Assembly (NCBI GenBank): GCA_016934555.1 | Contig: JAFGSS010000034.1 | Span: 1 to 45,754, forward strand | Origin: Acidobacteriota bacterium | GTDB taxonomy: Bacteria; Acidobacteriota; UBA6911 | Direction: 5' to 3' | DNA length: 45,754 bases | Part shown: one piece after another, positions 1 to 45,754 of the stretch | Numbering within the stretch: the stretch's first letter is position 1 | Layout of the letters: every line of letters starts with the position of its first letter | The notes under the pieces: model-generated | The model's database searches: none | What the model saw: the letters and a program-made list of their open reading frames with translations, nothing else | What the model was told of the DNA's origin: nothing | Made by a program: the position numbers and the translations under genes

Positions 1-1256
1 CGGTTCATGCAGAAGTCCATGTCGATGTCGGGCGGGGCGATCCGTTCGGGGTTGAGGAAACGCTCGAAGAAGAGGGCGTACTGCAGCGGGTCGATGTCGG
101 TGATGCGCATGCTGTAGGCGACCAGGCTCCCCACCACCGACCCGCGCCCGGGCCCGACCGGGATGTCGCGCTCGCGCGCGTGACGGATCAGGTCCCAGAC
201 GATCAGGAAGTAGCTGGAAAACTGCATCTTCTTGATCATGGCGATCTCGAACGTCAACCGCTCCTCGTAGTCGGACAGCGGGTGCTTGAGCTGCCCCTCC
301 GCGGCGAGCGCCTCCAGGTGCCGCCGCCGCTCGGCGAACCCCTCCCGCACCATCTTTTCGAAATAGCTGTCGGCGTCGTGGCCCGCGGGGACGTCGAACG
401 GGGGGATCGGCTGGTCGGTCTCGATCGTCAGGTTGCAGCGCTCGGCGATCCGGACGGTGTTGGCCATCGCCTCGGGGACGTGGGCGAACAGGGCGTGCAT
501 CTCGTCCGGGGATTTGAAATAGAACTGGTCGGTCTCGTAGCGCATGCGGTCGGGCTGGCTCACGACCTTGCCGGTGCCGATGCAGAGGAGCACGTCGTGG
601 GCGACGCTGTCCTCCTTCTGGATGTAGTGCGTGTCGTTGGTGCAGATCAGGGGGATCCCGGTCCGGGCCGAAAGCCCGATGAGGGCGGGGTTGATCTGCC
701 GCTGCGCCGGCAGGCCGTGGTCCTGCAGCTCGAGGAAGAAATTGCCGGCGCCGAAGATGTCGCGGAGTTCGAGCGCCTCGGCCTCGGCGGCCTCGGGCTG
801 CTCCATGACCAGCTTCTGGGCGACCGCGCCCTTGAGGCAGGCGCTCGAGGCGATCAGGCCGCCGTGGTAGCGCCGGAGCAGCTCCTTGTCGACCCGGGGC
901 TTGTAGTAGAACCCCTCGAGGAACCCGTAGGAGACCAGCCGGGTCAGGTTGTGATACCCCTCGAGGTTCTCGGCCAGCAGCACCAGGTGGTTGCTCTGGT
1001 CCCCCCCGCCCGTTTTCTTGTGGCGGTCCTCCTTGGCCACGTAGACCTCGCAGCCGATGATGGGCTTGATCCCCTTTCGGCGCGCGGTGTTGTAGAACTG
1101 AAGCGCGCCGAAGAGGTTCCCATGGTCGGTGAGCGCCACCGCCTTCATCCCCATCGACAGGGCGGTATCCACCAGGAGCTCGATCTTGGACGCGCCGTCG
1201 AGGAGGCTGTAGTCGGAGTGGTTGTGAAGGTGGACGAAGGGTGGGCGTTCAGGCAT
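1..1256 (-). CDS. dnaE: DNA polymerase III subunit alpha, N-terminal part (cut by window edge)
   Basis: Replicative polymerase catalytic subunit. Only the first ~418 residues are inside the window and the gene runs off the left end, so a full-length protein of over 1,000 residues is expected. Translating the minus strand from the ATG at 1256 gives a PHP domain opening with [14 protein letters not shown] (residues ~9-22), a metal-binding signature of this family. The visible part ends in the start of the polymerase core, with [15 protein letters not shown] followed by PPDIDMDF, the conserved active-site region of bacterial DnaE. The guaA stop lies three bases upstream of this ATG, so the two are probably co-transcribed guaA then dnaE. 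No frameshift is seen. DnaE rather than PolC is supported because PHP begins at the N-terminus with no exonuclease insertion. Confidence 0.95.
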
Positions 1257-1259
1257 CCG

Positions 1260-2810
1260 CTACTCCCATTCGATGGTTCCGGGGGGTTTGCTCGTGATGT
1301 CGTAGACCACCCGGTTGACTCCCCGGACCTCGTTGACGATCCGGGCCGAAATTCTTTCGAGCAACCCGTACGGCACGCGGGCCCAGTCGGCCGTCATGCC
1401 GTCCGTCGAGGTCACCAGCCTCAGCGCGGCCACGTTTTCGTACGTCCGGTCGTCCCCCATGACGCCCACCGTGCGGATGGGGAGGAGCACCACGAAAGCC
1501 TGCCAGAGTTCGTCGGCGAGCCCCTCCTTCTCGATTTCCTCCAGGGCGATGGCGTCGGCCTCCCGCAGCACGGCCAGGCGCGCGGGGTTGACGGCCCCGA
1601 GGATCCGGACCGCCAGCCCCGGGCCGGGGAAGGGGTGGCGGCGGACAAAGCGCGGCGCCATCCCCAGTTCCTCCCCCACCCGGCGCACCTCGTCCTTGAA
1701 CAGCTCCCGCAGCGGCTCGACCAGCTCGAAATTCACGTCCTCGGGCAGCCCGCCCACGTTGTGGTGGGACTTGATGACGGCCGAAGGCCCCCGCACCGAG
1801 GTCGATTCGATCACGTCGGGGTAGAGCGTCCCCTGGACCAGGAAAGGGGGCTTGCCGAGCTCGAGGGCCTGGGCTTCGAACACCCGGATGAATTCCTCGC
1901 CGATGATCCGGCGCTTGGTCTCCGGGTCCTCCACCCCCTCGAGCCGGGAGAGGAAGCGGGCCGAGGCGTCCACCCCCACGACCTTCAGGTGCAGGGAGTC
2001 CCGGTACATTTCGAGCACCGAGGCGAACTCGTCCTTGCGCAGGAGCCCGTTGTCGACGAAGACGCACGTCAGCCGGTCGCCGATGGCCCGGTGGACCAGG
2101 GTGGCGGCCACGGTGGAGTCGACCCCCCCGCTCAGGCCGCAGATGGCGCTCCCTTCGGGGCCGATGCGGTCCGCGATCGAGGCCACGGCCGATTCGACAA
2201 AGGCCGACATGGTCCAGTCGCGGCTGCAGCCGCAGGCGCGCGTCACGAAATTCGCGAGGATGTCGATGCCGAGGGGCGTATGCGCCACCTCCGGGTGGAA
2301 CTGCAGTCCCCAGATCTTCCGCTCTTCGTCCCCGGCGGCCGCTATGAGGCCCCCCGATTCGGCCGTCAGCCGGAAACCGGGGGGAAGCTCCGCGACGCGG
2401 TCGCCGTGACTCATCCATGCCTGGAAGGAGGAAGGCAGGCCTTCGAGGAGGGTGTCGGCCGCGCGCACGTCCACCAGCGCGGGGCCGTATTCGCGCCGCT
2501 CACCCCCCGAAGCCACCCGTCCCCCGAGGCTGTGGGCCAGGAGCTGAAGGCCGTAGCAGATCCCCAGGGTCGGAATCCCGGCATCGAAGACCTCGCGGGG
2601 AAGGGAGGGGCTCGAGGGGCGGCAGACGGAATCGGGTCCCCCCGAGAGGATGAGGCCCGCGGGGGGCTCCGTTCGGATCCGGTCCCATGCAGACAGGTAG
2701 GGAACAATTTCGCAGTAGACCGACAGTTCGCGCACCCGGCGGGCGATGAGCTGGGTATACTGTGAGCCGAAGTCGAGGATGAGGACGGTTTCGCGCTTAA
2801 TGTAGGACAT
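1260..2810 (-). CDS. guaA: GMP synthase (glutamine-hydrolysing)
   Basis: Converts XMP to GMP with glutamine and ATP, the last step of de novo GMP synthesis in the cytoplasm. At 516 aa it is the usual two-domain bacterial form. The N-terminal class I glutamine amidotransferase has nucleophile Cys85 in GICYGLQLL and the His172/Glu174 pair in FHPEVAHT. The ATP pyrophosphatase P-loop SGGVDST is at 227-233. The C-terminal dimerisation domain ends in the family hallmark PPGTIEWE. No Shine-Dalgarno precedes the ATG at 2810, and a TATAAA-like box on the minus strand lies only a few bases upstream. The message may therefore be leaderless, or a start slightly downstream may be used; this is inference. 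It leads a short operon with dnaE. Confidence 0.97.
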
Positions 2811-2849
2811 TAATTTATAGACCGTAAGTACTCATGGAAGAGCATTATT

Positions 2850-3734
2850 TCAGTTTATGAGCATGTTCAGAGGGTATTCGATGATGCCCTCGGCTCCCGC
2901 TCGCTTCAGGTCGGGAATCATGCGCTTGACCACCGATTCCTCGACGACCACCTCGAGCGCCATCCAGCCGGGCAAAGTCAGCGGGCTGACGGTCGGGCGT
3001 TTCAGGGAAGGGAGGATGTCCATGATCCGCGGCAGGGCGCTCTCCTTGAGGTTCATCTTCAGCCCCACCATCCCTTCGGCGGCCAGGGCGCCCTGCAGGA
3101 GGATGGCGATATTCTCCATCTTCTCGCGCTTCCAGGGGTCTTTCCATGCGTCCCGGTTGGCGACAAAGCGGGTGGTCGAGGCGAGCACGTCCTCCACGAT
3201 GCGCAGGCGGTTGGCCCTGAGCGACCGGCCGGTTTCGGTCAGCTCCACGATGGCGTCCACGAGGATGCCGGCCTTGGCCTCGGTGGCCCCCCAGGAATAC
3301 TCGACTTTGGCCTTCACCCCCGCCCGGGCCAGGTAGCGCCGGACGTAGCTCACCAGTTCGGTGGCCACGGTCTTACCCTGGAGGTCCTTGACCGACCGGA
3401 TCTTGGAACTGTCGGGGACCGCCAGCACCCAGCGCACCGGCTTGAAGCCCGACTTGCCGTAGACGAGTTCGCAGATCTCGGTCACCCGCGCGCGGGTTTC
3501 GAGGATCCAGTCCCGTCCGGTGATCCCGGCATCGAAGAGCCCCTCCTCGACGTACTTTCCCATTTCCTGGGAGCGGATGAGCATGATCTCGATCTCCTCG
3601 TCGTCGCAGGAGGGGAAATAGGAGCGGTCGCTCGAATGGATGCGGATCCCGGCCCGGCGGAACAGCTCCACGGTCGATTCCTGCAGGCTCCCCTTGGGAA
3701 GGCCCAGTTTGAGAACTCTCTTGGTGCTCGGCAT
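2850..3734 (-). CDS. hisG: ATP phosphoribosyltransferase, long form
   Basis: First enzyme of histidine biosynthesis, joining ATP and PRPP to give phosphoribosyl-ATP. I chose the ATG at 3734 because GAGGAG lies a few bases upstream and the protein then starts [20 protein letters not shown], the standard HisG opening; upstream codons in this frame look non-coding. The 294 aa include the catalytic periplasmic-binding-protein-like domain (for example [12 protein letters not shown]) and a C-terminal ACT-like regulatory domain over about residues 215-294 ending [12 protein letters not shown]. This is the long, histidine-inhibited, HisZ-independent form. No other his gene is in the window, so it is a stand-alone copy separated from the rest of the pathway. 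It is divergent from rocD. Confidence 0.95.
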
Positions 3735-3776
3735 GTGGTCTCCTCGGTTTCGCGGTGACGCGACAAAGTGGAAAGG

Positions 3777-3865
3777 ATAATACCGCGCGGCCGCAAATTC
3801 CACCCTTACCCGCTCATGGAGCGAAATCGACGGGGTTCTCTTTCGCCCGCGCTCCGGGGTATGAT
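3777..3865. promoter_or_regulatory. Possible divergent -10 boxes between hisG and rocD
   Basis: The 158-bp divergent gap holds TATTAT on the minus strand (3777-3782), about 40 bases before hisG, and TATGAT on the plus strand (3860-3865), about 28 bases before rocD. Neither has a convincing -35 hexamer 16-18 bases upstream. They are plausible only as weak promoters or -10 elements for activated ones. Confidence 0.3.
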
Positions 3866-3892
3866 AGCAGCAGGGGAACCGGGAGGGGCGCC

Positions 3893-5095
3893 ATGGACGC
3901 AAACGATTTCATCCGGCTCGAGGAAACCTTCGGGGCTCACAACTACCGGCCCCTCGACGTGGTCCTGACCCGCGGGGAGGGGATCTGGGTCTGGGACGTG
4001 GAGGGGAAACGGTACCTGGACTGCCTGTCATCCTACTCGGCCGTCAACCAGGGGCACTGCCACCCGCGCATCCTGGAGGCGCTCCGCCGGCAGGCGGCGA
4101 CGCTGACGCTCACCTCGCGCGCCTTCCGCAACGACCAGCTGGGGCTTTTCTACCGGGAGATCTGCGCCCTGACCCGGTCGCACAGGGTGCTGCCCATGAA
4201 CAGCGGCGCCGAGGCGGTCGAGACGGTGATCAAGGCGGTGCGCAAATGGGGGTACCAAGTCAAGGGGGTCCCCGCCGACCAGGCCGAAATCATCGTCTGC
4301 GCCGACAACTTCCACGGGCGCACCATCACCATCGTCGGGTTCAGCACGGACCCCCAGGCGCGGGACGGGTTCGGTCCCTTCACCCCCGGTTTCCGGGTGA
4401 TAGCCTTCGGGGACGCCGCAGCCCTCGAGCGGGCGATTACGCCCGCCACGGTCGCGTTCCTGGTGGAACCGATCCAGGGGGAGGCGGGCGTCATCCTCCC
4501 CCCGGCGGGGTACCTGGCCGCGGCGCGCGAGATCTGCCGGCGCCGCGGCGTGGTGTTCATCCTGGACGAGATCCAGACGGGGCTGGGCCGGACGGGAAAG
4601 CTGCTGGCCGAGGAGCACGAGGGGGTCGAGGCCGACCTGACCCTGGTAGGGAAGGCGCTCTCCGGGGGGTTCTACCCCGTTTCGGCGGTGCTGTCCAACT
4701 CCGAAGTGCTGGGGGTGCTGCGCCCGGGGGAGCACGGGAGCACCTTCGGGGGGAACCCGCTGGCCTGCGCCGTCGCGCGCGAGGCTTTGCGCGTCCTGGT
4801 CGAGGAGGGAATGATCGAGAACGCCGCGGCCATGGGGGACTACTTCCTCTCGGGGCTGCGCAGCATCCGCTCGGACCGCGTCCGCGAGGTCCGGGGCCGC
4901 GGGCTCATGATCGGCGTGGAGCTCGTCGGGGAGGCGGGGGACGCGCGGGGCTACAGCGAGCGCCTCAGGGAGCTGGGGATCCTCTGCAAGGACACGCACG
5001 GGCACACCCTGCGCATCTCCCCCCCGCTCGTCATCCGCCGCGACGACATCGACTGGGCGCTCGAGCGCCTGGAGCGCGTTCTCACCGGGCATTGA
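3893..5095 (+). CDS. rocD: Ornithine aminotransferase
   Basis: PLP-dependent class III aminotransferase moving the delta-amino group of ornithine to 2-oxoglutarate, giving glutamate semialdehyde and linking arginine and proline metabolism. The ATG at 3893 follows GGGAGGGG and gives 400 aa beginning [20 protein letters not shown], the typical ornithine aminotransferase N-terminus. Visible hallmarks are [10 protein letters not shown], the NSGAEAVE phosphate-binding loop, [22 protein letters not shown] with the cofactor Asp, the Schiff-base lysine Lys254 in LVGKALSGG, and [13 protein letters not shown]. The related acetylornithine and 4-aminobutyrate enzymes are less likely given the N-terminal HNY motif. 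It stands alone; uppP follows 109 bases later. A rocD or oat name is inferred from family signatures. Confidence 0.9.
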
Positions 5096-5204
5096 AGGAA
5101 AAACGGCCGTCCGCGTCACAATTTCCGCAATTTCCCGAAAAAACCTGTAAAGTAATAGCGCTTCAGGGGAGCAGGGTGATTTCTAACCACGGGCGGGCGA
5201 CGGC

Positions 5205-6023
5205 ATGGAGATAGTTTCGGCGGTCATTCTCGGCATCATCCAGGGGCTTACCGAGTTTCTCCCCGTCAGCAGTTCCGCCCACCTCATCCTGGTCCCCTGG
5301 TTCTTCGGGTGGGAGCCGGAGGGGCTGGTGTTCGACGTCGCGCTCCACGTCGGGACGGCGCTGGCGGTCCTGGTTTTTTTCGCCCGGGACTGGGTCCGCC
5401 TGGCGCGCGCGACCGTCCTCGGCCTGAGGGAAGGAGCGCCGCTCGGAGACCCCGACCGGAAGCTCGCCTGGCTGCTGGTGGTGGGGACGGTCCCGGCCGC
5501 CGTCGCAGGCCTCTGGCTGGAGGAACTGGTAGAGGCGCGCCTGCGCTCCCCCCTCATCACGGTCTTCACCTTGGCGGGACTTGCCCTCCTCCTCTGGTAT
5601 GCCGAAAGGAGGGGAAGGCAAAGCCGCCCGTTGGAGCGCTACTCGTGGGGGGACGCCGTATGGATCGGGATCAGTCAGGCGATCGCCCTGGTTCCGGGGG
5701 TCTCGCGCAGCGGCGTCACCATGACGACGGCCCTCCTTCGGGACAGCGACCGGGTCTCCGCCGCCCGGTTTTCGTTTCTCCTGTCCACCCCGGTGATCGT
5801 GGGGGCCGGAATGCTCCAGGCGTACCGCCTCCTGGCCGCGGGCGACGGCGGAGCCGGCGTCCGGTGGACCGTGCTGCTGGCGGGGGTGGCGGCCGCGGCC
5901 GTGACCGGGTTTCTGTGCATCAAGTTCTTCCTGCGCTACCTCGAGCGCAGGAGTTTCACCCCCTTCGTGATCTACCGCCTCGTCCTGGCCGCCGTCGTCC
6001 TGGCCTTTTACCTGAAAGGATGA
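5205..6023 (+). CDS. uppP: Undecaprenyl-diphosphatase (UppP/BacA)
   Basis: Integral inner-membrane phosphatase that dephosphorylates C55-diphosphate to the C55-phosphate carrier used for peptidoglycan, O-antigen and other glycans; it often gives bacitracin tolerance. The 272 aa have multiple hydrophobic segments and both family signatures: GLTEFLPVSSSAH (residues 14-26) and PGVSRSG (164-170), which together form the active site. The start is fixed by the standard opening MEIVSAVILGIIQGLTEFLP; the Shine-Dalgarno is weak (GGGCGGGCGACGGC before ATG). It converges with rarA. Its proximity to the lipid-linked glycosyltransferase genes at 8965-12609 is notable because those are predicted to consume undecaprenyl phosphate, but they lie on the other strand and are not co-transcribed. 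Confidence 0.95.
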   Translation: MEIVSAVILGIIQGLTEFLPVSSSAHLILVPWFFGWEPEGLVFDVALHVGTALAVLVFFARDWVRLARATVLGLREGAPLGDPDRKLAWLLVVGTVPAAVAGLWLEELVEARLRSPLITVFTLAGLALLLWYAERRGRQSRPLERYSWGDAVWIGISQAIALVPGVSRSGVTMTTALLRDSDRVSAARFSFLLSTPVIVGAGMLQAYRLLAAGDGGAGVRWTVLLAGVAAAAVTGFLCIKFFLRYLERRSFTPFVIYRLVLAAVVLAFYLKG

Positions 6024-6024
6024 C

Positions 6025-6038
6025 GCCGCCCGGGCGGC
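6025..6038. repeat. Perfect 14-bp GC palindrome between convergent stops
   Basis: GCCGCCCGGGCGGC fills the 16-base gap between the uppP and rarA stop codons. It can form a short hairpin in either transcript but has no U-tract, so it is at best a weak or factor-assisted terminator. Confidence 0.4.
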
Positions 6039-6039
6039 A

Positions 6040-7374
6040 TCACCCCTTCGTCCTCTTCCTGCGGAGCCCCTCGAGGATCTCGCCGATGCGGCGTTCCATC
6101 CCCTGGTCGGTCGGGAGGAAGTAGCGGCGCCCGCGCAGCGCGTCGGGGAGGCACTCCATGTCGGCCACCTTGTCCTCGAGGTCGTGGGCGTACTGGTACC
6201 CCTTGCCGTAGCCGAGATCCTTCATCAGCCGGGTGGGCGCGTTGCGGATGTGCAGGGGGGGGGGCTCGTTGGTGCCCGCCTGGATGTCGGCGACGACGCG
6301 ACCGTAGGCCGTGTACAGGGCGTTCGATTTCGGCGCGAGCGCCAGGTACACGGCCGCCTGCGCCAGCGCCAGCTTGCACTCCGGCAACCCGACCAGGCGC
6401 ACCGCCTCGGTGGCGTCCAGGGCGACCGAGAGCGCCCGGACGTCGGCCAGCCCCACGTCCTCGGAGGCGAAGCGCACCATGCGCCGGGCGATATAGACCG
6501 GGTCCTCCCCCGCCTCCAGCATCCGTCCCATCCAGTAGAGGGAGGCGTCGGGGTCGCTGTTGCGCAGCGATTTGTGCAGGGCCGAGATCAGGTTGTAGTG
6601 CTCCTCGCCCGATTTGTCGTACTGCAGCATCTTCCGCTGCAGCGCCGATTCCAGGTCGGCGAGGGTGAGGGTGAACGGCCCTCTGGCGCTGCCGGCCGCC
6701 AGGGAGACCGCCAGTTCCAGGGTGTTGAGCGCGATGCGCGCGTCGCCGTTCGCGTACACGGCCAGCCGCCCGAGGACCTCCTCCGGGACCGTGGCGCCCT
6801 GCGCCCCCAGCCCCCGTTCGGCGTCGGCGAGCGCGCGCTCGAGCAGGGTCTGGATCTCGGCCGGCTCGAGCGGGTGGAGCACGTAGACCTTGCACCGGCT
6901 CAGCAGCGGGCTGATCACCTCGAAGGAGGGGTTTTCGGTGGTGGCCCCGATCAGGACGATGACGCCCGATTCCACGTAGGGGAGGAAGGCATCCTGCTGC
7001 GCCTTGTTGAAACGGTGGATCTCGTCGACGAAGACGACGGTCCGGCCGCGGCGGGCGCGGAAGGTGACCTCCGCCTCGGCCATGACGTTCTTGATTTCCT
7101 TGATGCCCGACAGCACGGCGCTGTAGGAAACGAAGGGGGAGCGTGTCTGCCGCGCCAGGATGCGCGCGAGGGTGGTCTTGCCCGTTCCGGGCGGTCCCCA
7201 GAGGATGATGGAGGCCAGCTGGTCCTGCTCGGCCATGACGCGCAGCACCTTGCCCCGCCCCACCAGGTGCTGCTGCCCCACCAGGTCGTCCAGGGTATGC
7301 GGGCGCAACCGTTCGGCCAGGGGGGTGTCCGGGCTGAGGGGGGGATCGGGTTCGGGGAATAGGGTGCGGGTCAT
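6040..7374 (-). CDS. rarA: Replication-associated recombination protein RarA (MgsA/Mgs1 family AAA ATPase)
   Basis: Clamp-loader-related AAA+ ATPase acting at stalled replication forks together with SSB and RecA. The 444 aa include Walker A GPPGTGKT (60-67), Walker [11 protein letters not shown], the sensor stretch GATTENPSF and the C-terminal MgsA tetramerisation region. The N-terminal [20 protein letters not shown] is diagnostic of RarA. Its ATG overlaps the stop of the upstream methyltransferase gene in an ATGA arrangement, so it is translationally coupled as the last gene of the mutS-to-rarA run. A RuvB or DnaX assignment is excluded by the motif spacing and the C-terminal domain. Confidence 0.95.
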
Positions 7375-8204
7375 GGCGTGGGTCCCAGGGCGCGCTGGCG
7401 CGCCGCCTCAAAGAGGAGGATGGACCCCGCCATGGCCACATTCAAGGATTCTGTGGCGCGCGCCATCGGGATCCGCAGCGCGGGGAGAGAGCCGAGCCCC
7501 GCCCCCTTCGTTCCGCGCCCCTCGTTGCCCAGGACGAAGGCGCAGCGGCCGCCGAGGTCGGCCCGGGTGTAGGGCGTTCCGGCGGAGGCGTCGGCGCAAT
7601 AGACCGTGATCGAGCGGGTGGCGGCGTAGTGCAGAAATTCCTCCGGGTCGAGCCGTTCGACGACCGGAATGCGGAAGAAGGCGCCGGCGCTACTGCGGAC
7701 GGCCTTGGGGTTACGGGCCGAAACGGTGCCCGCGACCGTGCAGACGAAGGCGGCCCCCGCGGCCGCCGCGGCGCGGATCAGGGTTCCGAGGTTGCCGGGG
7801 TCCTGCAGCCCGAAGGCGCACACGATCGGCCCGGCCCCCGGCGAGGGGAGCTCCCCGAGGGAGAGGGAAGGGACGCGGACCAGCGCCAGCGCCCCCTGGG
7901 GCGCACGCACGTCCGAAAGGGTGCGGAACAGGGACTCGTCGACCGCGTAGAGGGGAACCGCGCGCGCGCGCCAGAGTTCGAGCAGCGCGCTCTCTCTTTC
8001 GGCTTCGCCGAACCGGGCGCCCGTCACCACGGCGTCCACCCGGCATCCTGCCGCGTGCACCTCCTCGAGAACGCGCACCCCCTCGGCCACGACCAGGTCG
8101 CTTTCCGAGCGGCGGGAACCGGAAGCGGCCAGCCGGATTTTCTTCAGCAGGGGGTGGGAGCGGCCCAGGGGGCTCCCGCCGCCGGTCCCTACGCTTGGAG
8201 GCAT
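7371..8204 (-). CDS. TrmH/SpoU-family RNA 2'-O-methyltransferase
   Basis: SPOUT-fold enzyme expected to methylate a ribose in rRNA or tRNA using S-adenosylmethionine. All three SpoU motifs are present: motif 1 [18 protein letters not shown] (133-150) with the catalytic-type Asn and Arg, motif 2 FVLGNEGRG, and motif 3 [20 protein letters not shown], which forms the trefoil knot. The N-terminal ~100 residues resemble the substrate-binding domain of RlmB/TsnR-like proteins ([12 protein letters not shown]-like segment). The exact target base cannot be told from sequence. The start at 8204 overlaps the end of yqeC by 16 bases. At 277 aa it matches the family. Confidence 0.9.
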
Positions 8205-8956
8205 TGGACTCTTCCCTCCGCCGCGCTGCCGTAGAGCACGCGGCTGACCGGGAAATGGCCGTTTTCAAGGATGGCACGCCCGAGTTCGCGGGCGGCGGCG
8301 TCGGCGGCGGGGGAGTCGGCCTTGTTGATGAAGGGGACGATTTCAGTTTCGGCCTCGCGGGCACGGCACACCCCTTCGGGGTGCATGAGGATGCGGGCGG
8401 CCGTTTCGGGTGTGATCGTTTCCCCGGCCCGGAGGGCGAAGCGCCCGGCGAAGAGCTCCCAGCGGAAGACGGTGTCCGGCCCGAGCGGACGACCGAGGCA
8501 GTCCATGCCGACGACGGGCACGAGGTAGTCCGACCGCCGCATCGGCACCGGTTCGGAATCGCGCGGCAGTTTGAGGCTGAATCCGGCCGCCCCGTCCGCC
8601 TCGTTGAGAAGGACGGGAAACAGCCCGCGGTCGAGGCCTTCAACGAAATCCGGGGGGACGCCGCGCAAGAGGTGCGGGCTGAAAAAATGGCGTGCGGCCA
8701 GGAGCTTGTAGGGGCGCCCGGCGCACTCCCGGCCGATGCGGGCCACGATCTCCCTCACGAGCACGACGTTGTCCCCGCTGATCACCGAGACCCCCTCGGC
8801 GGGATCGGGGGGATGGTTGCGGGTGGTGGTGGTCATGAGCACGGGCCCGCGGCTGCTGTATTCGGAGGCGAGCGCACGGATCAGCCGCGTCTTGCCACCC
8901 CCGCCGACGAAGTCGACCAGCGCGTGGTCCCGAAAGGCGAACATTTCCGCAAACAC
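8189..8956 (-). CDS. yqeC: YqeC-family putative selenium cofactor biosynthesis protein
   Basis: A P-loop-like protein of the YqeC family, associated with selenium-dependent molybdenum hydroxylase maturation. The reaction is not firmly established. The sequence shows FVGGGGKTRLI near the N-terminus, TTTTRNHPPD, ILMHPEGVC and PFINKAD, characteristic of the family. I start it at the GTG at 8956 because GAGG lies six bases upstream; an ATG four codons later (8944) is the alternative. Length is 255 aa. It is sandwiched between a glycosyltransferase and an RNA methyltransferase. No other selenium or molybdenum hydroxylase gene (selD, yqeB, xdhC, selenium-hydroxylase subunits) is visible, so its partners, if any, must lie elsewhere. 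Confidence 0.82.
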   Translation of the reverse strand: MFAEMFAFRDHALVDFVGGGGKTRLIRALASEYSSRGPVLMTTTTRNHPPDPAEGVSVISGDNVVLVREIVARIGRECAGRPYKLLAARHFFSPHLLRGVPPDFVEGLDRGLFPVLLNEADGAAGFSLKLPRDSEPVPMRRSDYLVPVVGMDCLGRPLGPDTVFRWELFAGRFALRAGETITPETAARILMHPEGVCRAREAETEIVPFINKADSPAADAAARELGRAILENGHFPVSRVLYGSAAEGRVQCLQA

Positions 8957-8964
8957 GAGAGTCC

Positions 8965-9945
8965 TCAGGATGAAAGGGGGCTGCGGGGCGGGTCGGGCGG
9001 CGCCTCCGAGATGCGCAGGATGATGTAGGGCGATTTCCCCTGCGATTCGAAGTACGTCCGGATCAGGAGTTCGGCCACGAGTCCCATGAAAACGAACTGC
9101 ACCCCCAGGATGAACAGGAACACGGCCAGGAGCAGGAGCGGGTTGTTGTGCGCCTTGACCTGGTTGCAATATTTGTCGTAGAGGGTGAGAAGCCCGAACA
9201 GCGTCCCCGCGGCGCAGGCCAGCAGGCCGCTGCCGCCGAAAAAGTACATCGGCTTGGTGGAGTAGCTTCCCAGCATCTTCACGGTGATCAGGTCCAGGAT
9301 CACCTTGAAGGTACGGCCGAGCCCGTACTTGCTCTTTCCCCGCGTCCGGGGGTGGTGGCGCACGGGGATCTCCGCGACCCGCGCGCCGGCCCAGGAGGCG
9401 TAGACGGGGATGAAGCGGTGCATCTCCCCGTAGAGCCGGATGTGCTCGACCACTTCGCGGCGGTAGCCCTTGAGCGTGCAGCCGTAATCGTGCAGGCGTA
9501 CACCGCCGATGCGGGAGATCAGCGCGTTGGCCAGCCGCGAGGGGAGTTTGCGCGTCAGCCACGGGTCCTGGCGCTCCCGGCGCCAGCAGCTGACGACATC
9601 GTAGCCTTCGCGCAGCTTCGCCAGCACCGCGGGGATGTCGCGCGGGTCGTTCTGCATGTCGGCGTCGGTCGGGATCAGGAGGTTGCCCTTGGCGTGGTCG
9701 AAGCCGGCGGCCATGGCCGCGGTTTGGCCGAAATTCCTGCGGAAGCGGATGACGCGGATGCGGGCGTCGCGCGCGGGAAGCCGTTCCATCCATTCGCCCC
9801 CCCCGTCGGTGCTGCCGTCGTCGATCAGGAGGATCTCGTAGGATTCGCCCGTGGCCTCCATCGTTTCGGTCAGCGCGCGGGTGAACGGCTCGAGGTTCTC
9901 GCGCTCGTTGTAGACCGGGACGATGATGGAAATCCTGTCCGTCAT
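8965..9945 (-). CDS. GT2 glycosyltransferase, polyprenyl-phosphate sugar transferase type (ArnC/GtrB/DPM1-like)
   Basis: Transfers a sugar from a nucleotide donor to a polyprenyl phosphate on the inner face of the membrane. The 326 aa begin ISIIVPVYNERENLEPF, with DDGS at residues 42-45 and the metal-binding DAD in PTDADMQNDP. They continue with the RNFGQTAAMAAGFDHA, DYGCTLKGYRREVV and RTRGKSKYG motifs of the dolichol-phosphate mannose synthase/GtrB branch. Two hydrophobic segments at the C-terminus anchor it in the membrane. The ATG at 9945 overlaps the stop of the upstream membrane protein (ATGA). With that protein and the GT39 enzyme it forms a contiguous three-gene unit. The sugar identity cannot be read from the sequence. 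Confidence 0.9.
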   Translation of the reverse strand: MTDRISIIVPVYNERENLEPFTRALTETMEATGESYEILLIDDGSTDGGGEWMERLPARDARIRVIRFRRNFGQTAAMAAGFDHAKGNLLIPTDADMQNDPRDIPAVLAKLREGYDVVSCWRRERQDPWLTRKLPSRLANALISRIGGVRLHDYGCTLKGYRREVVEHIRLYGEMHRFIPVYASWAGARVAEIPVRHHPRTRGKSKYGLGRTFKVILDLITVKMLGSYSTKPMYFFGGSGLLACAAGTLFGLLTLYDKYCNQVKAHNNPLLLLAVFLFILGVQFVFMGLVAELLIRTYFESQGKSPYIILRISEAPPDPPRSPLSS

Positions 9946-10922
9946 GAGAACTCCGTCTCCAGTGAAGCCATCTGCTCGAGATCGTTCTTGTTCCGGTAGA
10001 GGAGGTAGACGACGCCCCCCGGGAGCGAGGACAGGATGATGACGACGCTCGAGAGCACGCCGAGAGCGATGCACGAGGCGGCCGGCACTCCGACGGCGCC
10101 GAAGAGGCTCATGAAGGAATATTCCCTCAGCCCCATGCCGTTGAGGCTGATGGGGATCATGGAGATCAGGGTGATGACGGGGACGAAGACCAGGAAGAGG
10201 AAGAAGGAGAGGCGGATCCCGAGCCCCAGCGCCATGATCGAGGTGACCGAGATGACCAGGATCTGGTTGACGAAGGAGATCGCGAGCGACCCCCAGAGGA
10301 TGCCGGGGTGTTTGCCCATGATCTGGAAGGCGCGGGAGACCAGGTCGATCCTGGTCGCGACGGCGCCCAGGCGCACCCGGTGGAGCAGCCGGATCAGGAG
10401 CCGGTGCAGCCCCGGGGTGAACACCGCCGCGTTTCCCAGCACGAACAGCGCGAAAACGCTCCACAGGATGAGGGTGACGGGGATCCCGGGGACCGAGACC
10501 GGGTAAACCGTCACCGCGGCGCAGGCGAGGATCATCATGGCCAGCATCCCGGCGTCCCGGTCGAGAAACGCGGCGGCCAGGCTCTGGGCATAGCACCGGG
10601 AGGGGCGCCCCGCGTAGTAGACCTTGACGACGTCCCCGCCGATGACGGTGGGGAAGGTCAGGTTGAAGAAGAGGCCGATGCAGTAGATGCCGAACAGGTT
10701 TCCCAGGGACGGCACCGGCATCAGCGGCCGCATCAGCAATCGCCAGCGGTAGATGCAGATGAAATGGGCGACCCAGAGGAGAACGAAGCCCCCGAGCAGG
10801 TAGTCGATGCGCGCGCCCGCGAGCGCGGCGGCGAACTGCCGGAAATCGATCCGCCGGAAGATGTAGGTAAAGAACAGGATCGTGATCGCCAGCTTAGCGG
10901 CGGTAAACAGTTTTGCTTTCAT
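9942..10922 (-). CDS. UPF0104/LPG-synthase-transmembrane family protein, possible flippase
   Basis: Polytopic inner-membrane protein with about seven to eight hydrophobic segments and the family features FNLTFPTVIGGDVVKVYYAG and LISMIPISLNGMGLREYSF. This domain is the membrane half of lysyl-phosphatidylglycerol synthase/AglD-like proteins; there is no C-terminal synthase domain here, so it is the stand-alone form. The ATG at 10922 has GAGGG about ten bases upstream; a GTG at 10940 is possible. It overlaps the end of the GT39 gene by 29 bases and the GT2 gene by four. By context it may move or handle a polyprenyl-linked sugar between the two glycosyltransferases. That role is inference. Confidence 0.82.
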   Translation of the reverse strand: MKAKLFTAAKLAITILFFTYIFRRIDFRQFAAALAGARIDYLLGGFVLLWVAHFICIYRWRLLMRPLMPVPSLGNLFGIYCIGLFFNLTFPTVIGGDVVKVYYAGRPSRCYAQSLAAAFLDRDAGMLAMMILACAAVTVYPVSVPGIPVTLILWSVFALFVLGNAAVFTPGLHRLLIRLLHRVRLGAVATRIDLVSRAFQIMGKHPGILWGSLAISFVNQILVISVTSIMALGLGIRLSFFLFLVFVPVITLISMIPISLNGMGLREYSFMSLFGAVGVPAASCIALGVLSSVVIILSSLPGGVVYLLYRNKNDLEQMASLETEFS

Positions 10923-12609
10923 AAAACGGATCGCCCTCACGGCTTGCGATTTTAGAACACGATCGGTTGGATACCAAGATCAATTCCCGGCCCGGAAACT
11001 TCCCCTTGTCCAGAAGGTTGCCGAACCGGAGCGAAAAAAGGGGTCCCTGGTCCAGAACGCAGAGCTCGGCCCCCCGCCCGAGGAAGTACTCGTAATCGGC
11101 GCGGGACAGGATGCAGAAGACCCGGCCGGGCGAGCGGAAACGCTCGAGCATCCTTTCGGGCTCGGTCTCCTGGAAGATGGGGCGCTCGAGGTAGAAGACC
11201 ATGCTGGGGAGCGAGGCGCGGTAGAACCCGGCGCTGTCCCCGCCGGCGGGGTCCCAGCGCTCGGCGATCACGCGGCAGAACCCTTTCACCGGCCGCAGCG
11301 CCTCCAGGGCGGGTATGTAGGCGGCGGCCCCGAGGAGGTAGACCGACCAGAGCGCGAGCGCGAGCGCGCCGAAGCACCACCCGGGCCGACGCCGGACGGT
11401 GAAGAAGGCCACGGCGAGCGCGCCGGCCGCGAACAGCGCCGTCGGGCCGTACCGGAGCAGGGTCGGGACCGCAGGCATGAAGGCGGTGAAAACGATGGGC
11501 AGGGCCAGCGAAAGCGCCAGCATCAGGGCCGCGGCGCCGCCGTAGGCCCAGGACCAGGCGGCCCCCCGGGCTCGCACCCGTTCGAGCGCCCCGGCGATCA
11601 GGAGGGCGCAGGCGGGGTACATGGGGGCGATGTAGTACTCCTGCTTGTTCTTGGAGAGCGAAAAAACGAGGAAGGTGGCGGCAGCCCAGAAAAGGGGGAG
11701 CCCGGCCGGGGAGGAGCCGGGGGGCCCTTCGCGGCGGAGGCGCCGGAGCGAAAGGAGGGCGGCGACCAGGAGCAGGGACCAGGGAAAGAAGTCGGACAGG
11801 AAGATCGGGATGTAGTAGAGCACGCCGCGGGAGGGCCCCAGGGTCTCCGTGGCGAAGCGCCCCAGGTTGTCGCTGAGGAAGAAGGGGGCGATGTAGTCCC
11901 AGCCGTGCGCCCTCCAGACGGCCAGGTACCAGGGGAGGACCACGGCGGCGACGACGGCGGCCCCCGTAAAGGGGTACGTCTCCGCCGCTTTCCGGCGGCC
12001 GGCCGCGAGCATCCACCCCCCCAGGGCCAGCGCCGGGATGACCAGGGCGATCGGCCCCTTGGTCATGAACCCGAGCCCCAGAAACAGGTAGACGGGGATC
12101 CACCGCCCCCTGCCGCCGCGGCCGAGCGCGCGGAGGATGAAAAAGAGGGCCCCGGTCAGGAAGAACAGGAGGAAGATGTCGATGGGGAGCCGGCGCGCCA
12201 GGATGAAGATCCGGGCCGTGGTCGCCGCGACAACGGCGGCAACGAGACCCGCGCGCGGGCCGTAAAGGAGGCGGGCGCCCCCGTAGCAGAAGAGAAGGAT
12301 GCCGGCCGCCGCGAGGGCGCTCGGGAAGCGGACGGCGAACTCGCCGACCCCGAAGGCCCGGTAGGAAAGGAGGACGATCCAGTAGGTGAGGGGGGGCTTC
12401 TGGACGCGGGGCTCGAAGTTGAAGCGGGGGGCGAGGTAGTCGCCCGTGACCATCATCTCCCTCGGGGTTTCGGCGTAAAAGGCCTCGTTGGCGTCCCAGA
12501 GGGAGGAGACCCCGAGATGGACAAACCATGGGAGCATCAGCGCCGCCAGCAGCAGGGCGTGCCCAAGCGGGGAGTGGATCCAGGATGCGGGCCGGAGCGG
12601 GTTTCCCAT
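10894..12609 (-). CDS. GT39 family membrane glycosyltransferase (ArnT/PMT-like)
   Basis: Integral-membrane enzyme that uses a polyprenyl-phosphate sugar on the periplasmic face to modify lipid A, proteins or glycans. The 571 aa have a first membrane helix, then a periplasmic loop with DANEAFYAETPREMMVTGDY, the acidic catalytic-loop motif of the ArnT/PMT superfamily, then PPLTYWI, about a dozen hydrophobic segments and a soluble C-terminal region (~450-571). The ATG at 12609 lies two bases after the mutS stop. The neighbouring GT2 and UPF0104 genes suggest a complete donor-synthesis, translocation and transfer route. Whether the acceptor is lipid A, as for ArnT, or protein cannot be decided; lipid A is possible because LPS genes are in the window. 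Confidence 0.88.
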   Translation of the reverse strand: MGNPLRPASWIHSPLGHALLLAALMLPWFVHLGVSSLWDANEAFYAETPREMMVTGDYLAPRFNFEPRVQKPPLTYWIVLLSYRAFGVGEFAVRFPSALAAAGILLFCYGGARLLYGPRAGLVAAVVAATTARIFILARRLPIDIFLLFFLTGALFFILRALGRGGRGRWIPVYLFLGLGFMTKGPIALVIPALALGGWMLAAGRRKAAETYPFTGAAVVAAVVLPWYLAVWRAHGWDYIAPFFLSDNLGRFATETLGPSRGVLYYIPIFLSDFFPWSLLLVAALLSLRRLRREGPPGSSPAGLPLFWAAATFLVFSLSKNKQEYYIAPMYPACALLIAGALERVRARGAAWSWAYGGAAALMLALSLALPIVFTAFMPAVPTLLRYGPTALFAAGALAVAFFTVRRRPGWCFGALALALWSVYLLGAAAYIPALEALRPVKGFCRVIAERWDPAGGDSAGFYRASLPSMVFYLERPIFQETEPERMLERFRSPGRVFCILSRADYEYFLGRGAELCVLDQGPLFSLRFGNLLDKGKFPGRELILVSNRSCSKIASREGDPFYESKTVYRR

Positions 12610-12611
12610 GG

Positions 12612-15122
12612 CTAGAAGAGCGACCGCTGTATTTCTTCGATGACGTCTTCGGCGGAGCGTCGGCGCGGGCGTCCCGTCAGGTCGATCTCCTTTTTCTCCA
12701 GCCGCTCCAGGATCCGGTGGGCGCGCGCGAGGACCGCACGCGGCATTCCGGCCAGGCGGGCGACCTCGATGCCGTAGCTCCGGTCGGCCGCCCCCGGCAC
12801 GACCTTGCGCAGGAAGACGATCGACTGTCCCGCCTCCTCGATGGCCATGCAGAGGTTCTTGACCCCGGGGTGCACCTCGGCCAGCTTGGTCAGTTCGTGG
12901 TAGTGGGTGGCGAAAAGGGTCTTGGCCCGGTGGGTGGAGTCCTGGATCAGGTATTCGGCGATCGCCCACGCCAGGGAGAGCCCGTCGAACGTGGCGGTGC
13001 CGCGGCCGACCTCGTCGAGCAGGATCAGGCTCCGGGGGGTGGCCGTGTTCAGGATGTTGGCCGTCTCGATCATCTCGACCATGAAGGTGGAGCGCCCGCG
13101 GGCCAGGTTGTCGGAAGCCCCCACCCGGGTGTAGATGCGGTCCACGCACCCGAGCCGCGCCTCCCGGGCGGGGACGAACGAGCCCATCTGCGCCATGATG
13201 ACGATCAGGGCCGTCTGCCGAAGATAAGTCGATTTGCCCCCCATGTTGGGGCCGGTCAGGATCGCCAGCTGGTCGCCGGTGCAGTCGAGGTGGAGGTCGT
13301 TGGGGATGAAGGGACGGCTCTCCAGTTCCACCACCGGGTGGCGCCCCGCGCGGATCAGGATCTCGTCCCCGCCGGTGAGGGTCGGGCGGACGTAGTCGTT
13401 TTCGAGCGCCGAGAGCGCCAGCGCCGAGTAGACGTCCAGCTCCCCGACCAGCCGGGCGGTGGACTGGACCCGCCCCCCCTCCAGCGCGACCGACCTGCGG
13501 ATCTCCGCGAAGAGCTCCCTTTCGAGGGCGGCGATCCGTTCCTCGGCCCCCAGGACCTTTTCCTCGTAGGCCCGAAGCTCCTCGGTGATGAAGCGTTCGC
13601 AGTTGACCAGCGTCTGCCTGCGGATGTAATGGGGGGGAACCAGGTGGAGGTTGGCTTTCGTGACCTCGATGAAGTAGCCGAAGACCTGGTTGAACTTCAC
13701 CTTGAGGGAGGAGATGCCGGTGCCCTGGCGCTCCCGCGCCTCGAGCGAGGCGATGTAGCCCTTGCCGCTGTGGCGGATCGACCGCAGTTCGTCCAGTTCC
13801 GGGGAGTAGCCCGGGCGGATGACGCCCGGCTCCGCGGCCGAGGAGGGGGGATCGTCGGCGATGGCGTCTTCGATCAGCCGGCAGGAATCCTCCACCGGGT
13901 CGAGCCCCGAGCGGATCTCGCCCAGGCGGGCGGCGCCGAACTCTCCCAGCATCGGCTCCAGGGAGGCGACCGCCCGGAGGGATTGGGCCAGCGCGACGAG
14001 TTCGCGGGGATTGGCGACCCCGACACAGACGCGGCTGATCAGCCGCTCCAGGTCCAGGATCTCCCCCAGGCGGCCGACGAGGCGCCCCAGGGCGGCGACG
14101 CTCGCCGAGAGGGCCCCGACGCAGTCGAGCCGGCGCTCGAGTTCGGGCACGTCCATGAGGGGAAGCAGCAGCCGGCTCTTGAGCAGGCGGGCGCCCATCC
14201 CCGTGCGGGTCCGGTCCAGAAACGACAGCAGCGACCCTTTCCGGGAGCCGTCCAGGGTGGCCACCAGTTCCAGGTTGTTGACGGTGGAAGCGTCGAGCTT
14301 CATGAACTCGGAAGGCTCGAAGAAGCGCAGCGCCGCCACCTTCCCGAGCGCCGAGAGCTGGCTGTCGCGCAGGTAGTGGATCAGAGCGCCTGCTGCCGAG
14401 AGCGCGAGCGGCCGGCCGGCGGCGCCGAACCCGTCGAGGCTGGCCACGCCGAAATGTTCGAGCAGCATGCGCTCGGCATAATCGCGGCTGAAGACCCAGT
14501 CGTCGAGCGGGCTCGCCACCCACTGCTCGGACCACTCCAGCCGGAGTTTCCGGCCCAGATCGTCTCCCGAATTTTCCGGCAGGAGGAGTTCCTTCGGGCC
14601 GAAGCGGGTCAGTTCGTCGATGGTCCTGGGCCAGGCGTCCTCCCCGAGGAATTCCGTGGCGAGAAAATCGGCCGTCGACAGGTCCATGAAAGCGAGCCCC
14701 ACCCCCTGGGGGGCCGCCCAGAGGCTGCCCAGGTAATTGTGGTCCTTCGGTTCCAGCAGCATCTCCTCCACGACCGTCCCGGGGGTCAGGACCCGGGTGA
14801 CCTCGCGCTGGACCAGCTTTTTGGTGCTCCGCGGGTCTTCCACCTGCTCGCAGATGGCGATCTTGTGCCCCTTCTTCATCAGCCGGGCGACATAGCCGTC
14901 GACGGAATGGTGGGGGACTCCGCACATGGGGATGGGGGCGCCGCTCTTGTCCCGGTTTCGCGAGGTGAGCGTGATTTCCAGCTCGCGGGACGCCAGGACG
15001 GCGTCCTCGTAAAACATCTCGTAGAAGTCGCCCAGGCGGAAAAAGACGAGCTTGCCGGGGAAGCGCCGCTTGACCTCGTGGTACTGCTTCATCATCGGGG
15101 TGAGGTCTTCGTTTGCGCTCAT
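12612..15122 (-). CDS. mutS: DNA mismatch repair protein MutS
   Basis: Recognises mismatches and small loops and recruits MutL. I start at the ATG at 15122, giving MSANEDLTPMMKQYHEVKRR, the normal MutS opening; the open frame extends 43 codons upstream but that stretch overlaps the promoter of the divergent tsaB. Length is 836 aa. The mismatch-reading Phe33-X-Glu35 is in GDFYEMF. The connector, lever and clamp domains follow, then Walker A GPNMGGKST (624-632), the Walker B LILLDEVGRGT region and the ATPase signature TFDGLSLAWA. The C-terminus carries a helix-turn-helix-like tail. It is the first gene of a seven-gene minus-strand run. No mutL is in the window. Confidence 0.97.
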   Translation of the reverse strand: MSANEDLTPMMKQYHEVKRRFPGKLVFFRLGDFYEMFYEDAVLASRELEITLTSRNRDKSGAPIPMCGVPHHSVDGYVARLMKKGHKIAICEQVEDPRSTKKLVQREVTRVLTPGTVVEEMLLEPKDHNYLGSLWAAPQGVGLAFMDLSTADFLATEFLGEDAWPRTIDELTRFGPKELLLPENSGDDLGRKLRLEWSEQWVASPLDDWVFSRDYAERMLLEHFGVASLDGFGAAGRPLALSAAGALIHYLRDSQLSALGKVAALRFFEPSEFMKLDASTVNNLELVATLDGSRKGSLLSFLDRTRTGMGARLLKSRLLLPLMDVPELERRLDCVGALSASVAALGRLVGRLGEILDLERLISRVCVGVANPRELVALAQSLRAVASLEPMLGEFGAARLGEIRSGLDPVEDSCRLIEDAIADDPPSSAAEPGVIRPGYSPELDELRSIRHSGKGYIASLEARERQGTGISSLKVKFNQVFGYFIEVTKANLHLVPPHYIRRQTLVNCERFITEELRAYEEKVLGAEERIAALERELFAEIRRSVALEGGRVQSTARLVGELDVYSALALSALENDYVRPTLTGGDEILIRAGRHPVVELESRPFIPNDLHLDCTGDQLAILTGPNMGGKSTYLRQTALIVIMAQMGSFVPAREARLGCVDRIYTRVGASDNLARGRSTFMVEMIETANILNTATPRSLILLDEVGRGTATFDGLSLAWAIAEYLIQDSTHRAKTLFATHYHELTKLAEVHPGVKNLCMAIEEAGQSIVFLRKVVPGAADRSYGIEVARLAGMPRAVLARAHRILERLEKKEIDLTGRPRRRSAEDVIEEIQRSLF

Positions 15123-15202
15123 CTTGTTCTGCTTGCCGACCTGCCGGGAGCCGCTTCGGTTGCCCGCGCCTGTGGCCGGGAGCGGAATCCCGCCACAAAA
15201 CC

Positions 15203-15231
15203 TTGAGGTTAAAGAGGCTGCAGTATATAAT
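15203..15231 (+). promoter_or_regulatory. Sigma-70-type promoter for tsaB-rimI
   Basis: TTGAGG (15203-15208), a 17-base spacer and a perfect TATAAT (15226-15231). Transcription would start near 15238, leaving a leader of only about 12-25 bases. It is the best -10 match noticed in the window and lies in the mutS/tsaB divergent gap. Confidence 0.7.
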
Positions 15232-15250
15232 CCGTATCCTGCGATTGTCA

Positions 15251-15964
15251 ATGACGATGCCCATGAGCGATACCCCCGGAATACTGGCTTTGGACACCTC
15301 CTCCGCGTGCGGCAGCGTGGCGCTGCTCAAGGGGGGGGATCTGCGTGCGGAGGTTCGGACCCGCTCCGGAGGCACCCACTCCGTGTCGCTCCTCCGTTCG
15401 ATCGAGTTCCTGCTCGATCGCGCCGGCTGGGGACCCGGGGACCTGGGCCTGGTCGCCGCAGGCATAGGGCCGGGATCCTTCACCGGGATCCGGATCGGCA
15501 TCAGTACGGCCCTCGGCCTTTCCCAGTCGCTCGGCATACCGTTTGCGGGGGTTTCGGGCCTCGACGTGCTGGCCTGCCAGGCCGCGTGGCTCGGGGGGGA
15601 TATCGGCGTGGCCGTGGACGCGCACCGGGAGGAGGTCTATTACGGCGAATACACCTGCCGCAGCGGCCGCCCGGCCCGATCCGGTCGGCCGGCGCTCTGG
15701 AAGATATCGGAGCTTGAACGCGCGCTCGCGGGCAGGCATTTATATATTGTGAGCGATCTCGGCGCCGCCCCGTGGGGGGGGAGGAGTGTGAAAGCGGCGG
15801 ACGGATGGCCGCGGCGGGTCCCGGCAGACCCGTTCCTGGCGGCCGGTGTCGGCCGCCTGGCGCTCGGACGCAGAAGATACTGGCAAACGGGGGACGCGCC
15901 GGCGGCGGAACCCCTGTACATAAGGCCTCCCGATGCTGTCAGAAACAAAAGCCGCGGACGCTGA
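15251..15964 (+). CDS. tsaB: tRNA threonylcarbamoyladenosine biosynthesis protein TsaB
   Basis: Non-catalytic partner of TsaD in making the universal t6A37 modification on ANN-decoding tRNAs. Key features are ILALDTSSACGSVAL at the N-terminus and GIGPGSFTGIRIGISTALGL, the ASKHA-fold loop typical of TsaB; the TsaD metal-binding histidines are absent. Length is 237 aa from the ATG at 15251. In-frame ATGs at 15257 and 15263 are equally possible, and the last leaves more room after the predicted transcription start near 15238. No clear Shine-Dalgarno is seen at any of them. It overlaps rimI by 32 bases, a common pairing. tsaD, tsaE and tsaC are not in the window. Confidence 0.93.
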   Translation: MTMPMSDTPGILALDTSSACGSVALLKGGDLRAEVRTRSGGTHSVSLLRSIEFLLDRAGWGPGDLGLVAAGIGPGSFTGIRIGISTALGLSQSLGIPFAGVSGLDVLACQAAWLGGDIGVAVDAHREEVYYGEYTCRSGRPARSGRPALWKISELERALAGRHLYIVSDLGAAPWGGRSVKAADGWPRRVPADPFLAAGVGRLALGRRRYWQTGDAPAAEPLYIRPPDAVRNKSRGR

Positions 15965-16430
15965 AGAGGCCGCGCGCTGCTACCTGGCCCGGCTCGAGCT
16001 CGAAGACCTGGCGTCGCTCGAGCCTCTCGAGGAGCGGGTGCACCTCACCTTCTGGGGGGTGGACAACTACCGGAAATTTCTCGAGGATCTCCCCGGGTAT
16101 TTCGGCGCCAAGGCGGTGGTGCTCCCCGACGGGGGGGAAAGGCACCTCGTCGGGTTTTACCTGGCGCGCGCCGTCGACGGGGACCTCGAAGTCCTCAAAC
16201 TGGGGGTGCTCCCCGACCTGCAGCGGAAGGGGATCGGGACGCGGCTGATGGACGCCTGCCGGGCGGAGGGGGTCCGGCGCGGCTGCTCGCGCTGCTTTCT
16301 CGAGGTGAGAAAATCGAACCAGCGCGCCCTCCAGTTTTACCGGGCCCACGGTTTCGGGATCGCCGGGACGCGCGTCAACTACTATACCAATCCGGTCGAG
16401 GACGCCTGGGTGATGGAAAAGAAGCTCTAG
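15933..16430 (+). CDS. rimI: GNAT acetyltransferase, RimI-like
   Basis: Predicted N-alpha-acetyltransferase of the RimI group, which acetylates ribosomal protein S18 in E. coli. The 165 aa show the GNAT fold: a beta-strand LKLGVLPDLQ, then the acetyl-CoA pyrophosphate-binding loop QRKGIG (97-102), LEVRKSNQRALQFYRAHGF and a C-terminal Y-rich strand ending in DAWVMEKKL. ALQFYRAHGF is the conserved motif B region. The N-terminal ~35 residues are longer than in E. coli RimI. The start overlaps the tsaB end, and AAGG lies upstream. RimI naming relies on tsaB linkage and motif similarity, so substrate identity is moderately supported. Confidence 0.85.
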   Translation: MLSETKAADAEEAARCYLARLELEDLASLEPLEERVHLTFWGVDNYRKFLEDLPGYFGAKAVVLPDGGERHLVGFYLARAVDGDLEVLKLGVLPDLQRKGIGTRLMDACRAEGVRRGCSRCFLEVRKSNQRALQFYRAHGFGIAGTRVNYYTNPVEDAWVMEKKL

Positions 16431-16477
16431 GCGTCGCCCGCGGGGCCGGGGCGAGCCGGCGTCTGCTGAAAAAGCTT

Positions 16478-16504
16478 TTGTCCCGGGTCCACTTTGGCTA
16501 AAAT
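16478..16504 (+). promoter_or_regulatory. Weak promoter candidate before the solute-binding lipoprotein gene
   Basis: TTGTCC (16478-16483) and TAAAAT (16499-16504) with a short 15-base spacer. It would give a leader of about 55 bases. The spacer is suboptimal, so confidence is low. Confidence 0.35.
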
Positions 16505-16566
16505 ACGTGCGGCCAGGCTGGTCGACGGTTCGAAGCATCCATGGATCCCGTTTCGAGGAGGTAGGA

Positions 16567-17706
16567 GTGCGAAGCATAAAATATCTGGTTTTGATGGCAA
16601 TCGTAGCGCTTGCGGTTGCGGGCTGTGGCGGCGAGAAAAAAGAGGTGATCCCCCCCGCCGAGGAAAGCATGATGAAGAACAAGGCGGTGCGCATCCTCAC
16701 CTTCGCCGTAAACGCGCCTTTTGAATTCGGCTCCGGAACAGGGGTCCAGGGTTTCGGCGTCGACATCGGCAACGAGATCGCGAAGGACCTGGGCTTTGAG
16801 GCCCGCTGGGTCAAGATCTCGGGTGTGGAGCGGATGTACGAGGTCATGAAGGAGGGGCAGGCCGAGATCCTCCTCTCCTCGACGGAGCTCGACCAGGGCC
16901 GGACCCAGGACTTCGCCTATTCGACCCCCTACTACGAAACGGGCGACGTCATCGCCTTCCAGCGCAAGGAATTCGACATCACGGGCCTGGCCAGCCTTTC
17001 GGGCAAGGCGGTGGGCGTGGCCGAAGGGCGCCCGGCGGACGCCTTCATGGCCTCCCAGACCGAAGCGACGGGCGTCACCATAACCAAGTACCAGACCATC
17101 GACGACGCGCTGGGAGCGCTGAACCGGGGGGAGGTCGACGCCGTGGTGGGTGACGAGCCCTTCATCACCTACAGCAGCGCCCAGAGCTACCCCAACACGA
17201 ACGTGCTCGGCACCCTGGTCAACAAGTACCAGTACGCCGTGGCCGTGAGAAAACCGGAAACCGCGCTGCTGGCCAAGATCAACGCCACCATCGAGCGGAT
17301 GAAGTCCGCGGGGCGGTTGGCCGAACTGGAGGCGCAGTGGATGGGGGACGCCCGCGAACAGGCGGGCAAGCGGGCCGAAGGGGACCGGAAAACGGACGAG
17401 GCCAAGAAGGCGCCCAAGACCATCAACGTCAACATCAACAAGCTGGCCGGGGACTGGAGGATGGACCGGCTCGACGGGTTCAAGTTCGTGCTCGAGGGGG
17501 CCTCGGGGCGTTACGAATCCACCCCCATCCTCACCGAGGGAAACAAGGGGACCTGCCGCTTCGTGCGCCCGGTGCCTCCGGGCGAATACCGGCTCAACAT
17601 CAGCATCCTGAAGCTGGTGACCACGGTCCCGGTTCCCAACCTGGCCAAGACGTCGCTGACCATGGACCTGAACATCGGCCGGGACACGACCATCCGATTC
17701 CGGTAA
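16567..17706 (+). CDS. Family 3 solute-binding lipoprotein with extra C-terminal domain
   Basis: Predicted lipoprotein that binds an amino acid or similar small polar ligand. I start at the GTG at 16567 because AGGAGG lies five bases upstream. Residues 1-20 form a lipoprotein signal ending AVAGC, with Cys20 lipidated. Residues ~38-260 are a periplasmic binding domain of the SBP_bac_3 type, with the ligand-loop pattern ELDQGRTQDFAYSTPYY and GEVDAVVGD. A charged linker (~261-285) leads to a beta-rich ~95-residue C-terminal domain (286-379) containing PPGEYRLNISIL. That extension is not part of the normal family; I do not recognise it with certainty, and it looks like a small Ig- or carboxypeptidase-regulatory-like sandwich. 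No ABC permease or ATPase gene is adjacent. It is followed by htrA and an exported hydrolase. Confidence 0.85.
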   Translation: MRSIKYLVLMAIVALAVAGCGGEKKEVIPPAEESMMKNKAVRILTFAVNAPFEFGSGTGVQGFGVDIGNEIAKDLGFEARWVKISGVERMYEVMKEGQAEILLSSTELDQGRTQDFAYSTPYYETGDVIAFQRKEFDITGLASLSGKAVGVAEGRPADAFMASQTEATGVTITKYQTIDDALGALNRGEVDAVVGDEPFITYSSAQSYPNTNVLGTLVNKYQYAVAVRKPETALLAKINATIERMKSAGRLAELEAQWMGDAREQAGKRAEGDRKTDEAKKAPKTINVNINKLAGDWRMDRLDGFKFVLEGASGRYESTPILTEGNKGTCRFVRPVPPGEYRLNISILKLVTTVPVPNLAKTSLTMDLNIGRDTTIRFR

Positions 17707-17712
17707 CGGGGG

Positions 17713-17744
17713 CGGCCCCCGCCGGGCTCTCCGCGCGGGGGCCG
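17713..17744 (+). repeat. 10-bp GC hairpin directly before the htrA ribosome-binding site
   Basis: CGGCCCCCGC (17713-17722) pairs with GCGGGGGCCG (17735-17744) around a 12-base loop. It sits between the lipoprotein stop and the GGAAGAGG of the protease gene. With no U-tract it is more likely an mRNA processing or translation-modulating hairpin, or a weak terminator. Confidence 0.5.
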
Positions 17745-17752
17745 GAAGAGGC

Positions 17753-18914
<1,162 letters not shown>

Positions 18915-18916
<2 letters not shown>

Positions 18917-18923
18917 GAGAGGG
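18915..18923 (+). promoter_or_regulatory. Shine-Dalgarno pointing to an ATT start for the MBL hydrolase
   Basis: GAGAGAGGG overlaps the htrA stop and ends four bases before ATT at 18928-18930. No in-frame ATG, GTG or TTG lies at proper spacing; the nearest are GTG at 18991 and ATG at 19018, which would both delete the signal peptide. Confidence 0.5.
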
Positions 18924-18927
18924 CGTC

Positions 18928-19980
18928 ATTTCCGACAGAGTCCGCAGCTGCGTATCCCTTTGGCTTTCGGCCGCCCTGGCGGTTGCCCTCGTGACGCCCG
19001 CCCCATCGGCGGCGGAGATGCCCGGGTTGGTGCGGCTCGCGGAGGGGGTCTACGCCCGCGTCGTCAGCCCCGATTCGAACGCGGTCGCCAATTCCGGTTT
19101 CGTCGTGCTCGATCACTCGGTCATCGTGTTCGACACGCACTTCACGCCCGAGGCGGGGGCGGAACTCCTCGACGCCGTCCGGGCCGTCACCGACCTGCCC
19201 GTGCGTTACGTGGTCAACAGCCACGGGCATACGGACCACACCCACGGCAACCAGGTGTTTGCCGCCGCCCACATCGTCGGGAGCGACCGGGCGCGGCGGG
19301 ACGTGGTCGAGATCGACCTCCCCGCCTGGGAGCGGTCCGTGGCGGCGGCCAAGGCCGAGGTCCGGGCGCTGCGGGCCGACGGCGCCTCCAAGGAGGCGGC
19401 CGCCTCTCTGGAGGCGGGCGGCGAGCGCCTCCGGCAGCGCGAACGGTACCTGGACACCATTTCCCGCCTCAGGATCCTCGCCCCGCAGGTCACTTTCGAG
19501 CGGACCCTTTCCATCCGGGAAGGGGGGCGCGAGGTCCGGCTGCTCCACCTGGGCAACGCGCATACCGAGGGGGACATCGTCCTGTACCTCCCCGGGGAGA
19601 AAATCGCCTTCGTGGGGGACCTGTTCTTCAACCGTGCGATCCCGAACACCGATGACGGGCGGGTGCTCGAGTGGGGCACGACGGTGGACGCGGTGCTCGC
19701 GCTCGACGCCGAAACCTTCATCCCGGGACACGGCGATGTGGGTTCCAGGGAGGATGTGCGCGCCTTCGCCCGCTACCTCCGGGATCTCCAGTCCCTGGTA
19801 CGGCCGGCGGTCGAGCGGGGGGACAGCCTGCAGCAGGCGATCGCCACGATCCCCGTTCCGGCCGCTTACGCCTCCTGGGGCTTCCAGAATTTCTTTCCGG
19901 CCAATGTGCAGAAGATGTACATCGAGCTGAAGGAGCTGCAGGCGCCGACACCGGAAGAGAACCCGTCCGGGAAGAGATAG
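18928..19980 (+). CDS. Exported metallo-beta-lactamase-fold hydrolase
   Basis: Zinc-dependent hydrolase of unknown substrate. From an ATT at 18928 the protein is 350 aa with an export signal (basic n-region, hydrophobic core LWLSAALAVALV, cleavage near PSAAE). The MBL fold follows, with all seven metal ligands: His99, His101, Asp103 and His104 in SHGHTDH, His212 in GNAHTEGD, Asp231 in GDLFF and His268 in PGHGD. Between ligand sets there is a helical, charged insertion (~133-178) typical of some MBL subfamilies. A beta-lactamase role is not implied; the layout resembles broad-function exported MBL hydrolases. The start codon is uncertain: annotation software would probably choose GTG 18991 or ATG 19018, but these lose the signal peptide. 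It is the last gene of the lipoprotein-protease-hydrolase unit. Confidence 0.85.
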   Translation: MSDRVRSCVSLWLSAALAVALVTPAPSAAEMPGLVRLAEGVYARVVSPDSNAVANSGFVVLDHSVIVFDTHFTPEAGAELLDAVRAVTDLPVRYVVNSHGHTDHTHGNQVFAAAHIVGSDRARRDVVEIDLPAWERSVAAAKAEVRALRADGASKEAAASLEAGGERLRQRERYLDTISRLRILAPQVTFERTLSIREGGREVRLLHLGNAHTEGDIVLYLPGEKIAFVGDLFFNRAIPNTDDGRVLEWGTTVDAVLALDAETFIPGHGDVGSREDVRAFARYLRDLQSLVRPAVERGDSLQQAIATIPVPAAYASWGFQNFFPANVQKMYIELKELQAPTPEENPSGKR

Positions 19981-20029
19981 GATCGGGGGGCTGCATGCGG
20001 ACATCGATCTGTGGTAATCTGATCGCGCC

Positions 20030-20749
20030 ATGAATGCGGAAACTCCCCGAAGCGAGGCGTGTCCGGTCTGCGGCGGCTCCGGCTGGGAGCCCGCCGGGGA
20101 AGGGGTGCGGCGCTGCCGCTGCCTCGACGGCGCGCGGGTGGAGCGGCTGCTCGCCGCCGCCCGCATCCCCGGACGCTACGAGCACTGCGATCTGGATTCC
20201 TATCACGCGATCCACGAGTCCCAGAAGAAGGCGAAGCTCTTCGTCCAGCGCTTCCTGGAAAAATACCCGCAGATCGACGTCGGGCTGCTTTTCGTCGGGA
20301 CCTGCGGCGTCGGGAAGACGCACCTGGCCGTTTCCCTGCTCAAACAGGTGATCCGGGAGAAGGGGGACAGCGGGCTCTTCTACGATTTCCGCGACCTGCT
20401 GCGCGAAATCCAGGGGAGCTGGAACCCGGTCTCGCAGACGTCGGAACTCCAGGTCCTGCGCCCGGTGCTCGAAGCCCGGGTGCTCGTGCTGGACGAACTC
20501 GGGGCCAACAAGCCGACCGAGTGGGTGCGCGACACCATCGCCTACATCATCAACTGCCGGTACAACGAAAAGAAACTCACCGTTTTCACCTCCAATTACC
20601 TCGATGTCCCCAAAAAGGCGGGAGAAGAAACCCTCACCGACCGCATCGGGGCGCGCCTGCGTTCCCGCCTCTACGAGATGTGCCGCGCGGTCGAAATCGG
20701 CGGGGAGGATTTCCGCCGTGAGATCAAGCAGGCCAAGTACCGGTTCTAA
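20030..20749 (+). CDS. DnaC/IstB-like ATP-binding protein with N-terminal zinc-binding cysteines
   Basis: AAA+ ATPase of the helicase-loader (DnaC/DnaI) superfamily. The 239 aa start with a Cys cluster, Cys11 and Cys14 (CPVCGGSGW) plus Cys29 and Cys31 (CRC), resembling a small zinc ribbon. Walker A GTCGVGKT spans 90-97, Walker B is in [11 protein letters not shown], and the sensor TVFTSNY and arginine-rich [10 protein letters not shown] follow. There is no transposase beside it, so an IS21 IstB helper role is unlikely. A chromosomal helicase-loader-like role is plausible but unproven. No obvious Shine-Dalgarno is present before the ATG. Its TAA overlaps the stop of the convergent MATE gene. 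Confidence 0.85.
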
Positions 20750-22086
20750 ACCGGCTCCGGGACCCCCGGGCGGAGCTGCATCCGGATGCGCACTAGGAGC
20801 AGGGCGCAGGCGGCCGCAAGCCCGGCCAGGAACCCGAACCAGATCCCCTCGGGGCCGAAGCCCAGCGGGAACGCCAGAAACCAGCTCGTGCCGAGGCCGA
20901 TGACCATGTAGGAGAATCCCGATATCAGCATCGGGGCCCTGACGTCGGCGAACCCGCGCAGGATCCCGATGCACGTGATCTGCAGGCCGTCGAAAATCTG
21001 GAAGAGGGCGGCGATGGCCAGCAGCGAGGCCGCCTGGGCGATCACCCGCCCGTCGGGGGTGAAGAGGCGGGGGATGTCGTGGCGCAGGAGCAGGAACGCC
21101 AGCGCACAGCAGCCCATGGAGGCGCCGGCCACATGCACCGAGGACCAGGCGAGGCGCCGGAGGCCCCCGTAGTCCGCGCTGCCCAGCGTGAAACTCACGC
21201 GGATCGTCGTGGCCATGGCCACGGCGTTGGCTATCATGAAGGAGAAGGTGGCCAATCCCATGGCGATCTGGTGCGAAGCCAGGGGAACTTCCCCCAGCCA
21301 CCCCATCATGACGGCGCTCCAGGAGAAGGCGGCCACCTCGAGCACCATCTGCCCGGCGATGGGGAGCCCCACAGCGAGCACCCTCGCGAACCGGGCGAAC
21401 GACGCCCGCACCCGTCGCATGAGCGCGAACGAGGACCGGATCGAGGGAACGCACGCAAACAGCGCCACCAGCAGCAGAGGGGAGACGATGCGCGAAAAGA
21501 GGGTGGCGTAGCCGGCGCCCACCAGGCCCAGCTCCGGGAACCCGAACTTGCCGAAGATCAGGACATAGTTGCCGCCCACGTTGACGAGGTTGGCGATCAG
21601 GGTGGCGGCCATCGCGGCCACCGTGTTCCCCAGCCCCTCCCCGATCTGCTTGAGCAGGATGAAGGTCAGCAGCGGGATCGTGGAAAGGGCCAGGAGGCCG
21701 TAATAGGGGAGGGAAAGCCGGACGACGGCGTCCGTCTGCCCCATCAGGGGCATCGCCAGGGAGACGGCGGCCGCCAGCGCCGTCACGACCGCGATCAGCA
21801 GCCCCGAAAACGCCAGGCTGCTTTTCATGAGGACGGCGGCGGCAAGGTCGTCCCGCTCCCCCCGGGCCCGGGAAACGAGGGGGGTGACGCCCATGAATAC
21901 GCCGATCCCGAACAGCATGATCACCACGTAGATGCTGTTGGCGAAGGAGGCGGCGGCGAGCTCGGTCGTACCCACGCGGCCGATCATGGCGTTGTCGACC
22001 AGATGGACCGTTATCTGGCCGGCCTGGGTCATCACCAGGGGCAGCGCCAGGCGGATGAGCCGTCCATATTCGGAAAAGGGGAGCAT
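20746..22086 (-). CDS. MATE family efflux transporter
   Basis: Multidrug and toxin extrusion antiporter in the inner membrane, coupling export of cationic or other compounds to H+ or Na+. The 446 aa contain about twelve hydrophobic segments. MATE motifs include [25 protein letters not shown] near the N-terminus (cited in part), [11 protein letters not shown] and [20 protein letters not shown] in the second half. The substrate cannot be predicted. It is the last gene of a minus-strand run after ssb, 46 bases away. The stop codon overlaps that of the convergent DnaC-like gene by two bases. Confidence 0.92.
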
Positions 22087-22132
22087 GGGTCCTGCCCCGG
22101 GGCGGCCGTCGGGGCGCCCCGGGGCATCCGGG

Positions 22133-22570
22133 CTAGAAGGGAATATCGCTGTCGGTGATGCCGGCGTCCCCGAAGGGCTGGCCCGTTTCCGGTCCCGGGT
22201 CGTAACTGTCCTCCCCCGTCCCGGACGACGCGCCCTGCTGGCGGCTTCCCAGCATGACCATCTGCGTGGCGATGATTTCGGTGGTGCGCCGCTTGTTGCC
22301 TTCCTTGTCGTTCCATTCCCGGCTCTGGATGCGGCCCTCGATGTAGACCTGCCGCCCCTTGGTGAGGTAGCGCTTGCAGATCTCGGCCAGTTTCCTCCAG
22401 GCGACGACCGTGTGCCATTCCGTGCGTTCCTGCTTCGTGCCGCTCTTGTCGGTCCAGTTCTCGCTGGTCGCCAGGCTGAAGGTGGCGACCGGGGTCCCGT
22501 CGGGTGTGTAGCGGACCTCGGGATCCTTTCCCAGGTTTCCGATGAGCATGACCTTGTTGAGTGAACTCAT
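22133..22570 (-). CDS. ssb: Single-stranded DNA-binding protein
   Basis: Coats single-stranded DNA during replication and repair and recruits partners through its C-terminal tip. At 145 aa it matches family size. The OB fold (~1-105) starts MSSLNKVMLIGNLGKDPEVR and includes VATFSLATSE and GRQVYIEGRIQSREW. A disordered linker follows, ending in the acidic tip DSDIPF, the docking motif bound by RarA, RecO and other partners; both rarA and recO are in this window. AAGGA lies close to the ATG, with GAGG about ten bases upstream. It lies downstream of the Tol-Pal cluster, probably in the same transcript. Confidence 0.97.
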   Translation of the reverse strand: MSSLNKVMLIGNLGKDPEVRYTPDGTPVATFSLATSENWTDKSGTKQERTEWHTVVAWRKLAEICKRYLTKGRQVYIEGRIQSREWNDKEGNKRRTTEIIATQMVMLGSRQQGASSGTGEDSYDPGPETGQPFGDAGITDSDIPF

Positions 22571-22617
22571 TGTCCTTGATCCTCTAGTCGTTGATCCTGT
22601 GGTTGGGGTTGACCCGC

Positions 22618-23442
22618 CTAGCGGGCCTTGCGGCGCGCGGGCGCCGCGGGTTTGGAGGCGGTGAGCCTGTCCAGTTCCGCCTGGGCCAGGCCGGCTTCGG
22701 GGGACTGGGGGAACTTCTCGACGATGTGGCGCAGGTCCGCGGTGGCGTTTTCCTTCTCCTGCATCGCCAGTTCCACCCTGGCCCGCTTGTAGAGGGCGCT
22801 CGGGACCTTCGCCGATTCCGCGTAATCGTTGATGACGCGGGTGAAGGCGGCCACGGCCTGCGGCAGGCGGTTCTGGCCGATGTGGGAGTCCCCGATGTTG
22901 AGCAGCGCATCGGGGGCCTTCTCCCCGGCGGGGTAGGTGGAAACGTAGGCGCTGAATCCCTCGATCGCCAGGTCGAAATTCCCCTGCACAAAATCGCCGA
23001 AAGCCTGGTTGTAGAGAACCTCGGGGGAGAGGCCCGGGGAGGTGGCCGGGCCGAGGCTGGCCGACTGCACCTTCAGCTCGCCGAGCTGCTGGGCCATGGC
23101 GCTGATGCGCGTGCCGACCTCGTCCACCTTTTCCGAGAGGCGCCGCACCTCCTCGAGCAGGTTCCGGTCGGCCTCGCGCGTTCCGGCTTCGGTGTTCTCC
23201 ATGGCCGCGGAGATCCTGTCGAGGACCAGCCCGGAGCGGGCCGCCTGGTCGTTCAGCTGGATCACCAGGCTGCGCAGGCTGTCCAGCTTCTCCGTGTAGC
23301 CCTTGTCGAACTCGCGGATCTGGTTCTGCAGGGCCAGGACATCGCTCTGAAGCCTCACCAGTTCCTCCTTGGTGCCGGCCTCGGCCAGGGGGCAGGCGGC
23401 GATCGACGCCGCCAGGAGGCAGAGTAAAAGATTTCGCTTCAT
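22618..23442 (-). CDS. cpoB: Tol-Pal system protein CpoB/YbgF
   Basis: Periplasmic coordinator between the Tol machine and peptidoglycan synthesis in E. coli. The 274 aa have a signal sequence ending near SIAAC (Cys17), which could be a lipobox, or alternatively a cleavage at AEAG. A coiled-coil region rich in Leu, Glu and Gln spans about 25-110. A C-terminal TPR domain (~135-260) contains YNQAFGDFVQGNFDLAIEGF and ALYKRARVELAMQEKENA. The end is Ala- and Lys-rich (ASKPAAPARRKAR). It follows pal by 15 bases, the expected order. Confidence 0.92.
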   Translation of the reverse strand: MKRNLLLCLLAASIAACPLAEAGTKEELVRLQSDVLALQNQIREFDKGYTEKLDSLRSLVIQLNDQAARSGLVLDRISAAMENTEAGTREADRNLLEEVRRLSEKVDEVGTRISAMAQQLGELKVQSASLGPATSPGLSPEVLYNQAFGDFVQGNFDLAIEGFSAYVSTYPAGEKAPDALLNIGDSHIGQNRLPQAVAAFTRVINDYAESAKVPSALYKRARVELAMQEKENATADLRHIVEKFPQSPEAGLAQAELDRLTASKPAAPARRKAR

Positions 23443-23457
23443 CGGTTTTCTCCAGGT

Positions 23458-24222
23458 CTAACGCATGACGAAGTGCGCGCGCCGGTTCAGCTGCCAGCAC
23501 TCCTCGTTCTGTTCCTCGCAGAACGGGCGTTCCTCGCCGTAGGATATGGTATCGATGCGCGAGGAGTCGATCCCCTGGGAAATCAGGAAATCCCGGGCGG
23601 AATTGGCGCGCCGGTCGCCCAGGGCCAGGTTGTATCTTTCCGATCCACGCTCGTCGCAATGCCCCTCGATCGTCACCCGCAGCGAGGGGCGCTCGGCCAG
23701 GGCCCGGGCGTTGGCGATGAGGGCGCGCCGGGCGTCCTCGTTGATGGAATACTCGTCCAGGTCGAAGAAGCAGTCCCGGATGCTGGCCTCGAAGAACGCG
23801 GCGTCGCTCACGGCCGCCGACGGCGGCGGGGTGACGGCGACCGGCGCGGAGACGGTGACGCGCGCTTCGGCCACGGCGTCCCCTCCCGGCCCGGTGGCCC
23901 GCGCCGTATAGGTGGTGGAGGAACCGGGGCTCACGGTCCGGCTCCCGGATTCCTCGACGGTCCCGATGCCGCCCGTGATGTTCACGCCGGTGGCGTTCGT
24001 CGATCGCCAGGAAAGGGTGGTGGACTGTCCCTTCTCGATCGCCGACGGGGATGCCGTCACCGTGATGGTCGGGGCCGGCGCCGCGGGGGTTTCCCGCACG
24101 GCCTCCTCGCGCTCCGCGGCGGGGGGGGGCGGCGATACTTTTTTGGCGCAGCCGGGGGCCGAAATCATGACGGCCAGCAGAAGCAACGCCGTCGAGGCGA
24201 ACAGAACCGGTGATCTCTTCAT
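23458..24222 (-). CDS. pal: Peptidoglycan-associated lipoprotein Pal with an Ig-like insert
   Basis: Outer-membrane lipoprotein that binds peptidoglycan and TolB. I start at the ATG at 24222, which follows AAGGAG and gives a lipoprotein signal ending SAPGC (Cys25). A Pro-rich stretch leads to an Ig-like beta-sandwich module (~51-126) with GQSTTLSWRSTNATGV, GSRTVSPGSSTTYT and a closing strand ARVTVSAP. The OmpA-like peptidoglycan-binding domain (~145-254) shows FFDLDEYSI, TIEGHCDERGSERYNLALG and RRANSARDFL. Total length is 254 aa. E. coli Pal has no Ig-like module, so this is an accessory domain. It lies in the Tol-Pal operon between tolB and cpoB. Confidence 0.95.
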   Translation of the reverse strand: MKRSPVLFASTALLLLAVMISAPGCAKKVSPPPPAAEREEAVRETPAAPAPTITVTASPSAIEKGQSTTLSWRSTNATGVNITGGIGTVEESGSRTVSPGSSTTYTARATGPGGDAVAEARVTVSAPVAVTPPPSAAVSDAAFFEASIRDCFFDLDEYSINEDARRALIANARALAERPSLRVTIEGHCDERGSERYNLALGDRRANSARDFLISQGIDSSRIDTISYGEERPFCEEQNEECWQLNRRAHFVMR

Positions 24223-24266
24223 GGGGCGATGTCTCCTTGTCAACACCTTCGGGTTAGATGTCTGTG

Positions 24267-24295
24267 AGTATAGCACGGGCGCCGGCCGCGCGAAA
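24267..24295 (-). promoter_or_regulatory. Possible internal promoter for pal
   Basis: On the minus strand, TATACT (24267-24272) lies 17 bases downstream of a weak TTTCGC (24290-24295). The leader would be about 38 bases. It could boost pal and cpoB over the upstream tol genes. Confidence 0.4.
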
Positions 24296-24311
24296 CCTGT
24301 CCGCGGCAAAA

Positions 24312-25640
24312 CTAGTCCCTGCGGAAATAGCCGCTCCAGGAGGGGCTCGTGTTGTTCCCCGAGTGGGTGATCCGGCGCGGCTCGGTTCCCTCGAGCAGCA
24401 TGGTGTAGATCTGCCAGCTCCCGGTCCGGTTGGACTGGAACGCCAGGTGGCGCCCGTCGGGCGCCCAGGTCGGGTATTCGTTGCTGCCGCCGCCGCTGGT
24501 CAACTGGCGGATGGCGCCGCCGGCGGAGTCGACGACGAAGATTTCGTAGTTCGGGCTGAGACGCGGCTTCCATTGAAAGGCGAGCCATTTCCCGTCCGGG
24601 GACCAGGCCACGCCGTCGGCGTCCCCCCCCTCCTTGACGATGCGCCGGACGTTGGACCCGTCCGAGTCGCAGATGTGGACCTGGCCCGGCATGCCCGAGA
24701 TGTAGGCGATCTGCCGCCCGGAGGGGGACCAGGTGGGGGAGCTGTCGATCGCGGGGTTGTTGGTGATGTTGCGGCGGTTCGATCCGTCCAGCCGGGAGAT
24801 GAAGAGATCGGGGTCCCCCCTCGGGGTGCGCAGCGCGAAAATGACCTCGCTGCCATCGGGCGAAATCGCCGGGGAGGAGGCGAAGGTATGGAACATCGGG
24901 AAGGGAAGGCGGGAACCGTCGAGGTAGGAATAGATGGTGATTTCGGGCTTCGGCCGGTAGCTGACGAAAGCCAGCTTGGAGTTGTCGGGCGCCCAGTGGG
25001 GGAACAGGTTCAGGCTCCCGCCGTGGGTGAAGGCGCGGGAATTGTAGCCGTCATAATCCATGGTGTGGATCTCCTTGGCGTTCCCATTGCGCGAGACGTA
25101 GGCGATGCGGCTGGAGGCGATGCCGCGGGAGGTCCCCGCGGTGAGCTGGTAGACGATCTCATCCGCCCAGTAATGGGCCATGGTGCGGATCTGTCCCGGG
25201 TCGCCGGTGTAGGCTTTGCCGAACGCGCGCTTTCTCTGCTTCATGTCGTAAACGCTCACCTCCGCCCGGAGGACGTTGCGCGAGAGGCTCACGGTCCCGA
25301 CGGTCAGGAAGCTGACCTTGAACGGGATGGCGTTCCAGGCCTCGTAATCGATGTCGGTTTCGGGGCGTACGATCGGGCCGGGAGGGTAAAACCCCCTCCC
25401 CGCGATGGTGAAGAAGCCGGCGAAGGAGAGATCGTCCCAGAGGACGCGGTTGAAGGTTTCGAGTGCGGACGCGAGTTCGGTCCCGGCGCTGCCCGGGGCG
25501 GCCTGCACGTCCCCCACGGCGAGGATGAGGTCCTCGGAGGGCTTCGGGAACAGCGTGACCCGCGAGGATTCCTGCGTGAGCAGGGAAGGCTGGACGCCTA
25601 GAAAGGCGAGCAGAAGAAAACAGGCGATTTTGACCGGCAT
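24312..25640 (-). CDS. tolB: Tol-Pal system protein TolB
   Basis: Periplasmic beta-propeller that contacts Pal and TolA and helps outer-membrane constriction. The 442 aa have a signal peptide (~1-20), an N-terminal domain (~25-165, including LWDDLSFAGFF) and a six-bladed propeller built of WD40/PD40-type repeats: FPHWAPDNSKLAFVSYR, SPAISPDGSEVIFALRT, SPTWSPSGRQIAYIS, GVAWSPDGKWLAFQ and YPTWAPDGRHLAFQ. The RIAYVSRNG strand before the propeller is typical. A signal peptide and operon position confirm TolB over other PD40 proteins. It lies 22 bases after the TolA-like gene. Confidence 0.95.
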   Translation of the reverse strand: MPVKIACFLLLAFLGVQPSLLTQESSRVTLFPKPSEDLILAVGDVQAAPGSAGTELASALETFNRVLWDDLSFAGFFTIAGRGFYPPGPIVRPETDIDYEAWNAIPFKVSFLTVGTVSLSRNVLRAEVSVYDMKQRKRAFGKAYTGDPGQIRTMAHYWADEIVYQLTAGTSRGIASSRIAYVSRNGNAKEIHTMDYDGYNSRAFTHGGSLNLFPHWAPDNSKLAFVSYRPKPEITIYSYLDGSRLPFPMFHTFASSPAISPDGSEVIFALRTPRGDPDLFISRLDGSNRRNITNNPAIDSSPTWSPSGRQIAYISGMPGQVHICDSDGSNVRRIVKEGGDADGVAWSPDGKWLAFQWKPRLSPNYEIFVVDSAGGAIRQLTSGGGSNEYPTWAPDGRHLAFQSNRTGSWQIYTMLLEGTEPRRITHSGNNTSPSWSGYFRRD

Positions 25641-25662
25641 GACGCTCCTTTGTCGGAATCGG

Positions 25663-26448
25663 CTATGGAACGGGCGGATAGATGAACTCGGCGACGAACT
25701 GTATGGCCTTCCCCCGGTATTCCAAGGGGGGGGCCGACAGGGGATTCGCGGCGTTGATGGCGCGCAGCGCCATCAGGTCCATTTGAGTGTTGCCCGATGA
25801 CTTTTCCAGTTTGATGCTGTAAATCGCGCCGTTGGCCGCGATGAAAAAGCTGTAGACGATCTCCACCCGCAGCCCTTCGGGGGGACGCGTCCAGTGCTCG
25901 CTGATCCTCCTCTCCACTGCGGCGGCATAGTAGGAGTCCCCGAACCCCCCCGAGCCCGCACCGATGGAGACGCCGCTGCCGCCGCCGCTCCCCCCGCCGC
26001 TGCCGGCCCCTGCCGCGGCGGCGCCCCCCGAACCGGGCTCGGGTGCCGTGGGTATGACGTTCCGGATCGCCTCCGGCGGGGGCGCGGGGGTGGCCACGGG
26101 CGGCTTGCGTTTGGGGGTTTCCGTGGTCCTTGGCAGGGGGATCGCCTTCTCGGGTTTGGCAGGGGCCTCCGTCAGCAGGGCGGGAGGCTGCGGCACCATG
26201 GAGGGCTTGACCATCCCGGCTCCTCCCGACAGGGTGTCCACCACCCCCACGGTGGAAATAGCGGCCCCGATCCCCCCGCCGGGGCCGCCCCCGAGCTGGA
26301 TCGTCCTCTGGGGGAGCAGCCACGCGCCGAAAAAGGCCACGAGGACGGCCACCGCGTGGATCGCTATGGAGGTGAGCCACGACCGGCCGTACGTTTCCCG
26401 GACGAGCGGGATCTCGAGAAGCGTGCCGGGATTGCGGAATCGGTTCAT
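25663..26448 (-). CDS. TolA/TonB-like energy transducer
   Basis: Inner-membrane anchored protein expected to couple the TolQ-TolR motor to TolB and Pal. From the ATG at 26448 it has 261 aa: a short cytoplasmic start, one membrane helix (~25-45), a Pro- and Lys-rich periplasmic region (PEKAIPLPRTTETPKRKPP), a Gly/Ser-rich run (~150-175), and a TonB-type C-terminal domain (~180-261) with YYAAAVERRISEHWTRPPE and IVYSFFIAANGAIYSIKLEKS. The C-terminal domain looks TonB-like; the tolB-pal-cpoB context favours the TolA role. No strong Shine-Dalgarno was found near this ATG. It lies 28 bases after tolR. Confidence 0.88.
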   Translation of the reverse strand: MNRFRNPGTLLEIPLVRETYGRSWLTSIAIHAVAVLVAFFGAWLLPQRTIQLGGGPGGGIGAAISTVGVVDTLSGGAGMVKPSMVPQPPALLTEAPAKPEKAIPLPRTTETPKRKPPVATPAPPPEAIRNVIPTAPEPGSGGAAAAGAGSGGGSGGGSGVSIGAGSGGFGDSYYAAAVERRISEHWTRPPEGLRVEIVYSFFIAANGAIYSIKLEKSSGNTQMDLMALRAINAANPLSAPPLEYRGKAIQFVAEFIYPPVP

Positions 26449-26476
26449 GATCGGGCCAAAAGCGCCTCTGCGGGCT

Positions 26477-26896
26477 CTATCGCGGCGCCCGGAAAGGTTT
26501 GGTGACAAGTTTGATTTCGCTGAAACCGGCACCCCGGACGGCATCGATCACGGAGACGATGGAGTTCCATTTGACGTCCTTGTCCGCCCGGAGAAAGATG
26601 GCGTCCTTCGGGCCGCGGGCGTCCTTGCGCAGGCGCTCGGGGATGGTCGAGAAATTGACCGCCTCGGAGCCGTAGAAGATGTCCCCCTGCCGGCTGATGG
26701 AGATGATGATGCGCTCCTCGGGATTGACGTCCTGGACGTTTCGGGTCTCGGGGAGCTCGACGTCGATCCCCGTCTGCAGCATCGGGGCGGTCACCATGAA
26801 GATGACGAGCAGCACCAGCATGACGTCGACCAGCGGAGTGACGTTGATTTCGGAAAGGGACGTCGACGTGCGCCCCTGCGGGTTCGTGAACGCCAT
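26477..26896 (-). CDS. tolR: Biopolymer transport protein TolR/ExbD
   Basis: Stator-associated periplasmic protein of the proton-driven Tol motor. It has 139 aa with one membrane helix (~21-42, PLVDVMLVLLVIFMVTAPML) carrying the essential proton-path Asp24, and a periplasmic ExbD/TolR domain (~60-139) with DKDVKWNSIVSVIDAVRGAG. The start at 26896 is adjacent to the tolQ stop. TolR rather than ExbD is chosen because tolB and pal lie downstream. Confidence 0.93.
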   Translation of the reverse strand: MAFTNPQGRTSTSLSEINVTPLVDVMLVLLVIFMVTAPMLQTGIDVELPETRNVQDVNPEERIIISISRQGDIFYGSEAVNFSTIPERLRKDARGPKDAIFLRADKDVKWNSIVSVIDAVRGAGFSEIKLVTKPFRAPR

Positions 26897-27640
26897 TCAG
26901 CGGAAACTCCGTTCTACCAGGTTGACGAATTCCATCGAAAAGTCGTCCATTTCGGCGGCCACCCCTTTGAGCCGCGCGAGGAAATGGTTGTAGGCGATGA
27001 CGGCCGGAATCGCGGCGAACAGCCCGGCCGCCGTCGCGATGAGGGCCTCGGCGATGCCGGGGGCCACGGCCTGGATCGAGGCCGTCTTGACCATCCCCAG
27101 GCCGTTGAAGGCGTTGATGATGCCGATCACCGTGCCGAGCAGCCCTATGAAGGGGGTCACCGAGCCGGTGGTGGCCAGCCAGCTCATGCTCCGTTCGAGC
27201 ACCGAAAGTTCGGCGGCCGCGGCGCGCTCGAGCGCGCGCTGGACGCCCGCGATATGACGGTCTCCGAGGGTGATCGAGTCGGTCTGCGGAGGCTTCAGGG
27301 CCTGGATCTGGGCGTTGAGTTCCTGGTATCCCGCGCTGAAGATCCCCGGCAGGGGGGAGCCGTGATAGTGCTCGCAGGCGGCGTGGACTTCGCTGAGGCG
27401 CTCGCTCTTGCGGAAGAAGGAGACGAACTCGCGGCTCTGCCGGCCGATCTGCCTGAAAGTCATCCACTTGCGGAAAATGATGCTCCAGGACAGGAGCGAG
27501 AAGAGGATGAGGAGCAAAAGGATCGCGAAGGCGAACCCGCTGGCGTGGGCGAATACGGTCCAGAGTGAACCCGAAACGGCTTCGGGCGGCACCAGTTCGG
27601 GCGGTGTGGCCTGCAGCAGCAACAGTGTGACGATGTCGAT
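26897..27640 (-). CDS. tolQ: Proton channel protein TolQ/ExbB
   Basis: Inner-membrane motor protein energising TolA. It has about 247 aa with three hydrophobic segments (near FAFAILLLLILFSLLSWSII; the SVTPFIGLLGTVIGIINAF pore helix; and GIAEALIATAAGLFAAIPAV), the standard MotA/TolQ/ExbB signature. The start is uncertain. GGAGGG (27647-27652) is spaced six bases before an ATC codon at 27640, giving a start at DIVTLLLLQATP. Canonical alternatives are TTG codons at 27652 (overlapping the GGAGGG region) or 27622 (too far from it). The TTG at 27679 lies upstream of the predicted transcription start and is unlikely. It is the first gene of the operon, followed directly by tolR. Confidence 0.92.
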   Translation of the reverse strand: MDIVTLLLLQATPPELVPPEAVSGSLWTVFAHASGFAFAILLLLILFSLLSWSIIFRKWMTFRQIGRQSREFVSFFRKSERLSEVHAACEHYHGSPLPGIFSAGYQELNAQIQALKPPQTDSITLGDRHIAGVQRALERAAAAELSVLERSMSWLATTGSVTPFIGLLGTVIGIINAFNGLGMVKTASIQAVAPGIAEALIATAAGLFAAIPAVIAYNHFLARLKGVAAEMDDFSMEFVNLVERSFR

Positions 27641-27646
27641 GGCGAT

Positions 27647-27652
27647 CCCTCC
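27647..27652 (-). promoter_or_regulatory. Strong Shine-Dalgarno before the ATC codon of tolQ
   Basis: GGAGGG on the minus strand, six bases before ATC at 27640. It decides the tolQ start and hints at non-canonical initiation. Confidence 0.5.
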
Positions 27653-27678
27653 GTGCAAAAGTGGGTGCAGTTCGCACA

Positions 27679-27706
27679 AGTATCATATGCCCGCCGAGCA
27701 AGTCAA
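27679..27706 (-). promoter_or_regulatory. Promoter for the tol-pal operon
   Basis: On the minus strand, TTGACT (27701-27706) and GATACT (27679-27684) with a 16-base spacer. Transcription would start near 27672, giving a leader of about 32 bases to the proposed tolQ start. Confidence 0.55.
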
Positions 27707-27792
27707 TGCCTTTGCCCGGAGTCGCGGGCGGGGTCGCCCGCGCTTTTCGCACGCCGGGCGCCGGTACAGCCGGGGGCGGAAAAAAGGTTGTT

Positions 27793-27821
27793 TTGATTGT
27801 CGCGGGGCCGTTTAATACAAT
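27793..27821 (+). promoter_or_regulatory. Promoter for the recN operon
   Basis: TTGATT (27793-27798), a 17-base spacer and TACAAT (27816-27821). The predicted transcription start is near 27828. No LexA-type box was recognised nearby. Confidence 0.6.
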
Positions 27822-27830
27822 GGGCGGTGC

Positions 27831-27859
27831 CCCCCCCGGCGCCGACGGCGCCGGGGGGG
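27831..27859 (+). repeat. 13-bp all-GC hairpin at the predicted 5' end of recN mRNA
   Basis: Seven C plus GGCGCC (27831-27843), loop GAC, then GGCGCC plus seven G (27847-27859). It begins about three bases after the predicted transcription start and ends 14 bases before the GGAAGG ribosome-binding site (27874-27879), leaving that site free. Confidence 0.7.
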
Positions 27860-27887
27860 CTCCAAACTCTTTCGGAAGGTCCGTGCG

Positions 27888-29618
27888 ATGCTGCAATTGC
27901 TCAGAATCCGCAATTTTGCGCTGATCCGCGAGCTGGAGATCGAGTTCGGGGCCGGGCTCAACCTTTTAACGGGGGAGACCGGATCGGGCAAATCGATCCT
28001 GGTGGACGCGCTGGGGCTGCTGCTCGGCTCCCGCTCCTCCGTGGACTATGTCCGATCGGGGTGCGACGCCGCCGTCGTCGAGGGGATTTTCGACCTCCGG
28101 GGGCGGCAGAAGGTCCGCTCTCTCCTGAGGGAGGCGGGGTTCGACACGCCCGGGGAGGAGCGGCTGCGGATCCGGCGCGAAATCTCCGCGTCGGGGCGCA
28201 ACCGGATCCATGTGAACCAGAGCCTGGCGACGCTCGGGTTCCTGAAGACGATGGGGGGCGCGCTGGCCGATATCTGCGGGCAGCAGGAACAGCGTTCGCT
28301 CCTCGACCTTGCGACCCACCTCGCGTGGCTCGACGATTTCGGGGGAAACGCCGAGCTGCGCCGGCAGGCGGCCGCCCTCTACCGCAGGCTGCGCGACGCC
28401 GCCCGGGAACTGGAAAAGGTGGAAACGGGGGAGGTGGAGAGGGCGCGCCGCATCGACATCCTCCGCTTTCAGGTCGAGGAGATCCGCAGGGTCGATCCCC
28501 GTCCGGGTGAACGGGAGGAGCTCGAGAACGAGCGCACGCTCCTGTCCAACCGCGAGCGGATCCTCGAGCGGGCGGCGGGGATCTATCGCCTGCTCTACGA
28601 GGGGGAATCCCCGGTCCTCGGGGGGTTGGCCCAGCTCGGGCGCCTGCTCGGCGAGCTGGACGCGCTCGACCCCGCCTGGGCCGCGCACCGCGCCCCGGTC
28701 GAAGAGAGCCGTTACCGGCTGGAGGATCTGGCCTACGCCGCGAGGGACTGCGGCTCGCGGAGCGATTTCAGCGCCGAGAGGCTCGAGGAGGTCCACCAGC
28801 GGCTGCAGGCGCTCGACACGCTCGCCAGGAAATACGGCGTCTCCTGCGAGGAGATCCTGGCCTCGGGCCGCCGGTGTGCCGCGGAACTGGAGGCGCTCGA
28901 ATCGGCCTCCGGTTCCGCCGGGCGCCTCCGGGAAGAACTCGCCCGGGCCCTCGATGCCTACGCCGCGCTCGCCCGCACCCTCTCGGAAAAGCGCCGGCGG
29001 GACGCCGCACTGCTCGAGCAGAGGATCCGCGCGGAATTCGGGGCGCTGGCGATGGACCGCATGCGGCTCGAGGTGCGCTTTCACCCGGCCGGGGAAGGGG
29101 GCGGAGGGGGGAGGATTCCCGCGGGGTATGGACCTCGGGGCATGGACCGGGTAGAGTTCTGGATAGCGCCCAACGAGGGGGAGGAGATGCGGCCCCTCGA
29201 GACTATCGCCTCCGGCGGGGAGCTTTCGCGCATCCTGCTGGCGATCCAGTCGCTGTGCGGCGGCGCCCGCGCGGGAAGGACCCTGGTGTTCGACGAGGTG
29301 GACGCCGGAATCGGCGGGCGCGTGGCGGAGGCGGTGGGAAAGCGCCTCCGGGACCTGGCCCGCTCGAACCAGGTGCTGTGCGTCACGCACCTGCCGCACA
29401 TCGCCGCCTTCGCCCACCACCACTACCGCGTCTGCAAGGAGAGCGCCGACGGGAGGACCGAAACCGCGGTGCTCCCGCTCGAAGAGGGGGCGCGCGTGGA
29501 GGAACTCTCCCGGATGCTGGGCGGGGAGACGATCACCGAAAAGACGAGGCATTACGCCCTCGAGATGCTCGAACGCTCCCGGCCGCTGCCAAAGGAGTCG
29601 ACTGCGAAAGCGCCATGA
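27888..29618 (+). CDS. recN: DNA repair protein RecN
   Basis: SMC-like ATPase that holds DNA ends together during double-strand-break repair. The 576 aa match the family. The N-terminal head begins LLRIRNFALIRELEIEF with Walker A GETGSGKSI (29-37). A long helical middle (~150-390) forms the coiled coil. The C-terminal head carries the ABC signature ASGGELSRILLAIQ, Walker B TLVFDEVDAGIGG and CVTHLPHIAAFA. The ATG is supported by GGAAGG eight bases upstream. miaB overlaps its stop (ATGA). Confidence 0.96.
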   Translation: MLQLLRIRNFALIRELEIEFGAGLNLLTGETGSGKSILVDALGLLLGSRSSVDYVRSGCDAAVVEGIFDLRGRQKVRSLLREAGFDTPGEERLRIRREISASGRNRIHVNQSLATLGFLKTMGGALADICGQQEQRSLLDLATHLAWLDDFGGNAELRRQAAALYRRLRDAARELEKVETGEVERARRIDILRFQVEEIRRVDPRPGEREELENERTLLSNRERILERAAGIYRLLYEGESPVLGGLAQLGRLLGELDALDPAWAAHRAPVEESRYRLEDLAYAARDCGSRSDFSAERLEEVHQRLQALDTLARKYGVSCEEILASGRRCAAELEALESASGSAGRLREELARALDAYAALARTLSEKRRRDAALLEQRIRAEFGALAMDRMRLEVRFHPAGEGGGGGRIPAGYGPRGMDRVEFWIAPNEGEEMRPLETIASGGELSRILLAIQSLCGGARAGRTLVFDEVDAGIGGRVAEAVGKRLRDLARSNQVLCVTHLPHIAAFAHHHYRVCKESADGRTETAVLPLEEGARVEELSRMLGGETITEKTRHYALEMLERSRPLPKESTAKAP

Positions 29619-30976
29619 CAAGGAAATACCTGATCGAAACCTTCGGATGCCAGATGAACGAGCTGGATTCGGAAAAAATCGCCGGCGTCCTGGATCGTGC
29701 CGGTTACGAGGAGGCGGCCGGTCCCGAATCGGCCGACGTGATCGTGCTCAACACCTGCAGCGTCCGCGACAAGGCGGTGCAGAAGGTCTACGCGCGCCTC
29801 GGCGAGTTCCGGCGCCTGAAGCGGGAGCGTCCGGGCCTCTGCGTCTGCGTCGCCGGGTGCATGGCGCAGCTCGAACCCGCGCGCATCCTCGCGCGGGCGC
29901 CTTGCGTCGAGGTGGTGGCCGGCCCGCAGAAGGGGCTGCTGCTGCCCGAACTGATCGAGCGCGCCCGGACTTCCGGCGGGAGTGTCGTCGCCCGGAGGGG
30001 CGAACCGTCCGCCGAACCGGCCGAAACCCCCTATATCCGCCGGCGCAGCACCTACAGCGCGTGGGTCACCATCAGCGAGGGGTGCAGCCGCCGCTGCTCC
30101 TTCTGCGTGGTGCCGCTTGCCCGGGGGCCCGAACGGCCGCGCCCCAGCCGCCGCATCCTCGAGGAGGTGCGGGCGCTGGCGGCCGAAGGATACGTCGAAA
30201 TCATCCTGCTCGGGCAGACGGTCAACTCCTACCGGGACCGGGAGGCGGGCGTCGGTTTCGCGCGCCTGCTCCGGGAGGCGGCCGCGGTCCCCGGCATCCG
30301 GCGCATCCGCTTCACCTCCCCCCACCCGGGCGATTTCACCGACGAGCTGCTCGAGACGATGGTCTCCTGCCCGGCGGTGTGCAACCAGATCCACCTCCCG
30401 GTTCAGTCCGGGTCCACGCGCGTCCTCAGGACCATGCTGCGCGGCTACACGCGCGAGCGTTACCTGGACATCATCCGGAAGATCCGTGCCGCCGCACGCC
30501 CCATCGCCATCTCCACGGACCTGATCGTCGGCTTTCCGGGCGAAACCGAGCGGGACTTTGAGGATACCCTCACCCTGCTCGATGAGGTACAATACGACAG
30601 TGCCTTTTCCTTCAAATATTCCCCGCGCCCGGACACCGCGGCCCTCGGCCTCGAGGACGATGTCCCGGACGAGGAGAAGGGAAGGAGGCTCACGCTTCTT
30701 CAGGAGCGGCAACGGCAGATTCAATCTGCCCGAAATTCCCGCTACGTGGGACGGATCGTGGAGGTTCTGGTCGAGGGGAAGGCCCGCAGCCGGATGGCCC
30801 TGGCCGGCCGTACCTCCGACAACCGGATCGTGAATTTCGACGGCCCCGTAACCCCGCCCGGCTCCTTCGCCGAGGTCGAAATCACCGGGTTCGGGCCCAA
30901 CAGCCTGAAGGGGGTCCGGGTCCTGCAGGCCGGGACCGTCCGCCAGGCTCACCCGCCCGGAATGGAGGGAATATGA
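29615..30976 (+). CDS. miaB: tRNA-2-methylthio-N6-dimethylallyladenosine synthase MiaB
   Basis: Radical-SAM methylthiotransferase adding a 2-methylthio group to i6A37 in tRNAs reading UNN codons. It has 453 aa in three domains. The N-terminal UPF0004 domain has cluster cysteines Cys12, Cys48 and Cys82 (in IETFGCQMNELDSE, LNTCSVRD and AGCMAQ). The radical-SAM core has Cys157, Cys161 and Cys164 (GCSRRCSFCVVP). The C-terminal TRAM domain (~375-440) includes VEVLVEGKA. The N-terminal GCQMN and the Leu-Gly-Gln-Thr-Val-Asn-Ser-Tyr stretch (LLGQTVNSY) favour MiaB over RimO or MtaB. It is translationally coupled to recN and to the following gene. Confidence 0.95.
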   Translation: MTRKYLIETFGCQMNELDSEKIAGVLDRAGYEEAAGPESADVIVLNTCSVRDKAVQKVYARLGEFRRLKRERPGLCVCVAGCMAQLEPARILARAPCVEVVAGPQKGLLLPELIERARTSGGSVVARRGEPSAEPAETPYIRRRSTYSAWVTISEGCSRRCSFCVVPLARGPERPRPSRRILEEVRALAAEGYVEIILLGQTVNSYRDREAGVGFARLLREAAAVPGIRRIRFTSPHPGDFTDELLETMVSCPAVCNQIHLPVQSGSTRVLRTMLRGYTRERYLDIIRKIRAAARPIAISTDLIVGFPGETERDFEDTLTLLDEVQYDSAFSFKYSPRPDTAALGLEDDVPDEEKGRRLTLLQERQRQIQSARNSRYVGRIVEVLVEGKARSRMALAGRTSDNRIVNFDGPVTPPGSFAEVEITGFGPNSLKGVRVLQAGTVRQAHPPGMEGI

Positions 30977-31464
30977 AGGAGATCGAATTCAAGATAAAGG
31001 GGCTGATGATGGACCCGCTGACCAACGCCCCCATCGTCGTGCTCCAGGAGGCGTCGAGCGACACGCTCCTTCCCATCTGGGTCGGTATTTTCGAGGCCAA
31101 CGCCATTGCCCTCGAGATCGAGAAAGTCGACACGCCGCGCCCCATGACGCACGACCTCATCAAGGGGCTCCTGGGCCACCTGGACGTCAAGGTGACCAAG
31201 ATCGTGGTAACCGAACTCAAGGACAACACCTTCTATGCCCTGATTTTTCTCGACGCGGGAGGGAGGGTGATCACGGTCGACTCGCGCCCGTCGGACGCCA
31301 TCGCCCTGGCGCTGCGCACCCAGTCCCCCATATTCGTCACGGACGAGGTGCTGGCCAAATCCTCGAGCGCCTCTTCGGAGTCCGCCGAGCGGAGCACTCC
31401 CGAGGACATCCGCAAATGGCTGGAAAACCTCAATCCCGAGGATCTGGGCAAGTACAAGATGTAG
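30973..31464 (+). CDS. Bifunctional nuclease (BFN/DUF151) family protein
   Basis: Small cytoplasmic protein of the BFN family, whose plant and bacterial members have been linked to DNase/RNase activity; function in this organism is unknown. The 163 aa carry the conserved core LPIWVGIFEANAIALEIE, PRPMTHDLIKGLL and the acidic DSRPSDAIALALRTQSPIFV. The C-terminal ~40 residues are charged and end ENLNPEDLGKYKM. It overlaps miaB (ATGA), the last gene of the recN-miaB unit. The distance to lptFG is 142 bases and includes an AT-rich region, so lptFG probably has its own promoter. Confidence 0.9.
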   Translation: MKEIEFKIKGLMMDPLTNAPIVVLQEASSDTLLPIWVGIFEANAIALEIEKVDTPRPMTHDLIKGLLGHLDVKVTKIVVTELKDNTFYALIFLDAGGRVITVDSRPSDAIALALRTQSPIFVTDEVLAKSSSASSESAERSTPEDIRKWLENLNPEDLGKYKM

Positions 31465-31511
31465 GCCCGAGCGGGGGGGCGCGCAATTCGGACCCATCCA
31501 GGCTAGTTGAC

Positions 31512-31525
31512 ATAAGATATCTTAT
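31512..31525. promoter_or_regulatory. Perfect 14-bp AT palindrome, possible operator
   Basis: ATAAGATATCTTAT directly abuts a TTGACA (31507-31512). It is striking in a GC-rich genome. No -10 is found at normal spacing from the TTGACA, so it may be a repressor site rather than a promoter part. Confidence 0.4.
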
Positions 31526-31577
31526 CAGAAGTTGAGCCGGGAGAGGGCGGAGTGGCTCCGGATCAGCTTAAACCATT

Positions 31578-31595
31578 GTATTGCAATACTATAAA
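31578..31595 (+). promoter_or_regulatory. 12-bp palindrome and TATAAA box before lptFG
   Basis: The palindrome GTATTGCAATAC (31578-31589) is followed at once by TATAAA (31590-31595). Transcription from this box would start near 31602, only about five bases before the lptFG ATG, which also lacks a Shine-Dalgarno. The -35 region is poor, so an activator or leaderless start is possible. Confidence 0.35.
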
Positions 31596-31606
31596 ACAAG
31601 CAGTCC

Positions 31607-33925
31607 ATGAACCGGATTAACAAGCTTCTCCTTCACGCCATCGCCGCGCCCTTCGCCATTGCGCTGGTGGTCCTGACCTTTGTCGTCACGGCGCGCGAGT
31701 TCGGTTCGCTGGCCGAACTGCTCCTGTCCAGGAGCGCCTCCCTCGGTGTCCTTGCCAGGATCGCGGGTTCGATCCTCCCCGCCATTCTCATCTTTTCCCT
31801 GCCGCTCTCCTTTCTGATCGGGGTGCTCGTCGGCATGAGCGGGCTTTCGGGCGAAAGCCAGGTGCTGGCGCTTCGGGCCTGCGGCGTCCCCCTCCGGCGC
31901 CTGCTCGTCTTCATCCTGGTCCTGGGCGGCCTCGTCGGCGCCGCCACCGCGGCGCTCTCGCTCTGGGTCATGCCGCGCACCAACGACTGGCGCCGCCAGG
32001 TGGTCGCGGAGATCGAACTGTCGGCCGGGACCACCCGCATCCAGCCGAGGGTGTTCTACGAGGACATCCCGAAGATGGTCGTGTACCTTGACGACGTGAG
32101 CGCGGACCGGCAGCGCGGGAGCCGCATTTTCCTGGCCGACAGCACCGATCCCCGGGCTCCCAGGGCCATCGTCGCCAGAAGCGTCCTCTGGATGGCGGAT
32201 GCGGCCGACCGTTCGATGCAGCTGCACCTCGAACAGGGGGCCAGCTATGCCACCGACCCGGAGCATCCGGACCGGGACAACGTAAGTCATTTCAAATCAA
32301 CAGATATATCCATAGAACTGAAGAAGCGGGACCCGGTCGGGGCCCGCCCGGCAAAGGTCGAAGAGCTGGGCAGCTTCGAACTCCTGCGGCGCGCCATGAC
32401 AGACGGAGCGAATTCAAACGTTAAGGAATTACTTGAAATACATCGTCGAATTGCACTTCCTTTAACAGTTATACCATTTGCGCTCCTGGGCCTTACGCTC
32501 GGGGTCAGCAACCCGAAATCGGGGCGTACCTTCGGTCTGGCCCTCAGCCTCCTGGCGGTGATCCTCTTCTACATGCTCTTTTTCAACGGACTCCGCCTGG
32601 CGGGGGTCGGCAGGATCCCCCCCTGGATGGGGGCCTGGGGCGCCAACATCCTCCTCACCCTGGCCGGCTGGATGCTGCTCGGGAGGATGGAAAAGACCTT
32701 CGGACTGGGTCACTGGCTCGGGCGCCTTTCCTCCCCCCTGCTCCCGCGCCGGCGCCCGGGAGCCCCCCCGGGCCGCCTCGTCAGCATGGACTACGCGCTG
32801 CTGAAGTGGGCGGGGCGCGCGGTGCGGCGGCTGTTCCCCCGCATCCTGGACCTTCACATGCTCCGCGGCTTCTCGGGCTTCTTCCTCTGGTCCCTGGCCT
32901 CCTGCGCCTCGCTCTTTCTGCTCCTGACCCTGTTCGAGTTGATGGACGACGTCATCAAGAACGGCATCCCGACCCTCTCGGTCCTGGATTACCTCTTCTT
33001 TCTTACACCGCAGATCCTGATGTTCGCCATCCCGGTTTCGGTGCTCCTCGGCATCCTGATCCACTTCGGAATCCTGGAAAAGAACTCGGAGATCACGGCG
33101 CTCAAGGCCGGGGGGTGGAGCCTGTACCGTCTGGCGGTGCCGATCCTCGCGGCCGCCTGCGTGCTGTCCCTGGGCCTCTTCGTGCTCCAGGATTACGTAC
33201 TCCCCTACGCCAACGACCGGCAGGACGGGCTGCGAAACACCATCCTGAACAAACCGCCCCGCAGCGCGCGCCGGCTGGAGCGGAAATGGATCCTCGGCGA
33301 GGGGGGCAGGATCTACAACTACGAGTATTTCGACGAAAACAAGGATGCCTTCGTGGACCTCAACGTCTACGACGTGGACTTCGACGCGGTCCGCATCCGG
33401 CGCCGGATCCACGCCTCGAGCGCCCGGATCCGACCCGACGGCTTCTGGACCCTGACCGACGGATGGAGCCGAAACTACGATGCCGGCGAATCCGCCTTCG
33501 AGACCATCCGCACGGCGACGGAGCGTTTCCCGGAAAAGGCCTCCTATTTCAAGAGGGAGATTTTCTCGCCCCGCGAGTCCTCCAAGCTGACCTACCTGGA
33601 GCTGGCGCGCTACATCCACTACCTAAAGCAGGCGGGCTACAACGCCATGGAACTGCAGGTGGAACTGCACAAGAAGGCGTCCTTTCCCCTCAGCTGCCTG
33701 GTCATGGCGCTCGTGGGAATCCCCTTTTCCTTCGCGGCGGGCAACCGGGGGGCGTTTTTCGCCATCGGCATCAGCGTCGCCATCGCCATAGCCTATTGGG
33801 GAGTTTCGGGGGCGTTCGAGGCGATGGGGGCCTACGGGATCCTGCTGCCGATGCTCGCGGCCTGGGCCCCCAACCTTCTCTTCGGCGCCGCGGGATGCAT
33901 CCTCTTACTGAAGCTCCGCACCTGA
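31607..33925 (+). CDS. Fused LPS export permease LptF-LptG
   Basis: Inner-membrane permease of the LPS transport machine, working with LptB, LptC and LptA. Most bacteria encode LptF and LptG separately; here one 772-aa protein carries both. The first half (~1-375) is YjgP-type: N-terminal helix, a periplasmic beta-jellyroll around 120-260, then ALPLTVIPFALLGLTLGVSN and further helices. A linker near 380-393 leads to the second half (~394-772), with FLFFLTPQILMFAIPVSVLLG, the EKNSEITALKAGG coupling region, another jellyroll and SFPLSCLVMALVGIPFSFAAGN. There is no Shine-Dalgarno before the ATG at 31607. Codons ~225-240 and ~264-291 are unusually AT-rich. The gene ends four bases before the convergent xerD stop. 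Confidence 0.92.
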   Translation: MNRINKLLLHAIAAPFAIALVVLTFVVTAREFGSLAELLLSRSASLGVLARIAGSILPAILIFSLPLSFLIGVLVGMSGLSGESQVLALRACGVPLRRLLVFILVLGGLVGAATAALSLWVMPRTNDWRRQVVAEIELSAGTTRIQPRVFYEDIPKMVVYLDDVSADRQRGSRIFLADSTDPRAPRAIVARSVLWMADAADRSMQLHLEQGASYATDPEHPDRDNVSHFKSTDISIELKKRDPVGARPAKVEELGSFELLRRAMTDGANSNVKELLEIHRRIALPLTVIPFALLGLTLGVSNPKSGRTFGLALSLLAVILFYMLFFNGLRLAGVGRIPPWMGAWGANILLTLAGWMLLGRMEKTFGLGHWLGRLSSPLLPRRRPGAPPGRLVSMDYALLKWAGRAVRRLFPRILDLHMLRGFSGFFLWSLASCASLFLLLTLFELMDDVIKNGIPTLSVLDYLFFLTPQILMFAIPVSVLLGILIHFGILEKNSEITALKAGGWSLYRLAVPILAAACVLSLGLFVLQDYVLPYANDRQDGLRNTILNKPPRSARRLERKWILGEGGRIYNYEYFDENKDAFVDLNVYDVDFDAVRIRRRIHASSARIRPDGFWTLTDGWSRNYDAGESAFETIRTATERFPEKASYFKREIFSPRESSKLTYLELARYIHYLKQAGYNAMELQVELHKKASFPLSCLVMALVGIPFSFAAGNRGAFFAIGISVAIAIAYWGVSGAFEAMGAYGILLPMLAAWAPNLLFGAAGCILLLKLRT

Positions 33926-33929
33926 CGCT

Positions 33930-34817
33930 TCAGGCCCTCGGGTGGTATTTGCGGTAGACGCGCTTCAGGCGCTCGCGCGTGATGTGGGTATAGATCTGCG
34001 TCGTCGAAATATCCGCGTGCCCCAGCATGACCTGGACGGAGCGCAGATCGGCGCCGTTTTCGAGCAGGTGGGTGGCGAAACTGTGCCGCAGCATGTGGGG
34101 GGAGAGGGTTTTCCGGATCCCGGCCCGGCGGCCGCACTCGCGTACTATTTTCCAGAAGCCCTGCCGCGTCATGGCGCCCCCGCGGCGGGTGACGAACAGA
34201 TAGGGGCTCCGGCGCTTCCCGAGGATCGCCGGCCGTGCCTTCCGCACATACTCCCTCAATTGATCGAGCGCGGCCGCACCGACCGGGACGAGACGCTCCT
34301 TGTTCCCCTTGCCCGTGCAGACGAGGACGCCCAGATCGAAATCGATTCCGGCTAGCGCCAGCCGGACCAGCTCGCTGACGCGCAGCCCCGAGGCGTAGAG
34401 CGTTTCGAGCATCGCCCGGTCGCGGCTCCCGCGGGGGGTCGCGGCGTCGGGCGCGCACAGCAGCGCCTCCACCTCGGTGCGGTTGAGAAACCGGGGGAGC
34501 GGTTTGCGGGCGCGGGGGGTCTCGAGGTGTTCGGTGGGATCCGCCTCGATGATGCGGTCCCCCACAAGGAAGCGGTAGAAGCCGCGGATGGCGTTGCACG
34601 CCCGGGCGGTGGAGCGCGGACTCAGCCCCCCGTCGAGCAGGCGCTCCATCCAGCGGGCGAGGTCGTCGTGGGAGAGGGTCTCCGGCTCCCGGCCGTACTC
34701 CCCGGCAAACGCATACAGCTTTCCGAGGTCGCGGGCGTAGGCGGCGACGGTGTTGTCCGCCAGGCCCTTTTCCACCCGCAGGTAGGCCGTAAATTCACCG
34801 ACCAGGTTCCGGTTCAT
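33930..34817 (-). CDS. xerD: Tyrosine recombinase XerC/XerD family
   Basis: Resolves chromosome dimers at dif sites with a partner recombinase. From the ATG at 34817 it has 295 aa. The N-terminal SAM-like domain (~1-90) starts [20 protein letters not shown]. The catalytic domain has all six active residues: Arg146 (GLRVSELV), Lys170 (TGKGNKER), His240 and Arg243 ([12 protein letters not shown]), His266 ([10 protein letters not shown]) and nucleophile Tyr275 (IYTH). The chromosomal XerD type is favoured by length and by SHDDLARW-like and LPRFL motifs, but XerC cannot be excluded. It overlaps murJ by four bases and shows no phage genes nearby, arguing against a mobile integrase. Confidence 0.88.
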
Positions 34818-36430
34818 CGTCCCTTGCGCCGGAAACCGCCCGCCAGGCGGGTCATTTCCCCGGCTTCCTCCACTCTGAACAGCCCGAGCAGCGGCACGAG
34901 CACCGCCAGAGCCGCCATTATGGCCGCCCCGAGGCGAAAAAGCAAAGGGAGGGCGCCGGGGCCCGGCAACACGAGCCCCGCCGCCCCGTGAACCGCCAGG
35001 GCTATCCCCCCCATCGCCGCGGAGGCGAGCGCGATGCGGAGGCAGGCGCCCCCGGCGCCCTCCTTTCCGCGGGCGGTCCCCCGGGGGAGGATGCGCCCGA
35101 GATGGCGCGAGAGCAGCGCGAAATGGAGCCACGAGGAGAGCGAGGTGGCCAGCGGCAGGCCCAAAAACCCGAGGGGCCGGATCAGCAGGAAGCTCAGGGC
35201 GATCTTGACCGCGACCGCCACAAGGCTCAGGCGGACCGGCGTCTTCGTGTTTTCGAGCGCATAAAAGGCCGGCGTGAGGATCTTCACGGCGGAAAATGAA
35301 AAGAGACCCAGGGTGTAGAAGAGGACGACGCGGCTCGTCGCCAGCGTGTCCGCCTCCAGGAAGGCCCCCCGCTGGTACAGGAGCTGCACGATCTCCCCGC
35401 GGAAAAGGAGGAGGCCGGCCGTGGCGGGAAAGAGGAGGCAGGCCGACAGCCTCAGCGCGGAGCCGAGCGCGGGCCCGATGCGGTCGCGCATGCCGCGTGC
35501 GGCGAACTCCGAGACCGCCGTCATGGTCGCGGTCGCCACGGCCACCCCGATGAGGCCTATGGGGAGCTGCATCAGCCGGAATCCGTAGCCGAGCCAGGAC
35601 ACGGGGCCGTCGCCGTAAAGGGAGGCGAGCTGGCTGTCGACGACGATGCTGATCTGGGTGGCCGAGAGGCCGAGGACGGCGGGGAGCGCCAACCGCCCGA
35701 TGGCGCCGAGATCCGGGTCGGAAAACCCGAAATCGAGGCGGAAGCGGTAGCCGAGCGCCCGCGTCGGCGGGACCATCACCAGGAACTGGCCGGCGCCCCC
35801 GACGACGGCGCCCACGGCCATGGAGACGATGGGGTCGAGCCCCCAGCCCGGCATCAGGGGGCTGAGCAGGACCGCGGCCAGGATGCAGGAGACATTGAAG
35901 ACCGAGGACGCCAGCGCCGGGAGAAAAAAGCGGCCGCAGGCGTTGAGCACGGCCATGCCCACGGAAGCCAGGGACACCGAGAGGAGGAAGGGGGACAGGA
36001 TGCGCGTCATCTGGGCCGTCAGCTCGAACTTTGCCGGGTTGTCCCGGAATCCCGCCGCCAGCATCCAGACCATTCCCCGGGACCCGAAGTAGATGCCGAG
36101 CGTGACGGCGCCCAGGATGAGGAGCAGCGCGCTGACGAGGCGGTTGACCAGGATCCAGGCCCCTTCCCTCCCCCCCCCTGTCAGGCGCCGGATGAAGGCG
36201 GGCACCAGGGCGGCCGAGAGTACTCCCTCGGCGAAAAGGTCCCTCAGCATGTTGGGGATCCGGTAGGCGATGTAGAAGGCGTCGGTGAAGGAGCCGGCGC
36301 CGAAATAGCGGGCCAGGACCATCTCGCGCACCAGCCCCAGGACCCGGCTGATGGCGATGGCGGCGCCGATGCTGCGCGTCCGGTGCGGGATGTCGGCGCC
36401 GGGCGGGACGGGTGTCGCGTCACTGTTCAC
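34814..36430 (-). CDS. murJ: Lipid II flippase MurJ
   Basis: MOP-superfamily protein moving lipid II across the inner membrane for peptidoglycan synthesis. I place the start at the GTG at 36430 because AAGAGG lies five bases upstream and the length (538 aa) is then typical; upstream ATGs would overlap the divergent lpxD start. The sequence contains [40 protein letters not shown] and [16 protein letters not shown], the standard MurJ N-terminal signature, and about 14 hydrophobic segments. It is divergent from lpxD with a gap of about 50 bases and followed directly by xerD. Confidence 0.93.
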
Positions 36431-36442
36431 TACGGCCTCTTC

Positions 36443-36472
36443 TTGACGGATGCGGGCCTCTAAGTCTACCAT
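36443..36472 (+). promoter_or_regulatory. Promoter candidate for lpxD
   Basis: TTGACG (36443-36448) and TACCAT (36467-36472) with an 18-base spacer. Transcription would start near 36479, about four bases before the lpxD ATG at 36483, implying a leaderless or nearly leaderless message. The -10 overlaps the alternative ATG at 36471. Confidence 0.4.
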
Positions 36473-36482
36473 GTCCCTCGCC

Positions 36483-37520
36483 ATGAAGCTTTCCCAGATT
36501 GCCGAGAGAATCGGGTGCCGGATGGTGGGCCCGGACGCCGACATCGTCCGCGTGGCCGGCATCGAACAGGCCGGGGCGGGGGACTTGACCTTCGTCTCCA
36601 ACCGGAAATACATCCGTCACATCCCGAGCACGCGGGCTTCCGCCATCATCCTCGGGGAGGATATCCCCGCGGTGGAGATCCCGAGTCTGAGGACGGACGA
36701 CCCCTATCTCGCCTTCGCGCGCGCCCTGGAACTCTTTTTCGAGCCCTGCAGGCCGGAACCGGGGGTCCACGCCACGGCCGTGGTGGCTCCCGGCGCCCTC
36801 CTCGGCCCGGAAGTCTCCGTAGGCCCCTACGCCGTCGTCGGGGAGCGCTGCCGCGTCGGCGCAGGCACGGTGATCCACCCCCACGTGGTCCTCTATCCAG
36901 GCGCGGAAATCGGTCTCGGGTGCGTGCTCCATTCGGGGGTCGTGGTGCGCGAAGGGTGCCGGATCGGCGACCGCGTGGTGCTGCAGAACGGGGTGGTGGT
37001 CGGCGGGGACGGCTTCGGTTTCGCCCCGACCCGGGACGGGGCCTGGCACAAGATTCCCCAGACGGGGAGGGCCGTCATCGAGGACGACGTCGAGGTGGGG
37101 GCCAATTCCACGATCGACCGCGCCGCCGTCGGGGATACGGTCATCCGTTGCGGGGCGAAGCTGGACAACCTCGTGCAGGTGGGGCACGGGGCCGAGGTGG
37201 GAGCCTGCTCGGTGCTGGCCGCGCAGGCGGGCCTGGCGGGGTCCACGCGCCTCGGCAGGGGGGTCATGGTGGGCGGACAGGCGGGATTCGCGGGACACCT
37301 GGAAGTGGGGGACGGCGCCGTCGTCACCGCCCAGAGCGGCACCTCCCACGACGTGGCGGCCGGGAGCGCCGTCTCGGGTTCCCCGGCCTTCGCGAGCGCC
37401 GCCTGGCTGCGCGCGTCGGCCGCTTTCGCCCGGCTGCCGGACCTGGTGAAGAAGGTGCGGGCGCTCGAGGGGGAGCTCCGGGCCCTGCGCGCCGGCCGGG
37501 GGAGCGAAAAAAATTCATAA
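36483..37520 (+). CDS. lpxD: UDP-3-O-acylglucosamine N-acyltransferase LpxD
   Basis: Third step of lipid A synthesis, adding the second primary acyl chain from acyl-ACP. From the ATG at 36483 it has 345 aa: an N-terminal uridine-binding domain (~1-100, containing GAGDLTFVSNRKYI), a left-handed beta-helix of hexapeptide repeats (~100-320) and a C-terminal helix (~325-345). Catalytic His235 is in NLVQVGHGAEVG, and GGDGFGFAPTRDG and IEDDVEVGANSTIDRA are strongly conserved in LpxD. An in-frame ATG at 36471 is less likely given the predicted -10. No Shine-Dalgarno is seen at either. No other lpx gene is in the window. Confidence 0.94.
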   Translation: MKLSQIAERIGCRMVGPDADIVRVAGIEQAGAGDLTFVSNRKYIRHIPSTRASAIILGEDIPAVEIPSLRTDDPYLAFARALELFFEPCRPEPGVHATAVVAPGALLGPEVSVGPYAVVGERCRVGAGTVIHPHVVLYPGAEIGLGCVLHSGVVVREGCRIGDRVVLQNGVVVGGDGFGFAPTRDGAWHKIPQTGRAVIEDDVEVGANSTIDRAAVGDTVIRCGAKLDNLVQVGHGAEVGACSVLAAQAGLAGSTRLGRGVMVGGQAGFAGHLEVGDGAVVTAQSGTSHDVAAGSAVSGSPAFASAAWLRASAAFARLPDLVKKVRALEGELRALRAGRGSEKNS

Positions 37521-37583
37521 TGGGCTCATCCCCCCCTCCGGGCGGCCGATAAGGAAATCAGGCTATTCGAGAAAGCTGATCTC

Positions 37584-37644
37584 AGCCTGCGATCGGCGCC
37601 TGCCGGGAGCCCGGGCAACCGGGCTGCCGGTACGGTCGCAGGCT
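37584..37644. other. Composite hairpin with a GCAA tetraloop, candidate structured RNA
   Basis: An outer stem of nine perfect pairs (37584-37592 with 37636-37644) extends to twelve with one G-U pair. Inside it are four pairs (37603-37606 with 37627-37630), a G-G mismatch, and a seven-pair stem AGCCCGG/CCGGGCT closed by the GNRA loop GCAA (37615-37618). A six-base bulge lies on the 5' side. There is no U-tract on either strand. It lies upstream of the predicted ppdK promoter, so it is either the lpxD 3' end or an independent transcript. Confidence 0.5.
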
Positions 37645-37691
37645 GGGAAACTCCCCGACCGCACCGATTCCGTGCTCCATTCCTTTCTGTT

Positions 37692-37720
37692 TTGATCGGC
37701 ATCCCGTTTTAAGGTACGAT
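37692..37720 (+). promoter_or_regulatory. Promoter for ppdK
   Basis: TTGATC (37692-37697), a 17-base spacer and TACGAT (37715-37720). The leader would be about 50 bases and includes a GGAG ribosome-binding site just before the ATG at 37777. Confidence 0.55.
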
Positions 37721-37776
37721 AGCGGGTTGTACCGTCAGCACCCATTTTCAGACTTATTTTTCGCAGGAGATCAGAG

Positions 37777-40551
37777 ATGGCCACCAAATACGTATACCTT
37801 TTTGCCAACGGAGAATCGGACGGGAACGGCGGGATGAAGGACCTGCTCGGCGGCAAGGGCGCCGGGCTCGCCGAGATGACCAACGCGGGGTTGCCGGTAC
37901 CGCCCGGATTCACCATCACCACCGAGGCCTGCAATTCCTATTACGGCGCCGGGGAGAAGTTTCCGGACGGGATGTGGAACCAGGTGCTGGCGGCGCTCAA
38001 AAAGGTGGAGGGGGCCACGGGAAAGGAATTCGGCAACCCGTCCAATCCCCTGCTGGTCTCCGTCCGGTCGGGGGCTAAGTTTTCCATGCCCGGCATGATG
38101 GACACCATCCTCAACCTCGGCCTGAACGACGAGACCCTGCGGGGCCTGGCCGAGCTGACCTCCAACCAGAGGTTCGCGCTCGACGCCTACCGCCGGTTCA
38201 TCCAGATGTTCTCCAAAATCGTCCTCGGGGTGGACGGGGAGCTGTTCGAGCAGGCGCTGGCCAAGATGAAGCGCTCCCTGCGGGTGAAACTCGACACCGA
38301 CCTCAAGACCGAAAACCTGTCGGCCCTCTGCCGCGAATTCAAGAAGATCGTGCGCTCCGAGACCGGGAGCGACTTCCCCTCCGATCCCTACCTGCAGCTC
38401 GAGGAATCGATCAAGGCCGTCTTCCGCTCCTGGAACGGGGACCGCGCGATCGCCTACCGGCGCCGCGAGCGGATCCCGGACGATTTGGGCACGGGGGTGA
38501 ACATCGTCACCATGGTGTTCGGCAACATGGGGGAGGATTCGGGCACGGGGGTGGCCTTCACCCGTAACCCGGCCACCGGGGACCCGGAGCTCTTCGGGGA
38601 CTACTTGGTCAACGCCCAGGGGGAGGATGTCGTCGCCGGCATCCGGACACCGAAACATATCGATGAGCTGAAGGACTACATGCCCGAGATCTACCGCCAG
38701 TTCGTGGAAGTGGCCCGGAAGCTGGAGCGCCACTACCGCGACATGCAGGACCTCGAGTTCACGGTGGAGCGCGGCAAGCTCTGGATGCTCCAGACGCGCA
38801 ACGGAAAGCGCACCGGGCCGGCCGCGGTCCGCATCGCCGTGGATATGGTCCAGGAGGGCATCATCGACGAGACCACGGCCGTCATGCGGGTGCCGGCCGG
38901 GGACCTCGACCAGCTGCTGCACAAGATGGTCGACCCCAAGGCCGCCCTCACCGTGCTGACGCGGGGGATCAACGCCAGCCCGGGCGCGGCCGCGGGAAGG
39001 GTCGTGTTCACCCCGAAGGACGCGGAACAGCTGAAGGAAAAGGGGGTGCCGGCCGTGCTGGTCCGGCGGGAGACCTCGCCGGAGGATGTCAGGGGGATGG
39101 ACGCCGCGCAGGCGATCCTGACCTCGACGGGCGGACCCACCAGTCACGCCGCCGTGGTGGCCCGGGGCTGGGGCAAACCGTGCGTGGTGGGCGCGGGGGA
39201 CGTCGCGATCGACTATGCCAAGAACGAGTTCTCCGTGGGCAAGATCAAGGTGCGCAAGGGGGACTGGGTCACGGTGGACGGCACCAGCGGCCAGGTCATC
39301 CTCGGCCAGGCGCCCCTGATCGACCCCGAGCTGGGAGACCATTTCCGCCGGCTGATGGAGTGGGCCGACAAGGCCCGCGGGCTGAAAGTGCGCACCAACG
39401 CCGACACCCCGGCCGATGCGGCCATCGCCCGCAAGTACGGCGCCCAGGGGATCGGCCTCTGCCGCACCGAACATATGTTCTTCGCGGGGGAACGCATCGA
39501 TTACGTGCGCCAGATGATCCTGGGCTCGCTGGAGTACAAGCGGCTGGAGCGCGAACTCGGGGCGCTCGAAGCCGAGATCGGCAAGGCGACCTCGCCCAAG
39601 AAGCGCAAGGAGCTCGCCGACGCCCGCCGGAAACTCGAGAAGGCGATCGCCGAGCCCAGGCGCCTCTACCTGGGCGGGCTCAAGGAGCTGCTCAAGTTGC
39701 AGCGCAAGGACTTCGAGGGGATCTTCAAGGCGATGAGCGGGCTGCCGGTGACGGTCCGGACCCTGGATCCGCCGCTGCACGAGTTTTTGCCGCACACCGA
39801 GGAGGAAACGCGCAAGCTGGCGCGCAAGCTCAAAACCAACGCCAAGGGGTTGTGGGACAGGGTCCAGGCCCTGCACGAGGCCAACCCGATGCTGGGCCAC
39901 CGCGGCTGCCGCCTGGGGGTCGTGTTCCCCGAGATCACCGAGATGCAGGCGCGCGCCATCTTCGAGGCGGCCGTGAGCGTGCAGAAGAAGGGGGGCGAGG
40001 TGTTCCCCGAAGTCATGATCCCGCTCGTGGGGGACGTCAACGAGCTCCGGCTCCAGGCGGAGGTGGTGCGGCGGGTGGCCGCGGAGGTGTTCGAAAAGGC
40101 GGGGCGCAAGGTGGCCTACCTGGTCGGCACCATGATCGAACTCCCGCGCGCGGCGCTGACGGCCGACCGCATCGCGGAGGTGGCCGAGTTCTTCTCCTTC
40201 GGGACCAACGACCTGACCCAGACGACCTTCGGCATCTCGCGCGACGATTCGGGCAAGTTCCTCCCCTTCTACATCGAGAACCGGATCCTGGCGGAGGACC
40301 CCTTCCAGGTGCTCGACCAGGAAGGCGTGGGACAGCTGGTGCAGATGGGAACCGACAGGGGGAGAAAAACCCGGCCCGACCTGAAGGTGGGCATCTGCGG
40401 GGAGCACGGGGGCGAACCCTCCTCGGTCCATTTCTGTCACCGGGTGGGCATGAACTACGTGTCCTGTTCCCCCTACCGCGTGCCGATCGCCCGGCTGGCC
40501 GCGGCGCAGGCGGCGCTGGGGTCCGAGGAGACGATTTCGCGCACCGCGTAG
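37777..40551 (+). CDS. ppdK: Pyruvate, phosphate dikinase
   Basis: Interconverts pyruvate, ATP and phosphate with PEP, AMP and diphosphate, used for gluconeogenesis or for pyrophosphate-linked glycolysis. It has 924 aa. The N-terminal ATP-grasp domain starts KYVYLFANGESDG with GGKGAGLAEM. The swivelling phosphohistidine domain carries His457 in TSTGGPTSHAA. The C-terminal TIM-barrel includes the pyruvate/PEP site and the proton-donor Cys897 (VSCSPYRVPIARLA). A charged helical insertion of about 40 residues near 589-633 (EREL...RRKLEKAIAEPRRLY) lies where other PPDKs have a short loop. GGAG precedes the ATG. It converges with the inositol-phosphate synthase gene, with a terminator between. Stand-alone, no regulatory kinase gene adjacent. 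Confidence 0.96.
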   Translation: MATKYVYLFANGESDGNGGMKDLLGGKGAGLAEMTNAGLPVPPGFTITTEACNSYYGAGEKFPDGMWNQVLAALKKVEGATGKEFGNPSNPLLVSVRSGAKFSMPGMMDTILNLGLNDETLRGLAELTSNQRFALDAYRRFIQMFSKIVLGVDGELFEQALAKMKRSLRVKLDTDLKTENLSALCREFKKIVRSETGSDFPSDPYLQLEESIKAVFRSWNGDRAIAYRRRERIPDDLGTGVNIVTMVFGNMGEDSGTGVAFTRNPATGDPELFGDYLVNAQGEDVVAGIRTPKHIDELKDYMPEIYRQFVEVARKLERHYRDMQDLEFTVERGKLWMLQTRNGKRTGPAAVRIAVDMVQEGIIDETTAVMRVPAGDLDQLLHKMVDPKAALTVLTRGINASPGAAAGRVVFTPKDAEQLKEKGVPAVLVRRETSPEDVRGMDAAQAILTSTGGPTSHAAVVARGWGKPCVVGAGDVAIDYAKNEFSVGKIKVRKGDWVTVDGTSGQVILGQAPLIDPELGDHFRRLMEWADKARGLKVRTNADTPADAAIARKYGAQGIGLCRTEHMFFAGERIDYVRQMILGSLEYKRLERELGALEAEIGKATSPKKRKELADARRKLEKAIAEPRRLYLGGLKELLKLQRKDFEGIFKAMSGLPVTVRTLDPPLHEFLPHTEEETRKLARKLKTNAKGLWDRVQALHEANPMLGHRGCRLGVVFPEITEMQARAIFEAAVSVQKKGGEVFPEVMIPLVGDVNELRLQAEVVRRVAAEVFEKAGRKVAYLVGTMIELPRAALTADRIAEVAEFFSFGTNDLTQTTFGISRDDSGKFLPFYIENRILAEDPFQVLDQEGVGQLVQMGTDRGRKTRPDLKVGICGEHGGEPSSVHFCHRVGMNYVSCSPYRVPIARLAAAQAALGSEETISRTA

Positions 40552-40579
40552 GCCCGGCGCGCCCCGGGGGGCGCACCGC

Positions 40580-40609
40580 AAAAAAAGGGGGAGCCGAGGC
40601 TCCCCCTTT
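40580..40609 (-). terminator. Intrinsic terminator for ino1, possibly bidirectional
   Basis: AAAGGGGGAGCC (40584-40595) pairs with GGCTCCCCCTTT (40598-40609). On the minus strand the stem is followed by a run of seven T, a good rho-independent terminator for the inositol-phosphate synthase gene. On the plus strand the tail is CTTTCC, so it is weaker for ppdK. Confidence 0.85.
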
Positions 40610-40632
40610 CCTTTCCCTGTCCTTCCTGTCCC

Positions 40633-41949
40633 CTAATCGTAATACTCCAGGCCCAGGTGGGTGATCAGGTCCTCGCCCTTCAGGTGCCGCATGGTGTTCT
40701 TCAGCTTGATGAGCTGGATGAACAGGTCGTGCTCCGGGTAGAGCCCCGGTGCGACCATCGGGCTCTTGAAGTAGAACGACAGCCATTCCTGGATCCCGCC
40801 CATGCCGCAGCGGTGCGCCAGGTCGAGCAGGATCACCAGGTCCAGCGCGATGGGCGCCGCCAGGATGGAATCGCGGCACAGGAAATCGACCTTGATCTGC
40901 ATCGGGTAGCCGAGCCAACCGAAGATGTCGATGTTGTCCCAGCCCTCCTTGGCGTCCCCCCTGGGCGGGTAGTAATTGATACGGACCTTGTGCGTGTAGT
41001 TGGAATAGAGGTCGGGATAGAGCTTGGGCTGCAGGATGTGTTCCAGCACCGACAGCTTGCTCTCCTCCTTGGTCTTGAACGACTCGGGGTCGTCCAGCAC
41101 CTCGCCGTCACGGTTCCCCAGGATGTTGGTGGAGAACCAGCCGTTCAGGCCGAGCATCCGCGATTTCAAACCGGGGGCGAGGATGGTCTTCATGAGCGTC
41201 TGCCCGGTCTTGAAATCCTTGCCGCAGACCGGGACGTTGTTCTGTTTGGCCAGCTCCAGCAGCGCGGGGATGTCGGCCGTGAGGTTGGGGGCCCCGTTGG
41301 CGTACGGGATCCCCATCTTGAGGGCGGCGTAGGCGTAGATCATGCTCGGGGCGATGCCGGGGTCGTTGTCCCTCATCCCTTTTTCAAAGCTCTCGATGGT
41401 CGCGTGTACCGCCGACGCTTTCAAAAAGACCTCGGTGCTGCCGATCCACACCATGACGGTGCGGGTCAGGTTGTTCGCCTTCTGGAAGTTGCGGATATCC
41501 TCCATGACCTGCTCCGCCAGCTCCATCTTGTTGGCGCCCTTTTTCACGTGCGTCCCGTCCAGCTTCTTGACGTAGGCCTTGTCGAAGGCCGCCGGCCACG
41601 GCTTGATGGCTTCCATTTCAGGGCGGATCTGGTCGAGCAGGCTCTTCTCCAGCACGCCCGCCTTGACGCTGGCGGTGTACATGTCGTCGGAGAAAATGTC
41701 CCATCCCCCGAAGACGATGTCCTCGAGCGACGCGAGCGGGAGAAACTCCTTGATCATCGGGATGCGGTTGTCCGTCCGTTTTCCCAGCCGGATGGTGCCC
41801 ATCTGCGTGAGCGAACCGATCGGCTTGGCCAGCCCTTTCCTGACGGCCAGGACCCCGGCGATGAAGGTCGAGGTGACGGCGCCCATGCCGGGGATGACAA
41901 CGCCCAATTTCCCCTCTGGGGGGGCAATAGTGATTCCTTTGGAGATCAT
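40633..41949 (-). CDS. ino1: Inositol-3-phosphate synthase
   Basis: Converts glucose 6-phosphate to myo-inositol 3-phosphate with catalytic NAD, the committed step to inositol lipids and compatible solutes. The 438 aa contain the NAD-binding GVVIPGMGAVTSTFIAG, GKDFKTGQTLMKT, the signature NGWFSTNILGNRDGE and a C-terminal IDIFGWLGYPMQIKVDFL. Such enzymes occur in only some bacteria. GAGG lies nine bases before the ATG. Upstream, a TAATAAT on the minus strand (42021-42027) is a possible -10, without a good -35. No inositol lipid synthase or inositol monophosphatase gene is nearby. An inositol use (phosphatidylinositol, dialkyl ether lipids or osmolyte) cannot be inferred here. Confidence 0.93.
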   Translation of the reverse strand: MISKGITIAPPEGKLGVVIPGMGAVTSTFIAGVLAVRKGLAKPIGSLTQMGTIRLGKRTDNRIPMIKEFLPLASLEDIVFGGWDIFSDDMYTASVKAGVLEKSLLDQIRPEMEAIKPWPAAFDKAYVKKLDGTHVKKGANKMELAEQVMEDIRNFQKANNLTRTVMVWIGSTEVFLKASAVHATIESFEKGMRDNDPGIAPSMIYAYAALKMGIPYANGAPNLTADIPALLELAKQNNVPVCGKDFKTGQTLMKTILAPGLKSRMLGLNGWFSTNILGNRDGEVLDDPESFKTKEESKLSVLEHILQPKLYPDLYSNYTHKVRINYYPPRGDAKEGWDNIDIFGWLGYPMQIKVDFLCRDSILAAPIALDLVILLDLAHRCGMGGIQEWLSFYFKSPMVAPGLYPEHDLFIQLIKLKNTMRHLKGEDLITHLGLEYYD

Positions 41950-42078
41950 CTTTCAATTCCTCAAGTAGAATGGCGCCGCGCCAGCCGCCGGTCGGCCCCG
42001 GCCGCTCCAGCGCCATCGGGATTATTAAGAGCACCTGGGGGGACAACCTGCTGCTACCCCCGAAACATAAAGCGCTTT

Positions 42079-42127
42079 GGAATTATTGCAGCCCTTCGAC
42101 CACTCGTCAAAGGGCTCGAACAATTCC
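42079..42127. repeat. 49-nt imperfect hairpin between glyS and ino1
   Basis: An 18-base arm (42079-42096) pairs with 42110-42127 at 15 of 18 positions. Three more pairs (GAC with GTC) close a five-base loop. It is flanked by the perfect palindrome AAAGCGCTTT (42069-42078). It lies 3' of glyS and upstream of ino1, both on the minus strand, so it may end the glyQS message or be a palindromic repeat element; the CCCTTCGAC core resembles common extragenic palindromes. Confidence 0.55.
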
Positions 42128-42163
42128 AGAGCCCGCCGGACAGAGAACCGGGTGCGATCCACG

Positions 42164-44266
42164 TCACGCCCCCTTTTCGACGACTATCCTCGAAATGTCC
42201 GCGACGCTGTTGAAAAGCCGGGAAATGGAGGAGAGCAGGGCGATCCGGTTTCGTCGGGTCGCCGGATCTTCGGCCATGACCATGACATCGTTGAAAAACG
42301 TATCGACCGCGCCCCGCATGGAGGCCATCAGCCGGAGCGTGTGCACGTAATCATGACGCCGGCGCGCTGCATCCACCTCGGGACGGATGCCGAGGAAGCT
42401 CCGGTACAGGGCCCGTTCCGCCGCCTCGGTCAGCAGGGATTCCTCCACTTCGGGGCCGGCCGGTCCGGCCGACGGGTCCGTCCCTTCCCCCGCCTTGGCC
42501 AGGATGTTGACCACCCGTTTGAAATTGGAGGCCAGGGAGAGGAAATCGGGCTCCTGCCTTATTTCCTCGAGGGCGCGCAGCCGGTCGAGCGCGTCCAGGG
42601 GATCGTCGAAGCCCGCCGCCAGCACGGCATGAACGCAGTCGTAGGCGAATCCCATTTCCTCGAAAAGGAAACGGAGGCGCCCCTCGAAGAAGCGTGCGAG
42701 TTCGGCCGCGGTGTCGGCCGGCACCTCAGCGTGAGCGGCCAGGCTCCACTCGACGGCCCGGCCGAGGGAGAGGCTCAACCGGTGGTCGAAGATGATTTTG
42801 AGGATCCCGTTCCCCTGCCTGCGGACCGCGAAGGGATCGCCCGACCCCGACGGGATCAGCCCGATCGCAAAACACCCCGTGACGGTGTCGAGGCGGTCGG
42901 CCAGCGCCAGGATGGCCCCGTGCCCCGTCGAAGGGGAGGGGGAGGCCGTGGATTTGGGATAGTACTGTTCGTACACAGCGCGCCAGACCGTCTCCGGATA
43001 GCCCTCCGCGCGGGCGTACAGCCCCCCGACGACCCCCTGCAGGTCGGTGAACTCCTTGACCATTTCGGTGACGAGGTCGCACTTGTACATCCGGGCGGCG
43101 GTCTCGAGATCGGCAAGCCATTCCGCGCGACCCAGCGCCTCGGCGAGCCGGGGGAGCAGTCCGAGGACGCGGCGGCTCTTTTCGTCGTAGGACCCGAGCC
43201 TTTCCTGAAAGAGCACATTCCGGAGGGCGGGGGCCCGATCGGCGAGCGCCTGTCTGCGGTCGGTCTCCCAGAAGAAGGCCGCATCGGCCAGCCGGGCCCG
43301 GAGCACGCGTTCGTGGCCGGCCTGGATAGCGCCCCCGGGATCCGAGAACAGGTTGACCACCGCCAGGAAACAGGGGAGCAGCCTTCCCTCGCCGTCGAGG
43401 ACCGAGAAGTATTTCTGGTGTTCCCGCATGACCGTAATCAGGATTTCCTGCGGGAGCGAAAGAAACCGCTCCTCGAAATTCCCCCGGACCACCGACGGGG
43501 CCTCGTTGAGGTTCACCACCGTTTCGAGCAGCGCCGGGTCCTCGAGCAGCCGGCCGCCGGCCCCGGCGGCGCACCCGGCGAGGCCCGCCTCGATGCGTGC
43601 GCGCCTCTCCGCGGGATCGGCCAGCACCGCGTTCCGTTCGAGCGCCTCCTTGAGGGACTCGAGGGAATGCACCGCGATCCGCGACCGGCCCAGGAACCGG
43701 TGCCCGGAGGTGTAGCGGGAGGAGGCGACGTCCGCGAGGCGGAACCGGACCACCCTGCCGCCATACAGGGCGACGATCCAGCGCACCGGCCGGGCGAAAC
43801 GGAAGTGGTCGGGGCTCCAGTGCATGGTCTTGGGAAACTGGATGGCCCCGATGGCTTCGGGGATCAGCCGCTCGAGGATCCGGGCCGCGGGCTCCCCCCG
43901 CAACCGGCGCACGAGCGAAAGGTATTCCCCCTTCGGGGTTTCGGCGACGCCGATCCTCGCGAGGGATACCCCGTTCTTCTCGGCGAAAGCCACTGCCGCG
44001 CGCGTCGGGTGGCCGGCGGCGTCGTAGGCCACCCTCCTGGGCGGCCCCATGATCGTTTCCTCGAGGTCGCTCTGCCGGGCCGGGATATGCTCGAGGCCCA
44101 GGATGATGCGGCGCGGGGTGTGCCACAGCGTGCGCTTCCCCGCCGGAAGGCGATGCTCCCGGAGCGCCCCGACCAGGTGGTCCGCCAGCTGCTCCGCGGC
44201 ATCGGCGATCATGGACGCCGGGATTTCTTCCATTCCCAATTCGACGACAAGCTCTGATTTTTCCAT
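42164..44266 (-). CDS. glyS: Glycyl-tRNA synthetase beta subunit
   Basis: Large subunit of the tetrameric bacterial glycyl-tRNA synthetase; provides tRNA recognition. It has 700 aa with the opening SELVVELGMEEIPASM, then FPKTMHWSPDHFRFARPVRWI, the KYFSVLDGEGRLLP region, an HD-like domain containing IGLIPSGSGDPFAVRRQGNGIL, and a C-terminal anticodon-binding DALR-like region ending near FFNDVMVMAEDPATRRNR. It follows glyQ after nine bases. The start context has only a weak GGGG. Together with glyQ this is the alpha2-beta2 type enzyme. Confidence 0.96.
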   Translation of the reverse strand: MEKSELVVELGMEEIPASMIADAAEQLADHLVGALREHRLPAGKRTLWHTPRRIILGLEHIPARQSDLEETIMGPPRRVAYDAAGHPTRAAVAFAEKNGVSLARIGVAETPKGEYLSLVRRLRGEPAARILERLIPEAIGAIQFPKTMHWSPDHFRFARPVRWIVALYGGRVVRFRLADVASSRYTSGHRFLGRSRIAVHSLESLKEALERNAVLADPAERRARIEAGLAGCAAGAGGRLLEDPALLETVVNLNEAPSVVRGNFEERFLSLPQEILITVMREHQKYFSVLDGEGRLLPCFLAVVNLFSDPGGAIQAGHERVLRARLADAAFFWETDRRQALADRAPALRNVLFQERLGSYDEKSRRVLGLLPRLAEALGRAEWLADLETAARMYKCDLVTEMVKEFTDLQGVVGGLYARAEGYPETVWRAVYEQYYPKSTASPSPSTGHGAILALADRLDTVTGCFAIGLIPSGSGDPFAVRRQGNGILKIIFDHRLSLSLGRAVEWSLAAHAEVPADTAAELARFFEGRLRFLFEEMGFAYDCVHAVLAAGFDDPLDALDRLRALEEIRQEPDFLSLASNFKRVVNILAKAGEGTDPSAGPAGPEVEESLLTEAAERALYRSFLGIRPEVDAARRRHDYVHTLRLMASMRGAVDTFFNDVMVMAEDPATRRNRIALLSSISRLFNSVADISRIVVEKGA

Positions 44267-44275
44267 ATCCCCGTC

Positions 44276-45184
44276 TTATGAAGCCGGTTCCGGCTGCGGT
44301 AACGCGCTGCGCCCGAGCAGGGGGAAACCCTGCCGCTCGCGGCTTTCCAGATATCGGCGCGCCACCTCGCACGCGAGCTGGCGCACCCGCGCGATGATGC
44401 CCACGCGCTCGGTGACGCTGATGGCGCCGCGCGCGTCCAGCAGGTTGAAGGTGTGCGAGCATTTGAGGCAATAATCGTAGGCGGGGAGCACGAGATCCAT
44501 GGCCGCGAGGCGCCGGCTTTCCTCCTCGTAGAGCGCGAAGAGCCGGAACAGCATCTCCACGTTCGCCTCCTCGAAGTTGTACCGGGAGAATTCGACCTCT
44601 TCGCGGTGCCGGATGTCGCGGTAGGAGACATCGGCGGACCAGCCGAGGTCGTAGATGCTGTCCACCTGGGCGATGAAGGTCGCGATCCTTTCCAGCCCGT
44701 AGGTGATCTCCGCGCTCGTCGGGTCGAGTTCGATCCCGCCGGCCTGCTGAAAATAGGTGAACTGGGTGATCTCGAGGCCGTCGAGCAGGACCTGCCACCC
44801 GACCCCCCAGGCTCCCAGGGTGGGCGACTCCCAGTTGTCCTCCTCGAAACGGAGGTCGTGCCGCCCGAGGTCGATACCGAGGGCCGCCAGGCTCTGGAGA
44901 TAGAGATCCTGCACGTTACCGGGCGCCGGCTTGAGAATGACCTGGTACTGGTGATGCTTCTGCACCCGGTTCGGGTTGTCGCCGTAACGCCCGTCGGTGG
45001 GGCGGCGCGACGGCATCACGTACGCGACCCTGTAGGGTTCGGGACCCAGGACCCGGAGAAAGGTCTCCGGCGCCATGGTCCCCGCGCCCACTTCGACGTC
45101 GTAGGGCTGCTGGAGCACGCACCCCCTGCGGTCCCAGAACCGCTCCAGGGTAAGGATGATCTGCTGAAGATTTTTCGATCGCAT
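44276..45184 (-). CDS. glyQ: Glycyl-tRNA synthetase alpha subunit
   Basis: Catalytic subunit that forms glycyl-adenylate. At 302 aa it matches family length. Diagnostic segments are [67 protein letters not shown] and [14 protein letters not shown], which carry the class II active-site motifs. The ATG at 45184 immediately follows the recO TAG with no gap, so they are co-transcribed. The recO-glyQ-glyS arrangement is common in bacteria. Confidence 0.97.
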
Positions 45185-45754
45185 CTATTCTTCTTGAACC
45201 GCCTCGCACAAAATCCGGTAGGATTTCAGTTGTCTGTCCAGGTGCAGCTCGAGCAGCTTCCGGAAAAGGCGCTCGAGATCCTCCAGGGCGCCCTTCGGGA
45301 AGGTGCTCGCCGCGAACTTTTCGGGGGGGGTGTCCATCATCTCCCCGAGCGCCGCGGCGGCCGCCGGCCCCACCCGCATGCCCCGCCCCTCGGCACAGGC
45401 CGGGCAGCGCGATTGACCGGCTTCGATCCATGCAAAAAACCCCTCATCTTTAACACACTTGCCACAACCGGAGCAATAGGCATAATTCGGCAGCAGGCCG
45501 CCGAGTTTCAGGCACCATACCTCAAAATAGCGCACGAGCGCCCGGTACGAGGCGCCCGCCTCCGCCGCGTGCTGGCAGGACAAAAGGAGCCGGAACATCG
45601 CGGGGCTCGCCTGGCCCTCGGGGACCAGTTCGTTCACCAGCTCGGCGAAATAGGAGAACACGCACATCCTCCCGTAATCGGGGGCGCGGCCCAGAAAGGA
45701 GTGGAGAAGCTCCGCGCCCCGGACCCGCCCGAGGTCCCTCCCCTCCCGGATCCA
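45185..45754 (-). CDS. recO: DNA repair protein RecO, C-terminal part (5' end beyond window)
   Basis: Loads RecA onto SSB-coated DNA in the RecF pathway. Only the last 189 residues are visible; the frame stays open to the window edge, and the codons before the internal ATG at 45667 translate as RecO-like ELLHSFLGRAPDYGRMCVFS. That ATG is therefore not the start. The helical domain (CVFSYFAELVNELVPEGQ) is followed by a four-Cys zinc site, CSGCGKC and CPAC, typical of many RecO proteins. The end is acidic (AVQEE). It interacts with the SSB tip in other bacteria; ssb is at 22133-22570. Confidence 0.92.
   Translation of the reverse strand, partial: WIREGRDLGRVRGAELLHSFLGRAPDYGRMCVFSYFAELVNELVPEGQASPAMFRLLLSCQHAAEAGASYRALVRYFEVWCLKLGGLLPNYAYCSGCGKCVKDEGFFAWIEAGQSRCPACAEGRGMRVGPAAAAALGEMMDTPPEKFAASTFPKGALEDLERLFRKLLELHLDRQLKSYRILCEAVQEE

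Follow-up and report, generated by a model that had tools for sequence, protein, structure and literature searches.

Results

The GT39-UPF0104-GT2 trio forms a real and conserved unit

We find that three minus-strand genes of an acidobacterial genome, encoding a GT39 enzyme, a UPF0104 membrane protein and a GT2 enzyme, form a real and conserved trio, which is probably best read as a variant of the three-component transmembrane glycosylation system. What the analysis shows for the trio is the gene order, the overlaps, the conservation, the linkage across phyla and the modelled fold. The window, that is, the whole 45,754-nt stretch of DNA that was analysed, is one entire contig of a 3.25-Mb genome (233 contigs, 96.6% complete), whose named relatives are Acidobacteriota MAGs. 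The order on the minus strand is mutS, GT39, UPF0104, GT2, yqeC, a trmH-like gene and rarA. The mutS gene (12612..15251, minus strand; PF00488 and other MutS domains) serves as the marker of the syntenic site and lies outside the mechanism; its stop at 12612 is abutted by the start of GT39 (10894..12609, minus strand), which encodes a predicted ArnT-like GT-C glycosyltransferase of the GT39/PMT_2 type (571 aa; PF13231, E 1.3e-25). UPF0104 (9942..10940, minus strand; PF03706, E 3.4e-34) starts at a GTG at 10940 or, alternatively, at an ATG at 10922, giving 332 or 326 aa and an overlap with GT39 of 47 or 29 nt. It overlaps by 4 nt (ATGA) with GT2 (8965..9945, minus strand), whose 326-aa ArnC/GtrB-like product (PF00535, E 2.5e-34) has a C-terminal membrane part. 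The trio thus lies where the original prediction placed it, with overlapping or abutting genes and with correct coordinates and family names. The same prediction named the nearby uppP (5205-6023, plus strand) as supplier of carrier lipid; uppP is convergent with rarA and therefore belongs to a separate transcription unit, outside the operon, and we excluded it as a member of the system.

The GT2 and GT39 enzymes are related to ArnC and ArnT

When compared with solved structures, GT2 matches ArnC best (9hwj, E 1e-61, residues 4-312) and the GtrB-type sll0501 more weakly (E 8.6e-38), and it carries a DADMQ motif at residue 94. GT39 has a single match, ArnT (5ezm, E 1.3e-28). The scores against the NCBIfam equivalog models are 212.8 bits for GT2, where ArnC requires 529, and 152.9 bits for GT39, where ArnT (NF009784) requires 567. 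Judged from their sequences, the two enzymes are relatives of ArnC and ArnT, not equivalogs, and by homology a GT2 polyprenyl-phosphate sugar synthase and a GT-C transferase are predicted to be encoded together. ArnA, which supplies UDP-Ara4FN, is absent from the 96.6% complete genome, where the best match to its profile reaches 149.4 of 777 bits and spans only profile positions 3-290 in a 314-aa frame. Because ArnA is missing and both enzymes score below the equivalog cut-offs, the sugar is probably not Ara4N; the aminoarabinose pathway was ruled out for this genome by its lack of ArnA.

UPF0104 is predicted to adopt the MprF flippase-domain fold

The UPF0104 protein scores above the curated cut-offs of both family profiles, with 119.1 bits against PF03706 (cut-off 33.4) and 48.9 bits against TIGR00374 (cut-off 43.2), and is thereby placed in UPF0104 (COG0392), a family labelled 'flippase-like' in NCBIfam. 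Structure prediction gave a model built from a 65-sequence alignment (pLDDT 88.5, pTM 0.85) that has the flippase-domain fold of MprF. The top five Foldseek matches of the model are MprF structures (E 1.7e-3 to 7.6e-3), and VIA-align superposes it on MprF with Z 21.2-23.0 over 295-300 residues, the next unrelated row scoring 5.2. MprF was seen only by fold comparison; searching solved structures by sequence, with the UPF0104 alignment as query, did not return it. Having a fold in common with MprF is no proof of substrate, and MprF of P. aeruginosa is itself a promiscuous scramblase that moves many lipids passively (PMC11980842).

UPF0104 persists after loss of its partners

We examined the locus in 15 genomes of the same family (G000-G014). 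The trio is kept in 10 of them (G000, G005-G012 and G014), including G010, where GT39 runs off the contig end. In the other five (G001, G002, G003, G004 and G013), UPF0104 is intact although GT39, GT2 or both are missing from the locus or truncated there. What is left of GT2 in G003 is a stub that is read into the frame of UPF0104. In G013, GT2 lacks residues 91-281 through an in-frame gap, and of GT39 the C-terminal part remains. Only UPF0104 is left between mutS and yqeC in G001 and G004, and it is solitary in a different context in G002. These partner-loss cases rest on MAGs, and assembly error is possible in single cases. The UPF0104 genes are under purifying selection in the pairs measured, with dN 0.27 and dS 1.66 for G004-G002 (dN/dS about 0.16) and dN 0.18 and dS 1.40 for G013-G010 (dN/dS 0.13). 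Because it remains intact and under selection after partner loss, UPF0104 is useful without its neighbours, and its persistence suggests a broader lipid-scrambling role. In G004, a GT39 orthologue (55%) has relocated next to an LpxL-type acyltransferase gene (L091), which hints at lipid A as the acceptor.

UPF0104 is a frequent but non-obligatory member of the block

Within the class, the trio is also present in the sister families f6 (G019), f4 (G017, over two contigs) and f3 (G016). UPF0104 lies inside the block in f1, f6 and f4 and follows it in f3, where the order is GT2-GT39-UPF0104; it also directly follows GT39 in G045 and G043. Six sister families (f2, f5, f7, f9, f10 and f11) keep GT39-GT2 with no UPF0104 between them and with gaps of 11-300 nt where measured; at eight of these loci the pair lies downstream of mutS. 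Since these families hold the same block without it, UPF0104 is a frequent and non-obligatory member, and translocation in these families, if needed, must come from elsewhere: from a UPF0104 of their own, GtrA or another protein. On the GT2 tree, UPF0104 adjacency switches at least 6 times as scored, an approximate count because one locus (L179), whose UPF0104 match fell under the threshold used there, was scored absent. The in-operon UPF0104 sequences lean together, with weak support, apart from the dispersed sister-family copies. A single origin was not adopted, the f1+f6+f3+f4 branch being weakly supported (81/66) and appearing only after two long-branch rows were removed; the data do not reject the f1+f6+f4 grouping by itself (p-AU 0.112). 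PF03706 occurs in 57 of 60 relatives, and we did not accept the bare presence of UPF0104 as evidence.

UPF0104 recurs beside GT2 genes in other phyla

We next surveyed 67 named UPF0104 loci outside the family. A GT2 relative lies within 300 nt of UPF0104 in 17 of them, on the same strand in all 17. Inside this 300-nt range GT2 genes occur at 0.431/kb, and at 300-6000 nt they occur at 0.007-0.019/kb; none of the control queries mutS, rarA, trmH and uppP yields an adjacent match. Eleven of the 17 adjacent GT2s are ArnC-type, with 42-52% identity to the GT2 of the window, and come from Nitrospirae, Deltaproteobacteria, Vampirovibrio and Planctomycetes (Gemmataceae among them). The remaining six, with examples in Bacteroidota and Dehalococcoidales, are more remote, at 27-31% identity. 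Because several of the loci are closely related to one another, we count about 8 independent UPF0104-GT2 cases. The full set occurs as GT39-GT2-UPF0104 in Nitrospirae (L138, L149) and Vampirovibrio (L179) and as GT2-UPF0104-GT39 in a deltaproteobacterium (L155), which makes three gene orders when the acidobacterial one is counted. Linkage of GT39 alone to UPF0104 is weak (adjacent at 1 of 67 loci, within 1.5 kb at 4). Recurrence across genomes had been named beforehand as a check, and the trio passes it, with 10 of 15 genomes in its own family and UPF0104-GT2 adjacency in other phyla.

These data bear on whether the clustering is coincidental or neutral, with UPF0104 as a passenger of the mutS operon. 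The adjoining operon genes are indeed unrelated housekeeping genes, and one or more members are missing in several genomes, but the enrichment next to GT2 is about 30-fold over the flanks, always with both genes on one strand, and spans several phyla and differing gene orders, which makes this reading highly improbable.

Other candidate translocators in the genome

A separate GtrA- or EmrE-like flippase serving the pathway had been named as a finding that would speak against the original prediction, and neither gene was found in the genome. Searches of the genome detected no GtrA (PF04138), no EmrE-type SMR (PF00893) and no PopT (PF04018), so the slot has no classical occupant, and the operon contains no small EamA/SMR-type ArnE/F. 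The EamA matches in the genome are in frames of 306-434 aa (two-domain genes), plus one sub-cut-off match in a 77-aa frame. Three DedA/VTT genes are present in the genome, and MATE and MurJ genes lie within the window itself; EamA, MATE or MurJ may occupy the slot. GtrA is found in 27 of 60 relatives, with no match at the mutS-linked GT39-GT2 loci. We also considered whether losses of GtrA and of UPF0104 are reciprocal across genomes and dropped the idea, as no clear pattern emerged and several trio genomes have GtrA.

With other transporters in the genome, UPF0104 could instead assist GT2 or GT39 in the membrane as an anchor or activator, translocation being left to EamA, MATE, MurJ or another flippase. 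Accessory membrane subunits of Und-P-sugar synthases do exist, such as GacJ (PMC8035078). However, GT2 already brings a C-terminal membrane part like that of ArnC, and the predicted fold of UPF0104 is that of a lipid translocator, and we regard this alternative as improbable.

The main rival to the flippase step is a broader lipid scramblase drawn in by the operon. UPF0104 would then be a general scramblase of phospholipids or carrier lipids that is co-transcribed with the glycosyltransferase pair and does not carry the sugar-lipid; for example, it could return the undecaprenyl phosphate freed by GT39 or balance bulk lipids. The selection on UPF0104 without partners, the occurrence of the GT39-GT2 pair without UPF0104, the range of lipids scrambled by MprF and the lack of a PopT match in the genome are all consistent with this. 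On the other hand, the three DedA/VTT proteins could recycle carrier lipid, and a bulk-lipid role would not predict that, across several phyla, adjacency peaks beside GT2 genes of the polyprenyl-phosphate type. We consider the scramblase reading rather unlikely.

Discussion

A model for the trio

We favor the reading that the trio is likely a three-component transmembrane glycosylation system whose flippase slot is filled by a translocator of the MprF fold. GT2, by homology, would load a sugar onto undecaprenyl phosphate at the inner face of the membrane; UPF0104 would shift the lipid-linked sugar to the outer face; and GT39, again by homology, would pass the sugar to an outside acceptor, possibly lipid A. 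UPF0104 would probably act as a passive and rather unspecific scramblase, with the substrate set by the partner enzyme. Its fold, its genetic linkage and the lack of GtrA and SMR genes make it the likely carrier of the flippase step; the linked UPF0104 has a lipid-translocator fold, and GT39-GT2 blocks without it also exist. The proposed logic of donor synthesis, translocation and transfer is supported. The original prediction further held that flippase action by UPF0104, if real, would be a new role. The linkage of UPF0104 stands, whereas the novelty does not, as Makarova et al. (2015) already proposed flippase activity for all COG0392/UPF0104 proteins (PMC5898192). Little other published work on UPF0104 was found in our literature searches. 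Our additions are the ArnC/ArnT-type version found in bacteria, where it occurs, how the UPF0104 fold compares and the evidence that counts against the model.

Direct evidence on how polyprenyl-phosphate sugars cross the membrane is thin; for MATE-type ORF14 and SMR-type candidates, direct proof of flipping is reported to be missing (PMC11127046). The trio is a concrete, testable candidate, and if the model is true, it would take the MprF fold beyond phospholipids to sugar carriers. It is a tentative possibility that UPF0104/MprF-fold proteins are dedicated and widespread polyprenyl-phosphate-monosaccharide translocators, taking in archaea and a number of bacterial phyla the place that GtrA, Wzx or ArnE/F proteins have elsewhere.

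Comparison with known systems

The trio resembles the Arn system (ArnC-ArnE/F-ArnT) in its donor-flip-transfer logic and in enzymes whose nearest solved structures are ArnC and ArnT. It differs in that UPF0104 stands in place of the EamA/SMR-type ArnE/F, ArnA is missing and the enzymes score far below the equivalog cut-offs. A membrane-linked GT2, a flippase and a GT-C enzyme are also combined in the GtrA-GtrB-Gtr and Gram-positive multi-component systems (PMC8035078); the passages of this review that we consulted name GtrA and Wzx as flippase types, and CflA is known as one flippase that serves several glycosyltransferase pairs. Unlike in those systems, GtrA is absent from the genome and the slot holds a protein of the unrelated MprF type.

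HexSDF of C. difficile and GpgSDF of P. aeruginosa are likewise three-gene glycolipid operons with a glycosyltransferase and a stand-alone MprF-like flippase, and GpgF is annotated as UPF0104. These two operons use a deacetylase to produce glycolipids of diradylglycerol or phosphatidylglycerol, whereas the trio would pair a polyprenyl-phosphate sugar with a GT-C transferase. For HexF and GpgF a role as glycolipid flippases has been proposed, and the glycolipid is still made when either is lost, an observation that counts against our model. MprF itself shares the flippase/scramblase-domain fold (Z 21-23), and PF03706 is named after the LPG synthase transmembrane region; UPF0104 differs in lacking the lysyl/alanyl-PG synthase domain and has 10-16% identity over the fold. 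In archaea, AglD is a GT2 fused to UPF0104, whereas the trio described here is bacterial, is encoded by separate genes and has ArnC/ArnT-type enzymes. Archaeal UPF0104 (arCOG00899), which is related to MprF, is similarly found with an AglD-like GT2 and a PMT/STT3-like gene as neighbors, and it is also predicted to be the flippase of a lipid-linked saccharide (PMC5898192).

Glycosyltransferase genes in the family, and lipid A and envelope genes

In the own-family genome G013, residues 91-281 of the GT2 are missing in frame, and the 137-aa frame that is left (L043:5606-6019) adjoins an intact UPF0104 gene. The GT39 orthologue of G004, another genome of this family, has been relocated and adjoins an LpxL-type lipid A acyltransferase gene (L091:5879-8659), which hints at lipid A as the acceptor. 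Genes for MurJ, LptF/LptG and LpxD lie further along the window (31607-37520), indicating that envelope and LPS functions are present.

UPF0104 genes at other loci

The own genome also carries a second, distant UPF0104 (28% identical; L071:3297-4265), and no glycosyltransferase was called beside it on its short contig. In sister families, dispersed UPF0104 genes overlap or abut a GalE/UDP-sugar epimerase-like gene (L055:5936-7911; L059:6053-7992), and this neighbour is a further sugar link. In Desulfobulbaceae, the UPF0104 gene at L142:6912-9008 is followed by a fusion of another UPF0104 with a PD40 beta-propeller and then by an ArnC-type GT2; the layout at L161 is similar. In Vampirovibrio, mutS is located ~3 kb downstream of GT39-GT2-UPF0104 at one locus (L179:3196-12516) and of GT2-UPF0104 at another (L175:292-7830), a position that echoes the acidobacterial mutS neighbourhood.
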